Virus record (IMG/VR): IMGVR_UViG_3300022851_000057
Coordinates: 1-34,203 of that record
Strand: one strand, 5' to 3'
Length of the DNA stretch: 34,203 bases
From: a virus
A program made the translations under genes and the position numbers. Positions 1 to 34,203 of the stretch are shown here, one piece after another. Below the pieces are notes generated by a model that saw only the letters and a program-made list of their open reading frames with translations, was not told where the DNA came from and ran no database searches. Within the stretch, counting starts at the first letter, position 1. The number at the start of each line of letters is the position of its first letter.

Positions 1-219
1 ACGGGGCAACGCTCGGAGACGAGGTAACGCTCGGTGAGGGGGTAAAGCTTGGAGACAAGGTAACGCTCGGTGACGGGGTAACGCTCGGTGACAAGGTAAC
101 GCTCGGAGATTGGGTAACGCTCGGAAAGTGGCTAACGCTCGGAGACGATGTAACGCTCGGAGACAAGGTAACGCTCGGTGACAAGGTAACGCTCGGTGAG
201 GGGGTAACGCTCGGTGAAG
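1..219 (+). repeat. 18-base tandem repeat array, left end
   Basis: This stretch holds about 12 units of an 18-base repeat (consensus gtaacgctcggtgacaag) and is the continuation of the array at 33445-34203. Units differ mostly at the aspartate/glutamate codon and the variable sixth codon, while the T-L-G codons are nearly invariant even at synonymous positions. The array is coding, in frame +3, so it is a protein repeat and not an intergenic satellite. Confidence 0.95.
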
Positions 220-440
220 GATGCACTTACGCAAGAGATATAGGCATACAGTCAGAATACAGACACGTTTTAGCAATAATAAAAGGTGAGATTAAATTTA
301 TCGGCGGTTGTCACTCGCTCAGCTTTGCAGAGGCCCGCGCTTACTGGAGTGGTAAACCAGATCGGGCTGAAACTTTGTTGGCAGTTGATTTTGCCGAAAA
401 ACTTGCAGCTTTAATTCCGGAAACAAAGGGACTTTTATGA
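3..440 (+). CDS. C-terminal part of hexapeptide-repeat (left-handed beta-helix) protein
   Basis: The window opens inside this gene. About 12 hexapeptide units of the form V-T-L-G-D-x are followed by a non-repeat C-terminal domain of about 70 residues (CTYARDIGIQSEYRHVLAII, then an IGGCHSLSFAEARAYW stretch), ending in TGA at 438-440. The L-G-x-x-V-T spacing fits the [LIV]-G-x4 hexapeptide rule of left-handed beta-helices, known from acyltransferases and some phage proteins. The 5' part is the gene starting at 33367. Joining the window ends through the shared 8 bases acggggca keeps the frame and would give about 422 residues. The C-terminal domain recalls a family of phage proteins with a G-C-x-x-x-(T/S)-x-x-E-A-x-x-(H/Y)-W motif. 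No transferase active site is visible, so a structural or surface role is as likely as catalysis. Confidence 0.8.
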   Translation, partial: GATLGDEVTLGEGVKLGDKVTLGDGVTLGDKVTLGDWVTLGKWLTLGDDVTLGDKVTLGDKVTLGEGVTLGEGCTYARDIGIQSEYRHVLAIIKGEIKFIGGCHSLSFAEARAYWSGKPDRAETLLAVDFAEKLAALIPETKGLL

Positions 441-598
441 TTAAGCGCTGGCTGGAAAGACGATCAAGAATCATCAGCGACAAGCCGCACAAGATGCAGT
501 CGCTGATTGACAATAAATACCTGGAGCAGCACTTGCTGCCGCGGGACTCATATAACAGGCTCAGCGAAGTACCGCGGCCTAAAATAGTATGGAGATAA
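437..598 (+). CDS. Small basic hypothetical protein (53 aa)
   Basis: The start codon overlaps the stop of the beta-helix gene (ATGA), with an AGGGA-type ribosome site in the preceding codons. The product starts MIKRWLERRSRIISDKP and ends KIVWR. It is rich in Arg and Lys with an amphipathic N-terminal helix and has no membrane segment. It is the first of a chain of small plus-strand genes that overlap or nearly abut, typical of a phage early operon. I do not recognise the family. Translational coupling to the beta-helix gene is inferred from the overlap. Confidence 0.6.
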   Translation: MIKRWLERRSRIISDKPHKMQSLIDNKYLEQHLLPRDSYNRLSEVPRPKIVWR

Positions 599-601
599 AT
601 T

Positions 602-877
602 ATGAAAACTGAAAAAAGGAAGATTTTTCTGCTTAGACGGATCGAGCGGAAAATCTCGTATGAGTCGTTATCCTTTTACAATTGGTCAATAGACGATGCT
701 AATTACATCCTCTTGGCTGAATCAGAGGTTGAATTTACATACGATGACTCACCAAAAGCAGAGACGAATCACAGATTGGCCGCTCTTACCAAAGCCCGTG
801 AAGATGCAGAAGCAGCGCTTACTGACATTGACAAGCAGCTTATCGAGATAAGGGGGGCATGTGAACCACTACGTTGA
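602..877 (+). CDS. Hypothetical protein with C-terminal coiled coil (91 aa)
   Basis: The start lies three bases after the preceding stop, with a GGAG ribosome site just upstream. The N-terminal half is mixed and rather basic (MKTEKRKIFLLRRIERK). The C-terminal third (about residues 57-84: alternating Ala, Leu, Glu and Lys with a TKAREDAEAALTDIDKQLIE pattern) is a predicted amphipathic helix or coiled coil. Its 3' end overlaps the next gene by 17 bases. No known domain is recognised. It lies in a run of small phage genes and is probably a host-takeover or DNA-metabolism accessory protein, but this is only context. Confidence 0.65.
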   Translation: MKTEKRKIFLLRRIERKISYESLSFYNWSIDDANYILLAESEVEFTYDDSPKAETNHRLAALTKAREDAEAALTDIDKQLIEIRGACEPLR

Positions 878-1073
878 CATAGTATTCTGCGGCATCCCGC
901 TCAGGTGTGAGTGGGAATACACGCAAGGCACTGGTGACGGGATTACCGAGCCGATTGAACCGGCTGAATTTTGCGTAGTTTCTGCCACCACTTTCACCGG
1001 CGAGGACGTGCTGTGGCATTTTACAGAAGCGGCTCAAATAAGCATTGAGGAAATTGCACGGGATTTACTATGA
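861..1073 (+). CDS. Conserved-type small phage protein, GTG start (70 aa)
   Basis: The gene starts with GTG after an AGGGGGG ribosome site at 851-857, inside the end of the upstream gene. The product begins MNHYVDIVFCGIPLRCEWEY and contains a G-D-G-I-T-E-P-I-E-P-A-E segment, resembling small proteins annotated as hypothetical in many phages of Gram-negative hosts (y-x-x-GDGxxEPxEPAE pattern, from memory). The C-terminus is acidic and helical. The stop overlaps the next start as ATGA. Function is unknown. Confidence 0.7.
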   Translation: MNHYVDIVFCGIPLRCEWEYTQGTGDGITEPIEPAEFCVVSATTFTGEDVLWHFTEAAQISIEEIARDLL

Positions 1074-1222
1074 ACCAAAGCCAAATAATCCGCGACGCAC
1101 TTGGCGCACTACGTCCGGCGAATACTTTCAGCGTGCCGACTGACAACCCTTACAGCACTAAAGTGTTGATGCTGGAATCAAGGTTAAGACGTGGCACCGT
1201 TCTGGAATGGTTTTCATTATGA
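1070..1222 (+). CDS. Small hypothetical protein (50 aa)
   Basis: The start codon overlaps the previous stop (ATGA at 1070-1073). The product begins MNQSQIIRDALGALRPANTF and ends RGTVLEWFSL. It has an N-terminal helical segment followed by a Pro-rich link and a basic stretch (LESRLRRG). It is flanked tightly on both sides by overlapping genes, which supports translation, but the family is not recognised. Confidence 0.55.
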   Translation: MNQSQIIRDALGALRPANTFSVPTDNPYSTKVLMLESRLRRGTVLEWFSL

Positions 1223-1232
1223 GGGTGGAGTG

Positions 1233-1442
1233 ATGATAAGTATAAACGACGATTTAAAAGTGGAGACATACCCACTTCCAACAGGCGGCATGTCCGTAGG
1301 TGTGCTGCCAAAGGGCGTAACGATAACCCACGTGCCGACCGGAATAAGCGCGTCGTGTGATTTTTACAGACATCAGTTTGAAAACAAAAACGCAGCACTG
1401 GCGAGCCTGAGATTTATCTTATCGGAAAAGGGGTTCATATGA
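1233..1442 (+). CDS. Release-factor-like mini-protein with GGM in place of GGQ (69 aa)
   Basis: The ATG at 1233 is chosen because a GGTGGAG ribosome site sits just upstream; a more distal in-frame ATG at 1191 would overlap the preceding gene. Residues 16-57 match the catalytic domain signature of class I peptide chain release factors: a glycine pair at the GGQ position (18-19), then exactly eleven residues, then T-H-V-P-T-G (32-37), then a basic R-H-Q-x-x-N-K-N-A-A-L stretch (46-56) corresponding to RSQHxNKxxAL. The glutamine of GGQ, essential for peptidyl-tRNA hydrolysis, is methionine here. The codon-recognition domains of a full release factor are absent. Small RF-like proteins of this kind are known from phages, but their role is unclear. 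A role at the ribosome is inferred; hydrolysis looks unlikely without Gln. Confidence 0.75.
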   Translation: MISINDDLKVETYPLPTGGMSVGVLPKGVTITHVPTGISASCDFYRHQFENKNAALASLRFILSEKGFI

Positions 1443-1642
1443 GAAAAGTAATGGTAAGCACGGTCAAGCAGCTTGCTGAAGGGACATTGGAGTACAAAGA
1501 AAAAGGAGAGGCTACTTTCCTTCAATTCGGCGTTAGTTACGACCTTTATAGCGGCGGGGCAGCACACTACTCTACAGCAATTATCCAATGGCCGGACGGT
1601 CTGGTAGAGAACGTTTTTCTCCAAAACATTAGATTTATATAA
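1439..1642 (+). CDS. Hypothetical protein, last gene of plus-strand operon (67 aa)
   Basis: The start overlaps the RF-like gene stop (ATGA). The product (MRKVMVSTVKQLAEGTLEY..., ending ENVFLQNIRFI) is predicted to be a small beta-rich protein with a Y-S-G-G-A-A-H-Y-S-T-A segment. No known family is recognised. It ends 44 bases before the convergent lysis gene, so the plus-strand early transcript meets the late minus transcript here. No clear terminator hairpin is seen in 1643-1686; only a weak GTCC/GGAC stem at about 1655. Confidence 0.6.
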   Translation: MRKVMVSTVKQLAEGTLEYKEKGEATFLQFGVSYDLYSGGAAHYSTAIIQWPDGLVENVFLQNIRFI

Positions 1643-1686
1643 TTGGCAAAAACCGTCCCATCAGGACATAGCCCGGCTAAAAGTGG

Positions 1687-2160
1687 TTATTTTACAAACA
1701 GCGCGTAGTCAGTCAGAAATTTCTGCACAGTGCCTTTCCCCAATGGCGTGTTGTAGTGCGCCTTCCAGTATTCAGCAAGCCCCTGTAGGTCATCCGCGGC
1801 GGGCATAGGCTGCGGCTTTGGATAGTACACAAGCCGCGCAATAATCACCTGCAATGCCAGGTTAGTGACCAGTTGTTCTTCAATGCTTTGCTGCGTCATG
1901 TAGCGCGCAATAAAATCAACAAATGCTTTTCTACGTTTGACATAATTCTCAAGCAAGCTGTGCGCCGTGGCGGGCTCAATCTGGAATATCCCGCAAGCTG
2001 GACCGCCCACTTGCTTAATGTACTTGCCGCCCAAAGACTCATGCGCCCAAGTCATCATCATAAGGTTTTCAGACGCCGCTGAAGGCTTGCAAGGCGTTGC
2101 CGCGCCCATCGCCTCAAGTATCGGTCTAATCAGATTGACGCGAACCTGAGATGCTATCAC
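1687..2160 (-). CDS. Putative endolysin, lytic transglycosylase-like (157 aa)
   Basis: This is the last gene of the late operon and probably degrades host peptidoglycan at lysis. The core motif A-H-E-S-L-G-G-K-Y (Glu41) followed by G-x-x-x-G-I-F-Q-I-E-P-A-T (about 53-65) matches the E-S-x-G...G-(L/I)-x-Q-(I/L) signature of lysozyme-fold transglycosylases, with Glu41 as likely catalytic acid. There is no signal peptide, so export would depend on a holin, and the gene directly upstream encodes a small membrane protein. Its ATG overlaps that gene's stop by four bases. It could instead be a virion-associated lysozyme, but position beside the holin candidate at the end of the late operon favours an endolysin. 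Confidence 0.72.
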   Translation of the reverse strand: MIASQVRVNLIRPILEAMGAATPCKPSAASENLMMMTWAHESLGGKYIKQVGGPACGIFQIEPATAHSLLENYVKRRKAFVDFIARYMTQQSIEEQLVTNLALQVIIARLVYYPKPQPMPAADDLQGLAEYWKAHYNTPLGKGTVQKFLTDYALFVK

Positions 2161-2390
2161 TCGCTACCACTGATCTTATTGATCGTGCCGAGCGAGATCA
2201 AAGACAAAACGCCCAAAGTCACAAAAGCAAATATGGTTTTGATAATGGTTGACTGTGCTGACTTATACGTTTTAAGCAGCCCTCTCAAATCCTTGATGTC
2301 ATCACGCGCATCAGTGTCCTCCAGGCCTATGTCTCGGAACGCGGAACGGATTTCTTCCCTGAGTATTTCTCTGAATTTCTGTTCGTCCAT
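2157..2390 (-). CDS. Putative holin, XhlA-like single-span membrane protein (77 aa)
   Basis: The chosen start (MDEQKFREILREEIRS) has a GGTGG ribosome site and clears the upstream gene; an in-frame ATG at 2402 and a distal start at 2507 also exist, but the latter overlaps the upstream gene by about 100 bases. The order is an amphipathic N-terminal helix, a charged helical linker (about 25-45) and one membrane segment near the C-terminus (about 48-70, TIIKTIFAFVTLGVLSLISL). This resembles XhlA-type lysis proteins and class III holins. It overlaps the endolysin start by four bases. Holin function is inferred from topology and position. Confidence 0.6.
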   Translation of the reverse strand: MDEQKFREILREEIRSAFRDIGLEDTDARDDIKDLRGLLKTYKSAQSTIIKTIFAFVTLGVLSLISLGTINKISGSE

Positions 2391-2406
2391 ATTGACCACC
2401 ATTTGA

Positions 2407-2787
2407 TTAACCCAGGACCCCGACAATAGCCGCCGCAATCTCTGCGGGAGTTGTCGCAAGAGTGAAAGGAAACGCCACTGCACAGTCACCGCTGTAAGGC
2501 CCACCACGCCACCTGAAGTTGATCAACCCAGCTACATAGTCCACATCAGTTATTTCTGCTTGTGGGTGCGTAGCAGAAGGCAGATCAAGCACCCAGCCCT
2601 CGCCGGTAGATTCAACTACCAGAGGTGTGCCATCTAAAAACGCCTCAATCACTGCCACCGCTGCGGGAACGGTGAAGCCCATTGTCCACTCGAACGGCAC
2701 TGTTCCCACGCTTGTCTCGATTGTGTCGCGCACTAGATCGCCGCGATAGACATCAACACTTTGTTCGTTTGCTGTGACTGTCAACAT
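2407..2787 (-). CDS. Phage hypothetical protein between tail fibre and holin (126 aa)
   Basis: The ATG at 2787 is preferred to a TTG at 2793 because a GGAG ribosome site sits eight bases upstream of the ATG. The product (MLTVTANEQSVDVYRGD...) looks beta-rich and soluble, without membrane segment or signal peptide. A TPAEIAAAIVGVLG segment ends the protein as a short helix. The gene directly follows the tail fibre gene and precedes the lysis pair. By position it may be a tail-fibre accessory, chaperone or small tip protein, but no family is recognised. Confidence 0.65.
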   Translation of the reverse strand: MLTVTANEQSVDVYRGDLVRDTIETSVGTVPFEWTMGFTVPAAVAVIEAFLDGTPLVVESTGEGWVLDLPSATHPQAEITDVDYVAGLINFRWRGGPYSGDCAVAFPFTLATTPAEIAAAIVGVLG

Positions 2788-2789
2788 AA

Positions 2790-5108
2790 TCAAGACTCCA
2801 AGATGTTATACGTGATTGTCCATGCGATGATCATGGAGCAGTTGGCATCAGGGTCAACAGTCAGTTTAAGGTTTGTCAGATCGGTAGTGTTTGCCGCTAA
2901 CGTAAACGTCTGCGTCCCAGCAGCGAGTGCTGTGGTAATCGTCACATAACGATCTGTGTCCGACCCGTCACCAACGATTACGTCCTGCACTCCTGAGCCG
3001 CCTGTGGAGGTAATCACGCCGATGATGGACGTGATGTACGCCCTAGCGGGTAGAATTGGCTGATTCACCCCACCGATATATTGTGCTTCGTGTGTCTCCG
3101 CCCATGTGTTTGTCCAACGAGCAACAAGCCCTTCTGTTTTTCTGGGAATTCTAGTAGCACCGCTTGCTGGCATCAAAGCATGGTTGCTATTAGCGCGGTC
3201 TAGTATCTGCCCGGTGTCTGACTGGCAGTCCTCTGCGGAGAGGCTTGTGGTGATGCCGAGAGCGGTTATTATCCCGCCAGACTCCAAGTACACTAGGTCG
3301 CCAGAGGTAACATTAAGCGTCCCCGCAGAATCAATCATGTACAACACCCATGTGTTTTGGCGGCCATCACCAGAAACGCTAAGGGATACTTCCGTCCATG
3401 TATTCGCAGGGATTTGGACTAAATCTCCGGCCACAAGCGGAGCACCGTTATTTGTCGTTGAATATAACCTCACTCCGGTACCAGTGGCATTTGTAGACGG
3501 GACGTATAAACGCAGGTTAACGCGTGTACGACCCGCCATAACATTAAGCGGTAAGTGCATGCGGACAGACGATGTGCTTGTTGCAGTCATTCTTAGCGTG
3601 TTATCTACACCACCAATGCCATCTATATTGCCCGCAACAGTGGAGTTAGTTCCTGAAACGCTATCCGTCCCCGAAGAAAAATCAAAAGTCTTCGCATTCT
3701 GACTAGGCCGCGCACTAGGAGTCCCCACATCAGCTGCACTAGGGCCGCGAATTGATAGGTCTAGTGCTTCGGCAGCGGATAGAGCGCGGTTGCGTAATCG
3801 TGACTGTTGGAACTGTGCTTCTGTGCGCGTAGTGGCTGTGCCGAGGACGTAGCGGATGGCTGTGGTGGTAGCAGTGGGAAAGCTCCTGATTGATATGTTG
3901 TCGTAGGTAGTAGTGCCTACATCGCTCTGAGTAGACAGACCGAGGCCATGAGAAGTTTGCGTAGCGATAAAAACAACCTCCCTTACTCCTCCTGTTAAGC
4001 CCGATTCATTAACCAAATTATCTGCACTAGGGTTCGCAACTGAGCCAACACGAACCCTGCCAGTTGAGCCTCCCACTTTGTCAACGCTTACCTTGTATGC
4101 TTTGCCAACAATCAGCCCCGTAATCGTCTGTTTAACGCCCTGAAAGGACACGGTAGTAACTTCAATAGCGCCCGCGCTAAAAACTGCGGAGCCATCGCCC
4201 CAAACGTCCCATCCCGCTATGTCAGTGTCAAAAGTTCCGTTAGTCACCAGCTCAGTAGCAGGGTCTGGATGTACTGTAATAGTAACAGCAGTACCGACAA
4301 TCACGCCTTGACTGTAAAACGTCACGCTTCCCGCTACAGCAGTCGTCTCCCGCACTACCGAAACCAACAGCTTTCGATTGACGTTTGTAGCAGATGTCAA
4401 CGCAACAGTGGAATCATAATTCGTGCCGTTGATTTGCAGCCGAACAATGCCTGTAGTTCTCAGCGTCAATATGTAGCCGTTAGTGCCATCGTGTTTTCTG
4501 TCCAGCACAATATCAGCAGCAGGGCGCGTAGTTGGAACTACACTGTCAAACTCAATTGAGAAATTGCCGGTGCCGAAATTGTTGTTAACAGTGCTCAGTT
4601 GCTGTATCCCGCCTACTGAAGCACTAGCCGTCATAGCCACCCGCACAGCGCGGGCAAGGGGATTTGTGAACGTAGTCACTGAAGATATGTTCGCAATCAC
4701 AGCAGCAGCGGCAGCAATGGCAGACGCAGCGGCCGCATTAGCACTAATGACAGCCTCAGCCGCTTTGCTTGTAGATGTTCCCGCCTGAGTTGTCGCCGTG
4801 GTTGCACTGGCGGTTGCGGATGTGCGATCAAGGCCAGTCTGCACGCGGTCGAGACCAGTCTGCACGAGGTCAGCAGCGGTCAAGACGGCTTTGTCGGTTG
4901 CTATTCCAGCCTGAGTGGTCGCGGTAGCGGCGCCGGTATTAACTTCACCAGCAACCGTATTCGCCTGAGTAGCCCATGTGTTCTCAGCAGTTACCATTGC
5001 CGGTAAAGCCGTACCAAGCAAAGTATCCGCCCGCGCATCAAACGTTGCAGGATCAGCCGTAGTTGGCGGCGTTCCGAGAGATGGTATTATCTGCGTGATT
5101 GTGGTCAT
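2790..5108 (-). CDS. Tail fibre / receptor-binding protein with LamG-like and CBM-like domains (772 aa)
   Basis: This is probably the host-recognition protein at the tail tip. Residues 1-140 are Ala/Thr/Ser-rich and helical with an internal heptad-like duplication (VQTGLDRVQTGLDR), expected to form a trimeric shaft. Residues about 165-280 look like a LamG/concanavalin-type beta sandwich (N-F-G-T-G-N-F-S-I-E-F... L-D-R-K). Residues about 285-410 resemble a carbohydrate-binding module with an E-L-V-T-N-G-T-F-D-T-D-I-A-G-W start. A second jelly-roll-like segment follows (about 470-620), and the last 90 residues form a compact beta domain. The ribosome site GAGGAAG lies in the end of the upstream tail gene. 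No depolymerase active site is recognisable. Confidence 0.78.
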   Translation of the reverse strand: MTTITQIIPSLGTPPTTADPATFDARADTLLGTALPAMVTAENTWATQANTVAGEVNTGAATATTQAGIATDKAVLTAADLVQTGLDRVQTGLDRTSATASATTATTQAGTSTSKAAEAVISANAAAASAIAAAAAVIANISSVTTFTNPLARAVRVAMTASASVGGIQQLSTVNNNFGTGNFSIEFDSVVPTTRPAADIVLDRKHDGTNGYILTLRTTGIVRLQINGTNYDSTVALTSATNVNRKLLVSVVRETTAVAGSVTFYSQGVIVGTAVTITVHPDPATELVTNGTFDTDIAGWDVWGDGSAVFSAGAIEVTTVSFQGVKQTITGLIVGKAYKVSVDKVGGSTGRVRVGSVANPSADNLVNESGLTGGVREVVFIATQTSHGLGLSTQSDVGTTTYDNISIRSFPTATTTAIRYVLGTATTRTEAQFQQSRLRNRALSAAEALDLSIRGPSAADVGTPSARPSQNAKTFDFSSGTDSVSGTNSTVAGNIDGIGGVDNTLRMTATSTSSVRMHLPLNVMAGRTRVNLRLYVPSTNATGTGVRLYSTTNNGAPLVAGDLVQIPANTWTEVSLSVSGDGRQNTWVLYMIDSAGTLNVTSGDLVYLESGGIITALGITTSLSAEDCQSDTGQILDRANSNHALMPASGATRIPRKTEGLVARWTNTWAETHEAQYIGGVNQPILPARAYITSIIGVITSTGGSGVQDVIVGDGSDTDRYVTITTALAAGTQTFTLAANTTDLTNLKLTVDPDANCSMIIAWTITYNILES

Positions 5109-6170
5109 TTAAACTTCCTCAAGTTCCAAATTTACGATTGCTTCGCCGTGGTTTTCCACGTTGATCTCAAAGGCTTTATATATTCCGAGAATTGAGACCG
5201 ACTCAAAATAACCATCAGTTGCATCAGAAAGGCCGTACCACAAAGCTGGCACAGCGTTTAGATAATCACGCAGCCCGCGTATTTTGTTCACGTTCGCCTT
5301 TTCAGCAACTACAGTCTGCCGAGATTTTGGAACGTTACGTCTAGCTGTTAGTATAGCATTACCATCAGTATCACGGGCAATGGTAGAAAAGTTTAGAATG
5401 TCACTGGATGGGGAGTTAAGCGTAACGCCAAGGTAGACGAACGAGCCGAACACCGCAGCGCCGAGTTTTGTGCTCCCGGATGTTGCAGTCATGGTAATGG
5501 TAATAATTGAATCTGACAATGGCGGCACATCAAAAAACACCAGACTTTTTTGAGTGCTGAACTCGCCAAAGAAATAATCACTCCAAGTAACTGTCTCTCG
5601 TGTATTGAGCGAACCGCTTGCGCTGTATACTGTGCCGCCCCCTAGTACGCTTGTCACAGTGATGGCGTATGCGTTTGCAAGAATACCTTTAAGCCCGATT
5701 GAGTTTATGCGCTTGCCTGGAGTGATCACAGCAGTTAAAGACAAGCCAGAAACGGTTTGATCACTGCGTGTATAATCGAACAATCTAAACCGGTTAGTCT
5801 TGCCAACGTATTTCCACTTCGTTTCATCAGTCAGTGCATTGCCCGTGTTACCAGCGGCCAGCGACTCATACAGCGAGTGTGTCGCAAGGTCTGTCACGTA
5901 AGCGCCAAGGGCAGCAGATGACCCGCTTGCGTAAATGGGGTACACGTCACCAGCGAATGCCCAGAACGCACCCTCAACAAGCGCGTTGCCAGTGTTCGCA
6001 GCTTGCAGAGATCTCCACACATCCTGAGCCACCCCGTAAGCAGTGGCTATGCCAACCAAATCACCCACAGCGTAAGCGGTAGCGCCATCATAGGTGGCAG
6101 CTATTTCCTCCGGCACAGCAGAGCTGGTAAGGCGTGCATCAGTTATCTCAATCGGTGGAATAACTTGCAT
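5109..6170 (-). CDS. Distal tail protein with two carbohydrate-binding-like repeats (353 aa)
   Basis: The N-terminal third carries two similar segments of the form Y-D-G-A-T-A-Y-A-V-G-D-L-V...W-R-S-L-Q-A-A-N-T-G-N-A-L...F-W (about 27-72) and G-A-Y-V-T-D...Y-E-S-L-A-A-G-N-T-G-N-A-L-T-D-E-T-K-W (about 86-122), like CBM5/12-type or tail-tip modules. The remaining 230 residues are beta-rich and probably form the tail-attachment domain. It lies between the tape measure and the fibre, the usual place of distal-tail or baseplate-hub proteins. Binding host surface glycans is inferred from the modules. Coding ends directly before the fibre gene. Confidence 0.7.
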   Translation of the reverse strand: MQVIPPIEITDARLTSSAVPEEIAATYDGATAYAVGDLVGIATAYGVAQDVWRSLQAANTGNALVEGAFWAFAGDVYPIYASGSSAALGAYVTDLATHSLYESLAAGNTGNALTDETKWKYVGKTNRFRLFDYTRSDQTVSGLSLTAVITPGKRINSIGLKGILANAYAITVTSVLGGGTVYSASGSLNTRETVTWSDYFFGEFSTQKSLVFFDVPPLSDSIITITMTATSGSTKLGAAVFGSFVYLGVTLNSPSSDILNFSTIARDTDGNAILTARRNVPKSRQTVVAEKANVNKIRGLRDYLNAVPALWYGLSDATDGYFESVSILGIYKAFEINVENHGEAIVNLELEEV

Positions 6171-6171
6171 A

Positions 6172-9100
6172 TCAAACTGGCTCCGTCAATAGTGCATCGC
6201 CGTCACGAGTGACTCGCATCAGTATATCAGCCGTGCGCTTAACACTAGCAGCAATTTTCCGCATTTCCACGATCATCGAGTCGCCACCGTTGTTTGAGTT
6301 GCGCGGATCTCCAGCTGTGAGCACTTCCTCGTTTTTGTGCAACTCAGCACGGTATCCATCAAATGGCACACGGCGCAGACCGCTTGCATGAGAGCCATCA
6401 TAACCACCGATTGTAGCCGCCTTTTGCAGCATCGCATCAGCAGAGCCTTGAGATAAAGCCGCGTTGATAATTGACTGGTCTACTTGTCCAGACAACCCCC
6501 GCAACCAATGTGATATAAATAATGATCGCTGATCCTCAAGACTGACTGCTGTGTTTTTGCCATCCTCGCTTGCTGTGCCAAAAAACAGGCCATTACCCTG
6601 CCCTTTTTCGTTGTAGCCGCCAAAGTTCATGGAATCGTAATTAACGCTTAGGCCATTAGCTTTTGCCAGTGCTGTTAGCATCGCGTCATCAGCGCGGAAT
6701 ACGTTGATTATCTCCGATGCCGCGCCCTGATCTTCCCTGCGCGCAAAACCAACAGGATCGAAGCCTGAGTCAAAAGCCGGAACGTCGAACTTCCTGTCAG
6801 ATGATACGCTGGGAATATCCCGGATTAAAAAGCCGCCATTGTTTGAAAGTGTTTCTTCTTTTGCCAGCACCTTTGCCAACAGTGCAGCGCCACCAAGTGC
6901 CCAACCCCATCCGGGGATTGCAGAGAGCAAACTCATAGCCGTGGAACCTGCCGTAGCAAGTCCGCCAGTAATGCTGGATCCGATTCCTGAAAGCGTGGCC
7001 CCGATTCCGCCCGCTCCGGTTGCTGCCGTGCCTCCTATTGCAGATGACGTGATACCCGCCGCTGAAGGTGCACTTGCTGCAAAAACAGTTGATACTCCTG
7101 CTGTACCGCCGACCGCCGTACCAGCCGCAATAGTGCCGCCACCTATGCCCAGCAAAGATCCAATTTTAGATGCAGCCGTGGAAATGCCTTTATTCATTGC
7201 TGCGTCAACTGCACTACCACCTGGACTGCTTGCTCCACTGCCACCTATGCCCAGCGCTGACTTTATATTTTCTGTTAACCCACCACCAGAAAAAAGCTGC
7301 CCGATTCCCGTCGTTTTGTTAAACCCGCCCAGCCCTTGTCCTGACAGTATGCCCATCAGCCCACTTGCAAGCCACTCTGCTACCATGCGCTTAACCATCG
7401 TTTCAAATGCTTTGGCCATATCATTAAAAGCATTGCCGCCGTTCTCTGCAATCTCCAGCAGTGATGTAGTCATAAACTCATGGGTGCGCGCCCATTTTTC
7501 TTCTGCAATTCTGGCGGCTTCTTCAGCAGCTTTTGCTATTTTACCCTGAGCTGTTTCGTTATCTTTTTCGGCCTGCTTTGCAGCTTCGCCGACGTCGATC
7601 AATGCTTGTTCTTCAAGATTAAGTGCAGTAGTTGCAGCAATGATCTGCTTACCAAGATCAGAGGTTGCATCAACACCTGCTTTTTGTAGATTGTTCCTAA
7701 TGGCAAGCTCTAAGCTGCTCAGGTTCAGTGCTCCACGCTCGTTGGACAATATGCCTAGCACCTCAAATGCTTTTGCGTTCATTTCTTCTTGGGATGCAGT
7801 AGCCTCTTGAGTTTCAATTGTGAAATCAGAAAGAGAACCTGCAGCATCATCGACATTCTCAGTTAGCGAATTATATTCTTGTGTAAGTTCTGCAAGTTTT
7901 ACTTTGTTGAGATTGAGCCAGTTTTGCTGTAAGTCCAGTTTATTGCTAAGCCCAGCGACTTCTTTTGAAGATTCGCCATATATTTCATTTGCCGATGCAA
8001 GCTCTAGTAAAAGTAAACTTATTGCCTCTCTGGCAGCCCCAACATTTACTGTTGCTTGCTCTAAGTTTATACTCATGACATCAATGCGTTGAGCTGCAAA
8101 TTCTGGCCCCGACAATCTATTGGCAGCCACGTCCATTTCTAGCAGTGCTTCCGTGAGTTTGTACACGCCAAACGCGGCAATCATTGCCACACCTACCGGC
8201 CCGCCAATTAGTGCCATCGCGCCTTTTAGTGCAGTCATAGCGGTTAACGATCTGCCCATCGCGGCAGTGTGGGCAGTGCTCGCCCCTGTTGCTGCCACCT
8301 CTGCTGCCGTGAGTGCAGCCATAGCCTGAGCATTGAGATAAAATCCGGGCGTGCGTGCGGCTGCTGACCGCGCTGCAAAAAGGTCGGCATTAGCTAGTGC
8401 CAAAGTTGCTGCTGTTTTTTGTTGGTCAGCAATCATCGAAGCGTATTTTGCGGCCGAGTCTTTTATAGTTGCGGCAGTAGATTCTGCCAGAGCTACTACC
8501 ATTTTCGTGCCAATCACAAGCGCCAGCATGGTTGCTGCTGATGCAACTGCCTCAATGCTATTTTTAATTTTATTGGCGTCGGCCCATGATGCTATAAACG
8601 CCGTTGAAGCCTGCGTTGCAGCACGTAATGCTGGATTGAATGATCCACCTATCTCAATCTGTAAAGCCTCGAACGCGCTCTTGCTCGCTAATACGTCGCC
8701 GCTTAAATTATCCATATTGATTGCAGCTTGCTCTGTTGCTGTATTCGTTCCGCGCAAGGTGACGTTTAGATCACTTACAATATGAGACTGAGAAAGCAGA
8801 GAGGTGGCCGCTGTAAAAGCCTCTTGTCCGAACAAGTCCATCAACTCTGTATTATCCAGGCTCATAGTTTTCAGATGATCTAATGCGCCCACCAGCCCGA
8901 CAACGGAAGGTTGCAGTTTTTCGTTTGCTGTAGATTCCAGCCTTAAAAGCACCTGTCTTAAGGCTGTACCAGCATCTGCACCCTCACGGCCTGAAGCCGC
9001 AAGCGCTTGAATGCCTGCAACAGTTTCTTCAAAGTCCAGCCCTAAAGAATTAGCAGCAGAACCAGCGTTCCGTAATGCTTCTGTGACGGCCCCGACCTCT

Positions 9101-9669
9101 GCCGTGCCAAGCTTGCTAGATGCCGCAAGTGCGTTAATGACGCGGCTTGCATCTGATGCCGGGAGCTGGAATTGATTTAGCGCACTGCCAAGCGCCCTGG
9201 CTGCGTCTGGAAGTGCTATACCGGCAGCCTCCGCCAGAGTCACAGCTTCTCTGGTAACTGCCGCCAGCGATTCAGCAGATGCCAACAGATCAGGCTTTGC
9301 TGATGCTATTAGCTTAAATGCGGTTGCTGCTTGTGAAGCACTAAGGGAAGTTGTGCGGCCAATCTCTTTGGCTTGGTCAGTATAGAATTGTAAATCCTTG
9401 CCGGTCGCGCCCGTAATGGCTGACAATTCTGAAATTGATTTTGCAAATTCGGAGTGCGCACTTATAATTCCAGAGATTGCAGCCTTGGCAGCATTGAAGC
9501 CAACGTAAGCGCCAATATAACTAAGGATTTTAGTTTTAGCATTATCAAACCCGGAACCAATCTTGCCAGTTGCGGCAGTTGTGTCAGTCCCGAGTTTATT
9601 TATATCCTGCGAAGCACCTTTAACCTGACTGGTATCTACTTTTACAACGATGTTTGCCAAGTCAGTCAT
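6172..9669 (-). CDS. Tail tape measure protein (1165 aa)
   Basis: This is the longest gene. It sits between the tail chaperone and distal tail genes, as expected for the tape measure that sets tail length and is ejected with DNA. The N-terminal 350 residues match the phage tape-measure core (coiled helices, with A-A-G-I-A-L-P-D-A-A-R-A-L-G-S-A-L-N-Q-F and G-L-D-F-E-E-T-V-A-G segments). Two hydrophobic stretches lie near residues 380-400 and 485-510, followed by coiled coil (about 520-720), a Gly/Ala/Ser-rich low-complexity tract (about 780-940) and a C-terminal domain with G-L-R-R-V-P-F-D-G-Y-R-A-E-L-H-K-N-E-E-V, typical of these proteins. At the known rule of about 0.15 nm per residue the tail would be roughly 175 nm. 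Confidence 0.92.
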   Translation of the reverse strand: MTDLANIVVKVDTSQVKGASQDINKLGTDTTAATGKIGSGFDNAKTKILSYIGAYVGFNAAKAAISGIISAHSEFAKSISELSAITGATGKDLQFYTDQAKEIGRTTSLSASQAATAFKLIASAKPDLLASAESLAAVTREAVTLAEAAGIALPDAARALGSALNQFQLPASDASRVINALAASSKLGTAEVGAVTEALRNAGSAANSLGLDFEETVAGIQALAASGREGADAGTALRQVLLRLESTANEKLQPSVVGLVGALDHLKTMSLDNTELMDLFGQEAFTAATSLLSQSHIVSDLNVTLRGTNTATEQAAINMDNLSGDVLASKSAFEALQIEIGGSFNPALRAATQASTAFIASWADANKIKNSIEAVASAATMLALVIGTKMVVALAESTAATIKDSAAKYASMIADQQKTAATLALANADLFAARSAAARTPGFYLNAQAMAALTAAEVAATGASTAHTAAMGRSLTAMTALKGAMALIGGPVGVAMIAAFGVYKLTEALLEMDVAANRLSGPEFAAQRIDVMSINLEQATVNVGAAREAISLLLLELASANEIYGESSKEVAGLSNKLDLQQNWLNLNKVKLAELTQEYNSLTENVDDAAGSLSDFTIETQEATASQEEMNAKAFEVLGILSNERGALNLSSLELAIRNNLQKAGVDATSDLGKQIIAATTALNLEEQALIDVGEAAKQAEKDNETAQGKIAKAAEEAARIAEEKWARTHEFMTTSLLEIAENGGNAFNDMAKAFETMVKRMVAEWLASGLMGILSGQGLGGFNKTTGIGQLFSGGGLTENIKSALGIGGSGASSPGGSAVDAAMNKGISTAASKIGSLLGIGGGTIAAGTAVGGTAGVSTVFAASAPSAAGITSSAIGGTAATGAGGIGATLSGIGSSITGGLATAGSTAMSLLSAIPGWGWALGGAALLAKVLAKEETLSNNGGFLIRDIPSVSSDRKFDVPAFDSGFDPVGFARREDQGAASEIINVFRADDAMLTALAKANGLSVNYDSMNFGGYNEKGQGNGLFFGTASEDGKNTAVSLEDQRSLFISHWLRGLSGQVDQSIINAALSQGSADAMLQKAATIGGYDGSHASGLRRVPFDGYRAELHKNEEVLTAGDPRNSNNGGDSMIVEMRKIAASVKRTADILMRVTRDGDALLTEPV

Positions 9670-10068
9670 CTATTTACCCATCGCCTTAAATGCGGATTTG
9701 ATACTTTGAGCCAGTTCTTTCTTGTCCTCACTTTTGGAGTAAGGCTTGCCGATATTGGAATCATCGTACAACCTGCACGATGATGCGTACTGGTCAGACA
9801 TTCTCTTTATCGTCTGTGTCTCCCATATTGTAACAGGTATTCTAAAAAGGCAGAAAAACGCAGCAAGCTCAGACCACGACAACCCGCTTACATGACCACC
9901 TGTGCTAGACGTGGTTCCTGCCCTGGTTAGTATCTCAATCAGGTAATAAAAATTACCAGTGTCCGGCATCGCCTCGCTGACTTCTTCATCAATCATGCGC
10001 TCCATCCGTGGAGCCTTCTGATCCTTTGCCCTTGTGCAAAGCCACGCCCACTGCTGGACGTACAGCAT
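9670..10068 (-). CDS. Tail assembly chaperone, T-type extension reached by -1 frameshift
   Basis: This reading frame lies between the tail chaperone and the tape measure, the place of the lambda T frame. It is open upstream of its first ATG (10068) back to the slippery site at 10086-10092, and that ATG has no convincing ribosome site. The sequence (from M-L-Y-V-Q-Q-W-A-W-L to K-S-A-F-K-A-M-G-K) is mostly helical with a W-S-E-L-A-A-F-F-C-L-F segment. It is most likely made only as the C-terminal part of a G-T fusion of about 271 residues (10484 to 9670) that loads onto the tape measure during tail assembly. Independent initiation at 10068 cannot be excluded. Confidence 0.8.
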   Translation of the reverse strand: MLYVQQWAWLCTRAKDQKAPRMERMIDEEVSEAMPDTGNFYYLIEILTRAGTTSSTGGHVSGLSWSELAAFFCLFRIPVTIWETQTIKRMSDQYASSCRLYDDSNIGKPYSKSEDKKELAQSIKSAFKAMGK

Positions 10069-10079
10069 CAGCGTTTCAG

Positions 10080-10484
10080 TTATCTCAAAAAAAGGTTCGC
10101 ACGATCACCTGCTGCTTCCAGTACCTGCTCTGCAATCCAGTTGCGCTCCTGATAGATCATCAGCGCATTCTCTTTCGTGCATTTGAGCTTTACGCCATCA
10201 AACTCAATCGAGTCTGACCACGACACTGTGCATTCGGCAAGTATGTCGTACAGTGTTGCTTCAAGTGCCGATTGTGGAACAGGTTTGTTCTTATACCGGC
10301 TACCGTTTTTCGTGTTGTTCATCTTGGCAACGGATTGCCATTTCTCGGAGTCTTTGCCGAGCACCTTGATGACAATGCTGCCGCCTTTTTCGTCTTTGAG
10401 ATACTCACCCGTTACCGGGTGCTGAAGTTTTACAGCAATGCCATCTTCAGCCGCAACCTTTAAATTTATCTGCGATAAATCCAT
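10080..10484 (-). CDS. Tail assembly chaperone, G-type short form (134 aa)
   Basis: The ATG at 10484 (MDLSQINLKVAAEDGIAVKL) follows a GGTGGGG ribosome site; an in-frame TTG at 10502 lacks one. The product binds the tape measure during tail assembly and is absent from the finished virion in related phages. N-terminal half: beta-rich with H-P-V-T-G-E-Y-L. C-terminal half: helical with a W-x-D-S-I-E-F-D-G-V-K-L and N-W-I-A-E-Q-V pattern typical of phage tail chaperones. The gene ends in RANLFLR-stop, with the slippery run T7 two codons before the stop, and lies between tail tube and tape measure as expected. Confidence 0.85.
   Translation of the reverse strand: MDLSQINLKVAAEDGIAVKLQHPVTGEYLKDEKGGSIVIKVLGKDSEKWQSVAKMNNTKNGSRYKNKPVPQSALEATLYDILAECTVSWSDSIEFDGVKLKCTKENALMIYQERNWIAEQVLEAAGDRANLFLR
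10086..10092 (-). promoter_or_regulatory. Programmed -1 ribosomal frameshift site T_TTT_TTG
   Basis: Read on the minus strand, the end of the chaperone frame is AAC CTT TTT TTG AGA TAA. The heptamer T TTT TTG allows both tRNAs to slip back one base onto TTT TTT. The next codon GAG then opens the frame that runs through the 9670-10068 coding region to its stop just before the tape measure. The zero-frame stop is only two codons after the slip site. This is the G/G-T arrangement conserved in long-tailed phages. Confidence 0.85.
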
Positions 10485-10507
10485 TATTTCCCCACCGTGC
10501 AAAGTTA

Positions 10508-10529
10508 AGCGCGGGAGTTACCCCGCGCT
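10508..10529 (-). terminator. Strong hairpin downstream of the tail tube gene
   Basis: AGCGCGGG (10508-10515) and CCCGCGCT (10522-10529) form a perfect 8-base stem around a 6-base loop. On the minus strand the hairpin is followed by TTAACTTTG, a poor U-tract, so it may be a leaky terminator, an attenuator, or a stem protecting the 3' end of the abundant tail-tube message. It lies 7 bases after the tail tube stop codon. Confidence 0.65.
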
Positions 10530-10535
10530 ATTGGA

Positions 10536-10982
10536 TTAAGCTGCTGCTACGTTCACCAGAGCGCGTGTCAGCTCAAGCGTTGCGCCGCCCTGCTTAATGC
10601 TGTCCGCACTACCGGGCGTCTGAGTGAACCCCATGACCAGTGCTGTAGTGTAGTCAATTTCGCCGTCCGGGTAGGTAATCTCGATTGCCACTTCCGTATC
10701 TGCTGTGCTGGCAGTTTTAAAAGCAGTCTGTCCGGTATCAGCAGCATCAGAGGCAAAGCTCAGCGCCATCGTGCCGTGATTAACTGAGCCTTTTTTCTTG
10801 GTGATCTCACGCTCTGCCAAAGGGCTGTGCGTAACAAGGCTGTACACCGAGCCAAAGGATGGCAGCTCTGTAATTTCACCTACTGGCAAAAAAGTTAGCT
10901 CCGCATAACCGGCAGCATTAAAAGTTGCTGGTAATGCTGCGGATACTGCAAGGGTGGTTCCTGCGCTTGTTTGAATAGCCAT
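10536..10982 (-). CDS. Major tail tube protein (148 aa)
   Basis: The protein polymerises to form the tail tube. The sequence begins MAIQTSAGTTLAVSAALPAT and has the beta-rich composition of tube proteins, with E-L-P-S-F-G-S-V-Y near 40, a K-K-K-G-S-V-N-H-G-T-M-A-L-S-F segment near 65, and I-T-Y-P-D-G-E-I-D-Y near 103 leading to V-M-G-F-T-Q-T-P-G. An AGGA ribosome site precedes the ATG. Position between the tail terminator-like gene and the frameshifted chaperone supports the call. A strong hairpin follows the stop, consistent with a highly expressed gene. Confidence 0.85.
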   Translation of the reverse strand: MAIQTSAGTTLAVSAALPATFNAAGYAELTFLPVGEITELPSFGSVYSLVTHSPLAEREITKKKGSVNHGTMALSFASDAADTGQTAFKTASTADTEVAIEITYPDGEIDYTTALVMGFTQTPGSADSIKQGGATLELTRALVNVAAA

Positions 10983-10998
10983 TCTTTAATTCCTCATT

Positions 10999-11397
10999 TC
11001 AGCGGGCGATGTAGGCCCAATAAGTAAAAGTTAAAACAATTTTATACCAGCCTTCTTCCGGGAAGCCAACATCGCGCCCAACTCGGTTAATTTTAACAGA
11101 CTGTCCATCGTATGTCAGCAAGGTGCCGATTTTGAAAGTTGCAGATATTGTGTCAGCCATAGTCTTAATACCAATCGCACCGGACAGCAACGGGTAGCGC
11201 AAAATTACACGGAATACTCCGGTTGTTTCGTTGCTGTCTGTAATCGAGAAAGGTGACTGATCGTTCTGTGCCACGATCAATTCAGCGTACGCAGTGCCAG
11301 GTACTGGAACGTATGGTAAATTTTCATGTGCTATTGGCAGCCCGTATTCGGCGGTAATGAATGCGTTGGTAAATGCTTGGTCGATTTTGACTGTCAT
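10999..11397 (-). CDS. Tail terminator / DUF4128-like protein (132 aa)
   Basis: The start overlaps the stop of the upstream connector gene (ATGA). The sequence starts MTVKIDQAFTNAFITAEYGL and includes H-E-N-L-P-Y-V-P-V-P-G-T-A-Y-A-E-L-I, a pattern I associate with DUF4128 proteins that cap the tail tube. It also has G-V-F-R-V-I-L-R-Y-P and ends in F-T-Y-W-A-Y-I-A-R. Its place between the gp10-like gene and the tail tube fits a tail-completion (lambda U-like) role. Confidence 0.78.
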   Translation of the reverse strand: MTVKIDQAFTNAFITAEYGLPIAHENLPYVPVPGTAYAELIVAQNDQSPFSITDSNETTGVFRVILRYPLLSGAIGIKTMADTISATFKIGTLLTYDGQSVKINRVGRDVGFPEEGWYKIVLTFTYWAYIAR

Positions 11398-11762
11398 CGC
11401 TCAACCTTTTTTACAGAAGTTTTTACCATGCGCCCAACTGCTGCCTGCATCTTTGCCACTATTGCGTCGCGCTCGTTCCAAACCTCGACATAAGGCAGAT
11501 TGTTTGTAATGTAGGTTAATGAAACGCCTGTAACTTTTGCTCCTTCAGCCTCTATTGTCGGCCCGCCATCTTTATCTAATCTGTCCAGCTCTGATGTTAT
11601 GGGGCTGTCTTGTGATAGCTGCCAATTCCCACGCATTCGTCCGGTGTCAATCCGGGTGCCCATAACTAAGTTTTTCAAAATCTCAAGTTTTAATTCCCGC
11701 GACACGCTATCAAGATTCCTTTCAGTCTTATCAGCCCACTGCTGCAATGTCATAGTTGCCAT
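11394..11762 (-). CDS. Head-tail connector / HK97 gp10-like protein (122 aa)
   Basis: The product starts MATMTLQQWADKTERNLDSV and has the R-I-D-T-G-R-M-R-G-N-W-Q-L-S motif (about 36-50) plus N-N-L-P-Y-V-E-V-W near 88, the hallmarks of HK97 gp10-type neck proteins (DTGxxRxxW and PYAxxxE-like). The first half is helical. It overlaps by one base the upstream connector and by four bases the tail terminator-like gene, so these connectors are probably translated as a coupled set. Confidence 0.82.
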   Translation of the reverse strand: MATMTLQQWADKTERNLDSVSRELKLEILKNLVMGTRIDTGRMRGNWQLSQDSPITSELDRLDKDGGPTIEAEGAKVTGVSLTYITNNLPYVEVWNERDAIVAKMQAAVGRMVKTSVKKVER

Positions 11763-12112
11763 TATTTGCGCACCTGTATCACATAGGCCACATCACCCGC
11801 CTGCACCTGCTTGTTCTGCCAGTTTATGACCTGCCAATACTCTGCGCCGACCTGAAACCTGTCACCTGTCTGTGGCTCTTGTGCGCTTGTTAGAACGTAC
11901 ATTCTATCACCAGCAAGGATTGTCGTGTTATCAATCCTGTCAATCCGCACCGATACCGCTACTGCTGTCACTGCAAGGTCTGATGTAGTTTCTGTATTAA
12001 CGCCCGTCACTGGATCAATACCGCCTCCTGTTTTGCGCCGGATAACAGACACAAAACCAAAATCAGCAATGAGCGTATCGGCCACAAGTGTCATGTCGGT
12101 AAGCAGTGTCAT
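11762..12112 (-). CDS. Head completion / head-tail joining protein (116 aa)
   Basis: The sequence contains I-R-R-K-T-G-G-G-I-D-P-V-T-G (about 24-37) and a C-terminal beta-rich half with G-D-R-M-Y-V-L-T-S and V-G-A-E-Y-W-Q-V-I-N-W-Q, a pattern common to phage head-closure proteins of the SPP1 gp16/HK97 gp7 type. It lies between the DnaT-like adaptor and the gp10-like protein and overlaps both. The specific family assignment is by position and composition. Confidence 0.7.
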   Translation of the reverse strand: MTLLTDMTLVADTLIADFGFVSVIRRKTGGGIDPVTGVNTETTSDLAVTAVAVSVRIDRIDNTTILAGDRMYVLTSAQEPQTGDRFQVGAEYWQVINWQNKQVQAGDVAYVIQVRK

Positions 12113-12609
12113 ACGCGCACTACCGTCAAACCGGAAACTCTAAGAAGCTGTGTAATATACATTGTGGATGTTCGGGTTTTGCTGATTTTCAGTGCCGCGC
12201 TGCTCGGGTCAGCGTACTCAATAGCTACCGCACCCTCCACACGTTTGCTGATCGTTGGTAGCTCTGCAATGGTTGGATTGTAGGGGTCTTCCCCTGCGTT
12301 TATCTCTAGAGCCACCGCCAACTGCGCGTTAATTACTGCTAGTGGAATCTCGGTGGATAGCCAATGCCAGTTCTGAATTACAAGATTAAGGCGTGGATAG
12401 GCTGTGGTCTGCCCGCGGTCGACTAGCTCACCTATCAGCCTCGGTCCCATGCCCGTGATGTACTCAGCCGCTTTTATCAACATCACATCAGCGGCAACAG
12501 TATCGGCAATCGTCACGCCACGTTCAGCCGCGTAAGTGATAAACGCAGCGCGAGTAACCCAACTGTTTGCACCCGCAACTATGCTGCCATTTTCAACTAT
12601 GATAGCCAT
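12109..12609 (-). CDS. Head-tail adaptor, DnaT-like domain (166 aa)
   Basis: The ATG at 12609 has an AGGTG ribosome site and gives MAIIVENGSIVAGANSWVT, the usual N-terminus of the phage DnaT-like/head-tail adaptor family. A GTG at 12645 would add 12 residues and begin inside the terminator hairpin. Features include A-N-S-W-V-T-R-A-A-F-I-T-Y-A-A-E-R-G (about 13-30) and K-A-A-E-Y-I-T-G-M-G (about 45-54). It acts at the connector between portal and tail. The gene follows the coat protein and begins the coupled connector set. Confidence 0.78.
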   Translation of the reverse strand: MAIIVENGSIVAGANSWVTRAAFITYAAERGVTIADTVAADVMLIKAAEYITGMGPRLIGELVDRGQTTAYPRLNLVIQNWHWLSTEIPLAVINAQLAVALEINAGEDPYNPTIAELPTISKRVEGAVAIEYADPSSAALKISKTRTSTMYITQLLRVSGLTVVRV

Positions 12610-12631
12610 GATCGCTGCACCTATTGTGGTT

Positions 12632-12659
12632 AAAAAGCCCGCCACCGAAGCAGCGGGCT
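12632..12659 (-). terminator. Rho-independent terminator after the coat gene
   Basis: The 7-base stem AGCCCGC (12636-12642) / GCGGGCT (12653-12659) with a 10-base loop is followed on the minus strand by TTTTT. It lies just downstream of the coat stop and upstream of the adaptor start. It is probably a partial terminator that keeps coat mRNA higher than that of the connectors. Confidence 0.8.
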
Positions 12660-12666
12660 GTCTGGT

Positions 12667-13830
12667 TTAGCCTAACAGCAAAGCTGTGTGCGCGGGCTTT
12701 ATGTTTTTCACACCCCAGGCCAGCGACACTTCATAGCGCACCTTGCGGTAACCCTTGTACATCGCAAACTCCATTGTCAGCCCACTACGCGTATCAGTGA
12801 TAAGCATCACATCAGTCGCCTGATCACCCTCTACAGGACGTGCAGGAGGGCGAGCCAGCAGAACGATTGCAGAGCGGTTGAACGCCATGTTGCGCGCAGA
12901 GGTTGCGGTCACAGTGATGGCGCGTGTAGCTACGCCCTGAGCAACGCGCAAGCCAGGTGCGGCAATAGTTACCACGTCACCAGATGCAGGGTTAGCGCCT
13001 GCGAAAACAACGCTTGTAACGACATATTTATTACCGTCGTTTGCCAGTGTAATCACATCACCGGCAGCAACAACACCAGTGCCAGCAGTTGCTAGGACCA
13101 GAGCAGTTTGGCCAACAGTCAGAGCGCCGGACGTAGTAGTTGCTGAAGCCATAGCGCCCGCAACTTGCGTATTGATCTGAGCAGACTCGCGAAGCGGCAT
13201 ACCTGCCAGATCAAGTAAGACACCTTGACGCAGCATTGAGTCAGTGCCAGCAGAATTAACCGCTGACTGCTTGCCAATGAAATTAGCACCGGCAGACGTG
13301 TTGATAACAAGCTGATTATCTGAGCCTGGAGCGCCGTTATCCTTAAGGATTTTCAGCACGTTTGATGCATCAGTGTAATCGTTAGCTGTGCCAAAAGGCG
13401 TGGTTGCAGCCGTACCATAAGCGCGGCTAAAAGTCTTTTGCAGTGCTGCCAGATCCGTCTCAACCTCATTGGCAAGCGCCCGAATAGCCTGGGCAATTTT
13501 ATTTGCCCGAACGTTTAAGTAACCAGCGCCGCTGCTGAGTCCTTTCTGGTCCTCGCCAACAAAACCAAAATCTGCAACCCGCGACTTGGTAATAACAATG
13601 CTGGTCGTTCCAGAAGTCTGCCCGCTAGGCTCAGGTATGGCCATTCCGGGAGTCGTGTTACCGACATTACCCGCTGCTTCCACGTCAATGATAATGCTCT
13701 GGTTAAGTGCTGCACGTTCTGCGCTTGCCGACATAGTGACCGCAGGGATCATGCCTGTAAGCTCGCGTGACACAACGTCCAGTGCTTCGTATATATCCGG
13801 AACTAATCCGTTGATGGTATTCTCTGCCAT
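12667..13830 (-). CDS. Major capsid protein, P22 coat-like (387 aa)
   Basis: The shell protein of the head. Its position between scaffold and connectors, its length and the sequence pattern fit the P22 coat family: N-terminal arm (MAENTINGLVPDIYEALDVV), a V-A-D-F-G-F-V-G-E-D segment near 84, the spine-helix region with I-A-Q-A-I-R-A-L-A-N-E-V-E-T-D-L near 111, an inserted beta domain around 225-300 (Val/Thr/Ala/Gly-rich, comparable in place to the P22 insertion domain), and a C-terminal P-domain-like end with R-Y-E-V-S-L-A-W-G. The ribosome site AAGGA lies nine bases before the ATG. A terminator hairpin follows. Confidence 0.85.
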   Translation of the reverse strand: MAENTINGLVPDIYEALDVVSRELTGMIPAVTMSASAERAALNQSIIIDVEAAGNVGNTTPGMAIPEPSGQTSGTTSIVITKSRVADFGFVGEDQKGLSSGAGYLNVRANKIAQAIRALANEVETDLAALQKTFSRAYGTAATTPFGTANDYTDASNVLKILKDNGAPGSDNQLVINTSAGANFIGKQSAVNSAGTDSMLRQGVLLDLAGMPLRESAQINTQVAGAMASATTTSGALTVGQTALVLATAGTGVVAAGDVITLANDGNKYVVTSVVFAGANPASGDVVTIAAPGLRVAQGVATRAITVTATSARNMAFNRSAIVLLARPPARPVEGDQATDVMLITDTRSGLTMEFAMYKGYRKVRYEVSLAWGVKNIKPAHTALLLG

Positions 13831-13842
13831 GATAGATATTCC

Positions 13843-14469
13843 TTAATCGTTAATTTTGCCGCCATTTTTGACGAATTTCATGCGTGCAATTGAATCTAGT
13901 GAGTCGAACTCAGATCGAGTTATTGATGGTGAGGCACCGCCTCCTTTTGACCCACCAGCAGCACCGCCGCCAGAAGATTGATTGCCTTTCAGGAGCGAGG
14001 AGAATCGAACACTGTTCGCAAACTCCTTTTTGAGATCGTCAACCGTAGAAACTGTTAGGTTACCGGAATCATCGGTTACTTTCAAAACATTATCCACGAA
14101 TTTTAATCGTTTGGCAATATAGTCAGCCAGCAGGACTGCATCGTTCTCACTTCCTGCCAAATCCATCGCTAAACGAAGCGCTGCTGTGTTGCCTTTCTCG
14201 CTTGCGCTCTGGTCTGCCATGCCCTGCAATTGTGATTGCAGTTGTTTTCGCTCTGCTTCGCTGGACTCAAATAATTGCTTAAAGTTGCCTTCAGCCTCAG
14301 CCTTTTCGCGGGCAAGTCGCTTTGCTTCTGTCTCAGCCGCTTTGTTGTGCTTGTTGGCTTCCTCAATTTTGGCTGTCAACCGTTCGTTCTCTAACTTAAT
14401 CTCGGTTATGGAATCAAGTTGCGCTTGTGTCTCAGGTGAGATCGCAGGGGCATCAATTATATCAGTCAT
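13843..14469 (-). CDS. Head scaffolding protein (208 aa)
   Basis: A Lys/Glu/Ala-rich coiled-coil protein directly before the coat gene. Residues about 15-90 form a long charged helix, followed by a helical core, a Gly/Ser-rich linker (GGGAAGGSKGGGA near 175) and a basic C-terminal helix ending in R-M-K-F-V-K-N-G-G-K-I-N-D, the usual coat-binding end. A GAGG ribosome site lies seven bases before the ATG at 14469; the ATG at 14472 is equally possible. Two small hairpins lie immediately upstream, one touching the ribosome site. It helps coat proteins assemble and leaves the mature head. Confidence 0.82.
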   Translation of the reverse strand: MTDIIDAPAISPETQAQLDSITEIKLENERLTAKIEEANKHNKAAETEAKRLAREKAEAEGNFKQLFESSEAERKQLQSQLQGMADQSASEKGNTAALRLAMDLAGSENDAVLLADYIAKRLKFVDNVLKVTDDSGNLTVSTVDDLKKEFANSVRFSSLLKGNQSSGGGAAGGSKGGGASPSITRSEFDSLDSIARMKFVKNGGKIND

Positions 14470-14480
14470 CATAGTACCTC

Positions 14481-14515
14481 GACGGAACATCCGTCATAAT
14501 TTGCGGAACATCCGC
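14481..14515 (-). promoter_or_regulatory. Tandem CGGATGTTCCG hairpins before the scaffold gene
   Basis: Two copies of the core CGGATGTTCCG (minus strand) stand in tandem: GACGGATGTTCCGTC (14481-14495, 6-base stem) and GCGGATGTTCCGC (14503-14515, 5-base stem), both with a TGT loop. The first sits directly before the GAGG ribosome site of the scaffold gene. The same core occurs at 19264-19278 and 20892-20904. Outer base pairs differ but stay complementary. Confidence 0.7.
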
Positions 14516-14518
14516 TTA

Positions 14519-15547
14519 TTAAAGCAACGCAATTCCTGTCATGCCATCCAGCTCACGCAGTGTGTACTTGCGTCCCGTGGGGTCTGTAAACCGGTCGATT
14601 GATAACTTGCCGGAACGGAACAGCGCAGAACGCTCTGGCCCAAGTGCTTCATCAACAAATTCCTTGGGCTGGTCTTTGAGCCAGCCTCCGTAAGTCTTGC
14701 GTGCGCCGATAAACTCGACCTTGCCATCTGCGCCTTTTGATGGCCGGTCACCGCCCATGCCTATCTCAGCAAATATCCCGTTAATTACAGGCACAGTGGT
14801 GGAGCGGCAACGAAAATGTGCAGGAGGTCTCGGACCTAGGTCCACAGGGTATTCAGCGCCATCGCGGCCCGCACAGATTAAACTTGTGCGATTGTCCAGC
14901 GTAGCAACCCAACGCACAGCCTTCACCAGATCCGCATTACGCCCATAAACTTGCTCCCGCGCCACCTGTGCGGCATCATTGATTGCAGTCCTGACTAGCG
15001 CCTCAACGTGCCGCCTTTCTACCGTGGCAAGGATCTCAGATACCTTGCGGGCGATCTGTGGCGTAGTATCCCCAAGCGCCAGCCCGTCGGTAATCGTCTG
15101 TGCTACCAGCTTTGAGCTGCTTCCTGCCGAGTCTTTTAGCATCTGCGGAATGTCCACGCTGCCACGGCTTTTTCTCACTGTGAGCAACGAGCCGTTGACC
15201 GCTGCTATCAGCGCATCGTTTGATGGTAGGATGAAATCGACTTTAGATACCTGGTTGTATGACATTACAGAAAACTGCGCTTCACTTATTGCAATCTCGT
15301 TTGTTGACTTGCGCACCTGTCCTGATAGCTTTTGAACAAGCGGAAGATACATGGCGTCAATGTCAGCAAGCAGGACCACCAGCCGCTGTCGCTGAAATTG
15401 CGTAGGCTCTTGCATAATGCGGGCGTTAATATCGAGGCGCAGGCGATTCAGCGTTGAAATCGCTTTTTTTGCCTCGCCGCCCGCAAACCGCTCAAGGAAA
15501 ATCTGCCTGCGCGTTGCCGTGTCAATTAGCCGTGTTGTTGCGCTCAA
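14519..15547 (-). CDS. Minor head protein, Mu F / SPP1 gp7-like (342 aa)
   Basis: The gene starts at a TTG with a GAGG ribosome site nine bases upstream, overlapping the portal stop. Residues about 190-270 carry the Mu F-like core: A-R-E-Q-V-Y-G...V-R-W-V-A-T-L-D-N-R-T-S-x-I-C-A-G-R-D-G...P-P-A-H-F-R-C-R-S-T-T-V-P, the hallmark of this family. The N-terminal half is helical. Relatives sit inside the head near the portal and assist head assembly or DNA ejection. It stands in the standard order portal, head protein, scaffold, coat. Confidence 0.88.
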   Translation of the reverse strand: MSATTRLIDTATRRQIFLERFAGGEAKKAISTLNRLRLDINARIMQEPTQFQRQRLVVLLADIDAMYLPLVQKLSGQVRKSTNEIAISEAQFSVMSYNQVSKVDFILPSNDALIAAVNGSLLTVRKSRGSVDIPQMLKDSAGSSSKLVAQTITDGLALGDTTPQIARKVSEILATVERRHVEALVRTAINDAAQVAREQVYGRNADLVKAVRWVATLDNRTSLICAGRDGAEYPVDLGPRPPAHFRCRSTTVPVINGIFAEIGMGGDRPSKGADGKVEFIGARKTYGGWLKDQPKEFVDEALGPERSALFRSGKLSIDRFTDPTGRKYTLRELDGMTGIALL

Positions 15548-16932
15548 ATTTCTAGCACCTCTGCTTCGTCATCAATTGCTTCATTGCTTCGATCTGCCGC
15601 AATATGACCGCCGGCGCGCAAGCTGGTTCGCAGATCAGTTTTAGCAATCAGCCCTCTGTCGTATAGCGCAATCTCAGCCATGATGGTTTGAGCATCCAGG
15701 CGACGGTCGTAATACTCGCGGTTCAGCAGGATGGAAGACTCACCCTCACCGCCCATAAAAATCTGTGCCCATACAAGGCATTGGTTGACCATTGATTCCA
15801 CATTGCCGACGATTACAGCCAGCTTGCTGGTTTGCCCGGCGTATCGAATGCGTGCTCCCTCTGCTGTCTCGCTGCCGCCTTTGTTGTCCTCGATCAGGCG
15901 TGCGCCGATCTTAACCATCTGCATTTCTTTCTTGTCCATGCCTGTCATCGGCATTGAGTTCTCGTTTACCTGCATGAGCGTTGCATGACCGCCCACAGGC
16001 AACATTACACCACCACGGGAGCCAATGCGAACGCCGCCTTTCATAACTTCGCTGACCCAATGCTCTGTAAGCCCTGCAAATACTGGCGTTGGCTGTCCGA
16101 CTATGTGGCTCGATTCCTCAAAATCGGCAGAGTTCCTGTAGTGCGCAATATCCAGGTTGGCAATGTCGTACAACGGCGACTTGTCGATTATGGAATCATT
16201 GTTCGTGGCGCCGCAGAATGCAAAAGGGATTATGCTCCACAAGCTGCCATCGGATTGCCGCGGCTCTACTATGTCAATTATTATGTCGAGATCGTTGTAC
16301 AGATACTGCCTGTAAACGCCATCGGCATCAAGGCGCAGCACCCGATGGTATGGCTTTACTTTCCAGCTAAACCCGTCATCTGCATAAACCTTGAAATCCT
16401 CAGACAGCACGATCATCGCCAGAACGATTGTTCCGTTAATGGACCTGGTTTCCCAATTGATGATTGCCTTTGCTTCGTATTTAACCACGTTTGCCCGCAT
16501 ACCCATTGCTGTCACTGCTTTTTTTCTCAGCCCTTTTTCAGCCTCTGGATAGTCCACCAGAAAGCCGAGCCGCCCTTTTTGGATAACCTGACTGATCGAG
16601 GAGCGCAACAACTGCTCCAATGAAACCCCCGACCCCGTGGCGTTGTTGCGCAGGTACTCAACAGTCGGGACAAGATCCATCTTGGGGTCACGCCTGAACA
16701 CCATGCCCAGCAAGCCTTCCAGCGTTGATGCTGTGAAGTTGACGAAGTTGGCTCGTTGAACATACTGCGCGTATCGCTTTAGGTTTTCTTCAGAATGGTC
16801 TGTGTCATTCGGCATCGGCAGGTACGCCGTGCGCTTGGCCTTTATCTCGTCACTACCTGATACGCAGTCCTGGACAACAGCCCAGCGGGGCGCAAACTTT
16901 CTGTATTCTGGGTGCTGGTCACTGGCTGGCAT
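15544..16932 (-). CDS. Portal protein, DUF4055-like (462 aa)
   Basis: The dodecameric DNA gate of the head. The N-terminus (MPASDQHPEYRKFAPRWAVV, then Y-L-P-M-P-N) and the R-A-N-F-V-N-F-T-A-S-T-L-E-G-L-L-G-M-V-F-R-R-D-P segment (about 60-82) are typical of DUF4055 portals. A later segment (about 290-380) with G-S-R-G-G-V-M-L-P and G-S-E-T-A-E-G-A-R-I-R-Y-A-G-Q is the expected wing/stem region. An AAGGA ribosome site lies seven bases before the ATG. It is located directly after the large terminase. Confidence 0.87.
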   Translation of the reverse strand: MPASDQHPEYRKFAPRWAVVQDCVSGSDEIKAKRTAYLPMPNDTDHSEENLKRYAQYVQRANFVNFTASTLEGLLGMVFRRDPKMDLVPTVEYLRNNATGSGVSLEQLLRSSISQVIQKGRLGFLVDYPEAEKGLRKKAVTAMGMRANVVKYEAKAIINWETRSINGTIVLAMIVLSEDFKVYADDGFSWKVKPYHRVLRLDADGVYRQYLYNDLDIIIDIVEPRQSDGSLWSIIPFAFCGATNNDSIIDKSPLYDIANLDIAHYRNSADFEESSHIVGQPTPVFAGLTEHWVSEVMKGGVRIGSRGGVMLPVGGHATLMQVNENSMPMTGMDKKEMQMVKIGARLIEDNKGGSETAEGARIRYAGQTSKLAVIVGNVESMVNQCLVWAQIFMGGEGESSILLNREYYDRRLDAQTIMAEIALYDRGLIAKTDLRTSLRAGGHIAADRSNEAIDDEAEVLEI

Positions 16933-16942
16933 AAAATGTCCT

Positions 16943-18181
16943 TTAGACGTACTTAATGTGCATTGTTGATACAGGCCGCTCGATCGGGAACCTTCGGTTT
17001 AGAAAATACCCTGCACCATCTGTCCAATCATCTATCGCTGGATGGTCTGCGAATTTCTCCGGCTCGCCTTTGGCATCATAGCCCTGAGTTTCTAAAGCAT
17101 TGGTCAATAATGGGCAAGCGTCCGTGTTGACAAGCATTCTATCATGAGATAATAAAGCATTCACGCAATTCACGCGATTACGAATCATCGGGTTTGCGTC
17201 CGGCGCGTCCACATTAAACCCTGCTTGCTCGATCATCTGCACGTCTGTCAGTGAGGCATTAGTGCTGCGCGCCCGCCCAGAAGCATCTGGATAAACCGTT
17301 ATTTTACGACCCATCATTCTATAACGGCTTATTGTAAGTATAAAGTCCTGTGTGTCGTGGCATACAAATTCATTAACAGCAATGGGCTTGCCGCCCTCAA
17401 TAATCCAGATCGTCGCACAGGTGCCGCCCACGTTGAAGTCCAGCCCAACGCACAGCAGGGTGTCGCTGTCGGTCAGAGTGCGGTCAGTGTGGTGTTTCTT
17501 GCGATCAAAGAACGTGTAAACCTTGTTGCGCGAGAGCGATACAAAATCGCCGTTGATGTACATCTCTGCCAGGATGGGATCGTAGTTAGCGCGGATCTGG
17601 TCAACGTATCCGTCCGGCAGATACGGATTGCTCAGTGTAGATGCCTTGATCAGAGTATAGCCCGGGGCAGGGTTCTTACCCCACTTGCTGTACACGAAAC
17701 CGCCCAGCCCTTGGTCAGGCGTGGTGACACAGCCGATGGTGTTCGGCTCGCCGCACTTCTGGCGGTTTCGCTCTGATACTTTTCGCCATACCTGAGCAGC
17801 TTTGTCCTTTGGTAGCGTGTCAATTTCATCGACCAGCGAGTGCGCCACCTCGTAGGCAATGATCCTTTCCGGCCTGTCATAGCTACGGAAGATCATTTCC
17901 CCGTAGCCAGCTATGGCAATGATGTAGTCGCTTTTGTTGGTTTGGAAAGTAAGCCCAAGATTGCCTAGAATCTCCTCGGTGCCAGGCATTGCACGGCGTC
18001 TTAGCAGGTCATATGTGGGCATGTAGTAACCGGTGTTAATGCCAGGCTTTGCAAGCATCTTGATCAACAGCCTACACATTCCGGCTTGGCTCTTTCCCGC
18101 ACCCAAACCAGCCACCATTGCGGGCATGGGTGCAGGGCTGAATACAAAATCCTCTTGCGGCTCAGTTAGTGCGAGTTGCAC
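16943..18181 (-). CDS. terL: Terminase large subunit (412 aa)
   Basis: The DNA-packaging motor. Walker A G-L-G-A-G-K-S at 25-31, Walker B with catalytic Glu in L-V-D-E-I-D (116-121), a motif III-like C-V-T-T-P-D-Q-G near 150, and a C-terminal RNase H-like nuclease with V-G-L-D-F-N (about 247), Y-P-D-A-S-G (about 298) and D-D-W-T-D-G-A-G-Y near 385 as acidic centres. The start appears to be GTG at 18181, overlapping the small subunit by 20 bases, which suggests coupled translation. Confidence 0.93.
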   Translation of the reverse strand: MQLALTEPQEDFVFSPAPMPAMVAGLGAGKSQAGMCRLLIKMLAKPGINTGYYMPTYDLLRRRAMPGTEEILGNLGLTFQTNKSDYIIAIAGYGEMIFRSYDRPERIIAYEVAHSLVDEIDTLPKDKAAQVWRKVSERNRQKCGEPNTIGCVTTPDQGLGGFVYSKWGKNPAPGYTLIKASTLSNPYLPDGYVDQIRANYDPILAEMYINGDFVSLSRNKVYTFFDRKKHHTDRTLTDSDTLLCVGLDFNVGGTCATIWIIEGGKPIAVNEFVCHDTQDFILTISRYRMMGRKITVYPDASGRARSTNASLTDVQMIEQAGFNVDAPDANPMIRNRVNCVNALLSHDRMLVNTDACPLLTNALETQGYDAKGEPEKFADHPAIDDWTDGAGYFLNRRFPIERPVSTMHIKYV

Positions 18182-18524
18182 GGATTATCTCGATTGGCTC
18201 AGCAAGCACTGCCACTTGCACAGGATCGTTCTCACGCCACCCCATCTGTGTCTTTGCGTAGAACATCGCAGCCCGAAGGCAGTCGGAATACGCGGCTCCT
18301 TTGTTGAGCGCATCGCCTGATGCTGCGTCGAACAGGAACTTTCCTACTTTTGCCTGAGCTGTTGGGACAGCCTTGTCTATGTCCTCCCGGTAATACTTAT
18401 ACAATGTCATTTTCGTGATCCCGACATAAGCGGCGATCTCGTCATGTCTTATGCCGTAAGCGACAAGTGCTCGACATTGCGCCCGTGTCTCATCTGTAGG
18501 TTTGTGGCTCGGCTTGGTTATCAT
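18162..18524 (-). CDS. terS: Terminase small subunit (120 aa)
   Basis: Directly before the large terminase. The N-terminal half (about 12-50: R-A-Q-C-R-A-L-V-A-Y-G-I-R-H-D-E-I-A-A-Y-V-G-I-T-K-M-T-L-Y-K-Y) is a clear helix-turn-helix of the type used to recognise the packaging site. The remainder is helical (oligomerisation) with a short C-terminal tail rich in Ile and Arg. A GAGGG ribosome site lies seven bases before the ATG. The packaging site is often in or near this gene, but I cannot point to it. Confidence 0.85.
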   Translation of the reverse strand: MITKPSHKPTDETRAQCRALVAYGIRHDEIAAYVGITKMTLYKYYREDIDKAVPTAQAKVGKFLFDAASGDALNKGAAYSDCLRAAMFYAKTQMGWRENDPVQVAVLAEPIEIIRATRTN

Positions 18525-18527
18525 CTG

Positions 18528-19178
18528 TCAGCCCTCATAATCAACCATCCAGTTTTTGTGGAAGTTGAAAACATCCTCGTTCTGCTCAATAATATATTGC
18601 TCAAACCTGGCGTTGTCAGACAAATTGCCGGAACCCTCAAACACAAAGTGCTTCCCGCACTTAGTTTTACAGCAGAATACTTTTGCGTGAAGGCAGCCTG
18701 TTTTTACTTTGAAGGTATCAGACTGAAGAGCTGTTATCGTCTCAAACCATCGCTCATAACGTTTGTTTTCGCGAAAGAAATTGCTTAGAAGAACAAGTGA
18801 ATCTACGCCAGCGTCATGCAGCCTTTCTTTAATCCAATTTACTGCACGTTGATTCATCCGGTAAACGCAGATGTAAACCTCGTCCATTTCGTACCTTTCA
18901 GAAATCAGATCCAGCACGACGATTGCGTTTATTGCGTTGTTAGTGATAATTCTTGTTTGATAGCCTTCGGCGAGAGAATCAAAGTCGATATTCAGTAACT
19001 TGCTTTTTTGTGTGATGATTTTGATATATTTCTGCTGAAGCCGGTATTCTTTGCCAAGTACCCCCCCCATTTTCTTTTGATGATCGTATGTAGATATTGG
19101 CATATCGTCAAGACCAATCACTTGAAAATCAAGATCAAATCCTGCATCTGCAAGATCGAAACTATCAGCGCGTAGCAT
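18528..19178 (-). CDS. Phospholipase D-like domain protein (216 aa)
   Basis: The C-terminal half carries an HKD-like motif: H-A-K-V-F at 164-168 and, 14 residues later, G-S-G-N-L-S-D-N-A-R-F-E (182-193), as in PLD-superfamily nucleases and phosphodiesterases. Only one motif is present, so an active enzyme would need a dimer. The N-terminal 60 residues hold L-D-D-M-P-I-S-T-Y-D-H-Q-K-K-M-G-G-V-L-G. The ATG at 19178 has no ribosome site; a 26-codon upstream frame overlaps it, suggesting re-initiation. The open frame continues upstream of the ATG without a usual start codon. An 8-base G run lies in codons 37-40. A DNA-processing role near packaging genes is a guess. Confidence 0.7.
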   Translation of the reverse strand: MLRADSFDLADAGFDLDFQVIGLDDMPISTYDHQKKMGGVLGKEYRLQQKYIKIITQKSKLLNIDFDSLAEGYQTRIITNNAINAIVVLDLISERYEMDEVYICVYRMNQRAVNWIKERLHDAGVDSLVLLSNFFRENKRYERWFETITALQSDTFKVKTGCLHAKVFCCKTKCGKHFVFEGSGNLSDNARFEQYIIEQNEDVFNFHKNWMVDYEG

Positions 19179-19245
19179 AGGGATATTGTCTGATAAATAA
19201 TGAGGCTGTTTTATAAAGTATAAAATCTGAAGGTTTTGTCATCAT
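19165..19245 (-). CDS. Possible 26-aa leader reading frame coupled to the PLD-like gene
   Basis: The ATGATG at the end of the duplicated leader cassette opens a 26-codon frame (MMTKPSDFILYKTASLF...) that ends 14 bases past the PLD-like gene's ATG. In the sister cassette at 20875 the equivalent ATGATG is the start of the ParB-like gene. Either this is a leader peptide that delivers ribosomes to the PLD-like start, or the PLD-like gene has lost its original junction with the cassette by a small indel. Confidence 0.4.
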   Translation of the reverse strand: MMTKPSDFILYKTASLFIRQYPYATR

Positions 19246-19303
19246 TTGCACCGCAAGTGATTGCCCGGAACATCCGGGTTATACCCTATTCTAACACAAA
19301 AAA
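19246..19303 (-). promoter_or_regulatory. Leader cassette A: extended -10 promoter and hairpins
   Basis: On the minus strand, directly after the terminator T-run comes TGTTAGAAT, an extended -10 element (TGn then TAGAAT). It is followed by GGGTATAACCC (small hairpin) and CCCGGATGTTCCGGG (6-base stem, plus-strand 19264-19278), which compete for the same CCC. The segment then ends in CTTGCGGTGCAA and ATGATG. It matches cassette B at 20875-20930 almost base for base. No good -35 is seen. Confidence 0.6.
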
Positions 19304-19326
19304 AACCCGCAACCAGCTCGCGGGTT
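19297..19326 (-). terminator. Rho-independent terminator after the glycosyltransferase-like gene
   Basis: Stem AACCCGC (19304-19310) / GCGGGTT (19320-19326), 9-base loop, followed on the minus strand by a run of eight T. On the plus strand it is followed by TTTT only, so it acts mainly on leftward transcription. The T-run is shared with the promoter cassette beyond it. Confidence 0.85.
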
Positions 19327-19357
19327 TTGTCCGTCGGCTCGTGGGCTGGTAGTGGCA

Positions 19358-20320
19358 TTATGGTGTGGCCTTCAGTGCCGCGTAAGTCTCGCCGCCAAAA
19401 ATAACCCGTTTTAATGTGGCGATCACATCAGATTTCTCTGCCACTGCCGACAATCCCCATTCGCGCTGAGTGGCCAGGGAATTGCGCCGGAAACTATCAT
19501 CATTCATCAATCTCTTGCCTATATCATGTAGCTGATGCGCGTCTGAAACATACCTCCATTGATCCAACTCTATCCCGTATCTATCGAATGTAGCCTTTGC
19601 TTCCTGCTGAGCCACTATAGTCACGCCGCACTTGATTGCCTCATAAAATCTATTAGCTGGACAATTATAATGAGTGTGAGTAAATCTGTCCTCGATATAC
19701 AGTGATGCTGAAAATAGTCTAAGCGTCTCCCTCCCGTTTGCCCAAGATAACGCTCGTGCATATTTTGGATTACACTTGTTGCCAGCAAAAACCTTCATAT
19801 TTTTAGGGCTGGTTGATAGCATTACCTCGCCCTGCAAATACCGAGCGAAGTACTCGCTGCGGTCCTCTCTCCACCTGCCATAATATACAGCTCCGTACTG
19901 CCTTGCCGCATCATTATCAGGCGCAGGGCCAGCAAGCAAAGCGTTCAGGTTGACAAATGTCTGGGCATGCGCCTGTTTGTTTTTCATTGGATGATCGTAA
20001 TTTCGCAATACATGATATTGACGCCCAGCATAGAAGAGAGGAGCAAACGTTGATTGCTCATACTCACCTACAAGCCAGAATAAATTTGCCTGCTCGTTCC
20101 TCTGCAAAAACTTAACGCTTTCTGTGCGCTCCGTGGAGGTTGATCCAAATCCGCATATTATTGCATCATAATCTCCACTTGCCTTTACCAGCTGTTTAGA
20201 GGACACAAAAAGATCAGCGCAAAGCTCTTTTGCAAGTATTAACATATTACGGTACGCAACAGTGCTGCTATTTGCTGGATTGCGGCTACCTTGTCTTGCG
20301 TCCAAAAGAGCTACTTTCAT
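19358..20320 (-). CDS. Putative glycosyltransferase-like protein (320 aa)
   Basis: The N-terminus (MKVALLDARQGSRNPANSST) reads like the first strand and loop of a GT-B Rossmann fold. The segment at about 240-275 (N-R-F-Y-E-A-I-K-C-G-V-T-I-V-A-Q-Q-E) matches the E-A-x-x-x-G-x-x-x-(V/I) nucleotide-sugar region of GT-B enzymes, and the C-terminus is a helical tail. Its ATG overlaps the ParB-like gene stop (ATGA) with a GAGGG site upstream, so the two are co-translated. Targets could be phage DNA, virion protein or host surface. Assignment is by fold pattern only. Confidence 0.6.
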   Translation of the reverse strand: MKVALLDARQGSRNPANSSTVAYRNMLILAKELCADLFVSSKQLVKASGDYDAIICGFGSTSTERTESVKFLQRNEQANLFWLVGEYEQSTFAPLFYAGRQYHVLRNYDHPMKNKQAHAQTFVNLNALLAGPAPDNDAARQYGAVYYGRWREDRSEYFARYLQGEVMLSTSPKNMKVFAGNKCNPKYARALSWANGRETLRLFSASLYIEDRFTHTHYNCPANRFYEAIKCGVTIVAQQEAKATFDRYGIELDQWRYVSDAHQLHDIGKRLMNDDSFRRNSLATQREWGLSAVAEKSDVIATLKRVIFGGETYAALKATP

Positions 20321-20874
20321 CTTAGCATGCCCTCAAGATCAATCCACGATATCTTTTTACTTCCTAGCTTTCCAATGGCCATTTCGCGCTCGGTCCAGTC
20401 TACGCATACTATCTGAATGTTGCATTCTTGTTTTATCTCATCGACCTCATCAAGAGGTATAATATCGCCATTCAGCACATTGATCTCATCTAAGGAAAAC
20501 CCTGTCAACTCAAGATCAAACCCCAGCGCGCCAAGCTCATCGAACTCCACCCGCAGCAGCTCATCATCCCATCCGGCATCTAACGCCAGCCGATTATCCG
20601 CGATGATGTACGCCCGCCTTTGGGCGTCTGTAAGGTGTGCAGCCTCGACAACCGGTAGTTCCATAAGCCCCAGCTTCTTTGCGGCCAGAACGCGCCCGTG
20701 GCCCGCTATGATGCCACTGCTGCCGTCGATGATAACTGGATTGAGAAAGCCAAATTCTTTGATGGAAGCCGCTATTTTACTGACCTGCGCCTCAGAATGA
20801 GTGCGCGAATTACGAGCATATGGAATAAGTGTTTTGGTAAGAACTCTTTTATAGTCGGGGAGATGAGCCATCAT
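20317..20874 (-). CDS. ParB-like nuclease domain protein (185 aa)
   Basis: Residues about 8-110 match the ParB/Srx-like fold: L-I-P-Y-A-R-N-S-R-T-H-S-E-A-Q-V-S-K-I-A-A-S-I-K-E-F-G-F-L-N-P-V-I-I-D, then G-I-I-A-G-H-G-R-V-L-A-A-K-K-L-G, then A-Y-I-I-A-D-N-R-L-A-L-D-A-G-W-D. Phage ParB-like proteins often accompany DNA modification enzymes or act as nucleases or transcription regulators. The C-terminal 75 residues are acidic. Translation starts at ATGATG (20874 or 20871) of leader cassette B. It is co-translated with the glycosyltransferase-like gene. Confidence 0.82.
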   Translation of the reverse strand: MMAHLPDYKRVLTKTLIPYARNSRTHSEAQVSKIAASIKEFGFLNPVIIDGSSGIIAGHGRVLAAKKLGLMELPVVEAAHLTDAQRRAYIIADNRLALDAGWDDELLRVEFDELGALGFDLELTGFSLDEINVLNGDIIPLDEVDEIKQECNIQIVCVDWTEREMAIGKLGSKKISWIDLEGMLR

Positions 20875-20930
20875 TGCACCGCAAGATTAGGCCGGAACAT
20901 CCGGGTTATACCTTATTGTAACACAAAAAA
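20875..20930 (-). promoter_or_regulatory. Leader cassette B: extended -10 promoter and hairpin
   Basis: This is a near copy of cassette A: TGTTACAAT (extended -10), GGTATAACC, CCGGATGTTCCGG (20892-20904, 5-base stem), then CTTGCGGTGCA before the ParB-like ATGATG. Differences from A fall mostly outside the hairpin core. Confidence 0.6.
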
Positions 20931-20952
20931 AACCCGCCAAGGAGAGGCGGGT
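20924..20952 (-). terminator. Rho-independent terminator upstream of cassette B
   Basis: Stem ACCCGCC (20932-20938) / GGCGGGT (20946-20952), 7-base loop, followed on the minus strand by eight T. It ends the transcript of the small HTH genes at 20972-21350. Confidence 0.85.
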
Positions 20953-20971
20953 AAAGTCTTAGGGAATAGGT

Positions 20972-21145
20972 TCATTCTACGCTTTGTTTTTCTTTCTGTC
21001 TAGCGCAGCCGAGCAGTACAACCCTGAACAGGGCCGGTTCTTCTGTGTGCCAGCGCCTGAGCGTCTGTGGCGGCTTGCCGGTGATCTCTGATACCTCAGC
21101 AAGGCTTTTAAGCCCTGCTGATTTTGCTGCGGCTGATGCGCTCAT
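20972..21145 (-). CDS. Small helix-turn-helix phage protein (57 aa)
   Basis: The product contains a clear HTH: G-L-K-S-L-A-E-V-S-E-I-T-G-K-P-P-Q-T-L-R-R-W (11-32), then E-E-P-A-L-F-R-V-V-L-L-G-C, a C-terminal pattern seen in small phage DNA-binding proteins that follow or control adjacent genes. The start overlaps the upstream stop (ATGA). It ends just before a strong terminator. It is probably a transcription regulator or an adaptor binding DNA; the exact target is not visible. Confidence 0.7.
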   Translation of the reverse strand: MSASAAAKSAGLKSLAEVSEITGKPPQTLRRWHTEEPALFRVVLLGCARQKEKQSVE

Positions 21146-21306
21146 ACGTTGCCCGCTTGAATAAAGCCCAGGTGCTTGGACACCGCTACTTTTCGGATTG
21201 ACCTCTTCCGGGAGGCGAAAAGCGACTGCGCATCAAGGGGATTATCCCCTATCAACGCGTGTTGCCTGCCTTTGTTGCCCTGTGCGGGCTTATTCATCTT
21301 CGGCAT
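21142..21306 (-). CDS. Small basic protein upstream of the HTH protein (54 aa)
   Basis: The product (MPKMNKPAQGNKGRQHAL... ending HLGFIQAGNV) is basic, with an internal K-R-S-I-R-K-V-A-V-S-K segment that could bind nucleic acid. A GAG ribosome site lies about seven bases before the ATG. It overlaps the HTH gene by four bases and the 18-codon frame upstream by 13. I do not recognise the family. Confidence 0.55.
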   Translation of the reverse strand: MPKMNKPAQGNKGRQHALIGDNPLDAQSLFASRKRSIRKVAVSKHLGFIQAGNV

Positions 21307-21350
21307 AGTCTTGCTCGGATATTGTTATGTTGCACGAAGTATATTTTCAT
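21294..21350 (-). CDS. Possible 18-aa leader peptide
   Basis: ATG at 21350 follows a good AAAGGAACAAGATC ribosome site, the best in this small cluster. It encodes MKIYFVQHNNIRARLCRR and ends inside the next gene. It could be a leader that couples translation to the 54-residue protein, or a chance frame. Confidence 0.35.
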   Translation of the reverse strand: MKIYFVQHNNIRARLCRR

Positions 21351-21389
21351 GATCTTGTTCCTTTTTTTGGTTAGTTTAAGTTTTACCAG

Positions 21390-21415
21390 AGATTGCACTG
21401 CTACCAATGCAATCT
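21390..21415. promoter_or_regulatory. Perfect 8-base inverted repeat
   Basis: AGATTGCA (21390-21397) and TGCAATCT (21408-21415) with a 10-base spacer lie ten bases after the stop of the acidic protein gene. No T-run follows on either strand, so an operator or an RNA stem is more likely than a terminator. Confidence 0.5.
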
Positions 21416-21424
21416 AGTTAAAAC

Positions 21425-21763
21425 CTATACTATTGTAATATCGGCATTTTCTATCGCTGCATCCCAATCAAGATTGCTAAGGTCGTCTGTGTTAAAAACT
21501 GCATCAGCGGCGAACTCAACTGTAAATCTCAGGCTTGTATTATAATCGAGCTTTTCAAAACTAAAAGACGCTTCAAAATCTGTAGCGTTAGTTTGGACCC
21601 AGCTGTTTCCGCAAAGAGCCGCAAAATCGCCAATGCTGGCTGTTAAGCAGTCGGCATCGGTCGCGTTAGCAAGCATATTTTCCAGCGTTGTTACCGCAGC
21701 AGCAGGATTGCGATATGTGTTTATTGTGACGTTACCAGCTTGGATGTTTATAAAGTTGCTCAT
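21425..21763 (-). CDS. Small highly acidic protein under the repeated promoter (112 aa)
   Basis: The ATG at 21763 gives MSNFINIQAGNVTINTYR and follows an AGGGA site at the end of promoter repeat copy 1. By my count the protein has 16 acidic and 3 basic residues, a net charge near -13, and is beta-rich and soluble. A longer in-frame version starting at 21802 (MVSNKADRQLG...) would begin inside the repeat. No family is recognised. Acidic small proteins made from strong early phage promoters are sometimes DNA mimics or inhibitors of host defences; this is speculation from composition and context. Confidence 0.65.
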   Translation of the reverse strand: MSNFINIQAGNVTINTYRNPAAAVTTLENMLANATDADCLTASIGDFAALCGNSWVQTNATDFEASFSFEKLDYNTSLRFTVEFAADAVFNTDDLSNLDWDAAIENADITIV

Positions 21764-21772
21764 GGTCTTGTT

Positions 21773-21879
21773 CCCTAGTTGTCGGTCCGCTTTATTGCTG
21801 ACCATGTATCTATAATAGCACACTATGGACCAAAGTAAAGCCTTTTTAACAAATAATTTGCTATATTTTCATTTATTTT
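21773..21879 (-). promoter_or_regulatory. 107-base promoter repeat, copy 1
   Basis: This copy is on the minus strand. From 5' to 3' it has an AT-rich start (AAAATAAATGAAAATATAG), -35 TTTACT, a 16-base spacer, an extended -10 TGCTATTAT, an ATG six bases later opening MVSNKADRQLG, and ACTAGGG as ribosome site. It differs at one to three positions from copies 2 (32192-32298) and 3 (32622-32728), without indels. Confidence 0.85.
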
Positions 21880-21972
21880 CATCATTTTTGTAAAAATCGG
21901 AAATACTTATACGACATGCCGCGCATTGTCGTGCAGTTGCATACTTGAGCAATCCTTCGTCGATTTGCACAG

Positions 21973-22452
21973 TTAGTTCCTTTTTTTAATAGCATCAGAA
22001 ACAGTGGCAAGAAGGTTTTCTTTAAGCCCGTTGTTGTCTATCAGGATCATGCTCGATGGGTTAAAATGGATTTCCATAGTGGGGTCAGTGCCGGACCGAA
22101 TGCCGGCATCAACGTACAGAATAACGTTAAACAGGTGTGATGTGGCCTCGAACTCGCGCAACGGGCGCATACCGTCATAGCAGTCATATTCCTTGAGTAT
22201 CTCCCGGCACAGCCTGCCAGCATCTGGGGTGTTGTAATCAGTGATCAGATTAAGCCACTCCTCGCGGTGGTTTCGTCGGTCGGCGTAGCACTCTTGCCAC
22301 GTCTGATACCCGTACCTGAGTTGCGGATACACAACGTTATGCAGAGCTGCGAGTGAGCTGGACATACAAGTAATTCCAAGGCTCTCCATGATTGCTGCCA
22401 CACTTCCTTTGCCGTGCCCGCCGTGGCCGAGGATTAAATATTTAGTGCTCAT
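21973..22452 (-). CDS. P-loop nucleotide kinase-like protein (159 aa)
   Basis: The N-terminus (MSTKYLILGHGGHGKGSVAA) carries a P-loop G-H-G-G-H-G-K-G-S (9-17), as in phage deoxynucleoside monophosphate kinases. Downstream are an R-x-x-R-E-E-W-L segment and Y-V-D-A-G-I-R near 115. It is short for a full dNMP kinase and could be a distant member with another substrate. Its start overlaps the lipoprotein gene stop (ATGA). In phages such kinases adjust nucleotide pools or act on modified bases; which applies here is not visible. Confidence 0.65.
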   Translation of the reverse strand: MSTKYLILGHGGHGKGSVAAIMESLGITCMSSSLAALHNVVYPQLRYGYQTWQECYADRRNHREEWLNLITDYNTPDAGRLCREILKEYDCYDGMRPLREFEATSHLFNVILYVDAGIRSGTDPTMEIHFNPSSMILIDNNGLKENLLATVSDAIKKRN

Positions 22453-22700
22453 CTGTTAATGATAGAGTCCTGCGTCACTTCATCCGGGCAAGAGCGGGCA
22501 AACAATTCCATTTCCTTTGGTGTAAACGTGTGGTCGTTCGCAGAGTGAGTCATTTTAGCCGTCTTACCACCCAGCCCTATCCATGAGCCAAAGCCACCCC
22601 CATCAGCACAGGACACGATCAAGTGTGTGTTAGTGTCATCTCGTAGCGTACCGCAGCCAGAGAGCCAGAATATGGTTAAAAAACAGGTTAATTTGTACAT
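22449..22700 (-). CDS. Small lipoprotein (83 aa)
   Basis: MYKLTCFLTIFWLSGCGTL is a lipoprotein signal peptide with the lipobox L-S-G-C, Cys16 being the lipidation site. The following residues are G-T, with no aspartate at +2, so outer-membrane sorting would be expected in an enteric-type host. The mature part (67 residues) is Gly-rich at first, with four Cys in all. A perfect AGGAGG ribosome site lies six bases before the ATG, inside the hydrolase gene. It is not proline-rich as most outer spanins are. Superinfection exclusion or envelope modification is possible. Confidence 0.7.
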   Translation of the reverse strand: MYKLTCFLTIFWLSGCGTLRDDTNTHLIVSCADGGGFGSWIGLGGKTAKMTHSANDHTFTPKEMELFARSCPDEVTQDSIINR

Positions 22701-23284
22701 GGATTACCTCCTATGTTTAAAATCTCTCTGACAATCAAGGGTGCAAAAAAAGAATCAAAATAGCTGTGTGAACTGCCGCTGGACTGCTCGAAATTAGTTA
22801 GCACATTCCGGTTTCGGCCTCGATGATCAAAACGGGTAAATCCTACCGCTCCCATATCGCCCCAATAGTGGGCGAACAGCATAGCGGAAAGTTTGACCAC
22901 CCAATCTTTCTGGTTGTGGAAAACGAGGAATGATTTAAAGGATGTTGGGAACTTTATGTTTGAGTTTAGTGCCGGTGCAATGTATACGGCCTGGTGTATG
23001 CGTGCGCCGTAGTTCTCTCCGGCCATGTGCGTGATGGCACACCCGTTGCTATGACCGACCACGATTACCGGCATGCCCTTATCAGCCAGCGCGTTGACCT
23101 GCTCAGCCAGCCTCTGCGCCACGCCGTTGTTCTGCCACCTGGGGGAGAACAGCCCGAACCGTCCATAATCCAGCATCTCCACGGTATGTCCTGCGTTGAC
23201 AAAATGTTCAGCCAGTTGCCCGATAGACTTCTGGCCTTTGTCTTTGACGCGGATACCATGCACTAATATTACGTGGTTTTTCAT
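22688..23284 (-). CDS. Alpha/beta-hydrolase, lipase/esterase-like (198 aa)
   Basis: The sequence starts with V-I-L-V-H-G-I-R (5-12, oxyanion-hole H-G), then a nucleophile elbow G-H-S-N-G with Ser79, a likely Asp127 in H-N-Q-K-D-W and a likely His173 in G-S-S-H-S-Y: a full triad in the correct order. There is no signal peptide, so it is cytoplasmic unless released at lysis. The gene overlaps the lipoprotein gene. Alpha/beta hydrolases in phages are uncommon. The substrate is unknown; lipids or acyl groups on the cell envelope are candidates given the lipoprotein neighbour. Confidence 0.75.
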   Translation of the reverse strand: MKNHVILVHGIRVKDKGQKSIGQLAEHFVNAGHTVEMLDYGRFGLFSPRWQNNGVAQRLAEQVNALADKGMPVIVVGHSNGCAITHMAGENYGARIHQAVYIAPALNSNIKFPTSFKSFLVFHNQKDWVVKLSAMLFAHYWGDMGAVGFTRFDHRGRNRNVLTNFEQSSGSSHSYFDSFFAPLIVREILNIGGNPCTN

Positions 23285-23305
23285 TCCATGCGCTCCTGGT
23301 TTCGG

Positions 23306-23443
23306 TTATTCTACCACCTGCCGTTCTGCATCGGCTAATGATTCCTCCTTGCTCATTCCAAAACCAATAACCTTGCCTTTCCACGTCTGCACCAAGCAAG
23401 CCCACGTGCCGGTCCGATCATAACTGTATTTTATAACGATCAT
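23306..23443 (-). CDS. Small hypothetical protein (45 aa)
   Basis: An AGGAG ribosome site lies seven bases before the ATG. The product (MIVIKYSYDRTGTWACLVQT ... ADAERQVVE) reads as a short beta hairpin plus helix, with the pattern of small phage proteins that carry a W-x-C core. No known family. It ends 22 bases before the hydrolase gene. Confidence 0.6.
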   Translation of the reverse strand: MIVIKYSYDRTGTWACLVQTWKGKVIGFGMSKEESLADAERQVVE

Positions 23444-23457
23444 GCTTATGCTCCTTG

Positions 23458-23586
23458 TTATTCAATCACACTGATTAACGCCTTGATCTCGCGCCCTATG
23501 CGCTCAGCCTCAGAACAACTTTTAGCCGCATCACGCTGCAATTCTTTTTGTTTTATGATGTATTTTATGCAGTCAATGTCTATCAT
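23458..23586 (-). CDS. Small helical protein (42 aa)
   Basis: ATGATG (23589/23586) follows GGGGGA, giving MIDIDCIKYIIKQKELQRDA and ending IKALISVIE. It is a charged amphipathic helix, perhaps a coiled coil, like small phage proteins that regulate host enzymes. It sits 14 bases before the 45-residue gene. Confidence 0.55.
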   Translation of the reverse strand: MIDIDCIKYIIKQKELQRDAAKSCSEAERIGREIKALISVIE

Positions 23587-23645
23587 CATTCCCCCTGCAC
23601 GCTAACACTGCTGATGTTATCGTTCGCTTTGTTGTTATCGTTCAT
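23586..23645 (-). CDS. Possible 19-aa reading frame
   Basis: ATG at 23645 opens MNDNNKANDNISSVSVQGE, ending at the start of the 42-residue gene. It has no clear ribosome site and could be translated only by coupling from the frame ending at 23635. It is listed because it completes an unbroken chain of overlapping small frames. Confidence 0.25.
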   Translation of the reverse strand: MNDNNKANDNISSVSVQGE

Positions 23646-23709
23646 TAACCGGCTCGCGGACAAACCAAGCAGGCGTTTCCGCTATGCAGCGGTGGGTGGC
23701 CTTTTTCAT
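23635..23709 (-). CDS. Possible 24-aa peptide overlapping the AlpA-like gene
   Basis: The ATG overlaps the AlpA-like stop (ATGA). The peptide starts MKKATHRCIAETPAWF and ends VREPVNER. The last 22 bases of DNA are identical to the 3' part of the zinc-binding gene at 23974, which encodes the same REPVNER end in the same frame. It may be the relic of a duplicated gene end. Confidence 0.35.
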   Translation of the reverse strand: MKKATHRCIAETPAWFVREPVNER

Positions 23710-23882
23710 TTTGCTATTTCCTGTTTTTTCTCAAATTGCAGAAGGTCGTCAAGTTTCCAGCGGGTAGATCCAGCAGAAAGTCGGACTGGTTGAGGAAGTT
23801 TTCCTTCCCGAGTCCAGCGCCAGATTGTTGCGCGTGAAGTATCGTAGCGTTCTGCCACTGTTTTATCTGATAGGTATTTCAC
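23706..23882 (-). CDS. AlpA-like / excisionase-type HTH protein (58 aa)
   Basis: A winged-helix type HTH: Y-L-S-D-K-T-V-A-E-R-Y-D-T-S-R-A-T-I-W-R-W-T-R-E-G-K-L-P-Q-P-V-R-L-S-A-G-S-T-R-W, the standard AlpA pattern including the K-L-P-x-P-V wing. The GTG at 23882 is chosen, nine bases after a GAGG site; a TTG at 23897 lies within that site. Such proteins are phage transcription activators or excisionases. No integrase is found in the window, which favours a regulatory role. It may act on promoters in 23883-24200. Confidence 0.8.
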   Translation of the reverse strand: MKYLSDKTVAERYDTSRATIWRWTREGKLPQPVRLSAGSTRWKLDDLLQFEKKQEIAK

Positions 23883-23973
23883 TGTTTTGTACCTCAATAA
23901 AAATTAATGACACAACCCATTATTCACATGTTTTTTTTCTTAACTAGTGGTATTTAAGAAATCTTTTTACCCA

Positions 23974-24141
23974 CTAGCAATCACTTCGTTCATTAACCGG
24001 CTCGCGCCGTCTGTTTTTATGTGTTGCATTACCCTTGCACCACGGGCAGGTTTTATCCCGGCAAGATTGGTCCACAGCCTTAGCGCCCCTGTACGGCTTG
24101 CGCTTCTCGCGCCCTGCTTCTATGGCTTTGTCCATGCTCAT
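23974..24141 (-). CDS. Small CPWC zinc-binding phage protein (55 aa)
   Basis: The product (MSMDKAIEAGREKRKPYRGA...) has a basic N-terminal region followed by C-R-D-K-T-C-P-W-C-K-G-N, a Cys cluster likely to bind zinc, and a basic tail K-N-R-R-R-E-P. It resembles small MDKAI...RKPYRGAKAVD...CPWC proteins common in phages of enteric and related bacteria (from memory). The ATG at 24141 follows GGGGGTGATGG; an ATG at 24135 is the likely family start. It is probably a nucleic-acid-binding regulator. Confidence 0.75.
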   Translation of the reverse strand: MSMDKAIEAGREKRKPYRGAKAVDQSCRDKTCPWCKGNATHKNRRREPVNERSDC

Positions 24142-24200
24142 CTAACCATCACCCCCAGCGCCGCAGCCAACATTTACGGCCAGAATATAAAGGCAAAAAC

Positions 24201-24404
24201 GTAACATCGGCTATAGATATAGACCGTCTCAATTGCCTTGCGCATGTGCTAGGAAAATATTTCCCCGACATAAGGCCAACATTTAATCAAACCAGTAGCG
24301 ATAAATTTTTTCAGCTTGCTGCGATGCTACTTGAAAAAGATGACCCCAGACGAACAATCAATAAATTTCTGGAAATTATTAGCACGCCGACCACTGACGT
24401 TTAG
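24201..24404 (+). pseudogene. Start-less open frame, probable gene remnant
   Basis: This plus-strand frame reads NVTSAIDIDRLNCLAHVLG and continues to LEIISTPTTDV-stop. Composition looks protein-like (amphipathic helices and a K-F-F-Q-L-A-A-M-L-L-E-K segment) but no usual start codon with ribosome site exists; an internal ATG at 24324 gives only 26 residues. It is probably the 3' end of a gene whose 5' part was lost when the divergent minus-strand genes were placed next to it. Family not recognised. Confidence 0.4.
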
Positions 24405-24429
24405 GACTAAAAAACCGACTTAAACGTCA
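24395..24429. promoter_or_regulatory. 9-base-arm inverted repeat (operator or terminator-like)
   Basis: TGACGTTTA (24395-24403) and TAAACGTCA (24421-24429) are perfect inverted repeats with a 17-base spacer. The left arm includes the stop of the gene remnant, and the right arm lies 32 bases before the ATG at 24462. No T-run follows, so an operator or a leader stem is favoured. Confidence 0.55.
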
Positions 24430-24461
24430 TCCTATCTTGCGGGGAAAGCGGGAGCCATATT

Positions 24462-24638
24462 ATGAAAAAGGCCGCCCCCCACCAAGAGAACAGCCCTTTC
24501 CAAACGTCACCTAATGATACCACCAAGCGTCACGGATTGCGCCATGCAGTAAACTCCAAGTGCCGTGAGTGTATCTACGACAAATCAGCGCTAGGAACTT
24601 GGCGTCAACAGGTGGCCGCCTGCATCTTCCGTTGGTGA
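24462..24638 (+). CDS. Cys-containing small phage protein, probably shortened by frameshift (58 aa)
   Basis: A GGGAG site precedes the ATG. The product (MKKAAPHQENSPFQTSPND...) contains L-R-H-A-V-N-S-K-C-R-E-C-I-Y-D-K...G-T-W-R-Q-Q-V-A-A-C, the core of a family of small phage proteins with paired cysteines (zinc-binding, from memory). Relatives continue with a C-P-L-Y/F-P-V-R-P-like end, but this frame stops early (ACIFRW). Shifting to the +1 frame near 24620 gives A-S-S-V-G-D-L-K-C-P-A-S-C to about 24690, which looks like the missing part. A one- or two-base indel is likely, either real or a sequence error. It stands alone on the plus strand. Confidence 0.65.
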   Translation: MKKAAPHQENSPFQTSPNDTTKRHGLRHAVNSKCRECIYDKSALGTWRQQVAACIFRW

Positions 24639-24668
24639 TCTCAAGTGCCCTGCATCCTGTGCATGTGC

Positions 24669-24842
24669 TCATGATCCTATCCCCGCGATATAAGCCGAGG
24701 TGGATTTTCGTGCAGCTTGCATGGCCTTAAAGTACCGTGCATAACCGTGTATGACATGCTCACTGCCATCCCGGTCTATCCTGACTATCAGTGCGTAGAT
24801 CGTACCATCTTGTTCACAGTATCTTGCTTCGTGCTTGCTCAT
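24669..24842 (-). CDS. Small conserved-type phage protein (57 aa)
   Basis: The product (MSKHEARYCEQDGTIYALIV...) has I-D-R-D-G-S-E-H-V-I-H-G-Y-A-R-Y-F-K-A-M, similar to a family of short phage proteins with an R-D-G...G-Y-x-R-Y-F pattern (from memory). An AAGGGA ribosome site lies seven bases before the ATG. It is a compact beta-rich protein with a helical end. It stands next to the AT-rich region and may belong to the replication block. Confidence 0.65.
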   Translation of the reverse strand: MSKHEARYCEQDGTIYALIVRIDRDGSEHVIHGYARYFKAMQAARKSTSAYIAGIGS

Positions 24843-24844
24843 GA

Positions 24845-25204
24845 TTAAATCCCTTTTCTGTTTATTATGTTACCCAGCGCACACAGTAGGCCATAAATTT
24901 ATAAAAGTAAAAATATGAAAACAATAGTTGGAGCTACTAAAGTTTTACTAGGGTTTTAATCTTCTAAGTTATTGATTTATATATACTTATTAGATACTCT
25001 AGTAACTATATACTATAGTCAGACACTTATTTTAAATCGTAAGGATTCCTTCCTAGTGTATCTAGGAGATCAACTATAATTACTAAAGTTTTGCTATCGT
25101 GAGGATTGGCGCGGCTTATACCGTAGTAGAAACTCTAGTTTCCTCTACTACGGTTTACTAAGGTTTAACGAAAAAAGCGTTACAAGTCAATACTATACCA
25201 CGTT
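24845..25204. other. AT-rich non-coding region, candidate replication origin
   Basis: No gene is visible in these 360 bases, which are much more AT-rich than the rest. They contain repeated ACTAAAGTTTT-type elements (at about 24936, 25082 and a variant ACTAAGGTTTA near 25157), TATA-rich stretches, and a strong inverted repeat at 25120-25154. The region lies immediately after the prim-pol/helicase gene, where origins of small phages are often placed. Origin function is inferred. Confidence 0.5.
25120..25154. repeat. 11-base-arm inverted repeat in the AT-rich region
   Basis: ACCGTAGTAGA (25120-25130) and TCTACTACGGT (25144-25154) are perfect inverted arms with a 13-base centre that itself contains the near-palindrome GAAACTCTAGTTTC. 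A cruciform or a long hairpin could form. It lies 50 bases after the primase stop, so it could also work as a transcription stop for the minus strand, although no T-run follows. Confidence 0.75.
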
Positions 25205-27493
25205 TTACTGTTTTGCTAGAAATAATTTCTTTGATACTGGCCCGCGCGCTCCTTGATGTTCAACCTCGATCAGATGCCCGCTTTTGACCAACCGCGCCAC
25301 AGCCTCGCATACCTGCTCTTTTTTATAAACTCGGCACTGATTGCAGATAACCCCGATGGTCTCACCATGCTCCTGAGTCACGAGCGACAAAACACGCGCC
25401 AGCAGAGCATTGCCTTTATCCGGCGCTGAATTGCTGTAAGCAAGTTTCAACTTGCCCTCAATATCACGTCTAACCATTCTGTACGACCACTGGACGTGCT
25501 CCAGCGTCCTCAACCCGGACGGAATAGCCAGCACTGCTGATACCTTTGCAACCAGCTCATAGCCGCGCCGGGGGATCGCTTGCATACCGGTGGCTTCAGC
25601 CTGTTCCGCTGCCATCGTGTGAAAACGCTCTGAAACCTCGTCCAGTGCATTTACCGCCTCGTCCGTTGTCTGTATATCTGTTTTGTCGCCAACGCGCTCC
25701 ACGCGCTCTAAGGACTGCTGAAAATAGCCAGGCGCATATAAGTTGAAAAGCGTGTATTTAATCTGGTCAGGAACTCCCGTCCTGCCTCGCTTGGCGCGTG
25801 GTTTAATTCTAGGGTTCTTTTCCAGCTCTTGGAAGATTAGCGCGCGGCCCATAAACCCGTTAGCGACAAGCTCGAAATCCATCAGGTTGTTAAATTTCTC
25901 AGGCGTAGTCAGGCCAAAAATTGACAGGAACGGCGCTTCGATGCCCATGTCAATCGTTGCCAGTGACTGGTCTACACGCGCAATACGGGCTGCAAACTTT
26001 CCGCTTTTGTCCTCGTTTTCATCAACTGCTTTCTGCAACCTGTTGCGCTCTGCAAGCAGCCCCTGGCGCACTTCTTCTTTGAGATCACCAGTGACTGCAA
26101 CAAAGCTATTCGATTTGGAATAGATGTTCATCAACGTGCCGATGACGCCTTCAAGATAAATAGCCCCGCCTCTTTTTTGAGCGCTGGTGATCTTGGCAAA
26201 GTGCTCGCCCAGCTCGTCTATTGAGTAGTATGCCGCCTGGTGCCTTATAAGATTGCGGTAAATTTCTTGCTCTGACTTAATCCCGCCGACCAGCGCACCT
26301 GCTATGCCTGCGGCTTTTATCAGCTCGTTGTGTGCTTGGAGAATAGCCTCTTTTCCGGTGCTGGAATCAGCTACGCCAAAACAGAACAGATTAAACGCAG
26401 AATCATCCAGCGGATCTCGATAGCGCATCCCGGCGCAGTTGCTCACGACCATCAACGCCGCGGCTACTGCAAGGGTTTCACGCGGAAAAAGAGAACGAGA
26501 GTTAATCCACTCTGTGATCTCCCCGACAAACCCTGGTGGCCTCAGCAGGTCAATACCAGCAGTGTCCAGCACATCTTCAGCGGGGAGATAGTCAAAAACA
26601 GGCGCATCACTAAAAGTGACAGGCACACACCACCCGGCCTGTTGTGCGTAGTGCATGAGCGTGGCGACTGTGACCGGGTTGCTGGCCTTGCCGAAGCTGT
26701 GCCAGCGGTTCTCAATACGCGAACCGTTGCCGCTTTTAGCGTATCGTGGAGACTGTGCAGCCCATTCCTGCCATAAAGCGAGGCCGTCTAAGCTGCTATT
26801 TGTGACATGATGGATGCCCATGCCAACTCTAATATACACTTCGTGACCGGTATCTGCGTCGTTAGGCACAGCAAGAATAAGACCGCGCAAATCATCATTA
26901 GACAGATCCAGTGACTGTCCGTTGTACTCAACACGCTGCATCTGTGGTCGATTCAGCAATGCCAAAAGCCCATCAGGTACATCATCAATATCAGCCACAG
27001 AACCGAGCGCAACAACGTACTTGTTGCCGCTTTTGTGCAGCGAACCCGGGCCAACCACAAAACCAGAGCTCTTAAAATCAATGCCTTTATAAGCAGGCAA
27101 GTGCTGCATCAGCGCCAAGCCGGAAGGCACTTTAAAATACAAATGCATCGACCCGTTGCCGGAGCCAGTCTTGACGATCAGCCCAGCTCCGGCGATCTCC
27201 GGCACAGCTTCCAGTAGTTTTTCGTAAGATGCAACCCCACCGTTGCGGGCATCCACGTCAACAACCAACAGCCCTTCTACTAGCACGCCATAACCCGTGG
27301 AGAGTTGTCCGGTGAGCTGCATAACCTCTATCTGTTCGTCTGACCAGTCAGGGCTGTGCTGCCAGTTACTAGCCACTGGATGTTTATAGTGCGCCTCACA
27401 TGCGGCATGAGCGCACGCACAGTGCCCAGCCTGATCGACGCCATGTAGTCCGAAAATCTTGTAGCCCTCTGCCATAAAGTCGCTGTAAATCAT
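25205..27493 (-). CDS. Prim-pol primase / DUF3987-type helicase replication protein (762 aa)
   Basis: The main replication enzyme. Residues about 5-190 form an archaeo-eukaryotic type prim-pol domain: catalytic V-V-D-V-D-A-R-N-G-G (77-86), then G-S-G-N-G-S-M-H-L-Y-F near 108-118 and G-I-D-F-K-S-S-G-F-V-V-G-P-G-S-L-H near 136-152. Residues about 200-275 look like a PriCT-2 helper domain (S-N-D-D-L-R-G-L-I...R-Y-A-K-S...N-R-W-H-S-F). The rest is a DUF3987-like ATPase with P-loop-type D-S-S-T-G-K-E near 380 and Y-Y-S-I-D-E-L-G-E-H as probable Walker B, ending in a small winged-helix-like domain. The start overlaps the stop of the HTH gene (ATGA). It can both prime and unwind. Confidence 0.88.
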   Translation of the reverse strand: MIYSDFMAEGYKIFGLHGVDQAGHCACAHAACEAHYKHPVASNWQHSPDWSDEQIEVMQLTGQLSTGYGVLVEGLLVVDVDARNGGVASYEKLLEAVPEIAGAGLIVKTGSGNGSMHLYFKVPSGLALMQHLPAYKGIDFKSSGFVVGPGSLHKSGNKYVVALGSVADIDDVPDGLLALLNRPQMQRVEYNGQSLDLSNDDLRGLILAVPNDADTGHEVYIRVGMGIHHVTNSSLDGLALWQEWAAQSPRYAKSGNGSRIENRWHSFGKASNPVTVATLMHYAQQAGWCVPVTFSDAPVFDYLPAEDVLDTAGIDLLRPPGFVGEITEWINSRSLFPRETLAVAAALMVVSNCAGMRYRDPLDDSAFNLFCFGVADSSTGKEAILQAHNELIKAAGIAGALVGGIKSEQEIYRNLIRHQAAYYSIDELGEHFAKITSAQKRGGAIYLEGVIGTLMNIYSKSNSFVAVTGDLKEEVRQGLLAERNRLQKAVDENEDKSGKFAARIARVDQSLATIDMGIEAPFLSIFGLTTPEKFNNLMDFELVANGFMGRALIFQELEKNPRIKPRAKRGRTGVPDQIKYTLFNLYAPGYFQQSLERVERVGDKTDIQTTDEAVNALDEVSERFHTMAAEQAEATGMQAIPRRGYELVAKVSAVLAIPSGLRTLEHVQWSYRMVRRDIEGKLKLAYSNSAPDKGNALLARVLSLVTQEHGETIGVICNQCRVYKKEQVCEAVARLVKSGHLIEVEHQGARGPVSKKLFLAKQ

Positions 27494-27666
27494 CGCTTGG
27501 CCGCCTCAAAATATGCACTTAGACGCACTATTGTGTCGTAGTTGGGCATATGTTTAGGGTTATCCCTGATTGTCCTGAGCGTGTTATAGTGCAACCCCGT
27601 GGCATCTGCCACGACCTGCAATCTCCTGTCTTTTAGTGCGCGTCTGATATATAGCAGTGTGTGCAT
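27490..27666 (-). CDS. Cro-like helix-turn-helix protein before the primase (58 aa)
   Basis: A strong GGAGGA ribosome site precedes the ATG. The product (MHTLLYIRRALKDRRLQVVA...) has a compact HTH: V-V-A-D-A-T-G-L-H-Y-N-T-L-R-T-I-R (18-34) in a five-helix Cro/CI-like arrangement. Its stop overlaps the primase start, so it is co-expressed with replication. It faces a divergent operon across an intergenic palindrome, which is the likely operator. It probably represses or balances the divergent promoters. Confidence 0.75.
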   Translation of the reverse strand: MHTLLYIRRALKDRRLQVVADATGLHYNTLRTIRDNPKHMPNYDTIVRLSAYFEAAKR

Positions 27667-27798
27667 CTTGTTTTCCTCCGTGTTAAATAATTACTTTTTA
27701 CTGTTTACATCCTACGTTACATTGTTTAGGATGTATACCGTGGAGTGAGAAAATAACCGGCAGATAGCTCCCACTGCCAACCCAATGAGGTAATAATA
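27667..27798. promoter_or_regulatory. Divergent control region with 9-base-arm operator
   Basis: The region lies between the HTH-primase operon (minus) and the recombination operon (plus). TACATCCTA (27706-27714) and TAGGATGTA (27727-27735) form a perfect inverted repeat with half-site centres 21 bases apart, two helical turns. A plus-strand promoter can be read with TTTACA as -35, a 17-base spacer and TAGGAT as -10, so the operator would overlap both elements. GAGG before 27799 is the ribosome site. Confidence 0.7.
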
Positions 27799-28563
27799 AT
27801 GAGTACATTAGAAACAATAGAAAAACCCAAAGACAGGTCGCCGATAGTCACGATATGTGGTGACTCAGGTCTTGGCAAGACCACCCTTGCGGCAACCTTC
27901 CCCCGTCCTATCGTTATCCGCGCAGAAGATGGCCTGCAAGCGATCCCTGCTGACCAGCGTCCAGACGCATTCCCTTTGATCCAAAAAGTGGATGACCTGT
28001 GGGCGCAAATAATGAGTTTATTGCAAGAAAAGCACGATTACAAAACCGTCGTGATCGACAGTGTTACCGCCCTGGAGCGCCTGTTTATTGCGCACATTAT
28101 CGAAAGTGACCCCAGAAAGCCCGCTTCGCTGAAACAAGCCCTTGGCGGGTACGGTGCCGGAGTTGATGCAGTAGGATCTCTGCATCAGCGTGTGCGCAAA
28201 GCGTGCGGATTGCTGAATTTGCGGCTTGGCATGAACATTGTTTTTGTGGCTCACGCCGAAACAGAGACAATCGAGCTGCCGGACACGGATGCCTATACCC
28301 GCTACAGTTTGCGTCTCGGTAAAAAGTCCGTTGCGCCCTATGTTGATGACAGTGACGTGGTGGCATTCCTGAAATTGGAAACATTTACCAAAGGCGATGG
28401 CGAACGCAAAAAAGCCATCAGCGACGGCACGCGGGTGATGATTTGTCATGCCAGTGCGTCAAACGTGAGTAAAAACAGGTACGGGATCACGGAACCGCTG
28501 ATAGTCGAACAAGGCAAAAACCCGCTCGTAAACTACATCACATCACTAGCAACAGGAGCATAA
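27799..28563 (+). CDS. Sak4-like RecA-fold ATPase / single-strand annealing-type protein (254 aa)
   Basis: Walker A G-D-S-G-L-G-K-T-T (21-29), Walker B T-V-V-I-D-S-V-T-A-L-E near 83-93, then I-V-F-V-A-H near 150 (sensor strand) and D-D-S-D-V-V-A-F-L near 177: the phage nucleotide-binding AAA_24/Sak4 pattern. The family promotes annealing or strand exchange with a phage SSB-like partner. It is the first gene of the plus-strand recombination operon, followed by the DUF669 protein, the YqaJ nuclease and the helicase, exactly the partners expected. Confidence 0.85.
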   Translation: MSTLETIEKPKDRSPIVTICGDSGLGKTTLAATFPRPIVIRAEDGLQAIPADQRPDAFPLIQKVDDLWAQIMSLLQEKHDYKTVVIDSVTALERLFIAHIIESDPRKPASLKQALGGYGAGVDAVGSLHQRVRKACGLLNLRLGMNIVFVAHAETETIELPDTDAYTRYSLRLGKKSVAPYVDDSDVVAFLKLETFTKGDGERKKAISDGTRVMICHASASNVSKNRYGITEPLIVEQGKNPLVNYITSLATGA

Positions 28564-28567
28564 AATA

Positions 28568-29125
28568 ATGTCATTTTGGAATCTCAGCGATAATACAAAA
28601 CCGGAAGGCAACACGTTTGACATGGGCGGCGGAGGCATTATCCCTGCTAATACCAGCGTGCTGGCGGCTTGCGACGAAGCAAAGCTGGACAACTATGAGG
28701 GCGAAGATTTCATAAATCTGCGCTGGACTGTGTTGGCTCCGGCTGAATATGCGAACCGAAAGGTGTTTCAAAAGATCCGCGTATTTGATACCAGCCCGCA
28801 GAAAGCTGATAAAGCCAAACGAATGCTCACGGCCATTGATGCAAATGCCGGTGGCAAGCTGATGGCAAGCGGTGCCGAACCAACAGATGCAATGTTAACT
28901 AAATGCTTGGTCAACAAGCCGATGGTTCTTAAACTACAAGTTTGGGGAATTAACGAAAAGTCCGGAAATTGGGTTGCCGCCGTTGCGCCGCGTGCTGCGG
29001 GTCAGGTAGCGCCGCGGCGTGCTGCGGGTGAGGTAGCGCCGCCGCGTGCTGCGGGTCAGGTAGCGCCGCCGCGTGCTGCTGCTCCTAAAAAACTTGTTGC
29101 TGATGATGATGATATTCCCTTTTAG
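28568..29125 (+). CDS. DUF669-like single-strand-binding protein with SSB-type acidic tail (185 aa)
   Basis: Residues 1-135 match the DUF669 pattern (M-S-F-W-N-L-S-D, then A-K-L-D-N-Y-E-G-E-D-F-I-N-L-R-W-T-V near 36-53 and N-R-K-V-F-Q-K-I-R-V near 62). A tandem repeat V-A-P-P-R-A-A-G-Q follows (about 139-172). The protein ends in D-D-D-D-I-P-F, identical in type to the C-terminal tip of bacterial SSB that recruits DNA-repair partners. This supports a phage SSB role beside the Sak4-like ATPase. An AGGAG site lies before the ATG. Confidence 0.85.
   Translation: MSFWNLSDNTKPEGNTFDMGGGGIIPANTSVLAACDEAKLDNYEGEDFINLRWTVLAPAEYANRKVFQKIRVFDTSPQKADKAKRMLTAIDANAGGKLMASGAEPTDAMLTKCLVNKPMVLKLQVWGINEKSGNWVAAVAPRAAGQVAPRRAAGEVAPPRAAGQVAPPRAAAPKKLVADDDDIPF
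28982..29083 (+). repeat. 27-base coding minisatellite in the DUF669 gene
   Basis: Four units: 24 bases (28982-29005), 27 (29006-29032), 27 (29033-29059) and a 24-base last unit (29060-29083). They encode VAPRAAGQ, VAPRRAAGE, VAPPRAAGQ and VAPPRAAA. It is a flexible Pro/Ala/Arg linker between the DNA-binding core and the acidic tip, as in SSB proteins. Unit number may vary between isolates. Confidence 0.9.
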
Positions 29126-29169
29126 CCACCCGCGCCAAGGATGGCGCATTTATAAAAAGAGATAACAAA

Positions 29170-30018
29170 ATGACCCTATCCCCAAAAAGAACAGGCCGGA
29201 TAACCGGCAGCAACGTAGGCGCAATTCTCGGCCTCAATCCGTACCGCACAGCCGAGGATGTGCTGCGCGATATGGTGCGCGCATATCATGGCGCCGAACG
29301 TGAGTTTACCGGCAACGTGGCGACAGAATACGGGTCGTATAACGAGGCTGGCGCGCTGTTTGATTTCACGTTACGCACTGGAATTTCTGTCAAAGCGAGC
29401 GATCAGTTTTTTATTCATCCTGAGTACGACTGGCTCGGCGCAACGCCGGACGGGATAACAGAGGACGGGAAACTTATTGAAGTCAAATGCCCCTACGGAA
29501 AGAGAAACGGCGGCGAGTTTAAGTTGCTGAATGAGCAGCAACACTACCACGCTCAGATGCAGATCGAGATGGCCTGTGCTGTTATCCACTGCTGCTACTT
29601 CTATCAGTGGTCGTCTCTATCAGACCATCTTGATCTTGTGTACCTGGATGATAAATGGTTCGCGGAAGCGTTGCCGGTGTTAAAGGCTTTCCACCAGCGT
29701 TACTTATCGGAACTAACCAACCCCGACCACCTAAAGCCCCGGCTGAAGATTATCGAAACCATTGAATCAAAGATGTTGCTAGTCGAATATAAAGAACTAC
29801 AGGACGCCATCGACCAAGCGAACGAGCGCAAAAAGGAAGTTCTGAAAGAGATTGTTATTATAGCCGGTGGCGTCGATGCTGAAATCTGCGGCCATAAGCT
29901 CACCAGCGTTGAGCGCGAGGGCAGCGTGTCTTATGCCAAAGCGCTTAAAGAATATGCGCCAGATGCGGATCTAGAACCCTTCAGAGGCAAGCCGACATCT
30001 TATTGGAAGTTGTCATGA
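29170..30018 (+). CDS. YqaJ-like viral recombinase / exonuclease (282 aa)
   Basis: The N-terminus R-T-G-R-I-T-G-S-N-V-G-A-I-L-G-L-N-P-Y and the catalytic core G-A-T-P-D-G-I...L-I-E-V-K-C-P (about 92-117) are the hallmarks of YqaJ/lambda-Exo type nucleases, with Asp and E-x-K as metal site. Q-H-Y-H-A-Q-M-Q-I-E-M near 130 is the usual helix after the core. The C-terminal 90 residues form a coiled helix plus a small domain. It degrades DNA ends to give single strands for the annealing protein encoded upstream. Confidence 0.9.
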   Translation: MTLSPKRTGRITGSNVGAILGLNPYRTAEDVLRDMVRAYHGAEREFTGNVATEYGSYNEAGALFDFTLRTGISVKASDQFFIHPEYDWLGATPDGITEDGKLIEVKCPYGKRNGGEFKLLNEQQHYHAQMQIEMACAVIHCCYFYQWSSLSDHLDLVYLDDKWFAEALPVLKAFHQRYLSELTNPDHLKPRLKIIETIESKMLLVEYKELQDAIDQANERKKEVLKEIVIIAGGVDAEICGHKLTSVEREGSVSYAKALKEYAPDADLEPFRGKPTSYWKLS

Positions 30019-31808
30019 CCCTACGCCCCTACCAGCAACAAGCAGTTGACGCCGCGCTCAAATGGGTGCGCGCATCAACAGAGCCTTGCGTGATTGAAGC
30101 CCCTACAGGTGCCGGTAAGTCACACCTGATCGCCACGATTGCAGAACATCTGCACCAGATCAGCGGGGGAAAGCACATCCTGTGCCTTGCACCGAGCGCA
30201 GAATTAATTAAGCAGAACAGGGAAAAGTATCTTGCCACGGGCAACCCGGCTTCGATCTTTAGCGCGTCCGCAGGCGGAACATGCTTGCGGCATCCTGTAG
30301 TTTTTGGCACGCCTGGCACGGTCAAGAATAAAATAAGCCGCTTCGGGGCGCAATTCTGCGCGGTGATCATCGACGAAGCACACGGCATCACCCCCACTGT
30401 TAAACACATAATTGACCGGATGCGCGAGACCAGCCAAAATCTGCGGGTTATAGGACTAAGTGCCACGCCGTACCGCCTTGGCGGCGGGTACATATATGCC
30501 ATAAATGAAAAGGGCAGACCGATGGGTGAGCAGTCCTGTAAGAACCCGTATTTTGCAAAGAAGGTCTACACGATAAGCGCATACGAATTGATTGAACAAG
30601 GCTTTCTCACGCCGCCGTTTATTGGAAGTATTAACGGCGATGGCTACCAGACCGCGACACTGGAACTGAACCGCCAAGGCAAGTTTGATGCCTCTGATAT
30701 AGACCGAGCATTCCACGGACACGGGCGCAAGACCGCAGCAATCGTTGCTGATGTGATGGCGCAATCTACTAAGCGCAAGGGGGTGATGTTTTTTGCTGCG
30801 ACAATCCAGCACGCGCAGGAGGTTTTAGCCTCACTGCCGCCTGGATTATCTGCGCTGATTACTGGCAAGACTGGCAAGGGCCAACGTGCAAACACTATCG
30901 CGAGATTCAAAGCGCGGGAGCTGAAGTACCTGGTCAATGTGGACGTGCTCACCAAAGGGTTTGACGCCCCCCACGTTGATGTTATTGCCATCCTACGCGC
31001 AACCGAATCGGTCGGGCTGCTGCAACAAATAGTCGGACGCGGCTTGCGGATAGACCATGGGAAAGAAGATTGCTTGGTGCTGGACTATGCAGAAAACATT
31101 GAGCGCCATTGCCCAGATGCAGATCTTTTTAACCCGCAAATAAAAGCCAACATGGTATCCACAGGCACAGAGGTCATGGAAGTTATCTGCCCGGAGTGCA
31201 AGCAGGAACAGGATTTCAGCTTGCGCCCGAACGATGATTGTTTTGAGATCGACAAAAACGGGTATTTTCTGGATCTGGACGGACAACGGATAGAAACAGA
31301 ACACGGCGCAATGCCCGCGCATTTTGGCAGACGATGCCAAGCGCTACACCCTGCCCCCGGTGGAGTTTTGCTTCGGTGCTCGTATCGCTGGACGTTTAAA
31401 AAATGCCCGCATTGTGATGCAGAGAACGATATTGCTGCGCGGTACTGTTGCGAGTGTCGTGGAGAGATTATTGACCCGAATGAAAAGCTGATTGCTGATT
31501 TTGTTGCTCTTAAGAAAGACCCGACGAAATTGCAGACTGATGCGGTAGTGAGCTACTTAGCACAGAACACTATGAGCCGAGCTGGGAACGAAGTGCTGCG
31601 GGTTGATTATTTGACAAGCTATCGCCGGTTCAGCATCTGGCTGAACCCTGCTGCCACGCACTCGAAGCCGTTAGCAGATTACCACCAGTTTTTGAATGTA
31701 AAAGAGGAAGGAATTAAAACGATTACATACCGCAAAAACATCAAAACTGGATTTTACCGCGTGCATGACTACAACAGGGCGATTGATGAAATTCCACCCG
31801 GACATTAA
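30015..31808 (+). CDS. SF2 DEAH-box helicase with C-terminal zinc ribbons (597 aa)
   Basis: The ATG at 30015 overlaps the YqaJ stop (ATGA), with GGAAG upstream; a TTG at 30003 would be four codons longer. Motifs: L-R-P-Y-Q-Q (Q-like, 3-8), A-P-T-G-A-G-K-S (about 29-36), I-I-D-E-A-H (about 119-124), S-A-T-P-Y-R near 150, T-K-G-F-D-A-P-H near 315 and Q-I-V-G-R-G-L-R near 340. Two zinc-binding clusters, C-P-E-C near 390 and C-P-H-C...C-C-E-C near 465-485, follow. It probably acts as a replication or recombination helicase like other phage DEAH enzymes. Confidence 0.9.
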   Translation: MTLRPYQQQAVDAALKWVRASTEPCVIEAPTGAGKSHLIATIAEHLHQISGGKHILCLAPSAELIKQNREKYLATGNPASIFSASAGGTCLRHPVVFGTPGTVKNKISRFGAQFCAVIIDEAHGITPTVKHIIDRMRETSQNLRVIGLSATPYRLGGGYIYAINEKGRPMGEQSCKNPYFAKKVYTISAYELIEQGFLTPPFIGSINGDGYQTATLELNRQGKFDASDIDRAFHGHGRKTAAIVADVMAQSTKRKGVMFFAATIQHAQEVLASLPPGLSALITGKTGKGQRANTIARFKARELKYLVNVDVLTKGFDAPHVDVIAILRATESVGLLQQIVGRGLRIDHGKEDCLVLDYAENIERHCPDADLFNPQIKANMVSTGTEVMEVICPECKQEQDFSLRPNDDCFEIDKNGYFLDLDGQRIETEHGAMPAHFGRRCQALHPAPGGVLLRCSYRWTFKKCPHCDAENDIAARYCCECRGEIIDPNEKLIADFVALKKDPTKLQTDAVVSYLAQNTMSRAGNEVLRVDYLTSYRRFSIWLNPAATHSKPLADYHQFLNVKEEGIKTITYRKNIKTGFYRVHDYNRAIDEIPPGH

Positions 31809-32202
31809 AGTTTACGGCGATCTCAAATACCGTGCTCCATGCCCGCCTGAGTCTGCTGAACAGATTACTTTTTTTGCTCGGCTTCGAAGGCAGTACCCTG
31901 ATTCATGGGGAGCACTGGCTATCCACCCACGTAATGAGGGTAAACGCTCGCATTACCAGACTGCTAAGCAGAAGGCTGAAGGCATGACCCCCGGCGCTGC
32001 GGATATTGTGATCCCTGGCCGGATTGCGTTCGTCTGTGAGATAAAACGCCGGAACCACACAAAGAGCACATGGCAACCCGGACAACTTGAGTATCTGCTT
32101 GCCGCACAACAGGCCGGTGCTTTCTCCTGCGTGGCACTTGGGTGTGATGAGGCATGGCGGGCTTTTCAGCGGTGGCTTGGTGAGCTTAATGAAAATAAAT
32201 GA
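31786..32202 (+). CDS. VRR-NUC type nuclease, Holliday-junction-resolvase-like (138 aa)
   Basis: The ATG at 31786 (MKFHPDIKVYGDLKYRAP) follows AGGGCG and overlaps the helicase end; an ATG at 31765 is in frame but deeper in the helicase gene. E-Q-I-T-F-F-A-R-L-R near 24, G-A-A-D-I-V-I-P (about 69-76) and F-V-C-E-I-K-R (about 81-87) are the PD-(D/E)xK core. The family resolves branched DNA. The last codons and stop lie inside promoter repeat copy 2. Confidence 0.85.
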   Translation: MKFHPDIKVYGDLKYRAPCPPESAEQITFFARLRRQYPDSWGALAIHPRNEGKRSHYQTAKQKAEGMTPGAADIVIPGRIAFVCEIKRRNHTKSTWQPGQLEYLLAAQQAGAFSCVALGCDEAWRAFQRWLGELNENK

Positions 32203-32298
32203 AAATATAGCAAATTATTTGTTAAAAAGGCTTTACTCTGGTCCATAGTGTGCTATTATAGATACATGGTCAGCAATAAAGCGGGCCGACAACTAGGG
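32192..32298 (+). promoter_or_regulatory. 107-base promoter repeat, copy 2
   Basis: -35 TTTACT at 32232-32237, 16-base spacer, extended -10 TGC-TATTAT (32252-32259). ATAGTGTGCTAT (32245-32256) is a 12-base palindrome over the -10, a likely operator. An ATG six bases after the -10 (32266) starts MVSNKAGRQLG, 21 codons in this copy, and may be translated without a leader. The copy ends with ACTAGGG, the ribosome site for 32309. Confidence 0.85.
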
Positions 32299-32308
32299 AA
32301 TCAAGATC

Positions 32309-32590
32309 ATGAATCAAGGCAAAGCAATTAAACTGACACTTACCGTAAAACGCCCCAACGGAGTCATTGAGACTGTTGTACACCCAAGCCTTGACACAAT
32401 AACCCAGATCCAGTTTGAGCAGATTAAAACACAAACAGCCGCAGCAGGACGTGGTGAGGTTTTGAGCTACGAGATAGAGCGTGAGGCCGCGTATGTAGGT
32501 AAGATAATTAAAAACATATTCACCACCGAAATCTACCTTAAAACATGTGCCGTAACAGCAGCAATGACTCTTAACGGCACCAGCAAGTAA
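32309..32590 (+). CDS. Small hypothetical protein under promoter repeat copy 2 (93 aa)
   Basis: The product (MNQGKAIKLTLTVKRPNGVI...) starts with a beta hairpin and continues with an amphipathic helix around 35-60 and a T-E-I-Y-L-K-T-C-A-V-T-A-A-M-T strand or helix. It is slightly basic, unlike the acidic protein under copy 1. An AGGGAATCAAGATC ribosome site lies before the ATG. The family is not recognised. Confidence 0.65.
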   Translation: MNQGKAIKLTLTVKRPNGVIETVVHPSLDTITQIQFEQIKTQTAAAGRGEVLSYEIEREAAYVGKIIKNIFTTEIYLKTCAVTAAMTLNGTSK

Positions 32591-32621
32591 CCAAAAGGAA
32601 ACCAAAAAAATGCAATTAGTA

Positions 32622-32728
32622 AAAATAAATGAAAATATAGCAAATTATTTGTTAAAAAGGCTTTACTTTGGTCCATAGTGTGCTATTATAGCTACATGGT
32701 CAGCAATAAAGCGGGCCGACAACTAGGG
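32622..32728 (+). promoter_or_regulatory. 107-base promoter repeat, copy 3
   Basis: Same length as copies 1 and 2, with a few substitutions (for example GCTAC for GATAC after the -10). It ends in ACTAGGG, the ribosome site for 32738. In this copy the MVSNKAGRQLG frame (ATG 32696) runs in frame through the 32738 frame to the stop at 32792. Confidence 0.85.
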
Positions 32729-32737
32729 GTTAAGATT

Positions 32738-32794
32738 ATGAAATACTACAGCGCAGAATCAGCACACGGTTCAAGAACGAGCAGTAGTGTCTAG
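32738..32794 (+). CDS. Very small peptide under promoter repeat copy 3 (17 aa)
   Basis: ATG at 32738 follows AGGGG by nine bases and encodes MKYYSAESAHGSRTSSSV to within one residue of its end at 32794. In frame with the leader ATG at 32696 it would be 32 residues. It may be the truncated remains of a gene driven by this copy, or a real micropeptide. A T-rich stretch (TAGTTTTTATT) follows without an obvious stem. Confidence 0.35.
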   Translation: MKYYSAESAHGSRTSSSV

Positions 32795-32800
32795 TTTTTA

Positions 32801-32824
32801 TTAAAACAACCAGCCCAAAAGGGG
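32801..32824 (+). repeat. Short leader repeat, copy 1
   Basis: TTAAAACAACCAGCCC followed by AAAAGGGG sits before the gene at 32832. The same string at 33252 precedes the 26-residue membrane peptide. CCC pairs with GGG of the ribosome site, so the element may control translation. Confidence 0.55.
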
Positions 32825-32831
32825 AATGCAA

Positions 32832-33248
32832 ATGAAAATCGACCAAAATAAACTACACGATGACTTGATACCACTGCGCGAAGCTGCCGCCGCCGCTGGT
32901 TGCACTGAGTCTGAATTATTAACTATGGCTGCTAACGATGAGATATTGCTACATGTGGCGATTGACCAATTTACAGCTAATCTGGTAGCAGTGCCGAGCC
33001 ACGAAAAACCCATGTCAGCCAGTCGCAGATGTAGCGGCGAAAAAGTGCCACTCTTGCAAGATTACGCAAAAGCATTAAAGAGAAATGGCAAAGTCTCGGT
33101 AAAGCACTATGAAGCAAACGTAAATGGAAAAATCTCACAATGGGATTGGCATTATTGGGTGCTGGAAGAGCCTCAAATCGCAACCATTGAGCACGTCTAC
33201 ATTGCTCGTGGGCATGTTACCACCAAGACCCCAGCAAGGCCGCGGTAA
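32832..33248 (+). CDS. Hypothetical protein with possible N-terminal HTH (138 aa)
   Basis: The ATG at 32832 (MKIDQNKLHDDLIPLREAAA) lies seven bases after AGGGG; an ATG at 32826 is too close to it. The N-terminal 45 residues (L-I-P-L-R-E-A-A-A-A-A-G-C-T-E-S-E-L-L-T-M-A-A-N-D) look like a MerR/AlpA-like HTH without the wing, a pattern seen in phage proteins of unknown role. The C-terminal half has W-D-W-H-Y-W-V-L near 105. DNA binding is inferred. Confidence 0.65.
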   Translation: MKIDQNKLHDDLIPLREAAAAAGCTESELLTMAANDEILLHVAIDQFTANLVAVPSHEKPMSASRRCSGEKVPLLQDYAKALKRNGKVSVKHYEANVNGKISQWDWHYWVLEEPQIATIEHVYIARGHVTTKTPARPR

Positions 33249-33251
33249 AAC

Positions 33252-33276
33252 TTAAAACAACCAGCCCCGAAAAGGG
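33252..33276 (+). repeat. Short leader repeat, copy 2
   Basis: TTAAAACAACCAGCCCC followed by GAAAAGGGC forms a small GCCC/GGGC stem. It matches 32801-32824 with one extra base pair. It precedes GAGG and the ATG at 33290. Confidence 0.55.
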
Positions 33277-33289
33277 CAACGAGGTTAGC

Positions 33290-33370
33290 ATGAGAACAGA
33301 ATTTGTAGCAGCTTTACTGGTATTGGCGCTGGCCTTCGTGGTCGGCATGTTGATAGGTGCCGGGCTATGA
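33290..33370 (+). CDS. Single-span membrane micropeptide (26 aa)
   Basis: GAGG precedes the ATG by about six bases. MRTEFVAALLVLALAFVVG and a short Gly/Leu end make one transmembrane helix with three polar N-terminal residues. The stop overlaps the start of the beta-helix gene (ATGA), so the two are translationally coupled. It may anchor or signal for the beta-helix protein, or act in lysis or exclusion; nothing decides this. Confidence 0.65.
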   Translation: MRTEFVAALLVLALAFVVGMLIGAGL

Positions 33371-34203
33371 TTAACGCAAGCAAGATAGCCAGCGAGTGGG
33401 ATTTAGATAATTACGGATGGAGCATTTCTCCAGGCGTAGACTGGGTAACGCTCGGAAACCGGGTAACGCTCGGAAAGTGGGTAACGCTCGGAGACGATGT
33501 AACGCTCGGTGACAAGGTAACGCTCGGTGACGGGGTAACGCTCGGTGACAAGGTAACGCTCGGAGATTGGGTAACGCTCGGAAAGTGGCTAACGCTCGGA
33601 GACGATGTAACGCTCGGTGACGGGGTAAAGCTTGGAGACAAGGTAACGCTCGGTGACGGGGTAACGCTCGGAGACGGAGTAACGCTCGGTGACGCGGTAA
33701 CGCTCGGATACGGAGTAACGCTTGGTGACTTGGTAACGCTCGGAGACAAGGTAACGCTCGGAGACAAGGTAACGCTCGGAAAACGGGTAACGCTCGGTGA
33801 CAAGGTAAAGCTCGGAGACAAGGTAACGCTCGAAAAACGGGTAACGCTCGGAGAAGAGGTAACGCTCGGAGACGATGTAACGCTCGGTGAGGGGGTAAAG
33901 CTTGGAGACAAGGTAACGCTCGGTGACGGGGTAACGCTCGGATACGGAGTAACGCTTGGTGACTTGGTAACGCTCGGTGACAAGGTAAAGCTCGGAGACG
34001 AGGTAAAGCTCGGTGACGGAGTAACGCTCGGTGACAAGGTAACGCTCGGTGAGGGGGTAACGCTCGGTGACGGAGTAACGCTCGGAGACCGGGTAACGCT
34101 CGGTGACGGGGTAACGCTCGGTGACTTGGTAACGCTCGGTGACGGGGCAACGCTCGGTGACTGGCTAACGCTCGGTGACTTGGTAACGCTCGGTGACGGG
34201 GCA
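33367..34203 (+). CDS. N-terminal part of hexapeptide-repeat (left-handed beta-helix) protein
   Basis: ATG at 33367 overlaps the stop of the membrane micropeptide. The first 26 residues (MINASKIASEWDLDNYGWSI...) form a short cap, followed by about 42 hexapeptide units (V-T-L-G-D-x; variants V-K-L-G, E/N/K/Y for D, and K/G/D/W/L/R/E/A as sixth residue). No stop occurs before the window end. It continues at 3-440. Three hexapeptides per coil would give about 18 coils for the joined protein. The variable sixth position faces outward or toward the corner in this fold and could carry binding specificity. The two minus-strand open frames over the same bases are repeat artefacts. Confidence 0.82.
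   Translation, partial: MINASKIASEWDLDNYGWSISPGVDWVTLGNRVTLGKWVTLGDDVTLGDKVTLGDGVTLGDKVTLGDWVTLGKWLTLGDDVTLGDGVKLGDKVTLGDGVTLGDGVTLGDAVTLGYGVTLGDLVTLGDKVTLGDKVTLGKRVTLGDKVKLGDKVTLEKRVTLGEEVTLGDDVTLGEGVKLGDKVTLGDGVTLGYGVTLGDLVTLGDKVKLGDEVKLGDGVTLGDKVTLGEGVTLGDGVTLGDRVTLGDGVTLGDLVTLGDGATLGDWLTLGDLVTLGDGA
33445..34203 (+). repeat. 18-base tandem repeat array, right end
   Basis: About 42 units. Blocks of several units recur: the block with TTGGGTAACG..AAAGTGGCTAACG at 33565-33610 is also at 107-160, the TACGGAGTAACGCTTGG block occurs at 33709 and 33949, and the GGGGTAAAGCTTGGAGAC block at 33618, 33892 and 38. This shows copying of multi-unit segments inside one gene. Any read-based assembly of this array should be treated with care. 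Confidence 0.95.

Follow-up and report, generated by a model that had tools for sequence, protein, structure and literature searches.

The DNA analysed here, referred to as the window, comprises the entire 34,203 bases of an IMG/VR virus record. Three copies of a 107-nt repeat, hereafter the cassette, are present in it, at 21773..21879 on the minus strand (copy A) and at 32192..32298 and 32622..32728 on the plus strand (copies B and C), all of them pointing toward the start codon of a different gene. The copies are about 98% identical over 107/107 nt and their core contains no indels, in agreement with what had been claimed in the original prediction; the differences among the aligned copies are limited to three internal positions and the very first bases. 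When 18-nt pieces of the cassette were searched with three mismatches allowed, three matches were obtained, corresponding only to A, B and C (0.00-0.02 are expected from shuffles), and there is no fourth copy in the 34,203-bp contig. The predicted exact length of 107 bases holds for the indel-free core, which is the only stretch common to the three copies, but not beyond it: A and B share 112 nt, a homology that spans 21771-21882 in A and begins exactly at an ATG at 32189 in B, and a weaker similarity, interrupted by a 1-nt indel, continues past the core as far as the start codons and includes the ribosome site. The spacers between the cassette end and the downstream ATG are of 9, 10 and 9 nt for A, B and C, respectively.

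The gene after copy A encodes an acidic protein of 112 aa (P0001; 21425..21763, minus strand) and is followed on the same strand by two more small ORFs (54 aa, and 57 aa, MerR-like; 20972..21306) and by a good intrinsic terminator with a 7 bp stem and a T-run (20932..20952), the predicted end of the A transcript. Copy B precedes the gene of a basic 93-aa protein (P0002; 32309..32590, plus strand), and the final codons of the VRR-NUC nuclease gene, with its stop codon, also lie in this copy. As the homologues of this nuclease terminate near the same place, at about residues 138-142, B begins where the gene ends and leaves it unbroken. Directly after C lies an ORF of 18 aa (MKYYSAESAHGSRTSSSV; 32738..32794, plus strand), and 31 nt past it begins a gene of 140 codons (32826..33248, plus strand; 138 aa from 32832) with a good ribosome site of its own. 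A promoter in C would transcribe both, and the 140-codon gene is likely its real target.

The codon usage of the genes after A and B is like that of the real genes of this phage: P0001 scores 0.27 and P0002 0.29 bits/codon, and the values of known genes and wrong frames are 0.21 and -0.24, respectively. The small gene expected behind each copy was found for A (112 residues) and B (93 residues), whereas the peptide behind C, noted as 17 residues, has 18 and is followed by the 140-codon gene. A single relative of P0002 was detected in viral contigs, a protein of contig L004 with 77% identity over 57 aa whose gene has no cassette ahead of it, and none was detected in bacterial genomes; P0002 is regarded as a conserved gene. 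The searches returned no relatives of P0001.

A sigma70-type promoter was predicted in each copy, at 21812..21839 (minus strand) in A, 32232..32259 (plus) in B and 32662..32689 (plus) in C. It consists of a TTTACT hexamer (21839-21834 in A), a 16-nt spacer and the extended -10 element TGTGCTATTAT (21822-21812, 32249-32259 and 32679-32689, respectively). This TTTACT-16-TATTAT arrangement matches 9/12 positions of the consensus, the -35 agreeing at only 4/6, and TGTG precedes the -10; the features of a sigma70 extended -10 promoter, namely hexamers at a spacing of 16-18 nt and TGN ahead of the -10, are thus present in A, B and C. On the sense strand of cassette shuffles (n=2000), any such site appeared in 14.5% and one with TG in just 0.85%. 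Sites of equal quality without TG are frequent by chance (16 found vs 14.4 expected). The contig as a whole contains five instances of the pattern TGTGNTANNAT (0.9 expected), one in each cassette and one in each copy of a second repeat described below. The Shine-Dalgarno pairing in the cassettes was of -5.7 to -5.9 kcal/mol, which is moderate for this genome. Both the -35 with its extended -10 and the ribosome site had been anticipated for each copy, and both were recovered, the latter at moderate strength. The three copies are too alike for the bases under selection to be told from them.

The predicted leader of B extends from the +1, at an ATG, to the AGGG Shine-Dalgarno sequence (32295-32298), covering 32266..32298 on the plus strand, and the same leader is predicted at 32696-32728 (plus) in C and 21805-21773 (minus) in A. 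The transcription start, an early timing of expression and the strength of this promoter should be taken as predictions. A leaderless ATG (MVSNKAGRQLG) had been proposed at this point. Such a frame is present (reading MVSNKADRQLG in A), with its ATG at the predicted +1, but it stays in phase with the gene that follows only in A and C and is out of frame in B. Because of the latter, a leaderless or fused MVSNKA reading as a general N-terminal extension was rejected. The leader transcript, AUGGUC...GRCC, could also act as an RNA element, its small 5' hairpin stabilising the mRNA or controlling translation. The hairpin is predicted alike in the three copies, and the G-to-A change in A preserves a pair (U-G to U-A); however, the leader folds no better than shuffles (z -0.43, 0.24 and -1.55) and no Rfam family was matched, which makes this explanation quite improbable.

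The upstream half of the cassette contains a small ORF in all three copies, MKINENIANYLLKRLYSGP in B (32189..32248, plus strand), MMKINENIANYLLKRLYFGP in A (21885-21823, minus) and MQLVKINENIANYLLKRLYFGP in C (32610-32678, plus). The repeat might then be mainly coding, as a duplicated peptide gene of 19-22 codons (KINENIANYLLKRLY(F/S)GP): an in-frame ATG is present in 3/3 copies and the frame is free of stops up to a shared TAG despite different flanks, the homology of A and B begins exactly at the ATG of the small ORF, and in C a fair Shine-Dalgarno site (-5.6 kcal/mol) precedes it. We regard a peptide gene as unlikely. Of the three substitutions, one changes an amino acid (F to S), no convincing relative of the peptide was found in related loci, and a peptide gene leaves unexplained the conservation through the promoter up to the ribosome site of the next gene.

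The presence of the cassette elsewhere was assayed by several searches. Exact-core scans with two different cores revealed no relative of it in viral contigs, an exact-core scan of bacterial genomes did not contain it, and BLAST gave no relative in phages and plasmids. Short BLAST matches were attributed to A/T-rich chance similarity, and a 22-nt match in records G010 and G011 was set aside, as it lies inside an apparent terminase small-subunit gene. Relatives of the phage were gathered by terminase (60) and by the primase or the 93-aa gene (three contigs), and the cassette was present in none of those that were searched whole. With no relative of its sequence in the collections searched, the cassette is therefore without conservation across phages.

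Near-identical copies at different places and on both strands, with relatives that have no counterpart, are also what would be expected from a small mobile or selfish repeat of the MITE type that happens to carry a promoter. Such an element is very improbable here. Terminal inverted repeats were not found in the cassette, and common flanks are seen only at the start-codon side. Moreover, A, B and C have the same orientation and distance with respect to the start codon, their homology ends at the ribosome site, and copies are absent from the plasmids, phages, genomes and other viral contigs searched.

In contrast to the sequence, the architecture of the cassette recurs. Dispersed non-coding repeats were surveyed in 25 records, several of them incomplete, and then inspected. 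Duplicated cassettes that are analogous and unrelated in sequence were found in five metagenomic relatives and in the cultured Pseudomonas phage Torfinnsbu. Absence from all relatives, the outcome named beforehand as speaking against the cassette, was therefore observed for the exact sequence and not for the architecture. In G010, four copies of about 90 nt are all located directly upstream of genes for 62-76 aa; their promoter, TTTACA-17-TATAAT in three copies and with TATACT in the fourth, is conserved together with the start-proximal part, and their flanks have diverged. Two copies of 67 nt were found in G009, and two of about 93 nt in G008. G023 has six copies, all leading to an ATG and with GTTTACA conserved, and G013 has three of about 45 nt, in which AATAGTGTGTTATATT is a close counterpart of the ATAGTGTGCTATTAT of the window cassette. 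In G013, a tRNA-Ala gene is situated 7 nt downstream of one of the copies, a position more readily explained by a promoter than by an element that is coding or acts on translation alone; the third copy (179-223) has no clear gene downstream.

Torfinnsbu, which shares the replication module with the window, carries a pair of 80 nt, 91% identical, before two unrelated small genes, one of which is found two genes after VRR-NUC, a location equivalent to that of B and C. No duplicated cassettes were found in two other cultured phages with the same replication module, Pseudoalteromonas H103 and Alcaligenes CASP1. When the cassettes of the relatives were aligned, the promoter elements were kept and the rest was drifting. 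A simple consensus scan revealed no promoter in G008 and in most of G023, so the promoter reading of the cassettes missed by it rests on the alignments. As cassette sequences differ from phage to phage, it is the architecture that recurs, and not the sequence. Repeats in G005, G012, G015, a large ORF of G023 and G026 were discarded because they lie within coding sequence. A 60-nt repeat pair is also present in G014, and in G006 (L009) the two contig halves are mutual inverted copies (70-86% identity) with ends forming a 98% inverted pair, perhaps an assembly artefact.

The putative control of the cassettes by a phage protein was analysed in the window and in the relatives. An operator-like palindrome had been proposed over the -10, ATAG-TGTG-CTAT (ATAGTGTGCTAT), which is part of the extended -10. 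This proposal did not stand, as the best inverted repeats in the cassette score 6, and scores of at least 6 were obtained in 311/500 shuffles. The window encodes three candidate HTH proteins, Cro/C1-like (58 aa), AlpA-like (63 aa) and MerR-like (57 aa), and the cassette core resembled the control region of its Cro-like gene (27660-27800) no better than shuffles did (p 0.96).

In addition to being promoters, and not as an alternative to it, the three cassettes could double as operators that are jointly repressed or activated by one phage DNA-binding protein, a possibility that we regard as less likely than not. Its best case is G010, whose 34 kb contain exactly five instances of TGTAAAN3-5TTWACA, one in each of the four cassettes and one upstream of a gene (L077 11188-11388) for a protein similar to P22 Cro (E 1.6e-5, which falls short of the cut-off of Pfam itself). 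By comparison, this five-site motif is a good indication that G010 has a repressor regulon, and TGTAAAAAAACTTTACA is the candidate target sequence of its Cro-like protein. G009 carries TGTAAAATACTTTACA over its -10, Torfinnsbu carries GTCAATCMGGTTGAC within the promoter spacer, and the window cassette carries TGTTAAAAAGGCTTTACT over the -35, in a loosely similar arrangement. However, the TGTWAA..TTTAC pattern was picked after the data were seen, and neither an inverted repeat above chance nor a likeness to the control region of its own Cro-like gene was found for the window cassette. Therefore, the co-regulation originally proposed finds support in G010, with its motif common to four cassettes and the Cro-like gene promoter, but not in the window, where no operator was found and co-regulation is an extrapolation; by analogy, control of the window cassettes by one phage protein is plausible. 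A 43-nt pair of TAAACAYGGTGTTTRA-like motifs in opposite orientations was also seen in G024 (L098 11739-11781 and 13288-13330); one copy precedes a Cro-like gene, and the pair resembles repressor operators.

We conclude, with a probability of about 78%, that the 107-nt repeat is a duplicated, self-contained promoter-RBS module that expresses accessory genes. The modular expression cassette before unrelated genes that had been predicted is supported by the promoter, ribosome site and orientation of 3/3 copies, the coding-like genes behind A and B, and the analogues in six phages. The module would be made up of an A/T-rich upstream part, a host-sigma70 promoter (-35-like TTTAC and extended -10), a 43-nt leader and a Shine-Dalgarno site. 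The phage would have duplicated it and set it immediately ahead of accessory genes, a position that would make the transcription of each gene independent of that of the genes around it. The unit begun at copy A would be a short one, covering the 112-aa, 54-aa and 57-aa ORFs up to the 20952-20932 terminator, and B and C, just past VRR-NUC at the end of the replication operon, would drive the 93-aa and the 18-aa/140-aa genes. Since B and C form direct repeats at a distance of 430 nt, homologous recombination could add or remove the B-P0002 unit, so that the module probably contributes to the shuffling of small genes besides their expression.

If this is right, duplicated promoter modules are a recurrent and phage-specific device to add and express orphan genes, with modules of unrelated sequence in the seven phages examined that have them (the window, five metagenomic relatives and Torfinnsbu). 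Accessory genes that are likely to act on the host could then be picked out by computation, through intergenic repeats that are dispersed and end at a start codon, and the regulons of phage repressors that are still uncharacterised, for example that of the G010 Cro-like protein, could be defined in the same way.

The role originally assigned to the downstream genes, host takeover or anti-defence, is putative. No convincing family match was obtained for them with Pfam, PHROGs or PADLOC, and matches below the Pfam cut-off, of P0001 to DUF7794 and of P0002 to influenza C NS2, were taken as chance. The single-sequence structure model of P0001 was discarded as worthless (pLDDT 41). The model of P0002 reached a mean pLDDT of 63, with about 75 for residues 5-60, and its best alignments were to RB69 Dmd (Z 5.3), phi29/PZA p56 (5.2-5.3), ribosomal S6 permutants (5.1) and T7 Gp2 (4.5); Foldseek against BFVD gave nothing below E 0.001. 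The low Z of P0002 against Dmd, p56 and Gp2 may reflect a common beta-beta-alpha-beta arrangement, and the likeness of the model to phage inhibitors is a weak lead rather than a result. It is doubtful that a broad, little-known group of tailed phages copies its own repressor-controlled promoter-RBS modules before new small host-takeover or anti-defence genes and that the 93-aa protein is a new inhibitor with the Dmd/p56/Gp2 fold. If it were so, a duplicated module would be a marker, readable from sequence alone, of unknown anti-defence genes in bacterial phages, as in archaeal viruses.

Several known systems resemble the cassette. The ESAS of cluster K mycobacteriophages are repeated promoter elements before small non-structural genes (PMC3203893; for Adephagia, PMC11373665), and the window cassette is like them multi-copy, intergenic and phage-specific in sequence, with a SigA/sigma70-like promoter before different small genes. 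In contrast, ESAS are of 46-47 bp, contain an imperfect inverted repeat of 15-17 bp and are usually accompanied by a 13-bp SAS, whereas the window unit has 107 nt and is nearly invariant, and no inverted repeat of the ESAS type was found in it, its best one being no better than those of shuffles.

The PeSL of T4-type phages, termed 'mobile regulatory cassettes' (Arbiol 2010 and Comeau 2014, as cited in PMC4503421), likewise consist of promoter modules that are duplicated in between accessory genes and may promote the shuffling of genes. As described in that citing source, PeSL are composites of an early promoter and a stem-loop terminator, whereas the 107-nt cassette has no terminator on its sense strand. 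Early promoters of T4-type phages (PMC1524935) also have TTTAC at the -35, an A-rich upstream region and a GT-rich -10 extension and precede novel ORFs and tRNA genes, but they are degenerate short motifs in dozens of copies, compared with the 107-nt duplicates with a ribosome site found here; nothing else found in the window phage suggests T4-likeness. Finally, with the anti-defence genes of archaeal viruses (PMC11065993), one near-identical, virus-specific early-promoter region precedes several unrelated small genes. These promoters are of the TATA/BRE type, and early expression and anti-defence have been demonstrated for some of the archaeal-virus genes; for the genes of the window both are putative. 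The cassette thus works like ESAS, PeSL and the archaeal shared sequences but is a member of none, lacking the inverted repeat of ESAS and the terminator of PeSL.

Nearer to PeSL, as these are described in PMC4503421, is a second repeat of the window, in which a terminator T-run is joined to an extended -10. It is 46 nt long and 96% identical between its two copies, both on the minus strand. Copy 1 (20892..20937, with TGTGTTACAAT) lies 18 nt before a ParB-like gene and copy 2 (19265..19310, with TGTGTTAGAAT) 87 nt before a PLD-like gene, and the leader GGTATAACCCGGATGTTCCGG follows TGTGTTAGAAT or TGTGTTACAAT. Torfinnsbu contains an analogous duplicated element of a terminator and TGTGCGTGGTAGAAT (L108 5100 and 10869).

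Other features of the window were also recorded. At 18528-19178 (minus strand), just upstream of the terminase genes, a 216-aa protein matching phrog_20533 is encoded, and its HxK...GSGNLS motif is suggestive of a phospholipase-D-like nuclease. The A/T-rich intergenic region at 24860-25205, which adjoins the primase gene, has many CTATAGT and CTAGTAAA motifs and is partly conserved in L005 (3100-3380) and L006; it is possibly a replication origin. Three 27-bp repeats at 28986-29079 lie in the C-terminal tail of an SSB-like gene (AAGQVAPPRAA repeats). Both contig ends (1-350 and 33345-34203) are occupied by an 18-bp tandem array that encodes a plus-strand ORF of GD(x)VTL hexapeptide repeats and is preceded by a membrane-like peptide of 26 aa (33290-33370). 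The contig probably ends inside one such array, and the genome may be circular or permuted.
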